This document shows, in pieces, positions 1-64,000 of a stretch of DNA of 64,000 nt. The stretch comes from an uncultured Gammaproteobacteria bacterium (GTDB taxonomy: Bacteria; Pseudomonadota; Gammaproteobacteria; Arenicellales; JAANXG01). The stretch covers positions 1 through 64,000 of the forward strand of contig CAMYKK010000007.1 of the NCBI GenBank assembly GCA_947258975.1, written 5' to 3'. The position numbers and the translations under genes were made by a program. How positions within the stretch are numbered: position 1 is the stretch's first letter; each line of letters opens with the position of its first letter. Under the pieces are notes generated by a model. It did no database searches, was not told the origin of the DNA, and worked only from the letters and a program-made list of their open reading frames with translations.

Positions 1-1
1 C

Positions 2-136
2 ATCGGCAAGGCCAAGATCACCGGACCTGATCAATTCCGAATATTGGTGCTTGGAATACTCCGTCGATTACAGAAATTACCTGGCCTGGTAAGATCCTTC
101 TTTGGGCAGAAAGAACTACGCTACATCACTGCTTAA
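2..136 (+). CDS. C-terminal end of a truncated gene, possibly a family 2 glycosyltransferase
   Basis: An open frame enters from the left edge and stops at TAA 134-136, leaving 44 residues. It begins IGKAKITGPDQF and ends GQKELRYITA. The short G-K-x-K-I patch followed by a basic, hydrophobic tail resembles the end of DPM1-like family 2 glycosyltransferases, but this is a weak resemblance. The frame is in the same direction as the glycan genes that follow, so it is probably the preceding member of that cluster. The function cannot be settled from this fragment. Confidence 0.5.
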   Translation: MGKAKITGPDQFRILVLGILRRLQKLPGLVRSFFGQKELRYITA

Positions 137-472
137 ATGTTCGCTTACTTACGTACTGTTTAGTAATAATGAATCATCGATTGTTAACAAACGAAGCGTA
201 GAAGACCGAGAAAGTAATCTCCCGGGCAGGCTGAGACAATAACGGTGACTCAGGTCATAGAATATCAGTAATCAGCTTCGCGGCAGTGCTTTTTGCATTT
301 AGTACCCACATCTACGATTTAGAAGTCGTGCATGTCGGACGTTACAAGAGTGAGCTACAAAACGAGGAAATTAGGTTCAACGAAAGAGAATGAAATGCCC
401 CATTGCAGGCTGTTTAATATTCATTGTTCTGGGTTGTATGGTGCTGCTGAATCATTGGTCTAAGAGTAATTG
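137..472 (+). other. Intergenic region before the sulfotransferase
   Basis: About 336 AT-rich bases lie between the truncated first gene and the sulfotransferase. I see no tRNA, terminator hairpin or clear sigma-70 promoter. A 28-codon hydrophobic frame (390-476) runs into the sulfotransferase start, but it has no good ribosome binding site and is not called as a gene. Confidence 0.5.
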
Positions 473-1315
473 GTGAAGCCATACATTATTTACATTCTTG
501 GGACCGGTCACAGCGGTTCGACGATTTTGCAGTATTTACTGGCAGGAGGGCCGGAGGTGCTTGGCCTCGGCGAAATTCGTATGCTGGCGACGGGCCGCGG
601 TTGGAGGGACGAAAATAAATCCTGCTCGTGTGGCCTTAATGTGACAGCTTGTCCAGTCTGGGGTGATCTGTCACCAGTCGATGGGCAACCAAAATCGGCG
701 TGGTATCGTCGTTTGGTATCTGGTTTGTCGAATCAATACCCGCAGGCCACCCACTGGGTTGACTCCTCCAAAACAATTGAGGGGCTTCAGGTATGGCTGG
801 ATCTGCTCCGGGAGGGCGTAATTTCCGATATCCGTATTGTTTATCTTGTACGGGACGTACGTAGCTGGGTCGTGTCCGACGAGGCAGCACGTTGCCGGAA
901 AGATCGGCGAAAGCGTCCGTTAGTTTCGTCGATGCTAGAGTGGTGGCGATGTCAGATCGATTTACAGAAATTCTTGGTTACAAACCATCTGGAATATCGG
1001 CTGGTTTCCTATGAGGCAATGGTCTTCCAGCTGAATGAGCAGATGCGGCGGCTTATGGATTTTGCCGGAATTTCTGGAGGTTGGGATGACTTGCAAAGAG
1101 GCCTTCGCTGTGGCGAGGTTCATGATGTATTTGGCAACCGTGTTAAGAGCGACGCCGAGAGGCGCAGTTCGTTGGTATACGAAGACGCTTGGCAATACAG
1201 TACCCCGGTCAATCTGTTTACACTCATGCTTTGGCCAGTGTGGCGTATGAACGTGAATCTCCGGGAGCAGGCCAATCGAGATAGTGATGATGCGGGAAAC
1301 CAGGCTGCCGTATAG
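473..1315 (+). CDS. Sulfotransferase family protein
   Basis: This is a probable PAPS-dependent sulfotransferase of about 280 residues that would add sulfate to a sugar hydroxyl of the glycan made by this cluster. Near the N-terminus (residues 8-18) is the 5'-phosphosulfate-binding loop GTGHSGST. At about residues 122-137, VYLVRDVRSW fits the 3'-phosphate-binding motif. The cysteine pair pattern CSCG...CPVW near residues 50-62 is common in bacterial members. I prefer the GTG start at 473, which has AAGAG six bases upstream, over TTG at 470. The acceptor is unknown. Glycosyltransferases follow directly on the same strand, which supports a role in polysaccharide or glycolipid decoration. Confidence 0.85.
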   Translation: MKPYIIYILGTGHSGSTILQYLLAGGPEVLGLGEIRMLATGRGWRDENKSCSCGLNVTACPVWGDLSPVDGQPKSAWYRRLVSGLSNQYPQATHWVDSSKTIEGLQVWLDLLREGVISDIRIVYLVRDVRSWVVSDEAARCRKDRRKRPLVSSMLEWWRCQIDLQKFLVTNHLEYRLVSYEAMVFQLNEQMRRLMDFAGISGGWDDLQRGLRCGEVHDVFGNRVKSDAERRSSLVYEDAWQYSTPVNLFTLMLWPVWRMNVNLREQANRDSDDAGNQAAV

Positions 1316-1375
1316 GCTCGGGAAGACGACGCTTTTGTCACGGAATCTGACGACTTCCATATCGGGGGCGCATTA

Positions 1376-2605
1376 GTGAACGATGCTGATCGTTTGCGAC
1401 GAATATGTTATCTAGCAAGCGGCCCGATCCCTTCTAACGCCGCCAATTCCGTCCACGTAGCCCACATGTGTGATGCCTTGGCTGGTGCCGGATATGAAGT
1501 AACACTCATGTCTCCAACAACTCGCATCCGGTTTGCTGGTGGTATCGATGTGTTGCGTGCGCACTATGGGATCAAGGGCACTTTCACGAATGTGAGGATC
1601 TGGGAGCCGCAGATGAGAGGCGGTGGATGGCTGCACGACCGGTTATTGCGGCTAGCGATTTGGTGGGCCCGCCCTGATTTAATTTATGGAAGACATCTTC
1701 ATGATTGTTTGATTGCCGCTCAGTGTGGCTATCCCACCGTACATGAAACTCATATGCCGGTATGGAACAGGGATCACGATAAGTTTCAAAACGAATTTGA
1801 AGCGCTAATTTCTCAAGCCGCATTCCGGGCGCTGGTAGTGGTTTCTAATGCTCTTTCCAACACTTTTTTAGAAAAATATCCAACTCTTAAGAGACGGATA
1901 ATTGTATACCCGGATGCTGCGCCGGACTGGACATCGTCGGCACCAACGATGCGATCGGATCACGATAAAATCAAGGTAGTGTATGTGGGGGGGCTCTACT
2001 CCGGCAGAGGTATGGAGTTGTTGGTCAAGCTTGCGCCACTGTGTCCCTGGGCACGTTTTACGATTGTTGGTGGGACCGAGGACCAAATCGTCAAATGGCG
2101 ATCAGCGCTGCCCAAGGGAACGGAAAACTTCGGTTTTTTAGGTCGCAAGCCCCATACGCAGGTGTTTCGGTATATGACGTCTGCTGACGTATTAGTGGCG
2201 CCTTATCAACAGTCAGTCCGTGTTCATGGTAATACTGGTGATACAGTTCGGTGGATGTCACCGCTCAAGCTGTTCGAATATATGGCAGCTCGTCGGCCGA
2301 TTGTAGCATCGGATCTGCCGGTTATTCGCGAAGTGCTCGAACATGAACGGAATGCACTGCTGGTTGACCCCACAGATCCTGAAGCATGGAGGCTCGCGCT
2401 GGAACGAATTCGTTCATCACCGAAATTTGGCGAAGTCATCGCCAAAAGGGCGTACGGGGAATTCAAGCAACAGTACACATGGAGCGTTCGTGTGAAGAGA
2501 ATAATGGAGGCGTTGAAACGTGCGAGTGAACGTGACGACGTTTGCCAAACCGAGAAGACTAAAGGGCATACCTGCAGCAATACCAGGACTTATGAGGGTG
2601 ACTAG
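1376..2605 (+). CDS. GT4-type glycosyltransferase
   Basis: A 409-residue GT-B fold glycosyltransferase of the GT4 (RfaB/WcaI-like) group, expected to move a sugar from a nucleotide donor to a lipid-linked oligosaccharide on the cytoplasmic face of the membrane. The N-terminal domain carries the substrate-side pattern GPIPSNAANSVHVAH (about residues 16-30). The C-terminal donor domain starts near VVYVGGLYSGRGME (about 200) and contains KLFEYMAARRPIVASDLP (about 300), the usual GT4 nucleotide-sugar region. Translation probably starts at GTG 1376 with a G-rich run a few bases upstream. The last 14 bases overlap the next gene, so the two are probably translationally coupled. Sugar specificity cannot be read from the sequence. 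Confidence 0.88.
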   Translation: MNDADRLRRICYLASGPIPSNAANSVHVAHMCDALAGAGYEVTLMSPTTRIRFAGGIDVLRAHYGIKGTFTNVRIWEPQMRGGGWLHDRLLRLAIWWARPDLIYGRHLHDCLIAAQCGYPTVHETHMPVWNRDHDKFQNEFEALISQAAFRALVVVSNALSNTFLEKYPTLKRRIIVYPDAAPDWTSSAPTMRSDHDKIKVVYVGGLYSGRGMELLVKLAPLCPWARFTIVGGTEDQIVKWRSALPKGTENFGFLGRKPHTQVFRYMTSADVLVAPYQQSVRVHGNTGDTVRWMSPLKLFEYMAARRPIVASDLPVIREVLEHERNALLVDPTDPEAWRLALERIRSSPKFGEVIAKRAYGEFKQQYTWSVRVKRIMEALKRASERDDVCQTEKTKGHTCSNTRTYEGD

Positions 2606-3707
2606 GCCTGTTATTAAAACGACCACACTTGCTCTGGTTATAAATAATCTTGGTGGTGGAGGAGCACAAAGGGTGCTCACGATATTGGCTAATTCCTGGG
2701 CGGAATCGGGAAAATCCGTCTACGTGATCAGTATTGATGGGACACAGGAAGATTTCTTCAAGCTGTCAGAGAGTGTGCATCACATCGTTCTTGATGTACG
2801 CGGCCCCTCGATAAGTCTATTTAAATTGAACGGATTGTATATGACCATTAAGCGTGTCCTGGCGATAAGAGGGGCTATAAAGAAACTATCTCCGGACATT
2901 GTTATAGCATTTATGGGTGTTGTTAATATTTTGACTATATTAGCTACAGTAAAAATTAATACCAGGGTCGTGATATCGGAGAGAAATGATCCAGCATTAC
3001 AATCTCTGGGTTTTGGGTGGGATCGACTGAGGAGATATCTGTATCGCTATGCGGATTTGGTATCGGCGAACACAAACGCAGCATTGAAAACAATGCGGGA
3101 TTATGTGCCAGAGCACAAGCTCGTTTTCGTACCGAATCCCATGACTGATTTTGAAAAGCAAATGGGAGACGCAGGCGACAATAAACAGCTGCTGGCCGTG
3201 GGAAGTCTACGTTATCAAAAGGCCTACGATGTACTATTGAAGGCTTGTGCAGTTGTGTTTAAGGAGGAGCCTGAGTGGCGCCTGACCATTGTAGGTAATG
3301 GCGAGCTATGGGTCGAGTTACACGCCTTGGCCGAACAACTAGAGATAAATGACAAGATTACTTGGGCGGGCCGAGTCGAACCTTATACCCACTATCAGAA
3401 TGCACAGGTTTTCTTGCTGCCTTCCCGGCATGAAGGAACACCAAATGTGCTGCTCGAAGCCATGACTCACGGTTTGCCAGCAATAGTGACGGATGCCTCC
3501 CCCGGGCCTTTGGAGTACGTAAAACACGAAGAGACCGGGCTGGTTGTACCGGTGGAGGATCCAGAACTTTTAGCAAGGGCGATGTTGCGGCTTATTGGGG
3601 ATGAATGCTTGCGGAAGAGACTCGGTGCCAAAGCCGTCGAATGTGTAGACAATAATCGGGTTGTTAAAGCACTTCCCAAATGGGAACAGGTAATCGGGAT
3701 CATATAG
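2592..3707 (+). CDS. GT4-type glycosyltransferase, paralogue of the gene at 4863
   Basis: A 371-residue GT4 glycosyltransferase of the PglH/PglJ-like kind. The N-terminal glycine loop NNLGGGGAQRVLTIL is at about residues 18-32, the marker SERNDPALQSLG lies mid-N-domain, and the donor-binding segment PSRHEGTPNVLLEAM is at about 275-290. I place the start at ATG 2592, preceded by AGGA with a four-base gap. A longer frame reaches back to 2520 inside the upstream gene but adds only non-conserved residues. The protein is clearly related along its length to the one at 4863-5996. It probably adds one residue of the repeat unit. The gene is more AT-rich than those beyond 6.8 kb. Confidence 0.88.
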   Translation: MRVTRPVIKTTTLALVINNLGGGGAQRVLTILANSWAESGKSVYVISIDGTQEDFFKLSESVHHIVLDVRGPSISLFKLNGLYMTIKRVLAIRGAIKKLSPDIVIAFMGVVNILTILATVKINTRVVISERNDPALQSLGFGWDRLRRYLYRYADLVSANTNAALKTMRDYVPEHKLVFVPNPMTDFEKQMGDAGDNKQLLAVGSLRYQKAYDVLLKACAVVFKEEPEWRLTIVGNGELWVELHALAEQLEINDKITWAGRVEPYTHYQNAQVFLLPSRHEGTPNVLLEAMTHGLPAIVTDASPGPLEYVKHEETGLVVPVEDPELLARAMLRLIGDECLRKRLGAKAVECVDNNRVVKALPKWEQVIGII

Positions 3708-3741
3708 AAAATCCAGGCTAGGAAAGAAGGGTAGAACAGAG

Positions 3742-4557
3742 ATGGTGAAAGAGGATGCTAGTGGTACAAAACACGATGTCCTCACAGAAGCGGAGATAAG
3801 TGCCTTTCAATTGGACGCGCGGGTTAGCGACGTAATAAAGCACAGCGCTATTGAATATGGAATACCGGTCACCGAATTGCGCGTCCTCGATTGGGGCTGT
3901 GGGCGAGGACGAACAGTGATTAAGTTATTAGATAATGGTATAGACGCTTATGGCGTGGACATCGATCCTGTACCAATTAGAAACGCTGCATCTGCACTCA
4001 CTATGCGAGGACATGATCTTCAGAATCGATTAATTTGCATTGGCTTGGATTGCCGCACTCCTTTTCCTGACGAATACTTTCATGTTGTAGTAAGTGACCA
4101 GGTTTTTGAGCATGTTCGCGATCTAGATGCGATGGCTAGTGAACTTGCGCGGATCACAAAAATTAAAGGTGCTGGCTTTCATTCTTTCCCGGCGAAGTGG
4201 TGTTTCATCGAACCGCATCTTCTAATACCTTGCGTGCATTGGTTGCCCAAGAACAGAACGCGACGCTGGTACATAAATAGTATGATCAGGCAAATGCCGC
4301 TTTGGAAAAATACCAAGGGCAAAACAACAAAAGAAAGGGTCGAGATATTTTACGATTATTCCATTACTAAGACCTATTACAGATCGCTATCTACCATGCG
4401 TCGAATACTGGGGAATAGGGGTTTTAAAGTCCGTCTTAATTCGAATACGGTTGCGATAGGAAGATTCAGGCTATTAAAGAAACTTATGCCAGCCCGTTTG
4501 AGGAATCGGGTATCGAACAACTTTCGTTCTGTAACACTTTACACGACACGCGATTGA
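3742..4557 (+). CDS. Class I SAM-dependent methyltransferase
   Basis: A 271-residue protein with a Rossmann-type methyltransferase core. Motif I is VLDWGCGRGRT (about residues 48-58), followed by the acidic SAM-ribose residue in YGVDIDP (about 72-78). The motif IV region VVSDQVFEHVRD is at about 114-125, as in Methyltransf_11/25 proteins. The basic, less conserved C-terminal third probably binds the acceptor. In this setting it may methylate a sugar, giving a capped or O-methylated glycan, but the target is inferred only from context. It starts at ATG 3742 and is followed by a 305-base gap, so it may end a transcription unit. Confidence 0.82.
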   Translation: MVKEDASGTKHDVLTEAEISAFQLDARVSDVIKHSAIEYGIPVTELRVLDWGCGRGRTVIKLLDNGIDAYGVDIDPVPIRNAASALTMRGHDLQNRLICIGLDCRTPFPDEYFHVVVSDQVFEHVRDLDAMASELARITKIKGAGFHSFPAKWCFIEPHLLIPCVHWLPKNRTRRWYINSMIRQMPLWKNTKGKTTKERVEIFYDYSITKTYYRSLSTMRRILGNRGFKVRLNSNTVAIGRFRLLKKLMPARLRNRVSNNFRSVTLYTTRD

Positions 4558-4862
4558 AAATTCATCTCGAAACAGATACTCCCGACCATAATCACTCGTC
4601 GATCTAACTTGAACACGGAATCGCCTCGTTGCGTCCATGCTCTTCATTACGATTGTTACGGTAGGGATTTCGGCATGGCCATAGTTTGTTGATCTGGATT
4701 GTCCACCGACTAGTCTGTAGGAAATTAATTATTTGCGATCCGCCTGACGACTCATATAAAGTCAGCATCGGTCACTATCTTGCTTAAACAAGCTTTAGAT
4801 AGGTTCTGGAGTCGTCAGCTAGGGGTTCGTACTAAGCAATCTCCATAAAGCCGGAAGTTTTA
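4558..4862 (+). other. Intergenic region with a structured inverted-repeat element
   Basis: This 305-base spacer has no coding signal. Its only notable content is the nested inverted repeat at 4744-4818, listed separately. I see no convincing promoter and no terminator with a T-run. Confidence 0.5.
4744..4818. repeat. 75-base element bounded by 10-base perfect inverted repeats
   Basis: CTGACGACTC (4744-4753) and GAGTCGTCAG (4809-4818) are perfect reverse complements. Inside them, CTATCT (4775-4780) pairs with AGATAG (4797-4802) and GCTT (4782-4785) with AAGC (4790-4793) around an AAAC loop. The element can fold into a long stem with an inner hairpin. It ends 44 bases before the start of the next glycosyltransferase. 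There is no flanking target duplication and no T-run, so it may be a 5' leader structure or a very small MITE-like remnant. Confidence 0.55.
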
Positions 4863-5996
4863 ATGTCTGCAAGCGCGGGGACGGCCAATCAAGTCAAGTG
4901 CGATATTGCGTTTCTAATCAGCGATTTGGACGTAGGGGGGGCGCAGAGGGTGCTTGTCAACCTTGCTAATCAGCTAACGAGTGATGGATGTCAAATTGCG
5001 TTGATAACAATGGACACATCGGATTCGGACTATTTTCAGTTTGACGAAAGGATTCAGCGGATAGAACTTGGCGTAAAGGAACCTTCAACAAGTTTCGTCA
5101 GTGCTATGAGGGCTAACATGAGAAGAATAGTTTTGTTAAGAAACGTGATACGGGACTCAGGAGCTGCATGTATTGTTAGTTTTGTGGGGAGGATGAACAT
5201 TCTTACGATCATAGCAACACGATTTCTGGGCAAAAAAGTGATTATTTCTGAACGTAATGATCCAGCAAGAGAAAGCTTGGGTGTATTATGGGACGTCATG
5301 CGGCGATTTGTATATGGCCGCGCGGATGTTGTCACAGCGAATAGCAGAGGGGCTATTAAATCTCTGTCACGCTACGTGCAAGAAAATAAATTGTGCTATG
5401 TGCCCAATGTCATGACGAAGGTGGCGACCCAATATCGCTCGGTCAATCGAGAAAAATGGATATTGGCAGTCGGAAGGCTTGAGCCACAAAAAGGTTACGA
5501 TGTTTTGTTGGAAGCATTTGCGCAATTGAGTAGCAGAGTTGACGAATGGAAACTCGTTATTATCGGGGAAGGATCACAGAAACTGTACTTAAAGGAACTG
5601 GCAGAAAAACTTGGGATACCGAGTGAAAGAATGGTCTGGAAAGGCAAAAGAGATCCCTACCCGTTTTACTTTCTATCTTCGATATTTGTGCTGCCGTCGC
5701 GATATGAAGGCACACCGAATGCGCTGATCGAAGCCTTGCAGTGCGGTTTGCCGGCCATTGTGAGTGATACGTCATCGGGGGCATTGGAATACGTGGAGAA
5801 TGGGAAAACCGGACTAGTTATCCCCGTCGACGACCCAGTGAAGCTATTGGCGGCACTCGATCAACTTGTGAAAAATCAAAAACTAAGACAGCGTTTAGGA
5901 GAAGCCGGGAAACGGTATGTCAACAAAGAGGGTGACGGTTCAGCGATAGCGATGTGGAAAGACCTACTCCAGCTTGATGCGCATTCTATGGTCTAA
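4863..5996 (+). CDS. GT4-type glycosyltransferase, paralogue of the gene at 2592
   Basis: A 377-residue GT4 glycosyltransferase. It shares with the protein at 2592-3707 the order of motifs GGAQRVLVNLANQL (about residues 26-39), SERNDPARESLG, RADVVTANSRGAIKSL, and PSRYEGTPNALIEAL in the donor domain, with only small length differences. The two look like products of a gene duplication within this locus or within a closely related donor. Both probably act on adjacent steps of the same repeat unit. The start ATG 4863 follows an AGCCGGAAG stretch. The 305-base spacer and the inverted repeat upstream suggest its own regulation. Its base composition is AT-rich, like the preceding genes. Confidence 0.88.
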   Translation: MSASAGTANQVKCDIAFLISDLDVGGAQRVLVNLANQLTSDGCQIALITMDTSDSDYFQFDERIQRIELGVKEPSTSFVSAMRANMRRIVLLRNVIRDSGAACIVSFVGRMNILTIIATRFLGKKVIISERNDPARESLGVLWDVMRRFVYGRADVVTANSRGAIKSLSRYVQENKLCYVPNVMTKVATQYRSVNREKWILAVGRLEPQKGYDVLLEAFAQLSSRVDEWKLVIIGEGSQKLYLKELAEKLGIPSERMVWKGKRDPYPFYFLSSIFVLPSRYEGTPNALIEALQCGLPAIVSDTSSGALEYVENGKTGLVIPVDDPVKLLAALDQLVKNQKLRQRLGEAGKRYVNKEGDGSAIAMWKDLLQLDAHSMV

Positions 5997-6213
5997 GCGT
6001 CTTACCACAGCGTTTCCAATGATGGAAGAGGGATGGGCATGGCTGGCGAAACCCATTGGACATACTGCGTCGTGGACTCTACGTGATCGCTATGCAGGTG
6101 CGGCTCGCGCTTAGTACGGCCGAGTTAAACTCGTCATGCGAGACATGAGCCAAAGACTCTTAACAGGTGACGCTTGGTGATCGTTTCATCGACTTTTCAG
6201 CAGAATAGTGACG

Positions 6214-6821
6214 ATGGATGATATAGCCTCAGGGCTGCGCTTCAAGTTCGGCAAGAACTGGAATCGTTTTATTGCACGTATAGATGCAGACTAAATTCGC
6301 AGCGCCAAGCAATCGTTAACCGGCATGCTGGAACAGACCAATCTGCAGATGAAGCGTTTTCTGGACGTGGGATCAGGGAGTGGCTTGTTCAGTCTCGCAG
6401 CCTATCAGTTGGGAGCGGAGGTAGTATCCATTGACTACGACGAGATGTCTGTGGCGAGTACTAAGGAAATCCGTAAACGCTACGCAGGCGATGTAAACAG
6501 GTGGCGCATTGAACAGGGGTCGGTTCTAGATGATGACTATATGAGATCCTTGGGTAGATACGATGTCGTCTACGCAGGGACGTCCTTCATCATACGAGAG
6601 GCACGTTGAAAGCGTTAGCCAATGTGAGCGAACACGTAAAGCCGGATGGGGAGTTGTTCGCAGAGATCTATGACAAGCAGCCCTTAAAGACTCGATGTTG
6701 CGAGGAGATCTGGGGTTTTGATTCGCTGCACGGTGTCGTTGTCCAACGGCTGCTAGCAGTAGTTGCGCGCGGCGGCTGTAGTGAGTTTGCGTTCCAAGGG
6801 TCGGACACCGCACCGGCGTGA
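6214..6821 (+). pseudogene. Decayed SAM-dependent methyltransferase (in-frame stop plus frameshift)
   Basis: Three pieces join into one methyltransferase. From ATG 6214, frame 1 reads FKFGKNWNRFIARIDAD and hits TAA at 6292-6294. The same frame continues with KRFLDVGSGSGLFSLAAYQL (SAM motif I) and YDVVYAG. Near 6575-6582 about one base is missing, and the sequence continues in the next frame with VLHHT and KALANVSEHVKPDGELFAEI. This order (FGxNWxxF, FLDxGxGSGLFSL, VVYxxxVLHHT, KALxNV) is that of a known family of glycan-locus methyltransferases. The end is also divergent and probably rearranged. The GTG of the next glycosyltransferase overlaps its final stop. The bases 5997-6213 before it hold no recognisable gene. 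A sequencing error could explain one lesion but hardly both. Confidence 0.8.
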
Positions 6822-7936
6822 ACATTCTCTTAGTTACCAGAGCGCTTGAAGAGGGCGGCGCGGAACGGCAGCTCACGGTTCTGGCAAAAGGGCTCCAGAC
6901 ACGCGGCCACGATATCAGTGTCGCGGTGTTCTATGCCGGTGGGCGGTTTATGGATGAGCTTCTAAGGTCCAAAGTCACCGTACATGACCTGAAAAAGACC
7001 GGCAGATGGGAAGTGATTCCATTCCTGGTTCGATTTGCACGCTTACTAAGGCGCACCAAACCGGACGTGATTTACGGATTTTTGAGCCTGCCGAATATTT
7101 TGGCGGTGCTGTTTCATCGGTTCGTACCGCACGCTAAGGTGATATTCGGTATTCGCGCAACACAGTTGGAACTGCAACATTACGATCCGCTGGTGGGATG
7201 GGTTTACAAACTGGAGAGCATCCTTGCGCGGTATAGTGATCTCGTTATCGTGAACTCCGAAGCGGGTCGCCGGGATTGTGAACGGCAGTCGTTTCCGGTA
7301 TCGAAGTTGCACGTGATTTCTAACGGCATTGACACCGATTATTTCACACACGACCCGGATGCCGGAGAAAGATTTCGCGCGCAACATGGTGTGCGCAGAG
7401 AAGAAAGACTGGTTGGGATAGTGGGCCGTCTGGATCCCATGAAGGATCACACGACCTTTCTAAACATTGTTTCGCAAGTTTCAAAACGCTTGCCGGATTT
7501 GAAGGCGTTGGTTGTCGGTGCGGGACCCGATAATTATCGCGCAGAGTTGAGGCGTCTGGCGGATGATTTGGGCATCGGCGGTCGAGTGATCTGGCAGCGG
7601 CCGACGGAAATGATGGCGGAAGTCTATAACGCTATCGATGTCCTGGTGTCATCTTCCAGTTTCGGCGAGGGATTTCCCAATGTCGTGGCCGAAGCGATGG
7701 CGTGCGAGACACCCTGTGTGGTCACCCGCGTTGGGGACTCCGCCGAGATTGTCGCCGAACACGGTTACGTCGCGGCGCCGGGAAATGTTGACGAGCTCAG
7801 TACCGGGCTCTACCAACTGTTGACCAACGGAAACTCGAGGGAAATCGGCAGGCTCGCACGTGAGCGCATTGTTGCGCGTTATTCAGTGGACAAGTGTGTA
7901 GATGCTACCGAGGCCGCGCTATGCACCAAGGGTTGA
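6818..7936 (+). CDS. GT4-type glycosyltransferase
   Basis: A 372-residue GT4 glycosyltransferase. The N-terminal loop EEGGAERQLTVLAKGL is at about residues 11-26. The donor domain has VGIVGRLDPMKDHTTFL (about 199-215) and SSSFGEGFPNVVAEAMAC (about 273-290), including the two glutamates of the E-x7-E type motif. Translation from GTG 6818 overlaps the stop of the decayed methyltransferase (GTGA), and its own 3' end overlaps the next gene by 16 bases, as expected in a tightly packed operon. Composition shifts to GC-richer coding here compared with the first 6 kb. It resembles the protein at 10435 in the C-terminal half. The sugar is unknown. Confidence 0.88.
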   Translation: MNILLVTRALEEGGAERQLTVLAKGLQTRGHDISVAVFYAGGRFMDELLRSKVTVHDLKKTGRWEVIPFLVRFARLLRRTKPDVIYGFLSLPNILAVLFHRFVPHAKVIFGIRATQLELQHYDPLVGWVYKLESILARYSDLVIVNSEAGRRDCERQSFPVSKLHVISNGIDTDYFTHDPDAGERFRAQHGVRREERLVGIVGRLDPMKDHTTFLNIVSQVSKRLPDLKALVVGAGPDNYRAELRRLADDLGIGGRVIWQRPTEMMAEVYNAIDVLVSSSSFGEGFPNVVAEAMACETPCVVTRVGDSAEIVAEHGYVAAPGNVDELSTGLYQLLTNGNSREIGRLARERIVARYSVDKCVDATEAALCTKG

Positions 7937-9087
7937 CCCCCGAGCTGCTGACGATTGCAGGCGCGACCTGGTTGATCTCGACGGCAATCGTTGCCCGTCC
8001 GTTAGGTCTGAAGTGGGCGGCCGCCGCGGCCGCGCTGAAGATTGGAATCCTGGTGCTTTATTTCGGATGGTTTTACGACGGGACTTGGACAATTAAGGAC
8101 GATTTCGAGTATCACGAACAGGCGCGCATCTTACTGGACTCGCAATGGAATCCTTTGGTCCTGCTTCTCACGAACTCGGGTATTGAGACGTTAATAGAAA
8201 CCACTGACCGCAGCCGGCATATCTTATACACCTGGTGGGTGTACTCGGCGCAGTACATCTTTGGGCGCGAGTATTATGCCCCGGTTTTCATGAATGTCGC
8301 GCTGACGTTTGCCGCCGCGGTCATGCTGTATAAACTCGCGGCTATGGAAGGATTTTTACAACAGTACAACAAAGGATTGCTGTTGTTTTTTCTGTTTCAT
8401 TGGGACGTGTTGGCCTGGTCGTCCTTGGTCAGTATCAAAGATTGCCTGGTACTGGTGATGACACTCGGCGCTTTTTTCCTAATATGGCCGATGATAAAGA
8501 AGCCGCGACTAGACGCAGCGAGGATCGCGGCATTGCTTGGTGTCGCAGTGATAGCGTACGCGATGACCTTCTTGAGGTTTTACATTCCGGTACTGATGCT
8601 CGTTGCAGTGTCAATTTATTATTTTCTGCACGTGGACCGGGCGCGCAAATATCGTTTCCTGCTGGGTGCGAGCGTCGTCATCGTCGGCATTATTCTGTTT
8701 ACACCATTGATTCAGTTTCACATTGAAAAGGATGTAGTGTTGGACGGTAAACAATACCTGATCGGGCTCGTCCGTTTCCCGCTCACTCCGCGCCCGTGGT
8801 CTCTCGAACCTGCATACACGTTTCTTTTTGCGCCGGCGGTGTTGCACTGGGCGTTTATCGTGCCTGCGATGATCGGGGCTTATCACTTGTGGAACCGGTC
8901 GCAGCTGGCCCGTTTATTGATCATTTATCTGGTGGTGATAATCGGTTTTTACGCCATCGTCGAGGTGCTGCAGAATACCCGGCAGCGGTTTCAGGTCACC
9001 TATATTCTGGCCTGGCTGCAGTTTCAGTTCATTGTGTTGGTGTTCGATCGGTTTAAGTTTCGCGGCTCTTCGGCGCGTCCCGTGTAG
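7921..9087 (+). CDS. Polytopic membrane protein, candidate glycan polymerase or GT-C enzyme
   Basis: A 388-residue integral membrane protein with roughly ten hydrophobic segments. I choose ATG 7921, overlapping the upstream gene by 16 bases, rather than an upstream GTG at 7894 that adds a non-hydrophobic extension. The first long loop holds KDDFEYHEQ (about residues 59-67). A later segment has SLVSIKDCLVL and then RFPLTPRPWSLEPAY in what would be a periplasmic loop. The next protein (9138) has the same three features in the same order, so the pair appear to be distant homologues. I do not recognise the family by name. Position in a glycan cluster and topology suggest Wzy-like polymerisation or lipid-linked sugar transfer. 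No flippase features are visible. Confidence 0.75.
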   Translation: MHQGLTPELLTIAGATWLISTAIVARPLGLKWAAAAAALKIGILVLYFGWFYDGTWTIKDDFEYHEQARILLDSQWNPLVLLLTNSGIETLIETTDRSRHILYTWWVYSAQYIFGREYYAPVFMNVALTFAAAVMLYKLAAMEGFLQQYNKGLLLFFLFHWDVLAWSSLVSIKDCLVLVMTLGAFFLIWPMIKKPRLDAARIAALLGVAVIAYAMTFLRFYIPVLMLVAVSIYYFLHVDRARKYRFLLGASVVIVGIILFTPLIQFHIEKDVVLDGKQYLIGLVRFPLTPRPWSLEPAYTFLFAPAVLHWAFIVPAMIGAYHLWNRSQLARLLIIYLVVIIGFYAIVEVLQNTRQRFQVTYILAWLQFQFIVLVFDRFKFRGSSARPV

Positions 9088-9137
9088 ATGCCGGTGCGCA
9101 GTGTGGAGAACGCGGTGACCTTGATTGGTTATTCACT

Positions 9138-10373
9138 ATGAATGCTGATTTTCCGGCATGGGTGACCGTGGTCCTCATACTGCTGCTCCCGCTACTGATA
9201 AAGCCGGTTCGCGCGAACATCATTATGTTGGCGGCCGTCTTCTGTATTATCGTCGTGCGCCATATCCTGGCGGTATACGGCAGTTATATTTCACCGCTGA
9301 AAGCCACCGAAAGCGATGCCCTGGTGTTTCACAGGGCTGGTGCGGAACTGGCCGAATCGGGAGAATTCTTTGTCGGCATCGGCGCCGATTTTTACGAGAA
9401 TTTCCTAGGTGTTGTCTACGCGCTGTTCGGCACCTCCCGATTGTTGGGTTCGGAGACGAGTATTCTCGCCTTTACCCTGGCCGTGCTGTTTCTTTACGCA
9501 ATCATCGCGCAGCTTGGGCAGCAGCGCTACGCAACCCCATTGGTGTTGATTTACAGCATGTTGCCCATGACATTGATTGCGACTTCGACCACATTGCGTG
9601 AGGCGTGGCAAGTGCTGTTCTTGATGGGGAGCGTTTACTGGGGCCTGCGATATCGACAAGACGATTCTTATCGCAGCTTTGCCATGATGGCGGCATGTGC
9701 ACTGGCCATGGCCTTGTTTCACAAGGCATTGATCCTGTACAGCGTTGTTCTTGTCGCGTGTTTTTATCTGTGGCCCAGAGACATTAAGCCCGCAAGCGAG
9801 GTGCATTGGAGCCGCAAGGCTGCGTCGGTGTCATTGTTTTTGGTGATCGTCGCCTCGGGATTCTGGTTCATCGCGGAGTACATAGGCGCGGATTACGGCG
9901 GGGATGTGGTCAGCGCAGTCGTTCGGGGTGAGCTGTTGGGTTACATTGCCTACTACCATGAGATATTGAATGCACAGGCCGGACGCGCCGGCTACGAGGT
10001 ACTGCTGGATACAAGTTCTTGGGGCCGGTTGATCAAAACGTGGTTGCTGGTTTACCTGCAATATCTCTTCTCCCCCTTGCCGTGGCAGGTGGAAAACATG
10101 GCTGACGCCTATGCGTTTTTTGAGGCAGTGATGCGGGCGGTACTTCTGGTGTCGGCATTCTATGTCAGCCTGAGGGCTATGCGAGAAAGACAGTATGACG
10201 CGTCGTTGTTAGTGTGCTTGTACCTGTCGATGACCGCACTGTGGTCGATTGGAACCGCAAACTACGGCCAGGCCATCCGGCATCATCTGCTGACGAACTG
10301 GATGCTGCTGGTGGTGGTCGGGCCGTTTATGCTCGGCGCGATCGCGCAAGTTTGGCGACGGAGCCGGCAGTGA
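9138..10373 (+). CDS. Polytopic membrane protein, candidate O-antigen/EPS polymerase (Wzy-like)
   Basis: A 411-residue protein with about ten to eleven membrane spans. Notable polar motifs are ESDALVFHRAG in the first large loop (about residues 57-67), STTLREAWQVLFL (about 148-160) and LFSPLPWQVENMADAY (about 310-325). These match in order the loop motifs of the neighbour at 7921. Wzy polymerases are very divergent and are usually recognised only by such topology and position, so polymerase is an inference. The gene starts at ATG 9138, 50 bases after the preceding stop, and is followed by a 61-base gap before the next glycosyltransferase. Confidence 0.72.
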   Translation: MNADFPAWVTVVLILLLPLLIKPVRANIIMLAAVFCIIVVRHILAVYGSYISPLKATESDALVFHRAGAELAESGEFFVGIGADFYENFLGVVYALFGTSRLLGSETSILAFTLAVLFLYAIIAQLGQQRYATPLVLIYSMLPMTLIATSTTLREAWQVLFLMGSVYWGLRYRQDDSYRSFAMMAACALAMALFHKALILYSVVLVACFYLWPRDIKPASEVHWSRKAASVSLFLVIVASGFWFIAEYIGADYGGDVVSAVVRGELLGYIAYYHEILNAQAGRAGYEVLLDTSSWGRLIKTWLLVYLQYLFSPLPWQVENMADAYAFFEAVMRAVLLVSAFYVSLRAMRERQYDASLLVCLYLSMTALWSIGTANYGQAIRHHLLTNWMLLVVVGPFMLGAIAQVWRRSRQ

Positions 10374-10434
10374 CGCCCTTCCGTGGTGACTGCATTGACC
10401 CGATAAGCCAATCGAGGTTGTGGTATTGGGGCGC

Positions 10435-11592
10435 ATGAATGCCACGCCGTTACGTGTGCTGCATGTCATCACCGGCCTCAATGTGGGCGGCGCGGAAGTG
10501 ATGCTGAACAAACTGATTTGCAATCTCTCCGCGAAGCGCATTGATTCGACGGTACTGTCGTTGACCGACGTCGGCAAAATCGGAAGAAAGATTCAAGCTG
10601 CCGGCATCCCCGTGTTCGCGTTGGGAATGCGGCGCGGCGTACCCGATCCGCTCGGTTTGACGCGCCTGGTTGCGCACATCCGGCGCGCCAAGCCGGATGT
10701 CATTCAATCCTGGATGTACCATGCGGACCTTCTGGCGGGTGTCGCCGGAAAGCTGGCCGGCGGATATCCCGTAATCTGGAATATTCGCCACAGCAATCTG
10801 GATCCGACCGGAAACAAGCGATTGACGATCCTCACCGCCCGGCTGTGCGCCAAGTTGTCCGCATATCTGCCGCAAAGGATTATTTGCTGTTCGGAGGCGT
10901 CCAGGCGCGAGCATGTCAAGTTGGGGTATAACGAAAGTGCGATGCGGGTAATAGCGAATGGATTCGACACCCAGGACTTTACGCCAAACGCTGCCGCGCG
11001 CGCGCAAATCCGGGGCGAGCTTGGACTGAAAGATGACGATGTCGTTGTGGGCATCATGGGAAGATACGATCGACAGAAAGGTTTCCCGTATTTTATAGAA
11101 GCGGCCGGGATGCTCCCGCGTGGTACTGTCCAAGCGAAGTTCGTTATGGCGGGGATGGATGTCGATGATGAAAATCCGGAATTGATGCAGCACATCGAGC
11201 GCCTTGGTATCGGGAAGCACGTACGGCTGCTGGGTGAACGCGATGACGTCAATCGAGTGCTGTGCGCCCTGGATGTGGCAACCTCGGCATCCGTCTACGG
11301 TGAGGGATTTTCCAATACGATCGGCGAGGCCATGGCATGTGAGGTGCCGTGTGTAGTTACCGATGTTGGGGACTCGAGCACCATCGTGGGTGACACCGGC
11401 AAGGTAGTTGCGCCGCAGTCCCCCGCAATGCTAGCTGATGCATGGAGGCAGCTCATTGACGAAGGAAAGGAAGCAAGGCGTGCGCGCGGTCGAATGGCGC
11501 GCAATCGGATCGTTTCCAATTTCGGAATGGATACCGCAATGCAACAGTATGCACAGACCTATAGAGAGGTCGTTGGTCTTGTGCGGGATTAG
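10435..11592 (+). CDS. GT4-type glycosyltransferase
   Basis: A 385-residue GT4 enzyme. The N-terminal loop VITGLNVGGAEVMLNKL lies at about residues 11-27. The donor domain has VGIMGRYDRQKGFPYFIEA (about 200-218) and SVYGEGFSNTIGEAMACEV (about 283-301). ATG 10435 is preferred because TTGGGG lies five bases upstream. A GTG at 10420 is also in frame. The 3' end overlaps the asparagine-synthetase gene by 14 bases. The family includes WbaZ/WlbH-like enzymes that extend O-antigen or capsule repeats. The closest relative in the window is the gene at 6818. Confidence 0.88.
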   Translation: MNATPLRVLHVITGLNVGGAEVMLNKLICNLSAKRIDSTVLSLTDVGKIGRKIQAAGIPVFALGMRRGVPDPLGLTRLVAHIRRAKPDVIQSWMYHADLLAGVAGKLAGGYPVIWNIRHSNLDPTGNKRLTILTARLCAKLSAYLPQRIICCSEASRREHVKLGYNESAMRVIANGFDTQDFTPNAAARAQIRGELGLKDDDVVVGIMGRYDRQKGFPYFIEAAGMLPRGTVQAKFVMAGMDVDDENPELMQHIERLGIGKHVRLLGERDDVNRVLCALDVATSASVYGEGFSNTIGEAMACEVPCVVTDVGDSSTIVGDTGKVVAPQSPAMLADAWRQLIDEGKEARRARGRMARNRIVSNFGMDTAMQQYAQTYREVVGLVRD

Positions 11593-13600
11593 CGGCATCA
11601 TCCAATGCGCGGGAAGGTCCCGGGGAGCCGATCCTGGCGACGCGATTTCCCGGATGACTCAGGCTCTGTATCACCGTGGGCCTGATGATGAGGGGACATG
11701 GGTGGATAATCGGAAAGGGGTTGCGCTGGGGCATCGGCGCCTGTCGATTATCGATCTTTCCGCACACGGAAAGCAGCCGATGGCGTCACCGTGTGGGCGC
11801 TTTGTGATTGTCTACAACGGCGAGATCTATAATTTCAGGGACATACGCCAGCAGCTGGAGCGGGAAGGCGCCGCGATTCACGGCAATTCAGACACTGCGG
11901 TATTTCTCGCGGCCATCAGTCAATGGGGTTTGACCCGGGCGATCAGGGGGGCGCACGGTATGTTCGCCTTCGGACTTTGGGACCGTCGCAACGCAACGCT
12001 GACACTGGGCCGCGATCGTTTGGGCGAAAAGCCCCTGTATTATGGGTATTGCGGTGACGTGTTTTTATTTGCATCCGAATTGAAGGCACTGACTCGCCAT
12101 CCCCAATGGCAGGGCGAACTCGATCGCGACGTGCTCACGCTGCAACTGCGTCACGGTTACATACCCAGTCCCTATTCCATATACAAGGGGATTTTCAAGC
12201 TGCTGCCGGGATGCACACTCGAGCTGTCGGTCGAGGACCTCCGCGCGCGCAGGCCTTTGAATCCGCGTGGAATCGTAGCAGACAAAAGCGCGCTTACCCC
12301 GGTCAAATACTGGTCGCTTAGGGCGATAGCCGAGAATGCGGTGGCATCAAAGCGTCCCGATTCAATGGATGAGGCGGTCGACCAACTACAGGCGCTTTTG
12401 TGCAAGACAATCCAGAACCAGATGATCGCCGACGTGCCTTTGGGTGCGTTCCTCTCCGGCGGCATAGATTCCAGCGCGGTGGTCGCGTTGATGCAGTCGC
12501 AGAGCACCGACAAGGTGCGTACGTTTACCATTGGCTTTGCCGAGGACCGGTTTAATGAAGCCGGATATGCTAAACGTGTCGCGGAGCACATCGGCACGGA
12601 CCATACCGAATTGTACGTGACCAGCAGGGAAGCCATGGATGTCATCCCCCGGCTCCCGGAATACTACGATGAGCCGTTTTCCGACCCATCCCAGATTCCC
12701 ACCTACCTTGTCTCGAAGTTGGCAAGGCAACACGTCACGGTGACCCTGTCAGGGGACGGGGGTGATGAGCTTTTCGCCGGATACGAACGATATTTTTTTG
12801 CGATGTGGATCTGGAATTCGATCAGCTGTTTGCCGGTGCGCATTCGCGGCATGCTTGCGGCGGGAATACACGCAGTACCGGTGCCGGCGTGGGACCGCCT
12901 ATTGCGCGCGATTCGTCCGTTGTTCCCGACGCGTTTTCAAGTGCAGCAACCGGGGGAGAAGATGAGCAAATTCGGCGATGTGCTCAAGCAAAGACACTTC
13001 GAGTCAGTGTATCGGTTACTGATGTCGAATTGTGACGAACCGGAGAAACTCGTACTGGGAGCCAGCGAACCGAAAACGATGCTATCGGATCGTACTCTGT
13101 GGCCGCAGCTGGCGGACCGGTTGGAGTCTATGCAGTATTTGGACAGCATGTCGTATCTGCCGGACGATATTCTGGTTAAACTCGACCGGGCGAGTATGAG
13201 TGTGAGTCTCGAAAGCCGTGTCCCGCTGCTCGACCATAAGATAGTTGAATACGCCTGGTCATTGCCGGGGGTATTAAAGGTCAACAACAATTCCGGAAAG
13301 GCAATTTTAAAAAACCTCCTGTACAGGTTCGTTCCTGCAGAACTCGTGGACAGGCCCAAGATGGGATTCGGCGTTCCGATCGGGGAGTGGCTGCGGGCCG
13401 ACATGCGAGAGTGGGCCGAGGACTTGCTCGACCCGCTTCGTGTCGATAGGGATGGAATTCTGAATCCGTCATGGGTCACGAGGATTTGGCGCCAGCATGT
13501 CGACGGTTTGAGAAACCGGGAATATCTGCTGTGGCACATCCTGATGTTTCAGTCCTGGCTGGAGCATCAACGGGTTACCGGCCGCGCCGGCGCCGAATGA
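11579..13600 (+). CDS. asnB: Asparagine-synthetase-type glutamine amidotransferase
   Basis: A 673-residue class II glutamine amidotransferase fused to an ATP-dependent synthetase domain. Starting at TTG 11579 puts Cys at position 2 (M-C-G-I-S-G), the nucleophile that attacks glutamine. Any upstream start would bury it. AGAGAGG lies about ten bases before this start. The glutaminase domain has YHRGPDDEG and VYNGEIYNF. The synthetase domain has the PP-loop LSGGIDSSAVV at about residues 290-300 and LSGDGGDELFAGYER further on. E. coli AsnB makes asparagine. Members in glycan clusters, such as WbpS, instead amidate uronic acids. Overlap with the glycosyltransferase upstream and the methyltransferase six bases downstream favours a glycan role, but asparagine synthesis is not excluded. 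Confidence 0.85.
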   Translation: MCGISGIIQCAGRSRGADPGDAISRMTQALYHRGPDDEGTWVDNRKGVALGHRRLSIIDLSAHGKQPMASPCGRFVIVYNGEIYNFRDIRQQLEREGAAIHGNSDTAVFLAAISQWGLTRAIRGAHGMFAFGLWDRRNATLTLGRDRLGEKPLYYGYCGDVFLFASELKALTRHPQWQGELDRDVLTLQLRHGYIPSPYSIYKGIFKLLPGCTLELSVEDLRARRPLNPRGIVADKSALTPVKYWSLRAIAENAVASKRPDSMDEAVDQLQALLCKTIQNQMIADVPLGAFLSGGIDSSAVVALMQSQSTDKVRTFTIGFAEDRFNEAGYAKRVAEHIGTDHTELYVTSREAMDVIPRLPEYYDEPFSDPSQIPTYLVSKLARQHVTVTLSGDGGDELFAGYERYFFAMWIWNSISCLPVRIRGMLAAGIHAVPVPAWDRLLRAIRPLFPTRFQVQQPGEKMSKFGDVLKQRHFESVYRLLMSNCDEPEKLVLGASEPKTMLSDRTLWPQLADRLESMQYLDSMSYLPDDILVKLDRASMSVSLESRVPLLDHKIVEYAWSLPGVLKVNNNSGKAILKNLLYRFVPAELVDRPKMGFGVPIGEWLRADMREWAEDLLDPLRVDRDGILNPSWVTRIWRQHVDGLRNREYLLWHILMFQSWLEHQRVTGRAGAE

Positions 13601-13606
13601 CCGTCG

Positions 13607-14476
13607 ATGATGGACATTAAGCGCGCATTGCCTTGGTGGCTGAAGATCGGATTGAAACTCATGCTGTCCCGGTTGCCGGTTTCCTACACCGGTTGGCGCA
13701 GGCTCGGAATCTTCAAGCATGGGGCCATGGAGCGCCCCGATTATGCGTTTGACGTATTTAAGCAACATTTCACCCATGCGGCGGTATTGCCCAGCGCGCG
13801 CGGCCTTTCCTGTCTCGAGCTGGGTCCGGGAGATTCGTTGTTCGGGGCGTTGATTGCGCGTGCCCATGGCGCGGGCAAGACCTATCTGGTGGACTCGGGT
13901 GATTACGCGTGCCGGAACATTGCCCCGTATCTGGATATGATGAGATATCTTGCAGATAAGGGGCTGGTCATCGACCAGGTCGATACGGCATTGGGTGTGC
14001 AGGATCTATTGCGAAGCCAGGGCGGGATCTATCTTGTCGATGGACTGGATAGCATTAAGCAGATCCCCACTGCATCCGTAGATTTCATATGGTCCCAGGC
14101 GGTGCTTGAACATATAAGACGCAAAGACTTTGTGGAAACCATGGGCGAGCTGCGGCGCGTGATCAATGACACCGGTGTGTGCTCACATCGGGTGGATCTG
14201 CAGGATCATCTCGATAACGCGCTATATAACCTACGTTTTCGAAGAACGCTATGGGAGTCCGAGTGGATGGCCCGGTCTGGTTTTTACACGAACAGGATCC
14301 GTTACCGGGAGATGCTCAGGATATTTGAGGAGGCGGGCTTTCGTGTCTCGGTGGAACATGTGGACCGTTGGGACGCACTCCCCACTCCAAGAGAGAGCCT
14401 CGATTGTGAATTCCGTGACCTCGATGAGCAGGATTTGCTGGTGGCCGGGTTTAACGTCGCGCTGCAGCCATGCTGA
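13607..14476 (+). CDS. SAM-dependent methyltransferase
   Basis: A 289-residue methyltransferase-fold protein. The SAM-binding motif I is CLELGPGDSLFGALIA (about residues 68-83), with an acidic residue in YLVDSGDYA (about 92-100). The motif IV region DFIWSQAVLEHIRRKDF is at about 160-176. An N-terminal amphipathic stretch (about residues 1-45) may attach it to the membrane. It follows the asparagine-synthetase gene by only six bases and so is probably cotranscribed. The methyl acceptor is unknown; a sugar of the cluster's glycan is the simplest idea. The C-terminal DLDEQDLLVAGFNVAL resembles similar glycan-locus methyltransferases. Confidence 0.8.
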   Translation: MMDIKRALPWWLKIGLKLMLSRLPVSYTGWRRLGIFKHGAMERPDYAFDVFKQHFTHAAVLPSARGLSCLELGPGDSLFGALIARAHGAGKTYLVDSGDYACRNIAPYLDMMRYLADKGLVIDQVDTALGVQDLLRSQGGIYLVDGLDSIKQIPTASVDFIWSQAVLEHIRRKDFVETMGELRRVINDTGVCSHRVDLQDHLDNALYNLRFRRTLWESEWMARSGFYTNRIRYREMLRIFEEAGFRVSVEHVDRWDALPTPRESLDCEFRDLDEQDLLVAGFNVALQPC

Positions 14477-14568
14477 GTATCAATGCGAAGTGCGGGATGG
14501 GCGATAGCTCGAAAAATAAAAATTTGTTCCAGAAACGAAACCATTTTGCCTAAGCGACGATTGTCATA

Positions 14569-15708
14569 GTGAACGGTTGGGCCGGAAAAAAAATCCTGTT
14601 CACGCACAATACCACTCGATATCTGCTTCTGCATTATCGTGAGCTGATGGAAAGTTTTGTTCACAATGGCGCGAAGGTCGTTGTGTGTGCCCCGTTTGAT
14701 GATATGGTTGCCGGTATCCGTGAGTTGGGAATCCGCTGTGTTGACTTGAAACTATCGAGACAGGGGCTCAATCCGGTTTTCGAACTGCTACCAATATTTA
14801 ACTTGTCTCGGGTAATCGTACGGGAGCGGCCAGACGTGGTATTCAACTTCAGTATCAAGCCCGTTATTTACGGCGGGTTGGCCGCACGGCTCGCCGGGGT
14901 AAGGTTCATTTTCTCCATGATCACCGGGCTGGGGCATTTATTCATGGAGGAATCGACGAAATACAAGCTGATAAGAGGGATCGTGTTGCCGCTGTATCGC
15001 CTGGCGCTGCGATGGAACGCGGCGGTGTTTTTCCAGAACCCGGACGACAAGGACCTGTTTGTGGGGCTTGGCTTGATTGGTTCCGGCAAAGGGCATGCAA
15101 TCAACGGGACCGGGATCGATCTGGACGAATTCCGCCCCAGCGCGGAAGCGCCCGTTGCTGGCACGTTTATTCTGGTGTCGAGACTTTTATGGAGTAAAGG
15201 AATCAAGGAGTATGTTGATGCGGCCAGGGTGTTAAAAAAGAAATATCCGGCGGCGGAGTTTCAGTTGCTGGGGCCGTTCGATGATAATCCCGCGTCGATT
15301 TACGCCAGCGACATCGATGAGTGGCTACGGGGGGGGCTGATAAGATATCTTGGCGTCGCCGAACATGTGCGCCCCTATCTTGCGAGGGCATCGGTGTTTG
15401 TTTTACCGACCATATATCGGGAGGGACGCCCACGGGCGATTCTAGAAGCCATGGCGTGCGGTAAACCGATCGTCACCACCGATACGCCCGGTTGCCGGCA
15501 GACCGTCAATCACGGTGAGAATGGACTCCTCGTACGCGCTGGAGACGTGGAAGAGCTGGCTGCGGCGATGGAACAATTTCTGATCGACGATGATGATCTT
15601 GTAATCAAAATGGGAAGGCGGTCGAGGCAGTTGGCAGAGGAAAAATACAGCGTGTCGGAGGTTAATGACTCGATAGTTTCGGTTATGACCCAGGCTCTCA
15701 CATCGTGA
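14569..15708 (+). CDS. GT4 glycosyltransferase, PglA/CapM-like
   Basis: A 379-residue GT4 enzyme with the features of the PglA/CapM group, which usually add the second sugar to undecaprenyl-diphospho-sugar. N-domain markers are SRQGLNPVFELLPIF, PDVVFNFSIKPVIYGGLAAR (about residues 86-105) and SMITGLGHLF (about 114-123). The donor domain has LVSRLLWSKGIKEYVDAA and PTIYREGRPRAILEAMACG (about 281-299). Translation probably begins at GTG 14569. The stop TGA overlaps the GTG of the next gene. Its position directly before the initiating phosphosugar transferase fits a role in the second step of repeat-unit assembly. Confidence 0.88.
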   Translation: MNGWAGKKILFTHNTTRYLLLHYRELMESFVHNGAKVVVCAPFDDMVAGIRELGIRCVDLKLSRQGLNPVFELLPIFNLSRVIVRERPDVVFNFSIKPVIYGGLAARLAGVRFIFSMITGLGHLFMEESTKYKLIRGIVLPLYRLALRWNAAVFFQNPDDKDLFVGLGLIGSGKGHAINGTGIDLDEFRPSAEAPVAGTFILVSRLLWSKGIKEYVDAARVLKKKYPAAEFQLLGPFDDNPASIYASDIDEWLRGGLIRYLGVAEHVRPYLARASVFVLPTIYREGRPRAILEAMACGKPIVTTDTPGCRQTVNHGENGLLVRAGDVEELAAAMEQFLIDDDDLVIKMGRRSRQLAEEKYSVSEVNDSIVSVMTQALTS

Positions 15709-17090
15709 AAAGGAGTCGACCGACATCCCGCGGGGCCGTTGGTGCGCTGTTACTATTTGCCGATGTGATCGGTCTATTTGCGCTGTTCAATTTGGCCTAT
15801 TGGGTACGCCTCGACTTTTGGATCGGGCTGAGAACATCGAGTATTTACGGCCCGATCATAATCACGTTGGTGACGCTTTATGTATTTAACACCTACCAAG
15901 GCAGGCTGTACGGTTCGACGATCAAGCTCGTTTTCGATGCAGCGTTGGCGGTCGTACTGGCCGGGTTGATCACTGCAGTTGTCGTATACGTCGCAGGAAT
16001 CGGATTAAGTGAGCCGGTTTTCAATCGAGGAATTATGCCGGTCGCACTAATGTTATTTATACCGTGGGCTGCACTGAGTAGATACTACGTTTCAGAAGGC
16101 CTGAAAAGACAAGCGGGAAAAATTCGTTGGGTCGTCCTAGGTGTGGGTGAGCGCGCGAGATTTCTATCAAGAGACTTTGAGGCTACGGACACCGGAGGTG
16201 AGCTGCTTTTCGTTTCGGGTCAGGAACACAATGAACCGAAAGATGACCATCAGAGTCAGCCACAAGCAGAATTGCCTATCGTGGATTTTAAAGACATCGT
16301 TGCGCTTAATCCTACGGGGATTATTCTTGCCATGGACGCACCGCCAACAGACGAACTCCTGGCGGAACTTATGCACCTCAGGTTGGGCGGATTGCATGTA
16401 TACGAACTAGCGGATTTTTATGAGACCTTCATGTTGAAGGTGCCTGTTTTTCACTTGCAGCAAGGATGGTTCGTGTTATCGCAAGGATTTGTGCTGTTGC
16501 ATCACACCATTTGGTTAAAGCTCAAGGGGCTTATTGATTTTGTTGTAGGTGCGGCGCTTCTAGTCACGTGCACACCGATAATGATAGTGGCGGCAATCTC
16601 GATCAAGTTATCAAGTCGGGGGCGCATTTTCTATAAGCAAGTGCGTATCGGAAAAGATGGGGTCAAGTTCACTATCTACAAATTCAGGACCATGATCGAG
16701 AACGCGGAATCCAGTGGGGCGCGTTGGGCGGAACAGAATGATCCTAGAGTGTCTTCGGTGGGCCGCGTATTGCGCAAACTACGCATCGACGAGTTACCGC
16801 AACTATGGAACGTTCTGAAGGGTGATATGAGTTTTATCGGACCACGACCAGAGCGGCCAAATTTTAACAAAGAACTTGAGAGACACATTCCGTTCTACGA
16901 GATACGCTACCTTGTAAAACCCGGTATCACGGGTTGGGCGCAAGTAATGTATCCGTACGGTGCTTCTGTCGAGGACGCACGTGAAAAACTTCAGTTTGAT
17001 CTTTATTACATCAAGAATTTCTCCTTAATTCTGGATCTATGGATCATGATCAAGACCATAAGGGTCGTTTTAGGTGCTAGTGGCCGCTAG
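15705..17090 (+). CDS. Polyprenyl glycosylphosphotransferase (initiating sugar-1-phosphate transferase)
   Basis: A 461-residue membrane enzyme that would transfer a sugar-1-phosphate from UDP-sugar to undecaprenyl phosphate, the first step of repeat-unit synthesis. The N-terminus has about four membrane spans, then a soluble Rossmann-like region ([12 protein letters not shown]), then a fifth hydrophobic helix (about residues 277-300) leading into the catalytic domain. There [46 protein letters not shown] and RPERPNF are all typical. The C-terminal [20 protein letters not shown] matches the EpsB_2/TIGR03013-like branch. The start GTG 15705 overlaps the preceding stop (GTGA). The sugar (Glc, Gal or another) cannot be told. 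Confidence 0.93.
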
Positions 17091-17116
17091 CGAGCACTGA
17101 TTCGGCGCACCCACCG

Positions 17117-19123
17117 ATGATCTATTTTTTTCTTTTTATTTGGCACCTTTTTATCCCGGGCTGGTTGCTTGTTCAGCTGCTGCGGCTAAGAACGCTACGT
17201 GTGTTGGCTGCATTTGCATTGTCGTATTTCTTGCTTTTACTGAATCTTGTCCCTTTCAAGTACGTCGGTGGGCGAGTGGATTCATTCGCGCTGTTGGTCA
17301 ATCTGGAAATCCTGCTATTTGGTATCGTGCTGTTTTGGCGTACGAGAGTAACTAATCAGCGGCGATCGCCTTTGCGTCCAAGCAGCTTGGGCGTGGGAAT
17401 TATCCGTCTACGCAATGTGTTGAGTGGGAATAGGGATCTCGCATATCGGGCAGTAGCGGGTGCGGCGGTTATCCTGTTAGTGGTGGCTTACCTGGCTTAT
17501 GCAGGTCCTTATACGGAGATCCCTGCGGATGCGTGGCACCACATGGGAGAATTTCAACGGCAGTATAACGATATCCAACGCGGTTGGATTCAGCCGCTTT
17601 CGGAATTAGGGCTTGTCTTCTCAAAATACGCGGGGTACTGGTATTTCATTCATGCGTATCTCGCCCACCTGTCGGGCTTCACAATCCCTGAGTCGATCTT
17701 GCTTGTGACAATCGCTACAACGGTCTCGTTTTTAATTGGCATATACGTTTTCGCGTTGTTTGTATTCGAGGGGGGAACATCTGCGGAACGAGAGACGGTC
17801 GTCGTAGCTGGATTGACCGTGGTGCTGTACCTACTTCACTTTGGGGTGAATATATTTTCCTACGTGCGTTATTACGCTTTTGCGCCCAGCATCCTTAACT
17901 TCATAATCTATTTTTCGGCCGTCGGATTGGCGATCCAATACCTGCGTGGTGATCTGGGCGGCGCCAGAACTGCCATAATATTGACAATTCATATCATTGT
18001 TTTGGGACTGGTGCACGCGCAGGAGGCCTTGTTTGCAGTGGTGATGTCTGTGCTACTCGTTTTTTATTATTTTCTCTCTACCCATCGGATGCCAGAGACT
18101 ACAGATAAGGAAATCCTCGCAGTGCATACGAGTGACAGATTAGACAACACCTACAGGCGCCTCAAAATAGTCTTTTGGTGTGTCACAACAGTGCTGGTCA
18201 TCTTATTAGGGTATTCCTATCTAAATCTCGAAAGGCACCACCCATTAGAGCACGGGCGCCTTATACCGTTGGAGACCATCCTGCCTGTCATTAGGCACAT
18301 GTATATACTTGATCCAACGCGCGACTTTTACCAGACCCTCACCGCATGGGGCGTTCTAGTCTATGCCGGGTTCTTTATGTTATTTAAAGAATTACGCGCA
18401 TATCCGTTTATTGTCGTCGGGATGCTGTCACCATTGCTCACCGTTTTCAACCCGGTGTTTACGGATTTCTTCTTACGCTACTCGTGGCCCGACCTGATGT
18501 GGCGTATGTGTTATCTTATTCCGCTTCCGTTTGCGGGAGCCTATCTGTTTCTTCGGTGCTACAAAGCGCTCCGGCATCACAATAATTATCTCGTAAAATT
18601 CGCATCAGCTGTCTCGTTGGTGCTGCTGATTGCCGCACTGTTTCCTGTCAACGCAAAATATGTCGAAGCAAAATACAGCCGCATGTACACGCTCGCACCG
18701 GTGAAAGAGGGAAACAATTATGGAATATGGAGCGATTTGATCTCATTTATCAGAACGGAGCCAGTCAAAGGTATCTTGACTGACCCGGTGACCGGCTACG
18801 TGTTAAGAGGATTGACGGGAAGGCATTATGAGGGATATAAGTTTCATCGGGTACAATCCATTCCGTTGAATTATGATGCGTATGATGAGCGTAGTTTTTC
18901 TCGGTACACGAATGGTTGGGTGTTAGTAATAAACAGGCGCAACGGTTCGATTAGTCAAAACGGTCGGCTGTCGGGGCACTGGCCGGCACATGCGCTGCAA
19001 GTCGCAGAATTTTATTCACAAAAGCTAATTGATCACATTGCCGACAGTCCGACTATCTTCATCAACATCTGGCAGAATGACGGGATAACAGTTTATCGTA
19101 TATCAAATCCGACGTCAGACTAG
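17117..19123 (+). CDS. Large polytopic membrane protein, probable GT-C type
   Basis: A 668-residue integral membrane protein with about twelve to thirteen hydrophobic segments and a C-terminal soluble domain of about 130 residues after the last span. The first big loop has YTEIPADAWHHMGEF (about residues 132-146), an acidic and histidine-rich site as seen in the first periplasmic loop of GT-C enzymes. Later loops contain DPTRDFYQTLTAWG and NPVFTDFFLRYSWPD. I do not recognise a named family. Size, topology and position behind the initiating transferase suggest a lipid-linked sugar-using glycosyltransferase or a polymerase/ligase. It starts at ATG 17117, 26 bases after the previous stop, and is followed by a 422-base gap. 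Confidence 0.72.
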   Translation: MIYFFLFIWHLFIPGWLLVQLLRLRTLRVLAAFALSYFLLLLNLVPFKYVGGRVDSFALLVNLEILLFGIVLFWRTRVTNQRRSPLRPSSLGVGIIRLRNVLSGNRDLAYRAVAGAAVILLVVAYLAYAGPYTEIPADAWHHMGEFQRQYNDIQRGWIQPLSELGLVFSKYAGYWYFIHAYLAHLSGFTIPESILLVTIATTVSFLIGIYVFALFVFEGGTSAERETVVVAGLTVVLYLLHFGVNIFSYVRYYAFAPSILNFIIYFSAVGLAIQYLRGDLGGARTAIILTIHIIVLGLVHAQEALFAVVMSVLLVFYYFLSTHRMPETTDKEILAVHTSDRLDNTYRRLKIVFWCVTTVLVILLGYSYLNLERHHPLEHGRLIPLETILPVIRHMYILDPTRDFYQTLTAWGVLVYAGFFMLFKELRAYPFIVVGMLSPLLTVFNPVFTDFFLRYSWPDLMWRMCYLIPLPFAGAYLFLRCYKALRHHNNYLVKFASAVSLVLLIAALFPVNAKYVEAKYSRMYTLAPVKEGNNYGIWSDLISFIRTEPVKGILTDPVTGYVLRGLTGRHYEGYKFHRVQSIPLNYDAYDERSFSRYTNGWVLVINRRNGSISQNGRLSGHWPAHALQVAEFYSQKLIDHIADSPTIFINIWQNDGITVYRISNPTSD

Positions 19124-19545
19124 ACGCCGGGTGTCCCCGTGGACAATTTACGGGTTAGCCGCTGCTTGTTGACCCTTTGGTCTATTCTTCGAGGTTTAAT
19201 TTCGTCTAATTCGTAAAGCGATTCGCGATTGTACAGCTTTGCCGAGGACCATTTATGGATATGCTATCTCTCACAACCCCGAACAACTGAGTTAATTTCG
19301 AAGAAAACGTTTTCTCTAACCATAACAAAATCGTGCTGACATTTTGTAGCGATATGTTGATTGGGGGAATATTCCATCATAATCGCCATTATTTTGATCG
19401 TGACTCAAGTGTGCTGCAAAGTGCCTTATCGGACTGGCTATTGAATCTTGTAGAATAACCCTGAACCCGCGGAAAAATCGATATAGTGCTATGAACCCCC
19501 AATTCGACGTTACCGTATAGCACTCGCGTTCCTGCTTGACCCGAG
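19124..19545 (+). other. Intergenic region, 422 bases
   Basis: No coding frame with family resemblance is visible here. The only local structure is a 14-base palindrome AGAAAACGTTTTCT at 19302-19315, which could be an operator or chance. There is no terminator-like hairpin with a T-run after the preceding gene. The region is AT-rich, so a promoter for the following gene may be present, but I cannot name a convincing one. Confidence 0.45.
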
Positions 19546-20910
19546 ATGATCGCAGCACTAGATACAAGGATGACCGCCCTGATTCTACTGTTCGGTGCTG
19601 CAACCTGTCTGTTTCTTGTGAATCAGCAAGTGCCTATGTTTGCTGATGATTTATGTCGTGCTCATCATGACTTCAGTCTAGAGCGTGCTATTGGTTATGC
19701 ATGGGGTGAGTATATGGGCTGGTCCGGTCGCTATCCCGTAATGTTGATTAACAATATGCTGTTCTCAGGCGATGGCACGGGTCTGATAGTATTGTCCTTA
19801 CTGAATAGTGCGATTCTGGTTTTTTTGGGCTGGTTTATCGTGGTTCAGTTGGGGCGCAAAAGCGAGCTTGCAAATGTTTGTTTGCTGCTCGCGTTTGCGG
19901 CGTTGACCTGGTTCAGCGCACGCAGTTTCGGCGAAGCCGTATTTTGGAAAACCGGCTCGGTCCAGTATTTCTGGGGCACGGTATTGGCCATTGTTCTAGT
20001 CCTGCCTATGGCTCAATTGGCCAGTGGAATGTGCCTGCGCCGACCTGGGGTGACAAGTCGAACGGTTTTCATTTTCGCCTGCCTGATCGGGGGCGCTTGG
20101 CTCGAGAACATGTCCGTTGCAGTGGTGGCCGTGGGTCTGATGCTGTTGGTTTACGCCAGGTTCATAGCCAAAACACGCATGCCCAGATGGATTGTGGCGG
20201 GTTTCGTGGCCTGGATTTTAGGAACAGTCGTATTACTGGCGGCGCCAGGAAACTATGTTCGGGTTGAGGTAGTGAATCGATACGAGCCGGTCGTGTCCAA
20301 GGTTCTCGGCATAACGTCTTATCTTCTACTTCATATGGATCCACTGATAATGTTAACTATGATCGGCTTTCTAGTGATCGCCGTATTAAGTCGACCGCCG
20401 GAATATCAAAGAAATCTATTGTTGGCGATAATTTTGTTTGGTACGGGTGTTATAGCGGCCTACGCGACGATCGGGGCGCCGGTAATGGTATTCAAAGGTC
20501 GCCTGGCGTTTCCAACCCAAGTGTTCTTCGTCCTCTCTGCTCTGGCAATATTCCCCCACCAGTTGTTTAGCGAAGGTTTGGGTCGCTGCCAGAAAATCTC
20601 GCGTACCGCACTGATGGCCATTACACTGATTGTGGCTATCTATATGCTAGTTGATGGACGCACGATTTACCGAGAATATCGTAGTATCGCGAACCAGGAA
20701 GCTAAACGACAAGAAATGATTGCAGAGGCAGTCAACAATAAATTGACCACACTGAAATTGCCAGCGCTTTACTTCAACAGTAAATTTCACACAAGAGGTC
20801 GCGAGGTAAACCACGGTCGTCGCTTTGCGAGAGATATTACATTTGATCCTAATTATTTCACGAATAACTGTTACGCAAAGTACTTTGGATTAAAAAAGGT
20901 CGTTTTATAG
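19546..20910 (+). CDS. DUF6056-like membrane protein, possible GT-C glycosyltransferase
   Basis: A 454-residue membrane protein with about ten spans. After the first span is VPMFADDLCRAHHD (about residues 28-41), where the acidic pair resembles the catalytic DD/DE of GT-C enzymes. GWSGRYPVMLINNMLFS (about 59-75) matches the W-x-GR pattern of DUF6056-type proteins. A large periplasmic C-terminal tail of about 70 residues follows the last span. ATG 19546 and ATG 19570 are both possible starts. DUF6056-type members are often found near surface-polysaccharide genes, but their reaction is not established. It lies alone after a 422-base gap and closes the glycan region. Confidence 0.7.
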   Translation: MIAALDTRMTALILLFGAATCLFLVNQQVPMFADDLCRAHHDFSLERAIGYAWGEYMGWSGRYPVMLINNMLFSGDGTGLIVLSLLNSAILVFLGWFIVVQLGRKSELANVCLLLAFAALTWFSARSFGEAVFWKTGSVQYFWGTVLAIVLVLPMAQLASGMCLRRPGVTSRTVFIFACLIGGAWLENMSVAVVAVGLMLLVYARFIAKTRMPRWIVAGFVAWILGTVVLLAAPGNYVRVEVVNRYEPVVSKVLGITSYLLLHMDPLIMLTMIGFLVIAVLSRPPEYQRNLLLAIILFGTGVIAAYATIGAPVMVFKGRLAFPTQVFFVLSALAIFPHQLFSEGLGRCQKISRTALMAITLIVAIYMLVDGRTIYREYRSIANQEAKRQEMIAEAVNNKLTTLKLPALYFNSKFHTRGREVNHGRRFARDITFDPNYFTNNCYAKYFGLKKVVL

Positions 20911-21154
20911 ATTGCTGGCGCCAAAACTCCACCCACTAGTGGACTACTTTCAATAGGCAATAATCTCCTGCGACTGCTGTGGGAACGACACCCTCCTTCA
21001 TCTAAATGTGCGAAAAAGAAATTGCGGTATCGACCGTATTGGACGGACACAGAATGAATTAGAAATAACGGTCGTAAAATTTAACCAAACGTTATGTTTA
21101 GCACATACAAATAGTCTGAATGACTGAATAATGATGTAAATGCGAATGATCGGT

Positions 21155-22630
21155 TTAAAGAGATGTGGCTTTTTCAGCGACGATTTTCCAGCGATCGTCT
21201 TCGTGCCGCAAAGACAATGTTTTTCTTGTTTTGTCCTGATACAAATCCGATTTGTATTCTTGTATAAAAGAAACGAAAGCCGCGGCTTCACTGTGTTTGT
21301 CTATTTTCAAGTTGTTAATCCGTATTTCAATGGCTGTCGGCTTGCTCAGGCGAGCCCTCCGATAACGCCGCCATTGTTCAACATTCATACCGCTCTTTGG
21401 TGCGAAGTTTTCGGAGTAGAATCCCAGATACGCGTCAACATCCTTGCTTGACCACGCCTTACTCCATTTGGAGACAAGGTTTTTTATGGCGGTGGTCGCG
21501 AGCACTTTTGAGTTCACGGCGTCGGGTGCGTCAATTGCGCTACCAGAAAACATCTTGCTCGCAGTTGTTGGCTCAGCTTTGGCGATTTCTGCGGTGCTGG
21601 GGATTGGCCTTGGCTCAGCAACCGGCTCTGCCTTTGGAATCCCTTCCAGCGCCGGTGGAACTAAAGGTTGTAAGATCTGTTCCAGTAGCATCTTGGAGTG
21701 TTCATCCGCAATAAGCCAGCCGTTATCCGTCAGTAGCAGGATCAAGCGAATATCGAAATATGCGTGTTTATTGCTGTCTTCCAATTTTTCATTTAGTGTC
21801 ACTTCCGCCAGATTTTGTCCAGGGAAGACCACATTGACGTTTGTTATTGTTACTTTCTTTGGTTCTCTGAATTCCTCTAGCCATTGTTCTTTCGTGAGGC
21901 CTCTTTTCTCCCAAATATCCCGCCTGTAAGTCGTCACCACTCCCTCGATGTCTGCCTCCGCTCTCGCATCGGCCCAAAACTGTATCAATTCCTCGATTTT
22001 TTCCGTGTCATTTTGTTTTTCCTGTTCACTCTTGATGTACAAAAATGACTGGTAGTCCTGGGATAGATTTTGCATATGTGAAATGGAGTTCATAACGGGC
22101 TGGCTTGCGCGTTTATCGATTTTCCAACCTATAGCGGGTAAGCGTTTGAGCAGTAAACGTTCTTGAGAGTGCTGCCAGTTTTTGGATGTGCGGATCATTT
22201 GGGTGAATCGGACGCGGGCATCGTTTGGAGACGTGATCGATATGGCCGGTTGACCAATCTGCACGCTTGTGGCTTTCGGGATGAATTTTCCGTCGCCATC
22301 ATTATTCTTCGCAAAATTGCTAGTGAATAGTGCTTCATGATTATTGGGTTCCTCGAGAAGCATTGCGTGCACGTATTCGACCAATTTCTCCTTAATTGCG
22401 GATTCCTCGTTGCGGTGTAACGACGTAGATTGCGGAACTTTTGGCGCCGGCTTGTGTTTACCGGGGGCAGTTGGGGACGGAAAGAACAAGTACAACGATA
22501 CCGCCGCAATGGCCAATACCAAGACCACGGATGACAGCAAGAACCGACCATCGATGTAAGATGGGCTGGTTGACTTGAAAGGCAAATAGATACGAGCCTC
22601 AGTAGATCGCATCTGGGGCACCCCATGCAA
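21155..22630 (-). CDS. Membrane-anchored protein with three NTF2-like (SnoaL-type) domains
   Basis: A 491-residue protein. A basic N-terminus is followed by one membrane span (about residues 30-51) and a proline/lysine linker, so the bulk is probably periplasmic. Three segments then look like NTF2-like folds: about 70-165, about 200-325 (IEELIQFWADARAEADIEGV ... WLIADE) and about 380-491 (WSKAWSSKDVDAYLGFYSEN ... WKIVAE). A proline-rich linker separates the second and third. The last domain is of the kind found at the C-terminus of some L,D-transpeptidases, but no YkuD catalytic domain is present. A second Met at residue 7 is an alternative start. It is divergent from miaB and on the opposite strand to the glycan genes. 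Its function is unknown, possibly scaffolding or ligand binding at the cell wall. Confidence 0.75.
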   Translation of the reverse strand: MHGVPQMRSTEARIYLPFKSTSPSYIDGRFLLSSVVLVLAIAAVSLYLFFPSPTAPGKHKPAPKVPQSTSLHRNEESAIKEKLVEYVHAMLLEEPNNHEALFTSNFAKNNDGDGKFIPKATSVQIGQPAISITSPNDARVRFTQMIRTSKNWQHSQERLLLKRLPAIGWKIDKRASQPVMNSISHMQNLSQDYQSFLYIKSEQEKQNDTEKIEELIQFWADARAEADIEGVVTTYRRDIWEKRGLTKEQWLEEFREPKKVTITNVNVVFPGQNLAEVTLNEKLEDSNKHAYFDIRLILLLTDNGWLIADEHSKMLLEQILQPLVPPALEGIPKAEPVAEPRPIPSTAEIAKAEPTTASKMFSGSAIDAPDAVNSKVLATTAIKNLVSKWSKAWSSKDVDAYLGFYSENFAPKSGMNVEQWRRYRRARLSKPTAIEIRINNLKIDKHSEAAAFVSFIQEYKSDLYQDKTRKTLSLRHEDDRWKIVAEKATSL

Positions 22631-22961
22631 TAACGAAGTCAGCTATTCAATCGTAGCACAGCGGAATCAACCAGCGGGCGGTGCGCCAAACGGTGGCAGG
22701 GGAATCCGGGTGTATACTGCAAGCATGGCCGCTGATGACATGGTGTATTTGTAATCTATTGGTTAATGGGCATTATATCAGGCGATTTTCATCCGTTGCC
22801 GTTACTTGAGCATCGTGGTCCGACTCGGCTAGACTGTGGAGTAGACATATTGGTTTGCGATAATTGAAGCCGTTAATCCGTACTTGTTTGGTTTTAAACA
22901 CTCCCCGTGGCTATCCGCAGGCGCGGGCCGCATACCTGCGCCAATTCTACGCTCACGTCCG
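22631..22961. other. Divergent intergenic region between the NTF2-like gene and miaB
   Basis: About 331 bases separate two divergent starts, so promoters in both directions are expected. I find no near-consensus pair. A weak candidate for miaB is TTGAGC, 18 bases, then TAGACT, around 22807-22836. The miaB frame stays open upstream to 22884, but that part shows no MiaB resemblance. Confidence 0.4.
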
Positions 22962-24356
22962 GTGATTCAAAAACTCTTTATTAAGACATTTGGTTGTCAG
23001 ATGAATGAATACGACTCCATGCGTATGATTGATACGCTGCGTGAGTCACATCGTTTGGAGATCACCGCTGATCTCGCCGCGGCGGATGTGTTGATACTCA
23101 ATACATGTTCCGTGCGCGAAAAAGCGCAGGATAAGGTGTTCTCCCAACTGGGACGGTGGCGTGAGCTCAAGGAGCAGCGGCCCGAGTTGATCATTGGCGT
23201 GGGCGGCTGTGTTGCCAGTCAGGAAGGCCGGCAGATCCTGGAACGTGCGCCCTATGTCGACATTATTTTTGGTCCGCAGACCCTGCATCGATTACCGGCG
23301 TTGATCGATGAGACCATCCGCACTCGTCAACCCAGCGTCAGCATAGACTTCCCTGAGATTGAGAAATTTGACAATTTGCCGCCGCCCCAGATCGATAATG
23401 TGAGCGCCTACGTGTCGGTAATGGAGGGATGCAGTAAGTATTGCACTTTCTGTGTCGTTCCATATACCCGTGGTGAAGAGTTTAGTCGTCCGTTCGATGA
23501 TGTAGTTGAAGAGATCGTGAATCTCTCCGAACAAGGTGTTCGGGAAGTGACTTTATTGGGTCAAAATGTCAATGGATATCGGGGTCGCATGCACAATGGC
23601 CGTATCGTCGATTTCGCATTGTTATTACTATACGTATCCGAGATTGACGGCATTGACCGCATCCGCTACACCACGTCGCATCCATTTGAATTCAATGACA
23701 GCTTGATTGAAGCGTACGCGGAACTGCCTAAATTAGTTAGTCACGTGCATTTACCGGTGCAGAGCGGATCGGATCGTATTCTCGGTGCGATGAAACGTCA
23801 GTACACGGCGGCTCAATACATACTGTTGGCGAAACGTCTGCGTGAAAAGCGGCCGAACATCAGCATCTCCAGCGATTTCATCGTTGGATTTCCGGGGGAG
23901 ACCGACGAAGATTTCGCCGCAACGATGCAACTAATTGAACAGGTGCGCTTCGACCAATCATTTAGCTTCCTATATAGCGCGCGGCCAGGTACGCCAGCAT
24001 CCACCTTGTCGGATGATGTGCCGCAACAAATCAAACAACGGCGGTTGGCGTTGTTGCAAGCGCGTATCAACGAATTGGGGCGAGATATCAGCAATCGGAT
24101 GATAGGCACCGAGCAGAGGATTTTGGTAGATCGTCCAGCCAAGAAGAATCCCAGCCAGTTATCCGGAAGAACCGAGAATAATCGTGTCGTAAACTTCGAT
24201 GGACCGCGTGGGTTGATGGGGCGGTTTGTCGACGTCGAGATCACCATGGCGCTTCCCAATTCATTACGCGGTAGGTATCTAGGCTGTGAGTCAACCGTCA
24301 GTAATTACCTGCCGCCGCAAAAATCTATCCTAGCGAAGCCGTCGCCGATATCGTGA
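22962..24356 (+). CDS. miaB: tRNA-2-methylthio-N6-dimethylallyladenosine synthase
   Basis: MiaB is a radical SAM methylthiotransferase that converts i6A37 to ms2i6A37 in tRNAs reading UNN codons. The N-terminal UPF0004 domain has its three iron-sulfur cysteines in [20 protein letters not shown] and GGCVASQEG. The radical SAM cluster motif is [16 protein letters not shown] (Cx3Cx2C, about residues 153-168), and a TRAM domain ends the protein (about 380-445). I take GTG 22962 as start ([13 protein letters not shown]), which gives 464 residues, close to the E. coli length. The frame is open to 22884 but that extension is atypical. The stop overlaps the start of ybeZ (GTGA), the usual operon arrangement. 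Confidence 0.95.
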
Positions 24357-25342
24357 GCGCCAAAGCAACTGCGGTCACTTTTTCCTTGTCGCCCACAAAC
24401 AATGATCGATTAGCCGGATTGTGTGGCCAATTCGGCAGTCATATCAAGCAAATTGAATCGTATCTCGGAGTCCAGATCACCAACAGAGGTAGTGTTTTCA
24501 GCGTCTCAGGACAACTTGAGTCAGCTGAAAACGCGGAACGCGTGTTGCAGCAACTGTATCGGCATACCGAGGGCAATACACAGTTATCGGCGGAGACAGT
24601 GCATCGCACGTTGCGTCAACTGGAACAGAACGGTCAGAAAATAGTGGATCATTCTTCGCTTGTCGTCGATACGCCAAAACGCAAAGTTAGCGGACAGAAC
24701 AGCCGTCAGCACAGATATATACAAGGCATGCTGGCCTATGACGTCAGTTTCGGCGTTGGTCCGGCGGGTACCGGTAAAACCTACTTGGCCGTCGCGTGCG
24801 CGGTACAGTCTCTGATTGCAGAGGAGGTCAGTCGCATCGTGTTGGTGCGGCCGGCAGTAGAGGCGGGGGAACGTTTGGGTTTTCTGCCGGGTGACATCGG
24901 GCAGAAAGTCGATCCCTATTTGCGACCGCTATACGATGCCCTGTATGAGATGTTGGGATTCGAAAAGGTAGCGCGCCTAATAGACCGAAACATAATTGAA
25001 TTGGCGCCTTTGGCCTATATGCGTGGGCGGACGCTGAACGACTCGTTCGTGATCTTGGACGAGGCGCAGAACACGACTATGGAACAGATGAAGATGTTCT
25101 TGACCCGGATCGGGTTTCGTTCCAAGGCAGTGGTAACCGGAGACATTACACAAACCGATCTACCTCGTGGTGCACAACCGGGACTCAAGCATGCGATCGA
25201 TGTATTGAAGCACGTTGGTGATATCCACGTGACAATATTTGAACCCAGAGACGTCGTTCGACATCCCCTGGTGCAAAAGATCGTGGAGGCGTATGAGTCA
25301 CACGGTGCGATAAATATGAAAGAAACCGGTGGTGATGATTGA
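24353..25342 (+). CDS. ybeZ: PhoH-like ATPase YbeZ
   Basis: A 329-residue PhoH-family NTPase, normally encoded next to the rRNA endonuclease YbeY and thought to work with it in RNA metabolism. The N-terminal third is a KH-like RNA-binding region (about residues 20-75). The ATPase core has Walker [14 protein letters not shown] (about 136-148) and Walker [12 protein letters not shown] (about 232-242), followed by [14 protein letters not shown]. Translation starts at GTG 24353, overlapping the miaB stop. Its own stop overlaps the ybeY start by eight bases, so the three genes are probably coupled. Confidence 0.94.
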
Positions 25343-25802
25343 GTTAACCACTGCGGTGCAAAATGTTTCTTCAGAGCGTGGTGTTCCAGGATCGGGTTTG
25401 ATAGAAACCTGGGCCGTTACGGCATACCGCAAAGTTGCACAGGAAAATGCGGAGCTTACGGTGCGCATAGTCGACGAAGCTGATGGACGATACTTGAATG
25501 AGAAGTATCGCAATATGGCTTCGGCGACGAACGTTCTGTCGTTTCCATTTGATGATCCGCCAAACCTAAAAACTGATATCCTGGGGGACATCGTTGCTTG
25601 TGCTCCGGTGATTTCTCGTGAGGCGCAGGAGCAAGGTAAGACACTGCATGCCCACTGGGCACATTTAGTCGTTCACGGGGTGTTGCATTTGTGTGGTTAC
25701 CATCACGACATCGACGACGATGCGCGCATTATGCAGCGTCTGGAAAGTGAAATAGTTGAACACCTAGGTTTCCCCAATCCCTATAGCAATTCAGATGGAT
25801 AA
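25335..25802 (+). CDS. ybeY: Endoribonuclease YbeY
   Basis: A 155-residue zinc-dependent RNase needed for 16S rRNA 3'-end maturation and ribosome quality control. The metal-binding motif HGVLHLCGYHHD (H-x3-H-x5-H) is near the C-terminus (about residues 114-125), and the family segment NVLSFPFD is at about 67-74. I choose ATG 25335, preceded by GGTGG. In-frame GTG codons at 25329 and 25332 are alternatives. It overlaps ybeZ upstream and corC downstream by eight bases each, a compact conserved operon. Confidence 0.94.
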   Translation: MIELTTAVQNVSSERGVPGSGLIETWAVTAYRKVAQENAELTVRIVDEADGRYLNEKYRNMASATNVLSFPFDDPPNLKTDILGDIVACAPVISREAQEQGKTLHAHWAHLVVHGVLHLCGYHHDIDDDARIMQRLESEIVEHLGFPNPYSNSDG

Positions 25803-26670
25803 TTCCGATAAACCTCCGTCGTATTTACAACGCATTACAGAACGTCTGCAGAGCCGCTTTAGCTCGGAACCATTATCTCGTGCACAGCTAATCGAGCTGC
25901 TGGCCAAGTCACAACGTCGTGGATTGTTGGATCAGGATGCGCTGGACACCATACAGCGTGTATTGCAAGTGGCCGACATGCAGGTCCGTGACATAATGAT
26001 ACCGCGGCCCAAGATGGTGGTCGTGAACAAGGATAGCCCACCGGAGAAGTTCCTGCCGGTATTGGTGGAAAGCGCCCACTCCAGATTTCCGGTCATAGAC
26101 GGTGACAGAGATAAAGTCATCGGTATCTTATTGGCCAAGGACGTGCTCCGTTATTTTGAGAAAACACACAAAGACAGATTCAATATGCGTGAAATGCTGC
26201 GTCCGGCTGTGTTTATTCCTGAGAGTAAACGCCTGAACGTGTTGTTGACGGAATTTCGCGCGAACCGAAACCATATGGCGATCGTCGTTGACGAATATGG
26301 CGGCATTGCCGGTTTAGTCACTATTGAGGACGTGCTGGAACAGATCGTAGGCGACATAGAGGATGAGCACGATACGGGCGAGGATGCCGAAATGATACTC
26401 CAGCATGATGATAATGAGTATGTGGTAAAAGCACTGCTGCCGATTGAGGATTTCAACGCGTACTTTGAGACTGCCTTCGATGTGGAAGAAAACGATACGG
26501 TGGGTGGTTTAATTATTCAGGGTTTTGGGCATGTCCCAAAGCCGGGAGAGCTTGTAGAGTTGAATGGATTCCGTTTTGAAATTCTGAACGCAGACAGCCG
26601 CCGAGTTCATTTGATTAAAGTCAGTATGATCGAAACCGCCGAAGTCGAAGAAAACACATCGGCGATATAG
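25795..26670 (+). CDS. corC: CorC/HlyC-type CBS-domain transporter-associated protein
   Basis: A 291-residue cytosolic protein of the CorC family, linked to magnesium and cobalt homeostasis. Two CBS domains (about residues 65-185) include VRDIMIPRPKMVVV, SRFPVIDGDRDKVIGIL and VVDEYGGIAGLVTIEDVLEQ. A C-terminal CorC_HlyC domain (about 200-280) includes NDTVGGLIIQGFGHVPKPGE. It lacks the N-terminal membrane domain (DUF21) of larger relatives, as in other Gammaproteobacteria. It sits between ybeY and lnt, the usual order. Its start overlaps the ybeY stop and lnt starts two bases after it ends. Confidence 0.94.
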   Translation: MDNSDKPPSYLQRITERLQSRFSSEPLSRAQLIELLAKSQRRGLLDQDALDTIQRVLQVADMQVRDIMIPRPKMVVVNKDSPPEKFLPVLVESAHSRFPVIDGDRDKVIGILLAKDVLRYFEKTHKDRFNMREMLRPAVFIPESKRLNVLLTEFRANRNHMAIVVDEYGGIAGLVTIEDVLEQIVGDIEDEHDTGEDAEMILQHDDNEYVVKALLPIEDFNAYFETAFDVEENDTVGGLIIQGFGHVPKPGELVELNGFRFEILNADSRRVHLIKVSMIETAEVEENTSAI

Positions 26671-26671
26671 G

Positions 26672-28147
26672 ATGCGATATCTTGCGGCGCTGTTAGCAGG
26701 GGCGTTGACGGTTTTTGCGTTCTCGCCAACCAACTTGTATCCGCTGTCCATGATCTGTCCAGCGCTGTTGTTTTTCTTGTGGCTGGGCGCACCGATCCGG
26801 CGATGTTTTTGGTTGGGTTTCGTGTTTGGTGTCGGGTTATTTGGGGTTGGCGTCTCTTGGGTTTATGTGAGCCTGCATGATTTTGGCAACATGCCTGCTC
26901 CCCTGGCAGGCGTCGTAGTGATGTCCCTCGTTCTGTATTTATCTCTATTTCCCGCAGCGGTAGGTGGACTGCAGGCCGCGTGGCGTGGCAACAACAACCC
27001 GGTGCGGTTGATGCTGGTCATCCCTGGCCTTTGGGTGCTGTCAGAATGGTTGCGTGGTTGGCTCTTCACTGGTTTCCCGTGGCTGAGTTTGGGGTATAGT
27101 CAGATAGGATGGCCGATAGGTGGTTTCGCCCCAGTGGTCGGTGTTTATGGTGTGACTTGGTTCACCGCAGTGACCATCGGCGCGTTGGTGGTCGCCGTAA
27201 CCAACCGGGCTCGACTGGCCCCCCTGGGGATTGCTGTCGCCATGATAATAGTGGTCGCGGGTTGGTTGATTGAACGGGTCCATTGGGTGGAACCGACGGG
27301 CGGACCGGTTAAGGTGGCTTTAGTGCAAGGCAACGTTCCCTTAGCGGAGAAGTGGCGCCCAGGTGGAACTGCGGGCATCATAAAGCGATACATGGACTTG
27401 AGCCAGCACCTCAATGCTGAACTGATCGTGTGGCCGGAATCAGCATTACCCCTCTATGCCGACGAACTGCCGGAGACGTTTTGGCGCAGACTAAAGGATC
27501 ATCCCGCAGACTTCGTACTCGGAATACTAGAACGTCACCAGGATGCAGTTGGGTACTCACTTTACAATAGCGTGGTTGCGGTCAGCCATTCGTTATCTTT
27601 TTATCGCAAACGTCATCTGGTTCCATTTGGTGAGTTTCTGCCTCTGTCTTCGATACTGGGATGGTTGTTGGATTACCTCCATATCCCGATGTCAGACTTC
27701 AGCAGTTGGTCGGGTGAACAAGCTCCGCTGACGGCGGCAGATATACCGCTTGGTGTGAGTATCTGTTATGAGGACGCGTTTCCAGAGGATGTACGCTTGA
27801 TGCTTCCCGATGCGAGGCTGTTGGTCAATGTCAGCGAGGATGCGTGGTTTGGTGACTCGCTCGGACCGCATCAACGATTACAGATGGCGCGGATGCGCGC
27901 CGCCGAGACGGGGCGGCCAATGGTGCGGGCCGGTAACACTGGGGTCTCGGCGGTAATCGACCATCGTGGAATGGTCTTCGCGAGATCCCCGCAGTTCGTC
28001 GAGATTGTAATCCTTGCGACTGTACAGCCGATGATGGGAACTACGCCCTACGTGCGTTTTGGGAACCTGATAATGATCGTTTTGGTTTTGCTCGGCTTCG
28101 CAGTCGCGGTGGTGCTCGATTTGCGGCTCGAAGCAAAAATTAGATGA
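26672..28147 (+). CDS. lnt: Apolipoprotein N-acyltransferase
   Basis: Lnt adds the third acyl chain to the N-terminal cysteine of lipoproteins at the inner membrane. The 491-residue protein has six N-terminal membrane spans (to about residue 200), a periplasmic nitrilase domain (about 215-465) and a final span. The catalytic triad is visible: Glu in LIVWPESALPLY, Lys in YRKRHLVPFGEF and Cys in GVSICYEDAFPED. It is the last gene of the miaB operon. The stop lies inside the end of the convergent mgtE gene (eight-base overlap), leaving no room for a conventional terminator. Confidence 0.95.
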   Translation: MRYLAALLAGALTVFAFSPTNLYPLSMICPALLFFLWLGAPIRRCFWLGFVFGVGLFGVGVSWVYVSLHDFGNMPAPLAGVVVMSLVLYLSLFPAAVGGLQAAWRGNNNPVRLMLVIPGLWVLSEWLRGWLFTGFPWLSLGYSQIGWPIGGFAPVVGVYGVTWFTAVTIGALVVAVTNRARLAPLGIAVAMIIVVAGWLIERVHWVEPTGGPVKVALVQGNVPLAEKWRPGGTAGIIKRYMDLSQHLNAELIVWPESALPLYADELPETFWRRLKDHPADFVLGILERHQDAVGYSLYNSVVAVSHSLSFYRKRHLVPFGEFLPLSSILGWLLDYLHIPMSDFSSWSGEQAPLTAADIPLGVSICYEDAFPEDVRLMLPDARLLVNVSEDAWFGDSLGPHQRLQMARMRAAETGRPMVRAGNTGVSAVIDHRGMVFARSPQFVEIVILATVQPMMGTTPYVRFGNLIMIVLVLLGFAVAVVLDLRLEAKIR

Positions 28148-29486
28148 GGAACAAAGCGGCTAGGCCCAAGACAGACAAGAAGCCCACAACGTCGGTGATA
28201 GTAGTGAGTGCGACACCACCGGCGAGTGCCGGATCCACCCCGAGGCGCTGCAAAACAAATGGCAATATGACACCAGCTAAGGCTGACATCACAATGTTTA
28301 TTATCATTGCCAGAGCGATAATGAGGCCCAGCGCGTAGTCGTGGTACCAAACCGTGGCCACGACGGCGACCGCAAACGCCCATATTACTCCGTTAAGCCC
28401 GCCGACCAGGAATTCTTTTTTTAGTACCTGCAGGGCATTCGCGTGGGTTATGGTGCCAACGCTCAAACCACGAATCACCACGGTGAGCGTTTGCGTGCCT
28501 GCATTGCCGCCCATGCTGGCGACGATTGGCATGAGTACGGCTAAGGCTACGAGTTTTTCGATGGTCTGTTCAAATTGTCCGATCACCCACGAGGCAATGA
28601 TGGCGGTGATCATGTTAACCCCCAACCAGACCGCACGATTTTTTGTGCTGCGCGCGACCGGGGCGAAAATGTCCTCTTCCTGGCTCAAGCCCGCACGGGC
28701 CATAACCGAATGATCCGCGTCTTCGCGGATCACGTCGACAACATCATCCACCGTAATACGGCCGATCAATTGTTCATGCTCATCCACCACTGGTGCGGAA
28801 ATCAGGTTATATTTCTCAAACGCTTGCGCCACATCTTCACGCGGATCCATTGCATTCAGTGTGATTGGTTTGCGATCGCAGTGGATACCCACACGATCAG
28901 AGGCCGGCGCTGTGAGCAGGGTGGATACGGGCAGCACACCCTTTAAGTGGTTCTCGCGATCAACGACAAATAGCTTGTCAGTGAATTCCGGAACTTGGCC
29001 GCGTAACCGCAAATAGCGAATTACTACACGCAATGAAATGTTTTCTCGGATCATGATGGCATCGACATTCATCAGCCCGCCCGCGGTGTCCTCGGGATAT
29101 GACAATACCTCTCCCAAACTCGCGCGCGCGTCCTTGTCGACTTTGAACAGTACGTCGGCTAAGACATCATCGGGCAGGTCAGGAATGAGATCGGCGATCT
29201 CGTCGATGTCCAAGTAGTGAACCGCGGTAACCAGCGTTTCTTTGTCCATGTCGGCGAGGAGATCCTCGCGAACGCCATCGGGAACTTCTACCAGCACTTC
29301 CCCCTTGGCCACTGGGGACACCTCTGACCATACCGCAGGTCGTTGCTCCGGCGTCAGGCTTTCCAGCAACCTAGCGATGTCGGCCGAATGCAAATCACTG
29401 AGCAACCCGCGGATTCGCTCCGCGTCTTGTGATTCCACGGCGGCGATCAATAGGTCTAAGTTGTTTGTTTGGTCGGGCTTGGACAT
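28140..29486 (-). CDS. mgtE: Magnesium transporter MgtE
   Basis: A 448-residue Mg2+ channel. The N-terminal superhelical domain has LLSDLHSADIARLLESL and DLPDDVLADVLF. Two CBS domains follow (about residues 120-245) with YPEDTAGGLMN and VDDVVDVIREDAD. The C-terminal membrane domain has about five spans and contains MPIVASMGGNAGTQTLTVV, the signature of the pore region. I start at MSKPDQTNN (ATG ending at 29486). A longer frame to 29534 adds an atypical leader. The gene is convergent with lnt. A structured stretch upstream (29577-29615) may be a control leader. The nearby corC gene belongs to another operon but also concerns Mg2+. Confidence 0.94.
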   Translation of the reverse strand: MSKPDQTNNLDLLIAAVESQDAERIRGLLSDLHSADIARLLESLTPEQRPAVWSEVSPVAKGEVLVEVPDGVREDLLADMDKETLVTAVHYLDIDEIADLIPDLPDDVLADVLFKVDKDARASLGEVLSYPEDTAGGLMNVDAIMIRENISLRVVIRYLRLRGQVPEFTDKLFVVDRENHLKGVLPVSTLLTAPASDRVGIHCDRKPITLNAMDPREDVAQAFEKYNLISAPVVDEHEQLIGRITVDDVVDVIREDADHSVMARAGLSQEEDIFAPVARSTKNRAVWLGVNMITAIIASWVIGQFEQTIEKLVALAVLMPIVASMGGNAGTQTLTVVIRGLSVGTITHANALQVLKKEFLVGGLNGVIWAFAVAVVATVWYHDYALGLIIALAMIINIVMSALAGVILPFVLQRLGVDPALAGGVALTTITDVVGFLSVLGLAALFLI

Positions 29487-29576
29487 GAAGTGATAGGATG
29501 AATATCGTGCGCTTCGCTTGCTGCAACTTAACATAAAATCTGCATAAGCCGAACCATGGACAGGTTGCCAGCGCGG

Positions 29577-29615
29577 TTCTTTATTCCGTAAACGGTACTA
29601 CGGCAAAGTAAAGAA
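29577..29615 (-). promoter_or_regulatory. Imperfect hairpin in the leader upstream of mgtE
   Basis: TTCTTTA (29577-29583) pairs with TAAAGAA (29609-29615), and inside them CCGTA (29586-29590) pairs with TACGG (29599-29603) around an eight-base loop. The structure lies about 90-130 bases before the mgtE start in its transcribed direction. The 286-base ptsI-mgtE spacer has other short inverted repeats, such as CTCAT-AG-ATGAG. I do not see the conserved M-box core, so a Mg2+-responsive leader is only a possibility. Confidence 0.4.
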
Positions 29616-29772
29616 CGGATCGAAAATATGCGGCTCAGCACCGCTCCTATTCATGGTGCGCAGCGGAGATATCCGTATTGTCTCATCTATGAGATGGCGG
29701 CGTTGCCTCTCCAGATTGCCGGTTAAGCGTAGCGGGGGGGGCGACTTGGTGCAGTCTACGGGTGCAGATTTC

Positions 29773-31500
29773 TTAGCTAAGCTTTTCAACCAACATACGC
29801 AGATCGTTGGGGTCTGAGCACGCGAGTATCTCGCCAATGGAGTCAGAGAGGGCGGACAGATCAGTCTCTCGTATTACCTTCTTGGTCTCCAACAACGAGT
29901 TGGGTTCCATACTGAAGTTGCGGAGACCCAGGCCGAGTAGAAGCCTTGTGTATCTGGTTTCACCCGCCATCTCACCGCACATGGCCACCGGGACATCGGC
30001 CGTCTTGCCGGCATCAATGGTCATTTTTATCAGTCGAAGTACCGATGGGTGTAACGGATCGTAGAGATAGTTTACTGAGTCATCTACACGATCTATCGCC
30101 AGTGTGTATTGAATCAAGTCATTCGTCCCGATAGATAGAAAATCGAGCTGCGACGCAAATAAATCCGCTGCGATTGCCGCGGCGGGAACCTCAATCATGC
30201 CGCCGACGGGGATGTGTTCGTAATAGGCATGGCCCTGCCTCCGCAGTTCTTGCTTGACCTCGTCGATCAAATCGAGCACCTGCCCCAGCTCATCCAGACT
30301 CGATATCATCGGAATCATCATTTCGACCTCGCCGAAAGCAGATGCGCGCAATATGGCTCGCAGCTGCGGCTTGAACAGGCCCGGTTCGTTAAGGCATAAT
30401 CTTACCGCGCGCAAACCCAAGGCTGGATTCGTGGTGACGTCGCGATTAGGGCGGCCGCCGTCCACTTGTTTATCGGCGCCTAAATCCAAAGTGCGAATGG
30501 TGACGGGTCTCTTGAGCGCCGTGACTATCCGCTTGTAAGCGCTGAATTGCTCCGCCTCTGTTGGCGGTTCCTGACGGTTCATGAACAGATACTCGGTTCG
30601 ATATAGGCCGACCCCATCGGCATGCGCCCTCTGCGTTGCTTCAATATCCTCCGGCAACTCGATATTAGCCATCAATTGAATCTGTTGTCCGTCTCGGGTT
30701 ACAGCGTCGCTGGAGCGCAATTTATCCAGCTCTCGTTGTCCGTGAAGTATCCTGCCGTATCGATCATGGTAGGCATTGAGCACGTCTTGGTCCGGTGAGA
30801 GTATTACTGTGCCTCGTTTGCCATCCACTATGAGCATTTCTCCATGACGTATGTAACGAGTGGCGCCGTGCAGGCCGACAATAGCGGGTATCTTCAAGCT
30901 GCGTGCCAATATCGCAGTGTGTGAAATCGGCCCACCCAGGTCGGTTACGAATGCACTCATCTTATTGTGCTTCAACAGCATGGTATCGGCGGGAGCCAGA
31001 TCGGTGGTGACAACAATTTTTCCTGCCAGCCCCTCCTCGAGGGTATCGATGTTTTCTTGGTGCACGTTAAGCAGGTTTTGTTGTATGCGATTGACCACTT
31101 GGTTGATGTCGGTTTTCTTGTCTCTAAGGTATGGATCTTCCATTTCCTCAAAGACGCGAACTAAAGATTGTGCATGTCTTTGTAACGCGGACTCTGCATT
31201 GACATGCTCGTCACGAATTGTTTTCAGAGGTTCTGAGGCAATCAACGGATCATCCATCATTAGCAGATGAGCTTCGATGAACATGTTGCTTTCTGACGGC
31301 GCGTTGCTGGGGATATGGTCTCTTACTTTGCTGAGTTGAGAGTGCGCAGCCCGTATTGCGTTCTTGAATCGAGTGACTTCCGATTCGATTTCATCGTCCG
31401 GAACCATGTAGTCTGGAATATCCATGGCAGGTCCTTTGAGTACGAACGCAGTACCAATGGTAATTCCCTTCCCGATACCGGCTCCATGCAGGGTCAGCAT
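29773..31500 (-). CDS. ptsI: PTS enzyme I (phosphoenolpyruvate-protein phosphotransferase)
   Basis: A 575-residue enzyme I that takes phosphate from PEP and passes it to HPr. The N-terminal HPr-binding and phosphohistidine domain contains GGPISHTAILARS (about residues 185-197), with the active histidine. The PEP-binding barrel contains VGLYRTEYLFMNRQEPPTE, ADKQVDGGRP and GTNDLIQYTLAIDR, plus CGEMAG near residue 500. It lacks the GAF domain of E. coli PtsP (EI-Ntr), so by domain makeup it is PtsI-like even though its neighbours are nitrogen-PTS genes and no sugar permease is seen. It begins immediately after the HPr stop codon and is surely cotranscribed with it. Confidence 0.94.
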   Translation of the reverse strand: MLTLHGAGIGKGITIGTAFVLKGPAMDIPDYMVPDDEIESEVTRFKNAIRAAHSQLSKVRDHIPSNAPSESNMFIEAHLLMMDDPLIASEPLKTIRDEHVNAESALQRHAQSLVRVFEEMEDPYLRDKKTDINQVVNRIQQNLLNVHQENIDTLEEGLAGKIVVTTDLAPADTMLLKHNKMSAFVTDLGGPISHTAILARSLKIPAIVGLHGATRYIRHGEMLIVDGKRGTVILSPDQDVLNAYHDRYGRILHGQRELDKLRSSDAVTRDGQQIQLMANIELPEDIEATQRAHADGVGLYRTEYLFMNRQEPPTEAEQFSAYKRIVTALKRPVTIRTLDLGADKQVDGGRPNRDVTTNPALGLRAVRLCLNEPGLFKPQLRAILRASAFGEVEMMIPMISSLDELGQVLDLIDEVKQELRRQGHAYYEHIPVGGMIEVPAAAIAADLFASQLDFLSIGTNDLIQYTLAIDRVDDSVNYLYDPLHPSVLRLIKMTIDAGKTADVPVAMCGEMAGETRYTRLLLGLGLRNFSMEPNSLLETKKVIRETDLSALSDSIGEILACSDPNDLRMLVEKLS

Positions 31501-31770
31501 CTATTCTTCTTCCTCAAAACGATTGTTAACGAGATCAACCAGCACGTTCATCAATTCCTGCTCATCTTTTCCCTCTATCTCCAGATCAATCATTGTTCCC
31601 TGCGGGGCGGCGAGCATCATTATGCTCATGATACTTTTTCCGTCTGCCCGCCGTTCGTTACATATTAGACAAACGTTGCTCTCATAGCGCGAAGCTGTGT
31701 TGACGAACTTAGCCGCAGCGCGAGCATGCAATCCAAGTTTGTTGATGACGGCGATGGTCTGTTTAATCAT
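31501..31770 (-). CDS. ptsH: HPr-family phosphocarrier protein
   Basis: An 89-residue HPr starting MIKQTIAVINKLGLHARAAA, with the phosphorylatable histidine in LGLHARAA (residue 15). A serine at about residue 46 (GKSIMSIMML) is in the place of the regulatory serine of HPr, but no HPr kinase gene is seen. ATG 31770 gives the normal family length. In-frame starts further upstream (31779, 31785, 31788) would add up to six residues. The stop abuts the ptsI start. It lies between rapZ and ptsI, so it probably carries phosphate from EI to EIIA-Ntr, and could equally be called npr. Confidence 0.92.
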   Translation of the reverse strand: MIKQTIAVINKLGLHARAAAKFVNTASRYESNVCLICNERRADGKSIMSIMMLAAPQGTMIDLEIEGKDEQELMNVLVDLVNNRFEEEE

Positions 31771-31820
31771 GAAATTCACGAGCATCAATACAGAGCATCA
31801 TGATGATGATTACCGAATCT

Positions 31821-32675
31821 TTACGCAAGCTCGCGGTGTCGTACCTGCACATTCAGTGGTTGAGCGCCAAAATAATCGGCCAGCTTTTGCGCCACATATA
31901 CTGATCGGTGCTGGCCGCCGGTGCATCCAACGGCGATGGTTATATAGCTGCGATTCTCTGTCCTGAAATGAGGTAGCCACTTCTCGACGAAATTACGCAC
32001 GTCGTCAATCATTCGTGGCACTTCGTTATGCCCTTCCAAAAAGTCGATCACCTCGGTGTCGAGACCCGATAATGAACGAAGTTCGTTGTCCCAGAAAGGA
32101 TTCGGGAGACAGCGGACATCAAACACAAAATCCGCATCTAAGGGTGTTCCGTGTTTGTATCCGAACGACTCGAAAAGTACGGTCGGAGCTGAGCTGAGCT
32201 CGCCGCCGGCAAAGTCTCGAACCAGACTGCGCAGCTCTTGGGGCGTTGTATTGCTGGTATCGATGCGCCTGGTGGCCGTCGCGGAAAGTGGAGAGAGCAG
32301 CTCCTTCTCACGTCGGATTCCTTCCACCAGTGGTGTGTCTGGCCCGGTCAGCGGATGTTTTCGCCGTGTCTCGCTGTATCGATTGATTAATACGGATTCC
32401 TCGGCCTCGAGAAAAATCACCTTGTAGTCCATCCCCAGTGTGCCCAGTTCCCGTAAATTCTGCGGCACCGACTCGAGAAAACCGCGGTTTCGGGAATCTA
32501 TGCTTACTGCGCAACTGTCCCATCCGTATTCAGATTGTGCTAAAACTTGCTGAGCGAAATGAGGCATTAAAACACCGGGCAGGTTATCGATACAGTAATA
32601 ACCCATGTCTTCCAACGCCTGGAGAGCGATGGACTTACCCGACCCGGACAGGCCACTGACGATAATAAACTTCAC
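31821..32675 (-). CDS. rapZ: RNase adapter / nucleotide-binding protein RapZ
   Basis: A 284-residue P-loop protein. Walker A is VSGLSGSGKSIAL (about residues 6-18), followed by DMGYYCIDNLP. The C-terminal half has DVRCLPNPFW and ITIAVGCTGGQHRSVYVAQ, the conserved ligand-binding part. In E. coli RapZ directs RNase E to the small RNA GlmZ and so controls glucosamine-6-phosphate synthase. Whether that circuit exists here cannot be seen. The position between ptsN and HPr is the standard gammaproteobacterial arrangement. A 125-base spacer separates it from ptsN. Confidence 0.94.
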   Translation of the reverse strand: MKFIIVSGLSGSGKSIALQALEDMGYYCIDNLPGVLMPHFAQQVLAQSEYGWDSCAVSIDSRNRGFLESVPQNLRELGTLGMDYKVIFLEAEESVLINRYSETRRKHPLTGPDTPLVEGIRREKELLSPLSATATRRIDTSNTTPQELRSLVRDFAGGELSSAPTVLFESFGYKHGTPLDADFVFDVRCLPNPFWDNELRSLSGLDTEVIDFLEGHNEVPRMIDDVRNFVEKWLPHFRTENRSYITIAVGCTGGQHRSVYVAQKLADYFGAQPLNVQVRHRELA

Positions 32676-32800
32676 TTCGCGAACTGAGAAAGATACTAAA
32701 TATTTAATTCAGGCAACACTATGTGACGATACGGTGGCTGGGTCGCCGCCGCAACGCAGACCATCGGATATTTCGAAAACGACTTGACAGTGTCCGGTGG

Positions 32801-33313
32801 TCAGAACTGCCAGTCCGTAAGTATGCGGTATGCTTCCGTGGCTGATCGAGTTGTCTTTAGTTTCTTTCTTAGTGTGGCTTCGTTAAAGAGTTTTGCCAGA
32901 TGTGCCAGGATGCGTAGATGTTCCTCGTTTGCTTCTACCGGCACCAATAGCGCGAATACCAAGTTAACCGGTTGTTTGTCTACCGCATCATAGTCCAGGG
33001 GCGAGTCCAATACCGCGAATGCCCCGATCACTTGATCCAGAGAGTTGACTCGACCATGCGGTAGAGCGACGCCTTTGCCGATTCCTGTGCTGCCCAGGCG
33101 CTCACGTTCGGTTAGAATTTGAAAAAGGGTTTTTTTATCCAGGCCTGCGTTCCCCTTTGTCAGCAACGAAGCGACACTTTCAAGCAATCTCTTCTTGCTC
33201 GACACCTGCCAATGCACTTCAACCCGTTCGGGTGTCAGAAAGGAGTTGATGTCTATATCGTTCAATTTGGCGTCTGCATACCGGTTGACAACTTGTGTTA
33301 AAGGTAAGCTCAT
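32801..33313 (-). CDS. ptsN: PTS IIA-like nitrogen-regulatory protein (EIIA-Ntr)
   Basis: A 170-residue EIIA of the fructose/mannitol type. The phosphorylated histidine lies in GIGKGVALPHGRVNSL (about residues 77-92), preceded by TERERLGSTG. The protein is about 15 residues longer at its N-terminus than E. coli PtsN, but no later Met fits before DINSFLTPERV. It is the output of the nitrogen PTS, which in other bacteria affects potassium uptake and stress responses. The start codon overlaps the hpf stop (ATGA), so the two are coupled. Confidence 0.93.
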   Translation of the reverse strand: MSLPLTQVVNRYADAKLNDIDINSFLTPERVEVHWQVSSKKRLLESVASLLTKGNAGLDKKTLFQILTERERLGSTGIGKGVALPHGRVNSLDQVIGAFAVLDSPLDYDAVDKQPVNLVFALLVPVEANEEHLRILAHLAKLFNEATLRKKLKTTRSATEAYRILTDWQF

Positions 33314-33636
33314 TTTAAGGTCTGATCTCTGAGAGCGCCACCGTTACGGTAATGACGTGTAGACTTTTCCTTGTGTTTTTTTACCTGCCGGTCAAGTTTG
33401 CTGGTTAATGCATCAATCGCGGCATACATGTCGTCGGCTTCGGCGTTGGCATGTAATGTCGCACCTTTGGCTTGTATGGTTGCCTCGGCAAGATGGCGTG
33501 TTTTTTCGACGTGAAGAACTACATTGGTAGTTGTGACGTGATCAAAATGCCGTTCAATACGTTCTAATTTATTAGTCACATATTTTCGAAGTGGTGACGT
33601 TATATTCATCTGATGGCCGCTAACCGTTATGTGCAT
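33310..33636 (-). CDS. hpf: Ribosome hibernation promoting factor, short form
   Basis: A 108-residue short-type HPF/YfiA protein that binds the 30S decoding region and promotes hibernation. It starts MHITVSGHQMNITSPLRKYV and shows KLERIERHFDHV and ADDMYAAIDALTSKLDRQV. It lacks the dimerisation extension of long HPF. A GGAGGG site precedes two adjacent ATG codons (33639 and 33636), and spacing favours 33636. The gene lies directly after rpoN and overlaps ptsN, as in E. coli. Confidence 0.93.
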   Translation of the reverse strand: MHITVSGHQMNITSPLRKYVTNKLERIERHFDHVTTTNVVLHVEKTRHLAEATIQAKGATLHANAEADDMYAAIDALTSKLDRQVKKHKEKSTRHYRNGGALRDQTLK

Positions 33637-33715
33637 CATTACCCTCCATTAAATTTGTGTGAAGGAAGAGTTGCGGGCTTGTCTCTTTGTTAACTATGAC
33701 TCTCGCAAATATCAA

Positions 33716-35230
33716 TTACGATAGCGCTTTACGCTGATTAGAAGGGGGTATATTCATGTGTTCTCGATACTTCGCCACGGTGCGTCGAGCGACGCGGATA
33801 CCCTGTTTGTCGAGTAATAGAGCAATTTTGCTATCGCTGATGGGTTTGGTCGGCGGTTCCGTCTCAACAAGTTTCTTGATCAACGATCGGATCGCTGTAG
33901 ACGAGCAAGTTCCGCCATCTGCGGTGTTGACGTGACTGGAAAAGAAAAACTTCAACTCAAGAACACCTCGCGGGCTCAATAGATACTTTTGGGTTGTTGC
34001 CCGGGAGATGGTTGATTCATGCATTTCAAGTGTTTCGGCAACATCGGAGAGCACCATTGGTTTCATCGCTTCTTCACCATGCTCAAAGAAGTCGCTTTGC
34101 CGTTCGACGATGACGCGGGCCACTTTGAGTAAAGTCTCGTTACGATTCCGCAGACTTTTGATAAACCACCGCGCTTCCTGCAGGTGATCCTGTATGTACT
34201 TGTTGTCGGTGCTGTTGTCACCTCTACGGATCATTGATTTATATGTTTTATTTATGCCCAGGGGCTGGAGAGCATCGCCGTTGAGTTCAGCATGCCATAC
34301 GTTCTTTATTTTTTTAACAATTATGTCTGGAGTGACGTATTTGGTTTGCTGTGGTTGAATTACGCTCCCAGGTCGAGGATTTAGGCTCCGCACCAGCTGT
34401 ATAGCCAGTTGCAGCTGGTCGGTATCGGTCTTGAGTAACCGTTTTAATTGCGAATAATCACGATTGCCCAGCAATCTAAGGTGGTCCGACACCAGCATTT
34501 TCGCGATGTCGGCGATATTGGAGTGATTTTCTAATTGGCGCAATTGTTGAAGAAGGCATTCTCTTAGATCGCGCGCGCACACACCGGGCGGATCAAAATT
34601 TTGAATTTGATGAAGTGTGGCTAGTATTTCCTCAGCATCCACTTCCACTTCATCCTCGAGCATTTTTTTGATCTCTTCATCGGATGAGGTGAGATACCCG
34701 TCGTCATCAACCGAGTCTATGATCACCTGGGCGATCTTGCGATCAGTTTCCGAAAATGGCGTCATGTGCATTTGCCAAAGCAAATGATCGCGCAATGTTG
34801 TTGGCGCACTGTTTCGGGCATCGATCTCAAAGCCTGTCTCTTCATCATTGTACTTGATTGGAGCGTAAGGTAAATCAAATTCCTCCCACTCCACATCGGT
34901 CATGCTGTCGGATGCGATAGCATCGTCCGATTCGGATGCGATAGCATCGTCCGATATTTGAATATCCGTTTCCGGAAGTGAGTCGGGCTCTGACTCTGCA
35001 GTTTCGGTGTTCGATTCTGCTGGGGGCGATGGCTCGGCGCCCATATCATTATGCGTATCGTTATCATTGACACCGTCGTCTTGTTCTTCCAGGAGCGGGT
35101 TCTCGTCCAGTGCCTGTTGGATCTCCTCTTGAAGTTCGACGGCAGAAAGCTGCAACAAGCGAATGGCTTGTTGTAATTGCGGCGTCATTGTTAGACGCTG
35201 CCCAAATTTAAGCTCTAGGGATTGTTTCAT
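33716..35230 (-). CDS. rpoN: RNA polymerase sigma-54 factor
   Basis: A 504-residue sigma-54. Region I starts MKQSLELKFGQRLTMTPQLQQ, the activator-interacting glutamine-rich part. An acidic linker (about residues 45-125) follows, then the core-binding domain with DPPGVCARDLRECL and RPGSVI. The DNA-binding region has a helix-turn-helix near MHESTISRATTQKY and the RpoN box VARRTVAKYREHMNIP near the end. The linker carries an exact eight-codon duplication (see 34908-34955). It is preceded by a 215-base spacer after lptB that holds a strong AT-rich hairpin. No sigma-54-type promoter was recognised in the window. Confidence 0.95.
   Translation of the reverse strand: MKQSLELKFGQRLTMTPQLQQAIRLLQLSAVELQEEIQQALDENPLLEEQDDGVNDNDTHNDMGAEPSPPAESNTETAESEPDSLPETDIQISDDAIASESDDAIASDSMTDVEWEEFDLPYAPIKYNDEETGFEIDARNSAPTTLRDHLLWQMHMTPFSETDRKIAQVIIDSVDDDGYLTSSDEEIKKMLEDEVEVDAEEILATLHQIQNFDPPGVCARDLRECLLQQLRQLENHSNIADIAKMLVSDHLRLLGNRDYSQLKRLLKTDTDQLQLAIQLVRSLNPRPGSVIQPQQTKYVTPDIIVKKIKNVWHAELNGDALQPLGINKTYKSMIRRGDNSTDNKYIQDHLQEARWFIKSLRNRNETLLKVARVIVERQSDFFEHGEEAMKPMVLSDVAETLEMHESTISRATTQKYLLSPRGVLELKFFFSSHVNTADGGTCSSTAIRSLIKKLVETEPPTKPISDSKIALLLDKQGIRVARRTVAKYREHMNIPPSNQRKALS
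34908..34955 (-). repeat. Perfect 24-base tandem duplication inside rpoN
   Basis: The 24-base unit at 34908-34931 is repeated exactly at 34932-34955. In frame it gives SDDAIASE followed by SDDAIASD in the acidic linker of sigma-54. Each unit contains the inverted repeat GATGC-gata-GCATC. The exact identity points to a recent slippage or duplication in a length-tolerant region. Confidence 0.9.
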
Positions 35231-35358
35231 GGGCTACGCGGCGGCAGCTAACTCTCGTGTTCTATAACGCTACGCTCGAACAAGATCACTACATTGCGTA
35301 TTAACTTGGCCAAAGAGAACCGAATCCGGCACCAACCTCATTAACCCTCAAAGGAGGA

Positions 35359-35392
35359 TAAAATGTATTAACAACTTGTTTGTTACATTTTA
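35359..35392 (-). promoter_or_regulatory. AT-rich hairpin between lptB and rpoN
   Basis: TAAAATGTA (35359-35367) pairs perfectly with TACATTTTA (35384-35392), and ACAA (35371-35374) with TTGT (35380-35383), with a three-base bulge and a five-base loop. It sits 129 bases upstream of the rpoN start. There is no T-run on the rpoN-sense side, so it is not a standard terminator. It may be an operator, attenuator or processing site between the lpt-kds genes and rpoN. Confidence 0.45.
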
Positions 35393-35445
35393 GCTTATTT
35401 TCAATTGTTCTGCTCAGCAACATCAGTTTCGCCGAATACCATGTT

Positions 35446-36171
35446 TTATAGTCTAAAATTCGATCCGAGATAAACGTCTCTAACTTCCTGATGCGCTAGG
35501 ATTTCGTCGGCTGTTCCTGATGTTAGGACTTTTCCTTCACTCAGTATGTACGCGCGATCACAGATCCCCAAAGTCTCCCTGACATTATGATCGGTAATTA
35601 AGACGCCAATGCCGCTGTCACGTAAATAAGCGATAATTTGCTGAATGTCTCCAACTGATATCGGGTCGATTCCGGCGAAAGGCTCATCGAGCAATATAAA
35701 ATAAGGCTGCACCGCCAAAGCCCGTGCGATCTCCACGCGGCGGCGTTCACCCCCCGAGAGACTAATGCCTATGCTTTTCCGCTTGTGTGTAATTCCGAAT
35801 TCTTCTAGCAGCACTTCTACGCGATGGCGAAGTTCTTGTTTGTCAAGTCCTGGTTGTACCTCCAGTACTGCTGAAATGTTGTCTTCCACGCTCAGCTTGC
35901 GAAATACTGATGGTTCCTGAGGGAGATAACCGATACCCAAACGTGCCCGTTCGTGCATGGGCAGGTCGCTGATATTCTCATCGTCAAGCCATATTTCACC
36001 GCTACCGCGGCGTATAAGGCCGACAATCATATAAAAACACGTGGTCTTGCCCGCCCCGTTCGGCCCCAATAAGCCAACGACTTCACCACTTTGAACATCC
36101 AAGTTTACGTGGTTAACAACCCGTAATCCCTTGTATTCCTTGCAAAGTTCCCGGGTGGCCAGGGTGCTCAT
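35446..36171 (-). CDS. lptB: LPS export ABC transporter ATP-binding protein LptB
   Basis: A 241-residue ABC ATPase that powers extraction of LPS from the inner membrane with LptF, LptG and LptC. Walker A is [17 protein letters not shown] (about residues 34-50), the signature is [16 protein letters not shown] (about 138-153) and Walker B is [15 protein letters not shown] (about 156-170). The Q-loop region reads [12 protein letters not shown]. It lies after lptA in the conserved kdsD-kdsC-lptC-lptA-lptB order. The lptFG genes are not in the window. Confidence 0.96.
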
Positions 36172-36186
36172 GTTCGCTTGGCGACG

Positions 36187-36729
36187 TTAATTGTTGCTGC
36201 GCTTTGGCGTAATCACAATGCGTGATCGGCCTGATGGTTTTTTGTCTTTTCCTTTTTCAGTTTTCTTGGCACGTGTCGTAGATGCCGCTCCTTTCACATT
36301 GAGTTTGTCTTTGGCCATATCATAAATGATGATCTCGCCATGCGCGGTGTCCGAACCTTGTTTTAGGCTGGCCTTTGTGTAGAGCGTGAGCGTATTTTTT
36401 ACTTCATTGAGAAGTATTTTTTTTCCTTTGCCAATCACATCATCTTTCTTGCCGTCCGGGCGTTGGCGAAATCTCGCGGGATTCCCCCAAGCGGTGGCGT
36501 TTTGCATCTTTCCATCTTTGTAGTTGACAACCAGTTTGTCGGACTTGATCTCAAGCGTGCCCTGCACCACAGACACATTTCCGCGATACGTTCTTACACC
36601 AGTTCGAAAATCAAACTCGACATCGTCTGCTTCGATTACCGCCGGTTTTTCACGGTCGGAACTAAGCGCTATGGCACCGATTGCCCACATTGCGCTGACT
36701 AAAAAAATCAGTAGTTTTGCTGTCTTCAT
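36187..36729 (-). CDS. lptA: LPS transport periplasmic protein LptA
   Basis: A 180-residue periplasmic bridge protein of the OstA/LptA jellyroll fold that carries LPS between LptC and LptD. A signal peptide (about residues 1-21, MKTAKLLIFLVSAMWAIGAI) is followed by IEADDVEFDFRTGVRTYRGN and VVNYKDGKMQNATAWGNPAR. The last 35 residues are strongly basic and probably disordered (KKTEKGKDKKPSGRSR), similar to other LptA tails. The lptB start follows 15 bases after its stop. Confidence 0.93.
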   Translation of the reverse strand: MKTAKLLIFLVSAMWAIGAIALSSDREKPAVIEADDVEFDFRTGVRTYRGNVSVVQGTLEIKSDKLVVNYKDGKMQNATAWGNPARFRQRPDGKKDDVIGKGKKILLNEVKNTLTLYTKASLKQGSDTAHGEIIIYDMAKDKLNVKGAASTTRAKKTEKGKDKKPSGRSRIVITPKRSNN

Positions 36730-36759
36730 AAGTTCGTGACCTACAACAGACGTGGTCTG

Positions 36760-37221
36760 TTAATTTGGATTCGTTTTTCCTTTGCTGCGATCCAGAACGA
36801 TGCGCATCTTTTCCGTGGTCATGATACCTCCCGATCCCTGCTGATCTTGACCTTGAATGACACGAACGCTCCCCGTCAACAAAATCTCATTACCATTTGA
36901 TGAAACCCATCCCGACTCGGCATAGGTGTGCCGGGGTGCAGATTGATTTTCATATTCCACCACATGGGGGTTATCCAGTAATGCGGTGTCATCATCGGGA
37001 TAATGAACCATTCGTTCGGCCTCTAGCACATAACGGCGCTGCCCCTGCTCATCCATGCCAACGGCAGTGAAGTTCTCAATATAGTAGTCTGGATCGTGAC
37101 GCTGACCGCTATCAAAAGACACCGGTTGTTCTTCGATTATACCGAACTGTAACCATACGCTCAGCAGTCCAAGCGACGCGAGAACACCGATGATCAGTAA
37201 CTTTTCCAGCATTTTGGTCAT
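36760..37221 (-). CDS. lptC: LPS export protein LptC
   Basis: A 153-residue inner-membrane protein with one N-terminal span (about residues 7-26, LEKLLIIGVLASLGLLSVWL) and a periplasmic jellyroll domain (about 45-145), including DYYIENFTAVGMDEQGQRRY and GSVRVIQG. It links the LptBFG transporter to LptA. The length is below that of E. coli LptC (191). The start overlaps the kdsC stop (ATGA), and lptA follows 30 bases later. Confidence 0.92.
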   Translation of the reverse strand: MTKMLEKLLIIGVLASLGLLSVWLQFGIIEEQPVSFDSGQRHDPDYYIENFTAVGMDEQGQRRYVLEAERMVHYPDDDTALLDNPHVVEYENQSAPRHTYAESGWVSSNGNEILLTGSVRVIQGQDQQGSGGIMTTEKMRIVLDRSKGKTNPN

Positions 37222-37790
37222 CGCGCGCGCGATCTTTGGAAGTATCCGCTGATGATTCCGTCTGATTTAGACTGGGCGTAAAGTATCAGATCGCAAACAT
37301 CGCGGACCGCGCCGTTGCCTCCCGATCTAGGGGTGATCCAATGGGCGACGTTTCTGGTGACGCCGTCTGCGTTACTGGCGGCGACAGCGAGTCCACACTC
37401 CAGCAACAATGGTATGTCGATTACATCATCGCCTGTAAAGCAGCATTGCGAGAGATCCAACTGCAACGTTTTGGAAAGTCGGCGCGCTACATTCAATTTA
37501 TCGGCTTGACCGGTAAAAACATGTTCGATACCCAATTCCGCCGCCCTGTGTGTCAACGCTCCCGATCGACGAGCGGTTATGAAAGCGATCTCGATCCCGG
37601 CGTGCTGGAGCATCTTGAGGCCATGGCCGTCATGGACATGAAATCCCTTGGTTTCTCTGCCCTCATCGTCGAGATAGATAGTGCCGTCAGTCAATACGCC
37701 GTCTACGTCGAAAATTGCAAGCCGGACTTGCGCCGCACGTTCGCAAAGGTGTGCCGGGACATGAAAAGAGGGCTCCCAATGAGCGCGCAC
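37218..37790 (-). CDS. kdsC: 3-deoxy-D-manno-octulosonate 8-phosphate phosphatase KdsC
   Basis: A 190-residue HAD-superfamily phosphatase that removes phosphate from Kdo-8-phosphate in LPS core synthesis. HAD motif I is LAIFDVDGVLTDGTIY (about residues 24-39), and motif IV is in CCFTGDDVIDIPLL (about 121-134). VHDGHGLKMLQHAGI and FITARRSGALTHRA lie between. It probably starts at GTG 37790, sharing one base with the kdsD stop (TAGTG). The next gene, lptC, overlaps its end. Confidence 0.94.
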   Translation of the reverse strand: MRAHWEPSFHVPAHLCERAAQVRLAIFDVDGVLTDGTIYLDDEGRETKGFHVHDGHGLKMLQHAGIEIAFITARRSGALTHRAAELGIEHVFTGQADKLNVARRLSKTLQLDLSQCCFTGDDVIDIPLLLECGLAVAASNADGVTRNVAHWITPRSGGNGAVRDVCDLILYAQSKSDGIISGYFQRSRAR

Positions 37791-38761
37791 TAGACTACGC
37801 CTGCCCGCAATAGATCGTGCATGTTCAAGGCTCCGATTACCCGCCGTTCATTGTTCACTATGAATAATCCGTTGATGGAGTTCATATGCATCATCTGCAC
37901 GCACTCCGCTGCCAGGGTGTCTTGTTGTGTGGTGATCGGGTCCTTCGTCATCACCTCGCCAATGCGGCAAGTCTTGATATCGATGTCTTGGTTCAAGGTG
38001 CGCCGCAGGTCTCCGTCTGTAAAAATACCGCTCAACCTTGTGTTCGCATCTATGATACCGGTCATACCCAGGCCTTTACTGCTCATTTCCACTAACGCCT
38101 CGCTGAGCAAGGCGTCTTCGGGTACAACTGGAATCTCCTCGCCTTCGTGCATGATGTCGCTGACGAATAACAACAAACGCCTACCCAGCACCCCTCCCGG
38201 ATGGGAGCGCGCGAAATCCTGTGCGGTGAATCCCCTGGTTTCTAATACCGCGACCGCCAGCGCGTCGCCCATCGCCAGGGTGGCCGTGGTGCTCGCAGTT
38301 GGTGCCAGGTTCAAGGGGCACGCTTCTTGTTGCACTCCGACATCGATGCAGACATCCGCCTGCTCACCGAGGGTGGAGTCAGGGTTGCCGCTAAGGGCGA
38401 TGAGTTTTACTCCCATGCGCTTTATTATGGGCAGGATGGTCAGGATTTCGGGAGTTTCTCCTGAGTTTGAGACTGTAATAACCAAATCACTGGGGGTGAT
38501 CATGCCGAGATCACCGTGACCGGCTTCCCCGGGGTGCACGAAGAACGCGGGTGTCCCGGTACTGGCCAGAGTGGATGCAATCTTACCCGCGATATGCCCG
38601 GATTTTCCGATGCCAACGACAACGATCCGCCCTTGGCAGTCGAGCACGTATTCGCACGCGCGGATGAAGTTGTCATCCACGCGATCAACAAGCGCGGCAA
38701 CTGCTTGCGACTCGAGTTCGAGTACGGTACGCCCGTGTTGGACGAATGCGGGTTTAGGCAC
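37790..38761 (-). CDS. kdsD: D-arabinose 5-phosphate isomerase KdsD
   Basis: KdsD converts ribulose-5-phosphate to arabinose-5-phosphate, the first committed step to Kdo. The SIS domain has GRIVVVGIGKSGHIAGKIAS and FFVHPGEAGHGDLGMITPSD. Two CBS domains follow (about residues 205-320) with DIMHEGEEIPVV and GIFTDGDLRRTL. I start at GTG 38761 (M-P-K-P-A-F-V-Q), giving 323 residues as in relatives. The frame is open to 38953, but the extra 64 residues look non-coding. It is the first gene of the - strand kds-lpt unit and is divergent from the DUF72-like gene. Confidence 0.94.
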   Translation of the reverse strand: MPKPAFVQHGRTVLELESQAVAALVDRVDDNFIRACEYVLDCQGRIVVVGIGKSGHIAGKIASTLASTGTPAFFVHPGEAGHGDLGMITPSDLVITVSNSGETPEILTILPIIKRMGVKLIALSGNPDSTLGEQADVCIDVGVQQEACPLNLAPTASTTATLAMGDALAVAVLETRGFTAQDFARSHPGGVLGRRLLLFVSDIMHEGEEIPVVPEDALLSEALVEMSSKGLGMTGIIDANTRLSGIFTDGDLRRTLNQDIDIKTCRIGEVMTKDPITTQQDTLAAECVQMMHMNSINGLFIVNNERRVIGALNMHDLLRAGVV

Positions 38762-39080
38762 GTTTGTTGTCGTGGAGCCGAATAGCCGACAGTATAACCC
38801 AATCCGAAACGGCTTTCGGTGCTCGATTGATGTGTAAACCTTCGAGCATGCTTCCGGCAAGCAGCTCGTGTTCCGGCAGTCGACACCGCGGGAAACGGGG
38901 CCGGGCGATTGATGACACACCGAGAGATTTATATCGATGGCGATGAAAATCAAGGCTTTTCATTGACACTGCGAGGTTTATGAATAAAAACTCGATTCGT
39001 CGTTTCTGTCGTGGTTGTCCGGTACACCGTCTCACCGGCCGCTGGCGAAATAAACAGTTTGCTCCTGAGGATAGTAAAAA
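38762..39080. other. Divergent intergenic region between kdsD and the DUF72-like gene
   Basis: About 319 bases separate two divergent starts and must contain promoters for both. On the + strand, TTGACA at 38963-38968 with TAAAAA 16 bases later is a candidate (listed separately). On the - strand a TATACT hexamer lies near 38795 before kdsD, without a matching -35. Confidence 0.5.
38963..38990 (+). promoter_or_regulatory. Candidate sigma-70 promoter for the DUF72-like gene
   Basis: A perfect -35 TTGACA (38963-38968) is followed after 16 bases by TAAAAA (38985-38990), a poor -10. The ATG of the gene lies 90 bases further on. The perfect -35 in a divergent spacer is suggestive but not decisive. 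Confidence 0.35.
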
Positions 39081-39749
39081 ATGACCGGGAAACTACTGGT
39101 CGGATGCCGAGGTTGGAATCACGATCAATGGACGCCGGGATTCTACCCCGCAGAGCTGCCTGATGATTGGCGTTTTTGCTTTTACAGCAATGAGATTCGC
39201 AGCGTGTTGATTCCGTTCGGCGACATTTTTAATGCCGATCTGCTGCAGTGGCGGGAAGACTGTGACGCCGCGTTCCGTTTCGTCTTTGAATGTCCAGTGG
39301 ACAGTTCAGCCATGGCGGCGAGCGCCCACGAGTTGCAGCAGCTAATACGGCATATTCAACCTGTCGTTGACCGTACCGCCGCGATCTTGATCTCAGATGC
39401 GGGCGGAGCCGAGTACTCGGTATCTGAATTTGGCCGGCTGTTGGAGGTGACCTCTGGCGTTCCTTTGTGTGTTGACCTATCGAAATTTGCAAACAAAGAC
39501 CAGTGGGCTGCGGCGTTCAGTCGGTTGGAGGTCGGGCAGGTTTGGCGTTACCCATGTGTTCCTTCATTACCGATAAAGGGATTCCAGGTTTCGTTAGCGG
39601 AAGATGCCGAGTTGCCAGCGCTGCGCAAAATACTGGAAAGTTTGAGCGCCCACGCGCAGTGCGGTGCTGGCGTGTTCTTTACTGACCCCAATAAAGCGTT
39701 GAGGATGGTTAGGCAGGCCCGGACCATGGTGGAGATCATGGGTATTTAA
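39081..39749 (+). CDS. Short DUF72-like (YecE family) protein
   Basis: A 222-residue protein whose N-terminus, LLVGCRGWNHDQWTPGFYPA, matches the opening of DUF72/YecE proteins (G-T-S-G-W-x-Y-x-x-W-x-G-x-F-Y-P). The rest is divergent and shorter than typical members (about 240-300 residues), with the barrel partly reduced. DUF72 proteins have no settled function. It stands before the mla operon with an 86-base gap and may be monocistronic. The ATG at 39081 follows GAGGATAG. Confidence 0.75.
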   Translation: MTGKLLVGCRGWNHDQWTPGFYPAELPDDWRFCFYSNEIRSVLIPFGDIFNADLLQWREDCDAAFRFVFECPVDSSAMAASAHELQQLIRHIQPVVDRTAAILISDAGGAEYSVSEFGRLLEVTSGVPLCVDLSKFANKDQWAAAFSRLEVGQVWRYPCVPSLPIKGFQVSLAEDAELPALRKILESLSAHAQCGAGVFFTDPNKALRMVRQARTMVEIMGI

Positions 39750-39835
39750 GTAGTCTTTTTCAACATCAATTCGGTACTTGTCTGATAGAATCCACACCCC
39801 CGCGGTTACTGGCCCAGGAATAACGAGATAGAATT

Positions 39836-40663
39836 GTGTCTCAACTAGCCAAATCACATGGCTCTCTAATTGAGATTCGCGACGTGGTTTTTTCGTTCGG
39901 AGATCGTCGTATCTATGAGGATCTGAACATGACCATACCACGCGGAAAGGTTACCGCAATTATGGGTCCGAGCGGCTGTGGTAAGTCTACTTTATTGAAT
40001 TTTATGGGAGGCCGCTTAAAGCCGGATAGTGGAGACATCCGGGTCAATGAGGCCTCGGTGCCGTCGCTGAACCGGCGAGATTTGTATGCGTTGCGCAGAC
40101 AGATGGGCATGATGTTTCAAAGTAGCGCGTTGCTCACGGATTTGAGTGTTTTCGAAAATGTCGCGTTTCCGATCCGTGAGCACACCGCATTGCCCGATGA
40201 GTTGGTGAGGAATTTGGTATTGTCCAAGTTGCAGATGGTGGGACTGCGGGGTGCGCGCCATTTGATGCCGGCTGAGCTCTCGGGCGGAATGACGAGGCGA
40301 GTAGCGTTGGCCCGTGCCATCGCGCTGGACCCTATGCTGGTGATGTATGACGAACCGTTTACCGGTCTAGATCCCATCTCGCTGGGTGTAATCGTGAAAC
40401 TGATACGAGAGGTTAATGATGCGCTGAACATGACCTCGGTCGTCGTAACCCATGACGTAGCGGAGGGATGTAGTATCGCCGATTACGTCTATTTGCTCGG
40501 TGCTGGGAAGGTGATTGGCGAGGGTAGCCCGGAGCAGATGAGTGGAACCACTCTTCCGGAGGTTCGGCAATTCATGGATGGATTACCGGACGGCCCCGTA
40601 GCCTATCATTATCCGGCTCGTGATTATAAAGAGGACTTATTCAAGGAGTGGCCGGATGACTAG
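39836..40663 (+). CDS. mlaF: Phospholipid ABC transporter ATP-binding protein MlaF
   Basis: A 275-residue ABC ATPase of the Mla system, which keeps phospholipids out of the outer leaflet of the outer membrane. Walker A is [18 protein letters not shown] (about residues 42-59), the signature is [17 protein letters not shown] (about 146-162) and Walker B is [13 protein letters not shown] (about 168-180). The C-terminal extension [13 protein letters not shown], which reaches the neighbouring subunit, is also typical. Translation starts at GTG 39836. It overlaps mlaE by eight bases. Confidence 0.95.
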
Positions 40664-41435
40664 TATTCGGCTGCTGGGGCGGTGGGTCATCTATAGTGTC
40701 CAGCGCTTAGGTCGCGCCACCGTGTTTCTGATGTCTACGTTGGTTGGCGTGTTTTTGATCCTGCGCCGTTTTCCTCTGATCGTGCAACAAGTCTTCGCTG
40801 TTGGCGTGCTCACAGTGCTGATTATTGTCGTATCGGGCCTGTTTGTCGGCATGGTGTTGGGCCTGCAGGGATACAATACGCTGGTGGACTTTGGCGCCGA
40901 GTCATCATTGGGGTTGGTGGTGGCGTTGTCGCTGACCCGCGAACTGGGTCCGGTATTGACGGCTTTATTGTTTGCTGGACGGGCCGGTTCGGCGCTCACC
41001 GCGGAGATCGGGCTAATGAAGGCAACGTCGCAGTTGGCCGGGATGGAAATGATGGCGGTGGATCCCATCGAACGGGTAATGGCGCCACGATTTCTGGCGG
41101 GATTTATTGCCCTGCCATTGCTCGCGGCGATGTTTACTGCCATTGGGGTTCTGGGCGGCTATCTCATCGGGGTCGGATTGCTTGGCGTAGACAGTGGTGT
41201 CTATTGGACATCGATGCAGGAGGGCGTTGATGTGTATGACGATATAATGAATGGCGTCATAAAAAGCGTCGTATTTGGTTTTGTGGTAACCTGGATCGCA
41301 GTATTTGAAGGGTACGACGCGGTTCCGACCTCTGAAGGCGTGAGCCGCGCGACAACCCGAACCGTCGTTATTGCATCTTTGGCTGTGCTGGGACTCGACT
41401 TCATTTTAACGTCACTTATGTTCAACGAGGTATGA
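40656..41435 (+). CDS. mlaE: Phospholipid ABC transporter permease MlaE
   Basis: A 259-residue permease with about five to six membrane segments. It contains [20 protein letters not shown] and [15 protein letters not shown], the conserved MlaE/TGD1 core that contacts MlaF. ATG 40656 ([10 protein letters not shown]) gives the usual length and overlaps the mlaF stop. The longer frame from 40620 runs inside mlaF. It forms the complex MlaFEDB in the inner membrane. Confidence 0.95.
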
Positions 41436-41438
41436 GCC

Positions 41439-41903
41439 ATGAGCAAGAATGCACTGGAATTATGGGTAGGCTTATTTGTGATCGCCGGGCTCGCGGCAGC
41501 GGCCATGTTGGCGCTGCGAGTCGGGAATCTGAGTACGGTCAACGTTGCTGACGCCTATAAGGTCACTGCAAGTTTTGGAAATGTCGGCGGTCTGAATGTC
41601 AAGGCTCCGGTTACCATGGCGGGGGTAAAGATCGGACGCGTTTCCAACATTCAGATTGATCGTGAGGATTACAGCGCAATCGTTGAGTTGAGTATTGACC
41701 GCCGATATAACAATCTACCAACCGACACCAGTGCCGCGGTGCTAACTTCCGGTCTACTAGGCGCCCAATACGTCGGTCTTGAACCCGGCGGCCAAGAAGC
41801 GTATCTAAAGCAAGGAGACCGTATCGAGATCACACAGTCTGCCGTAGTATTGGAACAGCTGATCGGTCAGATGCTGTTCAGTAAGGCTCAAGGAGATGGC
41901 TAG
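41439..41903 (+). CDS. mlaD: Mla system substrate-binding protein MlaD
   Basis: A 154-residue MCE-domain protein anchored by one N-terminal span (about residues 8-26, LWVGLFVIAGLAAAAMLAL). The MCE domain has TASFGNVGGLNVKAPVTMAG and VSNIQIDREDYSAIVEL. MlaD forms a hexameric ring that receives or hands over lipid to MlaC. It starts three bases after mlaE and ends adjacent to mlaC. Confidence 0.95.
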   Translation: MSKNALELWVGLFVIAGLAAAAMLALRVGNLSTVNVADAYKVTASFGNVGGLNVKAPVTMAGVKIGRVSNIQIDREDYSAIVELSIDRRYNNLPTDTSAAVLTSGLLGAQYVGLEPGGQEAYLKQGDRIEITQSAVVLEQLIGQMLFSKAQGDG

Positions 41904-42518
41904 ATGAAGAGACAATTTTATACGCTCGTCCTATTTGCGTGTGTCGCGTTGTTCAATCTCAGCGCAGCGGCGACAATTATGCCCGATGTCTTGGTCAAAC
42001 AGACAACGGATAAACTAATATCCGAGTTGACGTCCAATCGTGAGTCATTGAGGGAGGACAACGGCAAGTTATACCGTCTAGTCGATGAATTGGTGCTGCC
42101 TCACTTCGATTTCCGGAATATGTCACAACTGGTATTAGGTAAATTCTGGCGCACCGCCAATGATGACCAGAAAGAGCAATTTATCGTGCAGTTCAAGGAC
42201 TTGCTGGTGCGCACTTATGCGACCGCGTTATTCGAGTATACGGGGCAGAAGATCGTATACAAACCGTTCCGCTTGAAGCAAGGTGCCACACGGGCCGTGG
42301 TTAAAACCGAAATCCTGCAGCATGAAGGTCCGAAGATTCCTTTTCATTACTCGTTAAAGCTGGATGAAACTGGGGCGTGGAAGATCATCGATATACGGGT
42401 GGACGGGATCAGTCTGGTCACAAACTACCGAACTTCCTATGGGCAGATGATTCATAACAGTGGCATCGATTCGCTGATATCGTCTCTCGCGGCCAAGAAC
42501 AAACTAGTGGCTCAATGA
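41904..42518 (+). CDS. mlaC: Periplasmic phospholipid-binding protein MlaC
   Basis: A 204-residue protein with an N-terminal signal peptide (about residues 1-23, ending in NLSAAAT). It is the soluble shuttle between the outer-membrane MlaA complex and MlaFEDB. Family patterns include LVLPHFDFRNMSQLVLGKFW (about 54-73) and FRTSYG-like TNYRTSYGQMI near the C-terminus. It starts directly after mlaD, and its last codon overlaps mlaB (ATGA). Confidence 0.94.
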   Translation: MKRQFYTLVLFACVALFNLSAAATIMPDVLVKQTTDKLISELTSNRESLREDNGKLYRLVDELVLPHFDFRNMSQLVLGKFWRTANDDQKEQFIVQFKDLLVRTYATALFEYTGQKIVYKPFRLKQGATRAVVKTEILQHEGPKIPFHYSLKLDETGAWKIIDIRVDGISLVTNYRTSYGQMIHNSGIDSLISSLAAKNKLVAQ

Positions 42519-42829
42519 TGCCCCAGTTGACGCAGGAGTCCTCCGGCGAGTACTCGTTGACCGGTTCGCTGAATTTCGACACCGTTGCCGCCCTTCATCA
42601 CGAGACGCAGATCGATATGAGCAAGGGCGAAGTGCTCGTGAGCCTGCGCCACGTAGACCAAAGCGATAGTGCCGGTTTGGCTTTGTTGGTGGAATGGGCG
42701 CGTCTGGCTGATAAAAGTCGGTGCAGTTTGCGTTACACGGATATTCCCGCCCAATTGCAGACCCTGATCGATGTCACTGGATTAAACCCCATACTCAACC
42801 GGGACGCGGGTAGCAACGCCGCACCCTGA
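42515..42829 (+). CDS. mlaB: STAS-domain protein MlaB
   Basis: A 104-residue cytosolic STAS-domain subunit that binds MlaF and is needed for transporter activity. The STAS pattern VSLRHVDQSDSAGLALLVEW (about residues 43-62) includes the serine/threonine-rich loop typical of the fold. ATG 42515 overlaps the mlaC stop, and a second ATG follows at once. It closes the mlaFEDCB operon. The 282 bases after it hold two inverted repeats. Confidence 0.92.
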   Translation: MMPQLTQESSGEYSLTGSLNFDTVAALHHETQIDMSKGEVLVSLRHVDQSDSAGLALLVEWARLADKSRCSLRYTDIPAQLQTLIDVTGLNPILNRDAGSNAAP

Positions 42830-42840
42830 GTGTGCGCCCA

Positions 42841-42891
42841 AGGCCGTGGAACGGTGGAGTGAGTCCTTCGTTGACCAAACGAACACGGCCT
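42841..42891 (+). repeat. Inverted-repeat structure after mlaB
   Basis: AGGCCGTG (42841-42848) is the exact reverse complement of CACGGCCT (42884-42891). Just inside the right arm, TTCGTT and AACGAA form a second stem around the loop GACCA, so the right arms are contiguous and the left arms are separated by about 18 bases. There is no T-run, so it is not a classical terminator. It could still limit mla readthrough or stabilise the 3' end. Confidence 0.45.
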
Positions 42892-43048
42892 GCAGGACCT
42901 GATAACGGTGACCAAAGTCGGCGGTCGGATCGTCGCGCCGCGCAGATCGGTAATTTTGAGGATTCAGCGTTGTTGTTTGTGCTGCCTCCTGAAAATTTAC
43001 ATCAATTTTAGTGACAACGATCCCGCTATTTCCACATCGTGAGCCGCA

Positions 43049-43087
43049 CTCTGGATTAGGAATTCCGGCGTTGTCATCAATCCAGAG
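43049..43087 (+). promoter_or_regulatory. Nine-base inverted repeat upstream of the ABC exporter genes
   Basis: CTCTGGATT (43049-43057) and AATCCAGAG (43079-43087) are exact reverse complements with a 21-base gap. They end 24 bases before the ATG of the ABC ATPase, so they may be an operator or a leader hairpin. No regulator gene is adjacent to suggest a partner. Confidence 0.45.
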
Positions 43088-43111
43088 CCAACTGCCCGGC
43101 GAGGCATATTC

Positions 43112-44035
43112 ATGGTGGCGAATTCTGCTGTTTCCGTAGATACCCTGCACAAGCGTTTTGGTACGCTGCACGCACTTAAAGGCATCGATTTTTCAATTGC
43201 GCAGGGAGAGTTTTTTGGCCTGCTCGGACCGAACGGCGCCGGTAAGTCGACATTGATAAATTGTCTGGCCGGGTTGGTGCGCCCAGATGCGGGGCGATTG
43301 TCGGTGATGGGCCATGATGTGGTCACCGAATATCGCCGCACCCGGCGACTGCTGGGCGTCGTCCCCCAGGAACTGGTCTACGATCCATTCCTTCAAGTAC
43401 GAGAGGCATTGCAATTCCAGGCGGGTTATTTCGGGTTGGGTAAAGAAAACGATGACTGGATCGAGGAATTGTTGACAACCCTGAACCTCGCTGACCGGGC
43501 GACGACCAATATGCGTGCGTTGTCGGGGGGGATGAAGCGCCGGGTGCTCATCGGACAAGCCTTGGTGCATAAACCGCCGGTGGTGGTGTTAGACGAACCT
43601 ACCGCCGGCGTGGATGTCGAACTGCGTCAGGCCTTATGGCGGTTTATAAAACGATTGCACACCGAGGGGCACACTATCGTTCTAACCACTCATTATCTAG
43701 AAGAAGCGGAGAATCTGTGTGAGCGCATTGCGATTCTGGACCACGGCGCGGCGGTGGCGCTGGAGACCAAGTCGGAACTGCTCGCCCGAGGTATATGCCG
43801 TAGCTTACATATCTTCGCCTCACACAAAATCGAAACGTTGCCTGATCAATTGCGGGAAAAGGTGCAACACATAAACGGTCATTCCATGGAGCTTCGTTTA
43901 CGTAAAGATAAGGATTCTATCGTGTCCGTGCTAGACACAATTCGCGATGCTGGAATCGACATCATCGATATCCAGGTTGAAGAAGACCGGCTCGAAGATG
44001 TATTCGTTCAACTGGTCGGCGAGGGCGGTAAGTAA
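43112..44035 (+). CDS. ABC transporter ATP-binding protein, YadG-like
   Basis: A 307-residue ABC ATPase of the ABC-2 (DrrA/YadG) exporter type. Walker A is [19 protein letters not shown] (about residues 35-53), the signature is ALSGGMKRRVLIGQALV (about 139-155) and Walker B is VVVLDEPTAGVDVE (about 159-172). A C-terminal domain of about 90 residues follows, as in other ABC-2 ATPases. It is paired with the permease that starts ten bases later. The substrate is unknown. E. coli YadGH is likewise uncharacterised, and position between mla and ibaG-murA suggests envelope function. Confidence 0.92.
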   Translation: MVANSAVSVDTLHKRFGTLHALKGIDFSIAQGEFFGLLGPNGAGKSTLINCLAGLVRPDAGRLSVMGHDVVTEYRRTRRLLGVVPQELVYDPFLQVREALQFQAGYFGLGKENDDWIEELLTTLNLADRATTNMRALSGGMKRRVLIGQALVHKPPVVVLDEPTAGVDVELRQALWRFIKRLHTEGHTIVLTTHYLEEAENLCERIAILDHGAAVALETKSELLARGICRSLHIFASHKIETLPDQLREKVQHINGHSMELRLRKDKDSIVSVLDTIRDAGIDIIDIQVEEDRLEDVFVQLVGEGGK

Positions 44036-44045
44036 GGGGTCTGAT

Positions 44046-44801
44046 ATGTACGGAGTGTATACATTGTTCTACAAGGAAGTATTGCGATTTTGGAAAGTTG
44101 CCTTTCAGACAGTATTAGCTCCGGTTATCACCGCGCTGTTGTATTTAATGGTGTTTTCTCATGTGCTTGAAGGTCGAGTGAAGGTTTTCGAGGGCGTGAA
44201 TTACACGTCCTTCCTGATTCCGGGGCTTATGATGATGTCGGTGATACAGAATGCTTTTGCCAACAGTTCGTCAAGCCTGATACAGTCAAAAGTTACAGGA
44301 AATATTGTTTTTCTTCTTCTCACACCATTATCACACTTTGAGTTGTTTATTGGGTATGTCGCGGCGGCGGTGGTGCGTGGATTTACCGTCGGTGCGGGGG
44401 TGTTTCTGCTGGCCGTTTTCTACGCCCAGGTTCCGGTTCATAGTGTTTCTATCGTCATTGGTTTTGCCATACTGAGCAGTGGCGTGTTGGCGGTGATGGG
44501 TATGATTGCGGGCATCTGGGCGGAAAAATACGATCAGCTCGCGGCGTTTCAGAACTTTATCATCATGCCGTTGTCCTTCTTGAGCGGCGTCTTTTATTCT
44601 ATTCATTCATTGCCGGCGTTTTGGCAGAAGCTGTCCCATTTCAACCCGTTTTTCTATATGATCGACGGCTTCCGTTACGGTTTTTTTGGTCAATCAGACG
44701 TCGCAGTCGAGATTAGCTTTCTAGTTGTCGTGATTGCGTTGCTAGTTTTGTCGGTCTTGACCTTGGCGGTGCTGAAAAGCGGCTATAAGCTGCGTGCTTG
44801 A
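44046..44801 (+). CDS. ABC-2 type transporter permease, YadH-like
   Basis: A 251-residue permease with six membrane spans. It opens MYGVYTLFYKEVLRFWKVAF and contains SFLIPGLMMMSVIQNAFANS and FNPFFYMIDGFRYGFFG, which are typical of the ABC-2 family including YadH. ATG 44046 is preceded by AAGGGG with good spacing. The longer frame to 43947 lies inside the ATPase gene. It forms an exporter with the preceding ATPase. The substrate is not evident. Confidence 0.92.
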   Translation: MYGVYTLFYKEVLRFWKVAFQTVLAPVITALLYLMVFSHVLEGRVKVFEGVNYTSFLIPGLMMMSVIQNAFANSSSSLIQSKVTGNIVFLLLTPLSHFELFIGYVAAAVVRGFTVGAGVFLLAVFYAQVPVHSVSIVIGFAILSSGVLAVMGMIAGIWAEKYDQLAAFQNFIIMPLSFLSGVFYSIHSLPAFWQKLSHFNPFFYMIDGFRYGFFGQSDVAVEISFLVVVIALLVLSVLTLAVLKSGYKLRA

Positions 44802-44881
44802 TGATTGTGGATTAGATCCGTTCTATAGTAACGGTATATGGCGAGCCTGAATTGCAGATTGCAGAAAGAGAAACAACATCA

Positions 44882-45127
44882 ATGGTAACTCCCGGAGATA
44901 TCAAGAACTGGATCGAAAGCGGCTTGCAGGACGCGCACGTTGAAATCGATGGCGACGGACACCATTTCAACGCCATCATCGTTACCCCGCTGTTCGAGGG
45001 TAAGTCGCGCATAGCCCAGCACCAGCTCGTATACGCGGCGCTGGGCGACAAGATGAAGGCCGAGATCCATGCCCTGTCAATGCGCACGCTGACTCCGGAA
45101 GAATGGCAGCTGGAGCAGGGTGCGTGA
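44882..45127 (+). CDS. ibaG: BolA family protein, IbaG-like
   Basis: An 81-residue BolA-family protein. It starts MVTPGDIKNWIESGLQDAHV and has the conserved RIAQHQLVYAALGDKMKAEI (about residues 44-63), including the histidine that can share an iron-sulfur cluster with a CGFS glutaredoxin. IbaG is usually found before murA, as here. Starting at ATG 44882 matches the family length. A TTG-started extension to 44852 is unlikely. The monothiol glutaredoxin partner follows after 57 bases. Confidence 0.92.
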   Translation: MVTPGDIKNWIESGLQDAHVEIDGDGHHFNAIIVTPLFEGKSRIAQHQLVYAALGDKMKAEIHALSMRTLTPEEWQLEQGA

Positions 45128-45184
45128 CCGAAGATCGGTATAATTAACCGCAATTCAGTATTACGCAAAGCGAGGTGAGCAGTG

Positions 45185-45499
45185 ATGACTGTGCAAGAAA
45201 GAATTGAAGAAACGATTAAGAGCAACGATGTGGTGCTTTTCATGAAGGGCTCCCCGGAGTTCCCGCAGTGCGGCTTCTCGGGGCAGGCGGTTCAGGTGCT
45301 TACCGCCTGCGGCGTTGCATTTGAATCGATTGATGTGTTGTCGGATCCTGATATCCGGGAAGGTATTAAGCAATACTCGAAGTGGCCAACGATCCCCCAA
45401 CTGTATGTGGATGGTGAGTTTATCGGTGGCAGTGATATCATCGTGGAAATGTACCAAAAAGGCGAGCTGCAGACGAAGCTGTCCGGCAAGAGCAACTAA
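45185..45499 (+). CDS. grxD: Monothiol (CGFS) glutaredoxin, Grx4 type
   Basis: A 104-residue monothiol glutaredoxin that binds and transfers [2Fe-2S] clusters using glutathione. The active site is FPQCGFSGQAVQVL (about residues 27-40), preceded by VVLFMKGSPE. WPTIPQLYVDGEFIGGSDII forms the glutathione-binding region. ATG 45185 has GAGGTGAGC upstream; the in-frame GTG at 45182 is less likely. It is next to the BolA-family gene, its usual physical partner in [2Fe-2S] heterodimers, and ends in a strong terminator. Confidence 0.95.
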   Translation: MTVQERIEETIKSNDVVLFMKGSPEFPQCGFSGQAVQVLTACGVAFESIDVLSDPDIREGIKQYSKWPTIPQLYVDGEFIGGSDIIVEMYQKGELQTKLSGKSN

Positions 45500-45525
45500 T
45501 TCCCGACACCCGCTATGAAACTCGT

Positions 45526-45556
45526 AAGGCTGCCAGAAGGTGGCCTTTTGTTTTTT
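45526..45556 (+). terminator. Rho-independent terminator after grxD
   Basis: AAGGCTGCC (45526-45534) pairs with GGTGGCCTT (45539-45547), including two G-U pairs, around the loop AGAA, and a T-rich run (TTTTGTTTTTT) follows to 45556. It lies 27 bases after the grxD stop and separates that transcript from murA. Confidence 0.92.
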
Positions 45557-45748
45557 GTCGCCAACCTGTCAAACGCAGTGATTGTGCGGATACGGCGCTA
45601 ACCCGAGCTGCGGTTATATTAGAATCGTATGTTCGACCCATGCCCGGCGTCACGCGCTTTGTTCCACCGCTCCATCTCTGCGTTACCAATGGGTATTGGC
45701 GGTGCCATATACAGGTTGTGCAATTTATTCAGTTCGGCGATTCGATAA

Positions 45749-47047
<1,299 letters not shown>

Positions 47048-47286
47048 CGGCGGTTAAGGTGCATGGGTGGGCGCACACACGGGGCGATGAACGGTATACG
47101 TGTTGCGTAAAATAAGGTCAGGTCCAGCCCGTACGTTTCGCGGCTGCCGTCACCTGCCGCGCGATCCGTTTGTCATGATCCGCGGTCGGTGGGATCAGTG
47201 ACGGGCTAGACGCCAATAACGCGGAGCGAGTATAAAAGTGCCCTGTATCAAGGACCTCATCATCGAATCGGGAATGACGTTGATTA

Positions 47287-48603
47287 GTGACTATTCGCAT
47301 TAAAGAACTTAATACTGCGGACCGCGATTTCAATACTCGCTTGGAACAGCTGCTTGCCCGTGACAGAATTTATGGCACTGAAATCGAGACGGTAGTTCGC
47401 GAAATAGTAAATAAGGTAAGTCAGGACGGAGACGCCGCTCTGCTGGAATATACCAAACGGTTCGATCACGTTGATGCCGTCAGTGCGGCGGATCTCGAAC
47501 TGCCCAAGCAATATTTTCCGGAGGTCTTGAGCCGCCTGGATCCGGTTCACAAGTCGGCGCTCGAGCAATCAGCGGCGCGCATTCGCGGCTACCACCAGCG
47601 CCAACGTTTGGAAACCTGGGAATACGATGAATCTGACGGCAATATCCTCGGGCAGCGAATAACGCCCCTGGATCGCGTGGGTATCTATGTGCCGGGAGGT
47701 AAGGCGGCGTACCCATCGTCGGTGCTAATGAATGCCATTCCAGCGCGGGTCGCGGGTGTCGCGGAGATCATCATGGTCGTCCCTACACCTAACGGCGAAC
47801 TCAACGACCTGGTACTGGCCGCAGCGGCATTATCGGGTGTGGATCGCGTATTTAGTATCGGTGGCGCCCAGGCGGTGGCCGCGCTAGCCTACGGGACTGA
47901 AACTGTTCCGGCAGTGGATAAGATCGTCGGACCAGGCAACATATACGTCGCCACTGCCAAGAGGCTGGTGTACGGTCAGGTCGGGATCGACATGATCGCC
48001 GGTCCATCGGAAGTCGTGGTGGTGTGTGATGACAGCGTTGATCCCGATTGGGTGGCGATGGACATGTTCGCGCAGGCGGAACACGACGAGTTGGCTCAAT
48101 CCATCGTGATAAGCGCCGACGCGCCGATGCTCGCGGCGGTCAAAGACTCGATTGACCGCTTGTTACCGACTATGGAGCGCGAGTCCGTAATACGCGCGTC
48201 GTTGACTAGGCAAGGCGCATTGATTCACGTGGATACCTTGGCCAGGGCGGCCGACGTAGTAAATCGCGTTGCGCCGGAGCACTTGGAACTGCTGATGCGT
48301 GAAGCACGCGATTTTAGCAATAAAATACGGCACGCTGGCGCAATTTTTGTGGGTCGATACAGTGCCGAATCGCTGGGTGACTACTGTGCGGGGCCAAACC
48401 ACGTACTGCCCACCTCCGGAACCGCCAGGTTTAGCTCGCCGTTAGGCGTATATGACTTCCAGAAGCGAACGAGTATCATTGAGTGTTCTGAGCAAGGTGC
48501 CTCGGCATTAGCGCGTACCGCGTCGGTGCTTGCACGTTGCGAGCAACTCACCGCCCATGCACGCTCGGCCGAATATCGAATCAAGCGAAAAGCCATTGAC
48601 TGA
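47287..48603 (+). CDS. hisD: Histidinol dehydrogenase
   Basis: A 438-residue zinc enzyme that carries out the last two oxidations of histidine synthesis (L-histidinol to L-histidine, NAD-dependent). It shows [20 protein letters not shown] (about residues 126-145), [30 protein letters not shown] and [18 protein letters not shown], all typical, with zinc-ligand histidines in AEHDE and NHVLP. The start is GTG 47287. It is the first his gene here. The 239 bases upstream hold no hisG or recognisable remnant of it. Confidence 0.95.
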
Positions 48604-48620
48604 CCGGATAGGCGATTTCG

Positions 48621-49727
48621 ATGCCGGACGACAAAGATAGCAACAAATTCGCGTTGGTTAGAAGCGCGGTGCGTTCTTTGCGCGCGTACCATGTTGCAGA
48701 CGCCACGGGCATGATTAAGCTTGACGCAATGGAGAATCCGTATCAGTGGCCGGATGACATGATACAGACGTGGTGGGAACAGATTCGCACCGCGGAGATG
48801 AATCGCTATCCCGATCCCCAGGCTGGTGCGCTGGCAAATCGTATTCGCGCGGTTGGATTGGCTCCCGCAGGCAGCGCTCTGGTTTTCGGTAACGGTTCGG
48901 ATGAGTTGCTCCAAGTCATCATGTTGACGGTAGGCGGGCACGGGCGAAAGGTGTTGGCGCCGGTGCCGAGTTTTGTCATGTACGAGATGATTGCACGCTT
49001 CACCGGCACGGAGTTTGTCGGCATACCCTTGCGCGGTGATTTTACGTTGGACGCCGAGGCGATGATTGCGGGAGTGCGTGAGCACGACCCGGCAGTGGTT
49101 ATGCTTGCGTATCCGAACAATCCCAGCGGTAACCTATTCGATCGCGATGCCATTGTTGAGTTGATTTCCCAAAGCAACGGCCTAGTAGTCATTGACGAGG
49201 CATATCACATGTTTTCCCATGCGAGCTTTATCGATGAAATCGATCAATATGACAATGTGGTGGTACTGCGTACGCTGTCAAAAATGGGACTAGCGGGTAT
49301 CCGGCTGGGTTATATGACCGGCCGCAAAGAATGGTTGACGCAAATCGATAAAGTACGATTACCGTTCAATATTAATATCCTTACTCAGTTGACTGCTGAC
49401 TTCGCTTTGCAAAACATCCGTGTTTTCCAGGAGCAAGCTGAAAGGATATGCCGTGAGCGGACGCGAGTAGAGAGGATTATGGATAGCCTGGATAACATCG
49501 TCTCATACCCGAGCGACGCGAACTTCATTCTATTTCGATGTGAGGGATGTGATTCAGAAGAGGTATTTCAAGGTTTACTTCAACAACAAGTCCTGATCAA
49601 AAATTTACATAGCCCCGGCACTGCGTTACAGAACTGCCTTCGCGTGACTATCGGTAAGACTCACGAGAACGAAGCATTTCTAAACGCTTTGAGTTTGCTG
49701 GTAACCACGGACTATTCGCTCCAATAA
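48621..49727 (+). CDS. hisC: Histidinol-phosphate aminotransferase
   Basis: A 368-residue PLP-dependent class I/II aminotransferase. It has [15 protein letters not shown] (the N-terminal substrate-side motif), [24 protein letters not shown] and VIDEAYHMF. The PLP lysine lies in [15 protein letters not shown] (about residues 213-227). It converts imidazole-acetol phosphate to histidinol phosphate. It starts 18 bases after hisD and is followed by hisB, so it is operonic. Confidence 0.95.
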
Positions 49728-49774
49728 TCACATTTCTGTTACTATTCTATCGAGTAATTGCCTCACCCACTTCC

Positions 49775-50368
49775 ATGGCTAACCGCGCCGCGCAAATCAG
49801 TCGTAACACCAAGGAGACCCAGATCACCGCCAAGGTGGACCTGGACGGTACGGGTGTGCGATCAATCAATACGGGAATTCCGTTTTTGGAACACATGCTG
49901 GATCAGGTGGCCCAGCACGGATCCCTGGATCTGGACATACAGGCCGCGGGAGATCTGCACATTGATGCCCACCACACGATTGAGGACATCGGCATCACCC
50001 TTGGCCAGGCGTTTACCAAGGCGCTCGGCGAAAAAACCGGCATCCGCCGGTACGGGTATGCCTACGTGCCTCTTGATGAAGCGCTGAGCCGCGTGGTGGT
50101 GGATTTTTCCGGCCGGCCGGGTCTTGTGTATGACGTGCGCTATCCGCGTGCCCGTGTCGGCGATTTTGATGTCGACCTGATCTTCGAGTTCTTTCAGGGA
50201 TTTACGAATCACGCATTGGTTACGCTGCATATCGACAATATACGCGGACACAACGCGCACCACATTGCAGAGACCATATTCAAGGCGTTCGGGCGCGCAT
50301 TACGCATGGCGTTGGAGATCGATCAACGCCTGCAGGGCGCCATGCCTTCGACAAAAGGATTGCTGTAG
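49775..50368 (+). CDS. hisB: Imidazoleglycerol-phosphate dehydratase, monofunctional
   Basis: A 197-residue IGP dehydratase. The metal-binding repeats [15 protein letters not shown] (about residues 67-81) and [20 protein letters not shown] (about 158-177) carry the double histidines that bind manganese. [13 protein letters not shown] is also typical. It lacks the N-terminal HAD phosphatase half found in E. coli HisB, so histidinol phosphatase must be encoded elsewhere. Confidence 0.95.
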
Positions 50369-50413
50369 AGCATAGCTAACGACTGGTTCAAATTTCCGTA
50401 TTCCGAGCGTCTC

Positions 50414-51061
50414 ATGACAAAGGTAGCAGTAGTTGACTTCGGGACTGGCAATCTCCGATCCGTAGCGAAAGCCATCGAGCATGTTTCCCGGAACGTATGC
50501 GTCGTGGTAACCGATGACCCGGATCGGGTGCATGCCGCCGACCACGTCGTGTTCCCGGGGCAAGGCGCCATCGGCACATGTATTCGCGCCATTGATCAAA
50601 AGGGATTGCGTGATGCACTGATGGAAGCGCTTCACACAAAGCCGTTTTTGGGTATCTGCCTGGGACTGCAGGCGTTGTATAGTTTTAGCGAGGAGCACGA
50701 AGGCACACCGTGTTTGGGGGTGCTGGAAGGTGAGGTAAAACATCTGACTCACGTGCGAGAGAATGTCCAATGGCCCAGGGATCTCAAGATTCCTCATATG
50801 GGCTGGAATACGGTTCGCCAAAATCAACCGCATCCGTTGTGGTCGAGCATTGCATCGGACGCGCGGTTCTATTTCGTCCACAGTTATTGCGCAGTGGGAG
50901 AAAATGACTCGGAGGTGCTGGGGCTCACGGAATATGGTGGATCATTTACTTCCGCCGCTGGCCGCGATAATTTATTTGCTACACAATTTCATCCGGAAAA
51001 AAGCCAACGTGATGGACTGACCCTGCTCAGGAATTTCGTGGCATGGGATGGGACGGGTTAA
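50414..51061 (+). CDS. hisH: Imidazole glycerol phosphate synthase, glutaminase subunit
   Basis: A 215-residue class I glutamine amidotransferase that feeds ammonia to HisF. The nucleophile is in FLGICLGLQALYSFSEE (about residues 77-93, Cys), and the His-Glu pair is in ATQFHPEKSQRDG (about 192-204). It opens VAVVDFGTGNLRSVAKAIEH and has FPGQGAIGTC forming the oxyanion region. It lies 45 bases after hisB and 30 before hisA, in the usual H-A-F order. Confidence 0.95.
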   Translation: MTKVAVVDFGTGNLRSVAKAIEHVSRNVCVVVTDDPDRVHAADHVVFPGQGAIGTCIRAIDQKGLRDALMEALHTKPFLGICLGLQALYSFSEEHEGTPCLGVLEGEVKHLTHVRENVQWPRDLKIPHMGWNTVRQNQPHPLWSSIASDARFYFVHSYCAVGENDSEVLGLTEYGGSFTSAAGRDNLFATQFHPEKSQRDGLTLLRNFVAWDGTG

Positions 51062-51091
51062 TCTTAAAAACATAAGGTAGGATGCGACGTC

Positions 51092-51853
51092 ATGTTGTTG
51101 ATTCCCGCAATTGATATCAAGGAAGGAAAGTGCGTCCGTCTGCGACAAGGCCGTATGGATGACGCCACAGTATTTGCAGACGATCCGCTGGAAGCGGCGG
51201 CGCGATGGGTTACAGCCGGCGCCAAACGATTACACATTGTAGACCTCGACGGAGCCTCCACTGGTAAGCCCATAAACCGGGACTCGGTCCGGCGAATCGC
51301 CGAAACCTATCCGCATGTTCCCATTCAGATCGGTGGCGGAATTCGTGATGAAGATACGGTGCAGGCCTACCTGGACTTAGGCGTCCAATATGTCATTCTC
51401 GGTACGCGCGCCGTGAACGAACCGCATTTCGTTAGCGACCTGTGCGTCGCCTTTCCTGGACACATTATCGTGGGGCTAGATGCCAAGAATGGTAAATTGA
51501 TGGTGAACGGATGGTCGAAGTTGGCAAAGCATGACGTGATTGATTTAGCGCAACGATTCGAGAACGACGGTGTCCAAGCAGTCATCTATACGGACATCTC
51601 GCGCGACGGGATGTTATCGGGAGTTAATATTGAGGCGACCAGATCGTTAGCCGAATCGATCCGCATTCCGGTGATTGCCGCTGGCGGCATCACTGATCTC
51701 GATGATATCAGGCGCCTGTGCGGAATCGCTGATGCGGGCGTGTTCGGCGCCGTTACGGGCCGCGCCATCTACGAAGGTACCCTTGACTTCGCTGCGGCCC
51801 TGGAAACGATCGAGCAACTCAACCGGCGTTCGGATGCTGACTCCGACGGGTGA
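51092..51853 (+). CDS. hisA: ProFAR isomerase HisA
   Basis: A 253-residue TIM barrel that performs the Amadori rearrangement of ProFAR to PRFAR. It begins [20 protein letters not shown] with the catalytic aspartate (about residue 8). The second aspartate is in [16 protein letters not shown] (about 167-182). Phosphate-binding glycines are in [11 protein letters not shown] and [11 protein letters not shown]. It sits between hisH and hisF. Confidence 0.95.
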
Positions 51854-51927
51854 CCTTGGGAAGATGAGTCAATGAGCGACCCTCTTGGCCAAGTTTGCGG
51901 TGTCTCGCGAAATATGGGTTAACCGTA

Positions 51928-52698
51928 ATGGGTCTCGCCAAACGCGTTATTCCTTGCCTGGATGTGGATGCCGGCCGCGTCGTTAAGGGCGTGCGGTTTG
52001 TGGATATCCGGGATGCCGGTGATCCAGTGGAGGTGGCGTGCCGTTATGATCAGCAAGGCGCCGATGAAATTACTTTTCTGGATATCACCGCGAGCTCGGA
52101 TGACCGCGATACGATCGTTCATGTGGTCGAGGATGTTGCCAGCGAAGTGTTCATTCCGCTTACCGTCGGTGGCGGAATACGGTCCTTGGATGATATCCGG
52201 CGGATGCTAATTGCCGGCGCTGATAAGGTCTCGATCAACACCGCTGCCGTATACCGGCCCGAGTTCGTTGGTGAAGCCAGCGATCATTTTGGTGTCCAGT
52301 GTATCGTCGTGGCGATCGACGCAAAGCGGGTAGCGGGAGGTGAACAGCCGCGCTGGGAAATATTCACGCGCGGTGGGCGGACCCCCACGGGTATTGATGC
52401 CATAGCTTGGGGAAAGCGCATGGCGGATCTCGGTGCCGGCGAGATTCTGCTGACGAGCATGGACCGTGACGGCACTCGTGACGGGTTCGATTTGGCTCTA
52501 ACACGCGCTGTGGCCGACGCGGTGCCGGTGCCAGTGATAGCGTCAGGTGGCGTGGGCAGTTTAGAGCATCTGGCGGAGGGCATTATCGATGGCCATGCAG
52601 ACGCGGTGCTGGCAGCGAGTATCTTTCATTTCGGTGAGTATACGGTGGTGCAGGCCAAACATCGCATGGCTGAAGAGGGCATCGAAGTGCGCCTTTGA
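51928..52698 (+). CDS. hisF: Imidazole glycerol phosphate synthase, cyclase subunit
   Basis: A 256-residue TIM barrel that uses ammonia from HisH to form imidazole glycerol phosphate and AICAR. The catalytic aspartates are in [19 protein letters not shown] (about residues 6-24) and [15 protein letters not shown] (about 173-187). [15 protein letters not shown] and [14 protein letters not shown] are the phosphate-binding loops. I start at ATG 51928 ([12 protein letters not shown]). The longer frame from 51895 adds residues without homology. Confidence 0.95.
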
Positions 52699-52824
52699 CC
52701 CGCATCTTGCGCCAAGGATCTCCGCTAATGGTGAAGGTATATGGCGGGCAGCCTGCGGCACGGACGCGAAATGCGCTATATTGAACCACGCCTGGGGCCG
52801 CGATCTCGGTTAGAATGACAACTT

Positions 52825-53232
52825 ATGAAGACTTTGTGGCTGGATGACGTCAAGTGGAACGCAGACGGTCTGATACCGGCCATTGCGCAAGAGGTGGATA
52901 CCGGCACGTTGTTGATGGTTGCATGGATGAACCGGGAGGCGTTGCAGCTTACTGCTGAGCGCGGCAAGGCGGTGTATTGGTCACGCTCCCGGAAGCAGTT
53001 GTGGCGCAAAGGTGAACAGTCCGGCCACGAACAGTTGGTGCGTGAGATCCGCCTCGATTGTGATAATGATGTGGTCCTTTTGCAGGTCGAGCAACAAGGT
53101 GGGATTGCGTGTCACACCGGGCGGCACAGTTGTTTTTTTCAACGCCTCGAAGGCGGCCGCTGGCAGACCATCGCCGCACCAATCAAGGATCCAGAGGACA
53201 TTTACGGCACCGGGCGCGGGCAGGCATCTTGA
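52825..53232 (+). CDS. hisI: Phosphoribosyl-AMP cyclohydrolase
   Basis: A 135-residue zinc hydrolase that opens the adenine ring of phosphoribosyl-AMP. The motifs are [13 protein letters not shown] (about residues 32-44), [27 protein letters not shown] with Mg-binding aspartates, and [10 protein letters not shown] (about 95-104) with the zinc cysteines. Unlike E. coli it is separate from the pyrophosphohydrolase, which is the next gene. A 126-base spacer precedes it. The stop overlaps the hisE TTG start. Confidence 0.95.
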
Positions 53233-53588
53233 ACCCCGACGCACAGTCGATACTTTGCAAACTGGCGCAGGTCCTGGAATTGCGAAAACTGGACGATCCC
53301 GATGGCTCTTACGTAGCCAGCCTCTATCGCAAAGGGATGGGTGAGATTGTGCGCAAGGTCAAAGAAGAGGCTGATGAGACTGCGATCGCGGCAGAAGCAG
53401 GCGATCCGGAGCAGTTGGTTTATGAAACAGCGGATCTATGGTTTCATACCTTGGTTCTGCTCGTTCATCACGGACTGGGCCCCGACGACGTTTTGAACGA
53501 GCTCGACCGGCGATTCGGAGTGTCGGGATTCGCAGCAAAGGCGTCCCGCAGCAACGGTGATGAGCCCGGAATGGGCGTTGAAGAGTAA
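53229..53588 (+). CDS. hisE: Phosphoribosyl-ATP pyrophosphatase
   Basis: A 119-residue all-alpha NTP pyrophosphohydrolase of the MazG-like fold. The metal-binding helix pair is [17 protein letters not shown] (about residues 43-59) and [18 protein letters not shown] (about 65-82). I place the start at TTG 53229, overlapping the hisI stop (TTGA), because the homology begins there. The upstream open frame to 53109 lies inside hisI. It ends the his genes and is followed 20 bases later by tatA. Confidence 0.92.
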
Positions 53589-53608
53589 CCGAAAGAGGAG
53601 ACACGACG

Positions 53609-53848
53609 ATGGGTTTTGGCGGCATTAGTATTTGGCAATTGTTGATTGTATTGTTGATTGTGGTATTACTTTTCGGCACCAAAAAGTTGCGAAATATCGG
53701 CTCGGATTTGGGTGGTGCGATCAAGACTTTCCGTAAATCCATGAAAGAAGACGAACAACCAGAGTCAGAAGAGACGGCGCAGATTGAGAACAAGGAGAAC
53801 ACTTCCGCCGACCGCGAAGTTTCGGCAGCACACAAAGATAAAGCGTAG
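53609..53848 (+). CDS. tatA: Twin-arginine translocase subunit TatA
   Basis: A 79-residue single-span protein that forms the Tat pore. The N-terminal helix [18 protein letters not shown] (about residues 6-23) is followed by the hinge [20 protein letters not shown] and an amphipathic helix, then an acidic disordered tail. GAGGAG precedes the ATG. It lies directly behind hisE and before tatB, as in many Gammaproteobacteria. Confidence 0.95.
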
Positions 53849-53871
53849 CGTGTGGAACGAATTTATTTGAA

Positions 53872-54255
53872 ATGTTTGACATTGGTTTTTGGGAGCTGTG
53901 TCTGATTGGTGTAGTGGCGTTGCTGATTTTAGGACCAGAACGGCTCCCCACTGTGGCGCGAACCGCGGGACTGTGGCTGGGTCGGGCGCGCCGATTCATG
54001 ACTGACGTAAAAGCCGATATCGATAATGAGTTGAAAAACGAGGAACTGCGCGCAATCAAGGATATCGGCGTCGATTTGAAAGACACGACAAGGGAATTAC
54101 ATGATGTTGGTACTGAACTCAATGAGAACGTAGTCTCCGACGACACTCTGGCAGAAGCAATTAATGCATCAGCGGCGGCCGGGAATGAGGATGCTCCCGA
54201 TCAACCTGCCGAATCAGCGAAGACCCCTTCGAAAGATAATGCCGGCGCAGGCTAA
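53872..54255 (+). CDS. tatB: Twin-arginine translocase subunit TatB
   Basis: A 127-residue TatB. The N-terminal helix FWELCLIGVVALLILGPERL (about residues 6-25) contains the conserved glutamate and the LGPERLP hinge, followed by LWLGRARRFMTDVKADIDNE and a variable tail. With TatC it forms the receptor for twin-arginine signal peptides. Its last 17 bases overlap the tatC start. Confidence 0.94.
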   Translation: MFDIGFWELCLIGVVALLILGPERLPTVARTAGLWLGRARRFMTDVKADIDNELKNEELRAIKDIGVDLKDTTRELHDVGTELNENVVSDDTLAEAINASAAAGNEDAPDQPAESAKTPSKDNAGAG

Positions 54256-55090
54256 AAATACGACCCCAAAGGACACGTTCATCTCCCATCTGCTCGAGCT
54301 GCGCGATCGGTTGTTGCGCAGCATTCTCGCGGTGTTGGTCGTATTTCTGGTTGCTGCGCCGTTCGCAAATACCCTTTACGAATACTTTGCTGCACCCCTG
54401 ATGGCGGCTTTGCCGGAGGGTAATACCATGATATCCACCGAGCCGCACGGTCCGTTCTTCGTTCCTTTCAAGTTCGCATTTGCGGTATCGGTAGCGGTGG
54501 CCATCCCTTATCTGTTCTATCAGCTCTGGGAGTTTGTCGCTCCCGGTCTGTATGCGAAAGAAAAACGTCTCGTTATGCCGATAATGGCGTCCAGCACATT
54601 ATTGTTTTACTTGGGAGTCGCGTTCGCGTATTACCTGGTATTTCCTATCATCTTTACTTTCTTTGCCAGCACTGCGCCCGAAGGGGTAGCGGTAATGACC
54701 GATATCGATGCTTACCTCAGTTTTGCGCTAAAGCTGTTTTTTGCCTTCGGTATTGCGTTCGAGGTTCCGATTGCAACAGTGTTGCTGGTGAAAGCCGGCG
54801 TGACGACGCCGGATCGATTGGCCGCGAAGCGGCCCTATATCATCGTCGGGGCGTTCGTGGTCGGCATGTTGCTCACGCCGCCGGATATCTTCTCCCAGAC
54901 GATGCTTGCAGTACCGGTATGGGTGTTATTTGAATTAGGCGTTATCCTGTCCCGGCGTATGAAACCCGACAATGCTGATGCAAACCCAGATAATCAGGCT
55001 GATTCTGAAGACATCAATGATGATGAATTCGATGATGGAGACATGAACCGCGAGTTCGCGGCCGCCGAGAAAGAGCTAGATAAGCTTTGA
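54239..55090 (+). CDS. tatC: Twin-arginine translocase subunit TatC
   Basis: A 283-residue protein with six membrane spans. It starts MPAQAKNTTPKDTFISHLLE with the conserved SHLLELRDRLLRSI. The loops PFKFAFAVSVAVAIPYLFYQ, LWEFVAPGLYAKEKR (the signal-peptide-binding glutamate region) and LLTPPDIFSQTMLAVPVW are typical. ATG 54239 is preferred. The open frame from 54164 runs inside tatB. The C-terminal 45 residues are unusually acidic (DNADANPDNQADSEDINDDE). Confidence 0.95.
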   Translation: MPAQAKNTTPKDTFISHLLELRDRLLRSILAVLVVFLVAAPFANTLYEYFAAPLMAALPEGNTMISTEPHGPFFVPFKFAFAVSVAVAIPYLFYQLWEFVAPGLYAKEKRLVMPIMASSTLLFYLGVAFAYYLVFPIIFTFFASTAPEGVAVMTDIDAYLSFALKLFFAFGIAFEVPIATVLLVKAGVTTPDRLAAKRPYIIVGAFVVGMLLTPPDIFSQTMLAVPVWVLFELGVILSRRMKPDNADANPDNQADSEDINDDEFDDGDMNREFAAAEKELDKL

Positions 55091-55231
55091 GCCGATGTCG
55101 CCGGTGTTAAGGTGGCCCAGTTAACGTTGCCTGCTACTTCAACCGTGGACAATGAGTTCAATGAAAAACCGGCAAGAATGACATCGCAAGCGCGGAAAAT
55201 TACCGACCAACCTTTGATGGTCACATCAAAA

Positions 55232-57076
55232 ATGCGGCTGTTATTTATCACATTGTGGTGGTTTACCGGTTCGGTATGGGCTGCGCCGGCGCTCGTGAAC
55301 CAATTGGCCGACCACCCATCCCCTTATCTTGCGCTCCACGGGACGGATCCGGTGGCATGGCAGGACTGGAATGTTCAAGCAACGCAAGTGGCGAGAGAGC
55401 AGGGCAAACTTCTGTATATCTCGATCGGTTACTTTTCTTGCCATTGGTGTCATGTGATGCAGCGCGAAAGCTACAAGAATCCCAAAATTGCCGAGTTCCT
55501 CAACAAGAACTTCATTCCCGTTAAGGTTGATCGAGAATTAGAACCGGCATTGGATGCGCAGATGATCGATTTTGTCGAGGCCACCCAGGGCCGTGGCGGT
55601 TGGCCGCTCAACGTGTTTTTGACCCCGCAAGGACATCCTCTGTATGCGGTGTTATATCTGCCGCCCGCCAACTTCGAGGATCTTTTGATCCGTCTGCACC
55701 GGCTGTGGCAACAAGACCCCCAACGGCTGGCGGATGCGGCCCGCCGTGAGGCGGCAAGCGGCGAGGGCCCCGGGATCCCCAAGCTGGCTCCGGAACAAGT
55801 GGCCGGGTATACACGAAATTTGGTGACCATGGCGCTGCAGCATGCGGATGATATTCACGGCGGATTTGGGTCCCAGAACAAGTTTCCCAGCGTCCCTCAG
55901 TTGCAGTTCTTGCTAAACCACTACAGCCGCCAAGGAGATGACAATATTCTTGAAATATTGGAACTGACTTTGGATCAGATGGCTGCCCACGGTTTGTTTG
56001 ATCACATCGGTGGCGGTTTTTTCCGCTATACGGTGGATCCCGACTGGGAGACGCCGCATTTCGAGAAGATGCTCTACGATAACGCCCTCCTTGCCCGGTT
56101 GTTCCTGCGAGCGGCGGTGACCTTGAGCCGCAATGACTATCTTGCGGTGGCGCGTAGGACCTTGGATTTCATGGCAGCGGAGATGACGGATGATAGTGGC
56201 GCCCTATACGCGTCTTTTTCCGCAGTCGACGATCAAGATAGAGAGGGTGCTTATTACTTGTGGGACGATGAAGAGTTAATGCGGGTGTTGAGCGATGTGG
56301 AATATACGTTGGCCAAGCGGGCGTGGCGAATGAGTGATGCCCCCCCATTCGAATACGGTTATTTGCCGATGGGTGATGTGGATGTGATGGCCATTGCCCA
56401 GGAGTTCGGCAGGACCGAGGCTGAGGTCACGGTGATGTTGCAAAGCGCGCAGCGGAAGCTGAAAGCAGTACGAAAACGGCGTGGGTTACCCGCAGACTCA
56501 AAGCTGCTTGCCGGTTGGAATGGATTGGCATTGGCTAGCTTCGCGGAGGCAGCTCGGGTGCTCAACGAACCCAGGTACCGGGAGGCGGCCCGAGGAATCA
56601 AGGATTACTTATTGAGCAAGCTGTGGGACGGTCATAGTTTGCACCGTGCGGTGGGCAAGGACGGGGCGATTGGACAAGTTGTCTTAGCGGACTATGCCTA
56701 TGTGGCCGAGGGCTTGCTGGCATGGTCGGAGTTAACTGATGATGTCGACGAGTTGCGTGTGGCCGCCGATGTCATTAGCGGGGCATGGAGACGTTTCTAT
56801 GACCGGGGCTGGATACTTGCGGAACACAGTTTGATTGCACAGCCCGCGCCCCAGGATGTATTGATGGACGGACCAATGCCTGCGCCGTCGGGGGTGCTCG
56901 CCATGGCGTCGCTTTCCATTGCGCCACGAATTAAGGATGCGCGACTTCGAGACCAAGTGCTCTCCGCATTGAACAGCGGGCACGAGCAGATCGCGCGAAA
57001 TCCATTTTGGTTCGCAACCCACATCGACGCAATGATCGTGGCACAGCAAACCGTTGTAGCGGATACACCGAAATAA
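55232..57076 (+). CDS. Exported DUF255 (YyaL-like) thioredoxin-fold protein
   Basis: A roughly 614-residue protein of the YyaL/SPATA20 family. An N-terminal signal peptide (MRLLFITLWWFTGSVWA, cleavage before APAL) is followed by the thioredoxin-like DUF255 domain, with PSPYLALHGTDPVAWQDWN and the redox-like site YFSCHWCHVMQRESY. GGWPLNVFLTPQGHPL and an alpha/alpha-barrel domain (GGGFFRYTVDPDWETPHFEK, LLAGWNGLALASFAEAARVL) follow. ATG 55232 and 55217 are both possible starts; the frame is open to 55112. The family's function is unsettled. A signal peptide suggests a periplasmic role here, beside the Tat and bc1 genes. Confidence 0.85.
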   Translation: MRLLFITLWWFTGSVWAAPALVNQLADHPSPYLALHGTDPVAWQDWNVQATQVAREQGKLLYISIGYFSCHWCHVMQRESYKNPKIAEFLNKNFIPVKVDRELEPALDAQMIDFVEATQGRGGWPLNVFLTPQGHPLYAVLYLPPANFEDLLIRLHRLWQQDPQRLADAARREAASGEGPGIPKLAPEQVAGYTRNLVTMALQHADDIHGGFGSQNKFPSVPQLQFLLNHYSRQGDDNILEILELTLDQMAAHGLFDHIGGGFFRYTVDPDWETPHFEKMLYDNALLARLFLRAAVTLSRNDYLAVARRTLDFMAAEMTDDSGALYASFSAVDDQDREGAYYLWDDEELMRVLSDVEYTLAKRAWRMSDAPPFEYGYLPMGDVDVMAIAQEFGRTEAEVTVMLQSAQRKLKAVRKRRGLPADSKLLAGWNGLALASFAEAARVLNEPRYREAARGIKDYLLSKLWDGHSLHRAVGKDGAIGQVVLADYAYVAEGLLAWSELTDDVDELRVAADVISGAWRRFYDRGWILAEHSLIAQPAPQDVLMDGPMPAPSGVLAMASLSIAPRIKDARLRDQVLSALNSGHEQIARNPFWFATHIDAMIVAQQTVVADTPK

Positions 57077-57257
57077 CCACCCACCCGAGAGCGTTGTCAG
57101 GGTATGGTAGAGGCGGATTTAGAGCCGGCACTGGCCAAACACCAATGCCCCGACCGCCAACGCGTCAGCCTGATCCAGCGGTCTCCGGGATCGCTAATTC
57201 GGCGGGATTTGTTGCAGATGCCGCGCTGCGCTGCGGGCCCGGGGACCTTGACACATC

Positions 57258-57266
57258 TGTTATAAT
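57258..57266 (+). promoter_or_regulatory. Candidate extended -10 promoter for petABC
   Basis: TGT followed directly by TATAAT (57261-57266) gives the extended -10 pattern TGnTATAAT. The perfect -10 lies about 140 bases before petA. There is no good -35 at 17 bases. A TTGACA at 57248-57253 is only seven bases away and cannot serve as its -35. Extended -10 promoters can work without one. Confidence 0.5.
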
Positions 57267-57299
57267 CCATCGGTTACAGTCGCTTAAACAGCTTTGGTA

Positions 57300-57320
57300 G
57301 AGAAGTGAAGTACACTTCTC
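57300..57320 (+). promoter_or_regulatory. Hairpin in the petABC leader, first
   Basis: GAGAAGTG (57300-57307) pairs exactly with CACTTCTC (57313-57320) around the loop AAGTA. If transcription starts just after the TATAAT at 57261, this hairpin is in the 5' untranslated leader. No T-run follows, so it is not a terminator. Confidence 0.5.
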
Positions 57321-57366
57321 AATACAGAAAAGTAACGTCAGCAAGCGTTCGAGACAGAAGACTCTG

Positions 57367-57383
57367 CCCGCCGATTCGGCGGG
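57367..57383 (+). promoter_or_regulatory. Hairpin in the petABC leader, second
   Basis: CCCGCCG (57367-57373) pairs exactly with CGGCGGG (57377-57383) around ATT, a very stable GC stem about ten bases before the GAGGAG ribosome site of petA. It may affect translation or mRNA stability of petABC. Confidence 0.5.
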
Positions 57384-57407
57384 GTATAAATCCCGAGGAG
57401 CGTTATC

Positions 57408-58004
57408 GTGGACGATCGCATCGATAATAAACGACGCCGATTATTGACCAATGTAGCAGTAGCCGCGTGGGCATTGGGCGGCACGATTGCTGCGTTTCCG
57501 TTCATTCGCAGCATGACTCCGAGTGCACGTGCTAGAGCCGCCGGTGCGCCGGTGGCAATCGATATCAGCCGGTTGGAGCCGGGTCAGATGATCAAGGAAG
57601 AATGGCGCGGCAAACCGGTATGGGTTATCCGCCGCACTGATGCCATGCTGCAAAAATTAGCGGGTCTCGGGGAGGCATTGGCGGACCCTGACTCGGAGCG
57701 GAGTGAACAACCGGCCTATGCAAAAAACGCCCACCGTTCGCGAGAACCCGAGGTGTTGGTGTTGATTGGGGTGTGCACCCATTTGGGATGTTCGCCTACA
57801 ACAAACTTTGCAATTGGCCCGGCATCGGGACTCGGTGACGACTGGCCCGGCGGTTTCTTTTGTCCCTGCCACGGTTCAAAGTTCGATCTCGCTGGCCGCG
57901 TATATCGGAATCTTCCGGCACCTACCAATTTAGTCGTACCACCCTATAAGTTTCTCAATGAAACCGTAATTCTGGTTGGCGAAGACGATGGGGGAACAGC
58001 CTAA
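57408..58004 (+). CDS. petA: Ubiquinol-cytochrome c reductase, Rieske iron-sulfur subunit
   Basis: A 198-residue Rieske protein of the cytochrome bc1 complex. It has an N-terminal twin-arginine-like basic patch and anchor (NKRRRLLTNVAVAAWALG, about residues 6-23). The [2Fe-2S] cluster is bound by CTHLGCSP (about 123-130) and CPCHGS (about 150-155). The start is GTG 57408, with GAGGAG upstream. The stop overlaps the petB start (TAATG). The Rieske protein is a known Tat substrate, which fits the tatABC genes just upstream. Confidence 0.96.
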   Translation: MDDRIDNKRRRLLTNVAVAAWALGGTIAAFPFIRSMTPSARARAAGAPVAIDISRLEPGQMIKEEWRGKPVWVIRRTDAMLQKLAGLGEALADPDSERSEQPAYAKNAHRSREPEVLVLIGVCTHLGCSPTTNFAIGPASGLGDDWPGGFFCPCHGSKFDLAGRVYRNLPAPTNLVVPPYKFLNETVILVGEDDGGTA

Positions 58005-59257
58005 TGATCAGAGTTTTGAATTGGCTAGATGAGCGGTTTCCGGTCCGGAGCCTATGGAACGAACATTTAGCCGAGTATTACGCGCCTAAGAATTTTAATT
58101 TCTGGTACTACTTTGGTTCGTTGGCCATTTTGGTGTTCGTAAATCAGGTTGTAACCGGCGTTTTTCTAACCATGCATTATAAGCCGTCTTCGGAGCACGC
58201 GTTTGCGTCGGTGGAATACATCATGCGAGATGTGCCGTGGGGATGGTTGATCCGCTATTTGCACGCGGTTGGTGCTTCAGCGTTTTTTGTCGTGATTTAC
58301 TTACACATGTTTCGGGCGCTCCTTTATGGGTCACATCGCTCTCCGCGTGAGCTTGTATGGATACTTGGTTGCATCATTTATGTATTGCTGATGGCCGAGT
58401 CTTTTATGGGATATCTGCTGCCTTGGGGAAATCTGTCTTACTGGGGTGCGCAGGTGATTATTTCGCTGTTCACAGCCATCCCCTGGGCCGGAGAAGCATT
58501 AGCGGAGTGGCTTCGCGGCGATTTTGTTGTGTCCGACGCAACGTTGAATCGTTTCTTTGCTTTTCATGTGGCGCTAATTCCACTAATTCTAACCGGACTC
58601 GTGGTCATCCATATCCTGGCGCTGCATGTCGTGGGGTCCAACAATCCTGATGGTATCGAGATTAAGAAGCACAAAAACGAGAATGGTATTCCTAAAGATG
58701 GCATACCTTTTCATCCCTTCTACACGGTGAAGGATCTGTTCGGAGCCGTTGTATTTTTGATCTTGTTTCTCGGCGTTGTGTTCTTTATGCCTGAGCTATT
58801 TGGACTGTTCCTGGAGAGGGCCAATTTCGAACCGGCTAATTTGTTGCAGACTCCATCAGACATCGTGCCATTGTGGTATTTCACTCCTTTTTATTCCATC
58901 TTGCGAGCCGTAACTTATCCGCTCTTCGGTGTCGATGCCAAGTTGTGGGGTGTGATCTGTATGGGTTTATCGATTGGCTTGTTCTTTGTGCTTCCGTGGT
59001 TAGATCGCTCCCCCGTCAAGTCGATACGTTACCGGGGGTGGATGTATAAGACAGCGCTGACCCTGTTCGTGCTTAGCTTCTTAATACTCGGGTACCTAGG
59101 GCTGAAGCACCCACAGGATACGGACTTAGTTTTGTTTTCGAATCTGGCGTGGGCTCAGGTGTTTTCCTTTGTTTATTTTGGTTTTTTCGTGCTGATGCCC
59201 TGGTATACAAAGTGGGATAAAACAAAACCTGAACCGGACAGGGTGACTTTCAAATGA
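58004..59257 (+). CDS. petB: Cytochrome b subunit of the bc1 complex
   Basis: A 417-residue cytochrome b with about eight membrane helices. The heme-ligand histidines lie in LIRYLHAVGASAFFVVIYLH and in the FFAFHVALIPLI / VIHILALHVVGS helix. The quinol-site motif PEWY is represented by VPLWYFTPFYSILRAV, a variant in which PEW is PLW. It starts overlapping petA and ends overlapping petC (ATGA). The length fits the bacterial full-length form (b6 and subunit IV fused). Confidence 0.95.
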   Translation: MIRVLNWLDERFPVRSLWNEHLAEYYAPKNFNFWYYFGSLAILVFVNQVVTGVFLTMHYKPSSEHAFASVEYIMRDVPWGWLIRYLHAVGASAFFVVIYLHMFRALLYGSHRSPRELVWILGCIIYVLLMAESFMGYLLPWGNLSYWGAQVIISLFTAIPWAGEALAEWLRGDFVVSDATLNRFFAFHVALIPLILTGLVVIHILALHVVGSNNPDGIEIKKHKNENGIPKDGIPFHPFYTVKDLFGAVVFLILFLGVVFFMPELFGLFLERANFEPANLLQTPSDIVPLWYFTPFYSILRAVTYPLFGVDAKLWGVICMGLSIGLFFVLPWLDRSPVKSIRYRGWMYKTALTLFVLSFLILGYLGLKHPQDTDLVLFSNLAWAQVFSFVYFGFFVLMPWYTKWDKTKPEPDRVTFK

Positions 59258-59976
59258 AAAGGTTAATCGCTTTTTTATTTTTGGTCACGAGTGCGCCGTG
59301 GTGTATGGGCGCCAGCGAGAATGCGCTGGTGGATTCAGTGTATATAAACCTGAGTGACAACGCGTCGTTGCAACGTGGTGCCCGATTATTTGTTAACTAT
59401 TGTTTGTCGTGTCACAGCGCGGCTTACATGCGTTATCGCCGTATGGCAAAAGATCTCGACATCAGTGAGGAGTTATTGAAAGAGAATCTGATGTTTGCCG
59501 GCGACAAACCCGGCGATCTGATGAAAACCACAATGCCGGCAGGTTATGCGAAAGACTGGTTTGGTGTGGTGCCGCCGGATCTCACGCTCATTGCGCGGGT
59601 GCGTGAACCGGATTGGATCTATACATACCTGCGCAGTTTCTATCTGGATGAAGGCTCGCCGAGCGGTTGGAACAACAGCCTATTTAAGAATGTGGCGATG
59701 CCGCATGTACTTTACGGCCTGCAGGGCAATCAACGCCTCATCAGTAAGAGCGGCGAGGATGATGGTAAACCGGTGTTTAGGCTCGAGAAACCAGGGACCC
59801 TTACCCCGCAAGAATACGACGACGTCATAAGAGATCTCACTAACTTTCTAGTGTATTTGGGTGAGCCGGTCAAACTTGACCGTTATCTCATAGGTGTATT
59901 CGTGATGATGTTTTTGGGGGGGTTGTTGGTATTGTCGTACCTGCTTAAAAAAGAATTCTGGAAAGTTCTGCACTGA
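59254..59976 (+). CDS. petC: Cytochrome c1 subunit of the bc1 complex
   Basis: A 240-residue cytochrome c1. A signal peptide (about residues 1-20) is followed by the heme attachment site NYCLSCHSAAYMRYRRMA (CxxCH, about 49-66) and a methionine-ligand region in TTMPAGYAKDWFGVVPPDL. A C-terminal anchor helix (about 213-232) ends the protein. It receives electrons from the Rieske protein. It is the third gene of the overlapping petABC operon and is followed by sspA. Confidence 0.95.
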   Translation: MKRLIAFLFLVTSAPWCMGASENALVDSVYINLSDNASLQRGARLFVNYCLSCHSAAYMRYRRMAKDLDISEELLKENLMFAGDKPGDLMKTTMPAGYAKDWFGVVPPDLTLIARVREPDWIYTYLRSFYLDEGSPSGWNNSLFKNVAMPHVLYGLQGNQRLISKSGEDDGKPVFRLEKPGTLTPQEYDDVIRDLTNFLVYLGEPVKLDRYLIGVFVMMFLGGLLVLSYLLKKEFWKVLH

Positions 59977-60032
59977 GGTCTTGATGCATATCGCGTCTAT
60001 CCGTGCGAACGAATAAGGGCAGATTAGAAAAT

Positions 60033-60656
60033 ATGGTAACTCCTTCCGGCCGGAAACCAATCATGGCGTTATATTCAGGAACTGACTGTTTGTATAGTCA
60101 TGGATGCCGCATCGTTCTGTTCGAGAAGGAAGTGGAATGCCAGATAATCTATGTCGACGATGACCGTCCTTCGGACGATCTTGCCGAACTAAATCCATAC
60201 AATGAACCCCCGACGTTGCTGGATCGGGATTTGGTGCTGTATGGAGCGCAGATCATCAATGAATATCTGGATGAGCGGTTGCCTCATCCTCCACTGATGC
60301 CCGTAGATCCGGTGAATCGAGGTCGCGCGCGATTGATGATGGCGCGTGTGCAAAGGGATTGGCTGGCACCGTTGATTAGCAGCCGGGACGCACCGCCGGC
60401 CGAAGTCAAACGTATTCGGTCGTCAGTGCGGGATGGATTGATTTCGATTTCGCCCCTGTTCCGAGAACAGGCATACATGCTCGGCGACGAATTCAGCCTG
60501 GTGGATTGTTTCGTGGCACCCCTGCTTTGGCGGATGCAGTCATTTCAGATAGATCTGCCGCGGCAGGCGAAACCGGTGCTCGATTATGCGCAAAGAATAT
60601 TCGAGAAGTCGTCATTCAGCTCCAGCCTCAGCGAAGTAGAGCGGGAACTTCGTTGA
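60033..60656 (+). CDS. sspA: Stringent starvation protein A
   Basis: A glutathione-S-transferase-fold RNA polymerase-associated protein of about 207 residues, without enzymatic GST activity. The N-domain starts near MALYSGTDCLYSHGCRIVLF, continues with LAELNPYNEPPTLLDRDLVL, and the helical domain has EQAYMLGDEFSLVDCFVAPL. I choose ATG 60033 (MVTPSGRKP), and ATG 60063 is an alternative. In E. coli SspA affects stationary-phase and acid-stress transcription. The gene follows petC by 56 bases and precedes sspB, a conserved gammaproteobacterial order. Confidence 0.93.
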   Translation: MVTPSGRKPIMALYSGTDCLYSHGCRIVLFEKEVECQIIYVDDDRPSDDLAELNPYNEPPTLLDRDLVLYGAQIINEYLDERLPHPPLMPVDPVNRGRARLMMARVQRDWLAPLISSRDAPPAEVKRIRSSVRDGLISISPLFREQAYMLGDEFSLVDCFVAPLLWRMQSFQIDLPRQAKPVLDYAQRIFEKSSFSSSLSEVERELR

Positions 60657-60666
60657 ATCTGAGGCG

Positions 60667-61044
60667 ATGACGAGCACCAAACCGTACCTCATTCGTGCTA
60701 TCCGTGATTGGGCAATGGATAACCAGCTTACGCCGCAAATATTGGTGGATGTCACGATGGAGGGTGTCGACGTGCCCCAACAACATGTCAATTCCGGCCA
60801 GATAATTCTCAACGTCGGTGACCAAGCTATTCAGCTAGAGAAAATGGATGACGAAATCATGGTGTTTTCTGCCAGATTTGGCGGTGTGCCGCGTCATGTT
60901 ACCGTACCGATAGAATCGGTAATCGCTATTTACGCACGGGAGAATGGGCAAGGAATATTTTTCAGGGATCCGCAGAATCCGACCGCACCTGGTTCGGAAG
61001 CCGACAGTAAGGTGACCAAACCCCACCTAAAGCTCATAAAATGA
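60667..61044 (+). CDS. sspB: ClpXP adaptor SspB
   Basis: A 125-residue adaptor that binds ssrA-tagged proteins and delivers them to ClpXP. The substrate-binding domain (about residues 4-110) has KPYLIRAIRDWAMDNQLTPQ and PIESVIAIYARENGQGIFF. The tail ends KVTKPHLKLIK, a form of the ClpX-binding peptide at the C-terminus. It follows sspA by ten bases and is probably cotranscribed. Confidence 0.94.
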   Translation: MTSTKPYLIRAIRDWAMDNQLTPQILVDVTMEGVDVPQQHVNSGQIILNVGDQAIQLEKMDDEIMVFSARFGGVPRHVTVPIESVIAIYARENGQGIFFRDPQNPTAPGSEADSKVTKPHLKLIK

Positions 61045-61059
61045 CGACGCTAAGGTGCG

Positions 61060-61089
61060 CTTGAAATCGAACCGCGTGCACCGCATCTA
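61060..61089 (+). promoter_or_regulatory. Sigma-32 heat-shock promoter for hslVU
   Basis: CTTGAAA (61060-61066), then 14 bases, then CCGCATCTA (61081-61089). This is close to the RpoH consensus CTTGAAA-N13-14-CCCCATnT. The likely transcription start is near 61096, about 28 bases before the hslV ATG at 61124. hslVU is a classic sigma-32 operon, so motif and target agree. Confidence 0.88.
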
Positions 61090-61123
61090 CCTAATTTGAG
61101 CGTTGTCGCTACCAGGCATAGAT

Positions 61124-61678
61124 ATGACAAACACAATTTTGCAGTCCTTGCACGGCACAACGATCGTGTCGGTTCGGCGCGGAAACAAGGTGGTTATCGG
61201 TGGTGACGGACAAGTTTCCATGGGCGAAACCATCATGAAAGGCAACGCGCGCAAGGTGCGTAGATTATCCAAGGATCGCGTTGTGGCCGGGTTTGCCGGC
61301 GGCACCGCCGACGCGTTCACGCTGTTCGAGCGCTTCGAGGGAAAGTTGGAAAAACATCAGGGCAATCTCACCCGTTCGGCGGTTGAGTTGGCCAAGGACT
61401 GGCGTACCGACCGGATGTTGCGGCGCTTGGAGGCATTATTAGCAGTGGCTGACAAAGATGCATCGCTGATTATCTCCGGCAACGGTGATGTGATCGAGCC
61501 GGAGGATGGTTTGATGGCGATCGGTTCTGGAGGTCCTTACGCCCAGGCTGCTGCGCGAGCGTTACTGGACAACACAGACTTGGAGCCCCGCGAAATAGTC
61601 GAGAGAAGTCTGGATATCGCCGCCGATATATGCGTGTACACGAACCGGAATGTGACCATCGAAGAACTGGAGGAATGA
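61124..61678 (+). CDS. hslV: ATP-dependent protease proteolytic subunit HslV
   Basis: A 184-residue threonine protease of the proteasome-beta type, working with HslU. The mature N-terminal threonine is in [20 protein letters not shown], after an 11-residue propeptide [27 protein letters not shown] and [18 protein letters not shown] are typical. The start ATG 61124 fits the sigma-32 promoter spacing. A TTG at 61103 would lie too close to the transcription start. HslU follows eight bases after the stop. Confidence 0.95.
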
Positions 61679-61685
61679 ACTCAAG

Positions 61686-63023
61686 ATGTCATCGATGACG
61701 CCGCGTGAGATTGTTGAAGAATTGGATAAGCACATTGTTGGCCAGGACGCAGCCAAACGAGCGGTAGCGATTGCACTGCGTAACCGCTGGCGGCGCCGGC
61801 AAGTTCCGGATGCGGAACTGAGAAACGAGATTACGCCAAAAAATATTCTCATGATCGGTCCCACCGGTGTGGGTAAAACGGAAATCGCGCGGCGTCTGGC
61901 CAAGCTTGCGAAGGCGCCGTTTGTGAAAGTCGAGGCAACCAAATTTACTGAAGTCGGCTACGTGGGACGGGAAGTGGATTCTATTGTTCGCGATCTCGTC
62001 GACACGGCGGTAAAAATGACGCGTGAGGAAGAGATTGAGAAGGTCCGGCCTCGCGCTGAAGATGCCGCCGAAGAGCGGATCTTGGATATTTTGCTGCCAC
62101 CCGCAAGGCAATATGGTGATGACGATTCCCGGTCCAGTGTCGAAGACACTGCCGGAAGACAACGCTTTCGCAAACTTCTGCGCGAGGGAAAGCTGGACGA
62201 CAAGGAAATTGAGATCGACATAAGCATGCCCTCTTTGGGCGTTGAAATATTCGGTCCACCGGGCATGGAGGAAATGACAAGTCAATTGCAAAGCATGATG
62301 CAGGGGTTCGGGGGGCGGAAAACCAGTACGCGTAAGGCCCGAGTGGTGGAGGCGCTCAAGCTCCTCACGGAAGAGGAAGCCGCAAAATTAATTAACGAAG
62401 AAGATATAAAATTGCGAGCGTCGGAGCGCGCCGAAGAAGATGGCATCGTCTTTTTGGATGAGCTAGACAAGATCGTCGGCCGCTCTGAGGTTCACGGTCC
62501 GGATGTATCGCGAGAAGGCGTGCAACGCGATCTCCTGCCTTTGGTAGAGGGCAGTACGGTATCGACGAAGTATGGGATGGTGAAGACGGATCACATCTTG
62601 TTTATCGCCTCCGGGGCATTTCAATTGACCAAGCCTTCGGATCTCATCCCAGAGCTGCAGGGCCGACTACCGATACGCGTTGAGCTTGACGCGCTCAACA
62701 CGGAAGATTTTGTGAGGATTCTCACCGAACCGGATGCGTCGTTAACGGAGCAATACCAGGCCTTGCTGGGGACTGAAGGTGTCTCCTTGAGATTCACCGA
62801 TAACGGTGTGCGGCGTGTTGCGGAACTGGCGTGGCAAGTGAATGAACAGACCGAGAATATTGGTGCACGGCGTCTGCATACGATGATAGAGCGTCTGCTG
62901 GAGCTGGTTTCCTTTGAAGCCGCCGACCGCGACGGACAAGAAATCTGTGTCGATGCGGACTACGTCGATGAACAACTGAAAGACGTGCTTGGAGACGAAG
63001 ATCTGGCCCGATATATCCTCTAG
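61686..63023 (+). CDS. hslU: ATP-dependent protease ATPase subunit HslU
   Basis: A 445-residue AAA+ unfoldase. Walker A is [18 protein letters not shown] (about residues 57-74), the pore loop is in [12 protein letters not shown] (about 87-98) and Walker B is [13 protein letters not shown] (about 253-265). The I-domain insert (about 110-230) and the sensor segment [15 protein letters not shown] complete the family features. The C-terminus LARYIL inserts into HslV. Its stop lies four bases before the -35 of the hsp20 promoter. Confidence 0.96.
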
Positions 63024-63027
63024 CTCC

Positions 63028-63056
63028 CTTGAAAATTCGGTCGTAATCCCCATCTA
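63028..63056 (+). promoter_or_regulatory. Sigma-32 heat-shock promoter for hsp20
   Basis: CTTGAAA (63028-63034), 13 bases, then CCCCATCTA (63048-63056), an almost perfect RpoH promoter. Transcription would start near 63063, leaving a leader of about 43 bases that includes a U-run (63087-63091) near the GGAGG ribosome site (63096-63100). Confidence 0.93.
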
Positions 63057-63105
63057 AACATCGAGAACGCGGTTCGTGCCGCAACATTTTTGATTGGAGG
63101 TAGCG

Positions 63106-63552
63106 ATGAATGAAATTGTGAGAGCCCCTGAACGACATTCCGTTTGGGATGTCTTTAACGATCTGGACAATGTGTTTGAAGGATTTCTACGTCCCACACG
63201 CCGGAATCACGAAGGTGGTGCCTTAGTGCCCGCAATGGACGTAAGCGAGACCGACCACGAGTATCTGGTCAAGGCCGAATTGCCTGGGATCAACAAGGAA
63301 GACCTGAACATCACGATTCAAGATGGTGTGTTGACCATAAACGCGGAGACCAAGTACCAAGACGAACACCAGGAAGATGGCCGCATCATACGCCAGGAGC
63401 GGCGATACGGTAGTTTTGTACGCAGCATGCGACTGGGAAACGAAGTCGACAAAGAGAAAGTCAAGGCGGAATACAAGGATGGAATACTCGCGCTCAGATT
63501 GCCCAAGGCGGAGGCCGTCAAGCCAAAGAAGATTGAAGTGAGTGTAGCCTGA
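63106..63552 (+). CDS. Small heat-shock protein, Hsp20/alpha-crystallin family
   Basis: A 148-residue small heat-shock protein. The alpha-crystallin domain (about residues 43-135) has YLVKAELPGINKEDLNITIQ, ERRYGSFVRSMRLG and the family end motif KDGILALRLPKAEAVKPKKI (A-x-x-x-n-G-v-L form). The N-terminus is short. It is an ATP-independent holdase that binds unfolding proteins. The start ATG 63106 has GGAGG at 63096-63100, and a sigma-32 promoter lies upstream. An intrinsic terminator follows. Confidence 0.94.
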   Translation: MNEIVRAPERHSVWDVFNDLDNVFEGFLRPTRRNHEGGALVPAMDVSETDHEYLVKAELPGINKEDLNITIQDGVLTINAETKYQDEHQEDGRIIRQERRYGSFVRSMRLGNEVDKEKVKAEYKDGILALRLPKAEAVKPKKIEVSVA

Positions 63553-63585
63553 TTAACCGCTGTAAACTTGGTAATGAATAATGAA

Positions 63586-63610
63586 GGGCCGCGCAAGCGG
63601 CCCTTTTTTT
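63586..63610 (+). terminator. Rho-independent terminator after hsp20
   Basis: GGGCCGC (63586-63592) and GCGGCCC (63597-63603) form a perfect seven-pair stem (more with flanking A-T) around the stable tetraloop GCAA, followed by seven T residues (63604-63610). Confidence 0.95.
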
Positions 63611-63698
63611 AATTATTTTCATCTTTATTCATGGAAGTGACGCGGCGGGTCTTTCCAGTGCATTTCCGCGTTACATACGATCCTGCGATTGAGTATAG

Positions 63699-64000
<302 letters not shown>

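Follow-up and report, generated by a model that had tools for sequence, protein, structure and literature searches.

We report here a gene of an uncultured gammaproteobacterium whose product consists of one N-terminal helix and three NTF2-like domains (D1, D2 and D3), without a recognised enzyme. All three domains are relatives of the Pfam family Cds6_C (PF24125), D1 and D2 distant ones. We lean, with some reserve, towards the interpretation that this is a membrane-anchored, non-catalytic peptidoglycan-binding protein, acting as a tether or an adaptor; peptidoglycan binding by D3 is suggested by the conservation of residues that were tested experimentally in its relatives. The gene lies in a stretch of 64,000 nucleotides, here termed the window, and its features are listed in Table 1.

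Table 1. Coordinates of the three-domain gene, its parts, its conserved neighbor and proteins with two Cds6_C copies (residues counted from the TTG codon; positions in the window unless a locus is given)
Feature	Position	Strand	Basis or remark
Three-NTF2-domain gene	21155..22612	-	Likely start ATG to stop; TTG of the first-stage reading frame at 22630
Hydrophobic helix, residues 30-50 (about)	22481..22543	-	Predicted signal anchor
D1, divergent NTF2-like, residues 68-180	22091..22429	-	Profile comparison, partly structure model
D2, divergent Cds6_C-type NTF2-like, residues 204-320	21671..22021	-	Profile comparison, structure model
Pro/Ala/Lys-rich linker, variable, residues 321-371	21518..21670	-	Weakly constrained
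D3, Cds6_C (PF24125) NTF2-like, residues 376-488	21167..21505	-	Pfam match, pocket residues
miaB	22884..24356	+	Divergent neighbor of the gene in 6/6 genus genomes
Two-Cds6_C proteins (TPR + 2; YkuD + 2)	L113:4786-6270, L114:3675-4928, L115:3692-4966

The minus-strand open reading frame at 21155-22630 is genuine and encodes 491 amino acids when counted from the TTG. Among 100 relatives searched, own genome included, 39 had any match to the protein, and all five other genomes of the genus have a full-length orthologue (45-66% identity). We take the ATG at 22612 (residue 7, MRS...) as the more likely start because it corresponds to the earliest possible start codon of the frame in G005 and G002, where the orthologous reading frames picked are 485 amino acids long, and because a stretch MRVS is found near this position in the most divergent orthologue. 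Sites resembling promoters or terminators did not exceed the number expected by chance. A single N-terminal hydrophobic stretch is present in all six proteins of the genus (best Kyte-Doolittle 19-mer 2.42-2.93), with none like it later (just 0.65-1.17 past residue 70), so that a membrane anchor, as proposed in an earlier sequence-only reading of the window, is probable. We prefer an uncleaved inner-membrane anchor, since a convincing cleavage site was not seen by eye; a cleaved signal peptide is a conceivable alternative.

D3 matches Pfam Cds6_C, a domain type that ends L,D-transpeptidase or carboxypeptidase proteins, at E 2.4e-23 with 83 bits, in line with the earlier view that the last domain resembles the tail of some L,D-transpeptidases, and the NTF2-like families SnoaL_3 and Lumazine_bd_2 are likewise over their Pfam cut-offs on D3. 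YkuD, rightly described as missing, gave no Pfam match in the protein up to E 10, and no clearly catalytic family was found in it with Pfam or NCBIfam. In the domain-by-domain profile search that the same reading had proposed, D3 alone passed the Cds6_C gathering cut-off of 27 bits, but D2 remained below it (E 0.037, 14.8 bits) and D1 had no Pfam match. Searching the PDB by sequence gave no significant match for D1 (best E 0.18) or for D2 (best E 0.11).

Evidence for three related domains comes from profile comparison, in which each result was set against 60 column-shuffled controls and E-values are single-comparison values. Compared with D3, D1 gave a probability of 88.5% and D2 one of 95.2%, and 0/60 controls were as good in either case. 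The direct comparison of D1 with D2 was weak (probability 7.0%, E 0.0052, 56 columns), with 0/60 shuffles reaching the score. Using hhalign against a Cds6_C set of 42 domains plus the PDB domains of Pgp2, Csd6 and Bd1075, from which the orthologues' own D3 and D2 were excluded and in which the paralogues of the genus were kept, we obtained 93.7% for D1 (E 1.8e-7), 97.9% for D2 (E 4.8e-13) and 100% for D3 (E 1.1e-41), again with 0/60 shuffles each. With a profile of D3 made from the six orthologues, D2 is detected in 5/6 proteins at a domain E <= 1e-4, and a D1-D2 profile picks up D3 in the window protein (E 1.6e-4). The earlier count of three NTF2-like domains is upheld by these comparisons, D1 having been tested less directly than D2.

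Structure was predicted as well, as had been suggested earlier. The full-length AlphaFold model, made from two sequences, had a pLDDT of 48.5, too low for reliance; in it, secondary structure is repeated three times, and the Foldseek matches listed were mainly NTF2-like. For residues 68-326 (D1-D2) AlphaFold was given five rows; as D3 and a further Cds6_C row were aligned to D2, D1 was represented by two. The resulting model (pLDDT 74.8) shows in each domain helices and, after them, four or five strands, and its pTM of 0.48 is too low for the relative placing of D1 and D2 to be trusted. All 33 of its Foldseek matches at E <= 0.001 are or contain an NTF2-like domain (presumed for several whose titles do not state it). 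VIA-align gave Z values of up to 14.4 (rmsd 3.8, 134 aligned), mainly covering D2, and among others matched Csd6 (Z 12.8, rmsd 2.4, 113 aligned) and Bd1075 (Z 12.5, rmsd 2.4, 119 aligned). In this model, D2 clearly has an NTF2-like fold. As the aligned rows fall mostly on D2 (model 132-254), the fold of D1 rests on the profiles, the secondary structure of the model and two-domain matches such as TcpC.

All three domains are under purifying selection, and the linker and N terminus are relaxed. Nei-Gojobori omega was calculated for 15 orthologue pairs, with ranges taken from pairs with unsaturated synonymous sites, and amounted to 0.08-0.43 for D1 (9 pairs), 0.05-0.36 for D2 (10 pairs) and 0.08-0.23 for D3 (8 pairs), against 0.28-0.93 for the linker (9 pairs) and 0.30-0.91 for the N terminus (15 pairs). 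Invariant columns, counted by hand, number 39/115 in D1, 51/133 in D2 and 39/120 in D3, making D2 the most conserved domain. Together, constraint and invariant columns argue that D1 and D2 are not decaying copies.

The pocket was examined at positions tested in Pgp2 (Y233, F242, K257, K307 and E324) and Bd1075 (Y274), using an alignment of 48 Cds6_C rows from which five D2 rows found by profile had been removed beforehand. D3, which is identical to Pgp2 at 28/103 aligned positions, has Y401, F409, R424, K470 and E486 at the Pgp2 positions and Y459 at that of Bd1075. These are kept in 6/6 orthologues, with Y for F409 in one and R opposite Pgp2 K257 in all. Across the 48 rows, Y401 is Y in 44, F409 is F in 35 and Y in 6, R424 is R in 37 and K in 10, Y459 is Y in 47, and K470 and E486 are K and E throughout, as they are in Pgp2, Csd6 and Bd1075. 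Because nearly all Cds6_C rows share the six residues, they are as much a sign of the family as of the ligand of the window protein.

Opposite Pgp2 Y233, F242, K307 and E324, D2 has V231, I239, I294 and E310, with K257 in a gap; E310, invariant among the orthologues, is the only tested Pgp2 pocket residue that it retains. We considered a basic D2 residue opposite Pgp2 K307 and rejected it, as the alignment places I/T/V294 there across the orthologues and R/H295 beside it. The corresponding residues of D1, in which the third-helix region is short by some 10 residues, are H98, F106, E157 and R174, again with K257 in a gap, and the aromatic F106 is the sole tested residue retained. E157 and R174 are invariant, and a second profile alignment also sets E157 opposite K470. 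Relative to Pgp2 K307 and E324 the charges of D1 thus seem to be exchanged, a tentative assignment at the level of single residues.

Within the genomes searched, the anchored triple was seen in this genus only. The D1-D2 profile found a match in all six genus genomes and in 0/54 others of 60 relatives; in a phylum sample it matched in 4/299, namely the window genome and three partial, single-domain matches, all to proteins with a C-terminal Cds6_C (by eye, two PpiC-like and one TPR-like). Matches to the window protein outside the genus fall in D3, some extending to the linker and one, at query 273-488, as far as D2. No relative was found in two scans of viral contigs or in phage records, and in plasmids two records match, both confined to the D3 part (24-29% of query length, with E-values of 1e-6 and 3e-11). 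Cds6_C itself occurs in 38/229 genomes of a class sample (own included), 37 of them over cut-off, and three proteins of this sample carry two copies in one frame, two with YkuD and one with TPR. Tandem Cds6_C is thus already known. Of the window protein, the class scan detects D3 alone, so that further copies in other proteins, if diverged, would go unnoticed. None of the matches listed in our literature searches describes an anchored three-NTF2-like architecture, and those listed for TcaA with NTF2 contained nothing useful.

The genome of the window has Cds6_C on seven different proteins. The other six, which look like envelope proteins judging from their domains, are a YkuD-Cds6_C protein, two TPR proteins, a coiled-coil-like protein, one with a beta-lactamase fold and SH3, and one whose SPOR match stays below threshold. 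The last type is seen in a paralogue on G000 contig C88 (L047:3275-4876, minus strand) with an N-terminal hydrophobic stretch, Cds6_C in mid-protein and a C-terminal SPOR match that misses the cut-off of 21 bits (19.1 bits, E 0.0016), perhaps uniting two wall-binding modules in one protein. On G000 contig C9 (L044:7367-11185, minus strand), a frame of 1271 amino acids comprises a beta-lactamase fold, bacterial SH3, coiled-coil-like stretches and a terminal Cds6_C, and may join more than one gene. L060 and L062, PpiC/SurA-like by eye with Cds6_C at the end, come from another family of the phylum. Pairs of adjoining Cds6_C frames, one of roughly 320-380 codons and the other of roughly 395-470, recur (G611:C36, G406:C65, G500:C181 and others), possibly a TPR-Cds6_C gene beside a YkuD-Cds6_C gene.

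Of known systems, Csd6, Pgp2 and Bd1075 share with the window protein the Cds6_C domain and the tested pocket retained in D3. Csd6 and Pgp2 carry a YkuD L,D-carboxypeptidase domain, by contrast with the window protein, which lacks YkuD and has a probable membrane anchor and three copies. The proteins of G511 and G530 (YkuD) and G556 (TPR) resemble it in their tandem Cds6_C copies and differ in the presence of YkuD or TPR and in the two copies found. The NTF2-like domain of PBP2a and PBP5 (MecA_N) is wall-facing, presumably sits near the membrane anchor and was also matched by Foldseek, but is joined to a transpeptidase, and the window protein has no MecA_N match in Pfam.

The sequence-only reading saw no obvious function, which seems too pessimistic given that D3 retains the pocket residues tested for peptidoglycan binding; a scaffold, as it was called there, is possible. 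In the work on Pgp2 (PMC8038945), helical shape was lost in part or altogether when Y233, F242, K257, K307 or E324 was mutated, the pull-down with sacculi was weakened by K307A, and NMR placed peptidoglycan fragments in the pocket of the NTF2 domain. According to PMC8938487, the NTF2 domain of Bd1075 directs the enzyme to the convex face, and the Csd6-type NTF2 domain is thought to pick the enzyme's site in the wall. In our reading, the N-terminal helix would remain in the inner membrane and the remainder would be periplasmic, comprising three Cds6_C-type NTF2-like domains, as profile comparison shows and, for D2 fully and for D1 partly, the structure model too. D3, on its flexible linker, would bind peptidoglycan stem peptides in its pocket in the manner of the Pgp2 NTF2 domain. 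D1 and D2, with altered pockets yet conserved, may widen the wall contact with another specificity or may bind a partner. More speculatively, the protein could then tether the inner membrane to the wall or mark a region of the wall for a separately encoded enzyme; a YkuD-Cds6_C protein is encoded in the same genome. A more specific version, which we consider unlikely, is a multivalent wall reader in which D3 reads stem peptides, D1 with its apparently exchanged charges and D2 read another wall feature or a partner, and the whole, anchored in the membrane, recruits or orients a separate L,D-transpeptidase. Evidence counter to a wall-binding tether or adaptor is that D1 and D2 lack most pocket residues, that the top fold matches include enzymes and that three other NTF2-like models with enzyme-like or ligand-like names fall on D3, two of them Pfam models over cut-off.

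One alternative assigns D1-D2 to oligomerization or partner docking, like VirB8/TcpC or a CaMKII hub, and leaves D3 as the sole ligand binder, which is compatible with our reading of D3. Fold matches to TcpC (3ub1), VirB8-like OrfG and CaMKII hubs point this way, as do the best PDB sequence match of D1, VirB8 (4lso), though not significant at E 0.18, and the loss of most tested pocket residues from D1 and D2 when D2 is nevertheless the most conserved domain. TcpC, VirB8 and OrfG are, we assume, single-helix membrane proteins; they are, however, conjugation proteins, and the window protein has no such family match over cut-off (none to VirB8/TcpC in Pfam up to E 10), nor were secretion genes, including those of type IV systems, found among the 20 window proteins scanned. 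The structural matches are moreover scattered across the NTF2 superfamily and pick out no single function, and we regard a docking platform as rather doubtful. A tandem NTF2-like enzyme, resembling an iota-carbonic anhydrase or a dehydratase, is very improbable. Iota-carbonic anhydrase, bile-acid dehydratase and a putative scytalone dehydratase are among the top fold matches, the first being a likeness of fold alone, and two of three matching NTF2-like NCBIfam models bear enzyme-like names: TIGR02246 ("SgcJ/EcaC family oxidoreductase") matched at E 8.4e-6, its 25.8 bits falling short of the cut-off of 33.95, and TIGR02096 ("ketosteroid isomerase-related") at E 0.0038. All three NCBIfam models remain under their cut-offs, however, as does CaMKII_AD on D3 (E 0.038), and Cds6_C scores far higher.

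The neighborhood bears on a further alternative, a glycan-binding scaffold for the adjoining surface-polysaccharide cluster with pockets that hold a sugar such as pseudaminic acid, which was earlier proposed by docking as a ligand of the Csd6 pocket (PMC4599014). Glycan genes lie on the far side of the gene in the window, homologues of them in G002 and, by eye, different ones in G004 and G005; the G001 contig stops close by, and the G003 contig covers too little to tell. Neighborhoods of the orthologues, whose inspection had been suggested, nevertheless show miaB, and not glycan genes, as the neighbor kept in 6/6 genus genomes, divergent from the gene in each, and the link to a glycan cluster drawn from the window is not supported. 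Outside the genus, 10 genomes were searched, 9 had a miaB match, and no Cds6_C protein occurred within the 7-8 kb read at miaB in 8 of them (6 of the same family, 2 of the same order). PseB and PseI are over cut-off in the same two of six genus genomes, G000 and G005, and in G005 share a contig with the gene, PseB about 6 kb off; lower-scoring PseB-like matches are present in others. The protein is present in all four genomes that lack over-cut-off PseB and PseI, of which two have a completeness of 97% and the remaining two of 74 and 86%, so that pseudaminate is unlikely as a conserved ligand unless these absences are assembly gaps, and we set it aside. The Pgp2 pocket, moreover, was shown to bind peptidoglycan (PMC8038945), and a glycan scaffold appears quite unlikely. 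The cluster contains a frame of 397 amino acids (7894-9087, plus strand) with no Pfam match at E 0.001 and ends in two large proteins (17117-20910, plus strand) with DUF6541, just under cut-off, and DUF6056. The listed miaB start (TTG, 22884) is probably some 35 codons too early; orthologous frames of 455 amino acids align to 455/490 residues.

If the multivalent reader considered above were true, the half of a Csd6-type shape enzyme that does the targeting would have turned into an independent adaptor. An anchored protein with one canonical and two altered NTF2 domains would allow targeting to be studied separately from catalysis. Cds6_C is a general envelope module, as seven different proteins of one genome illustrate.
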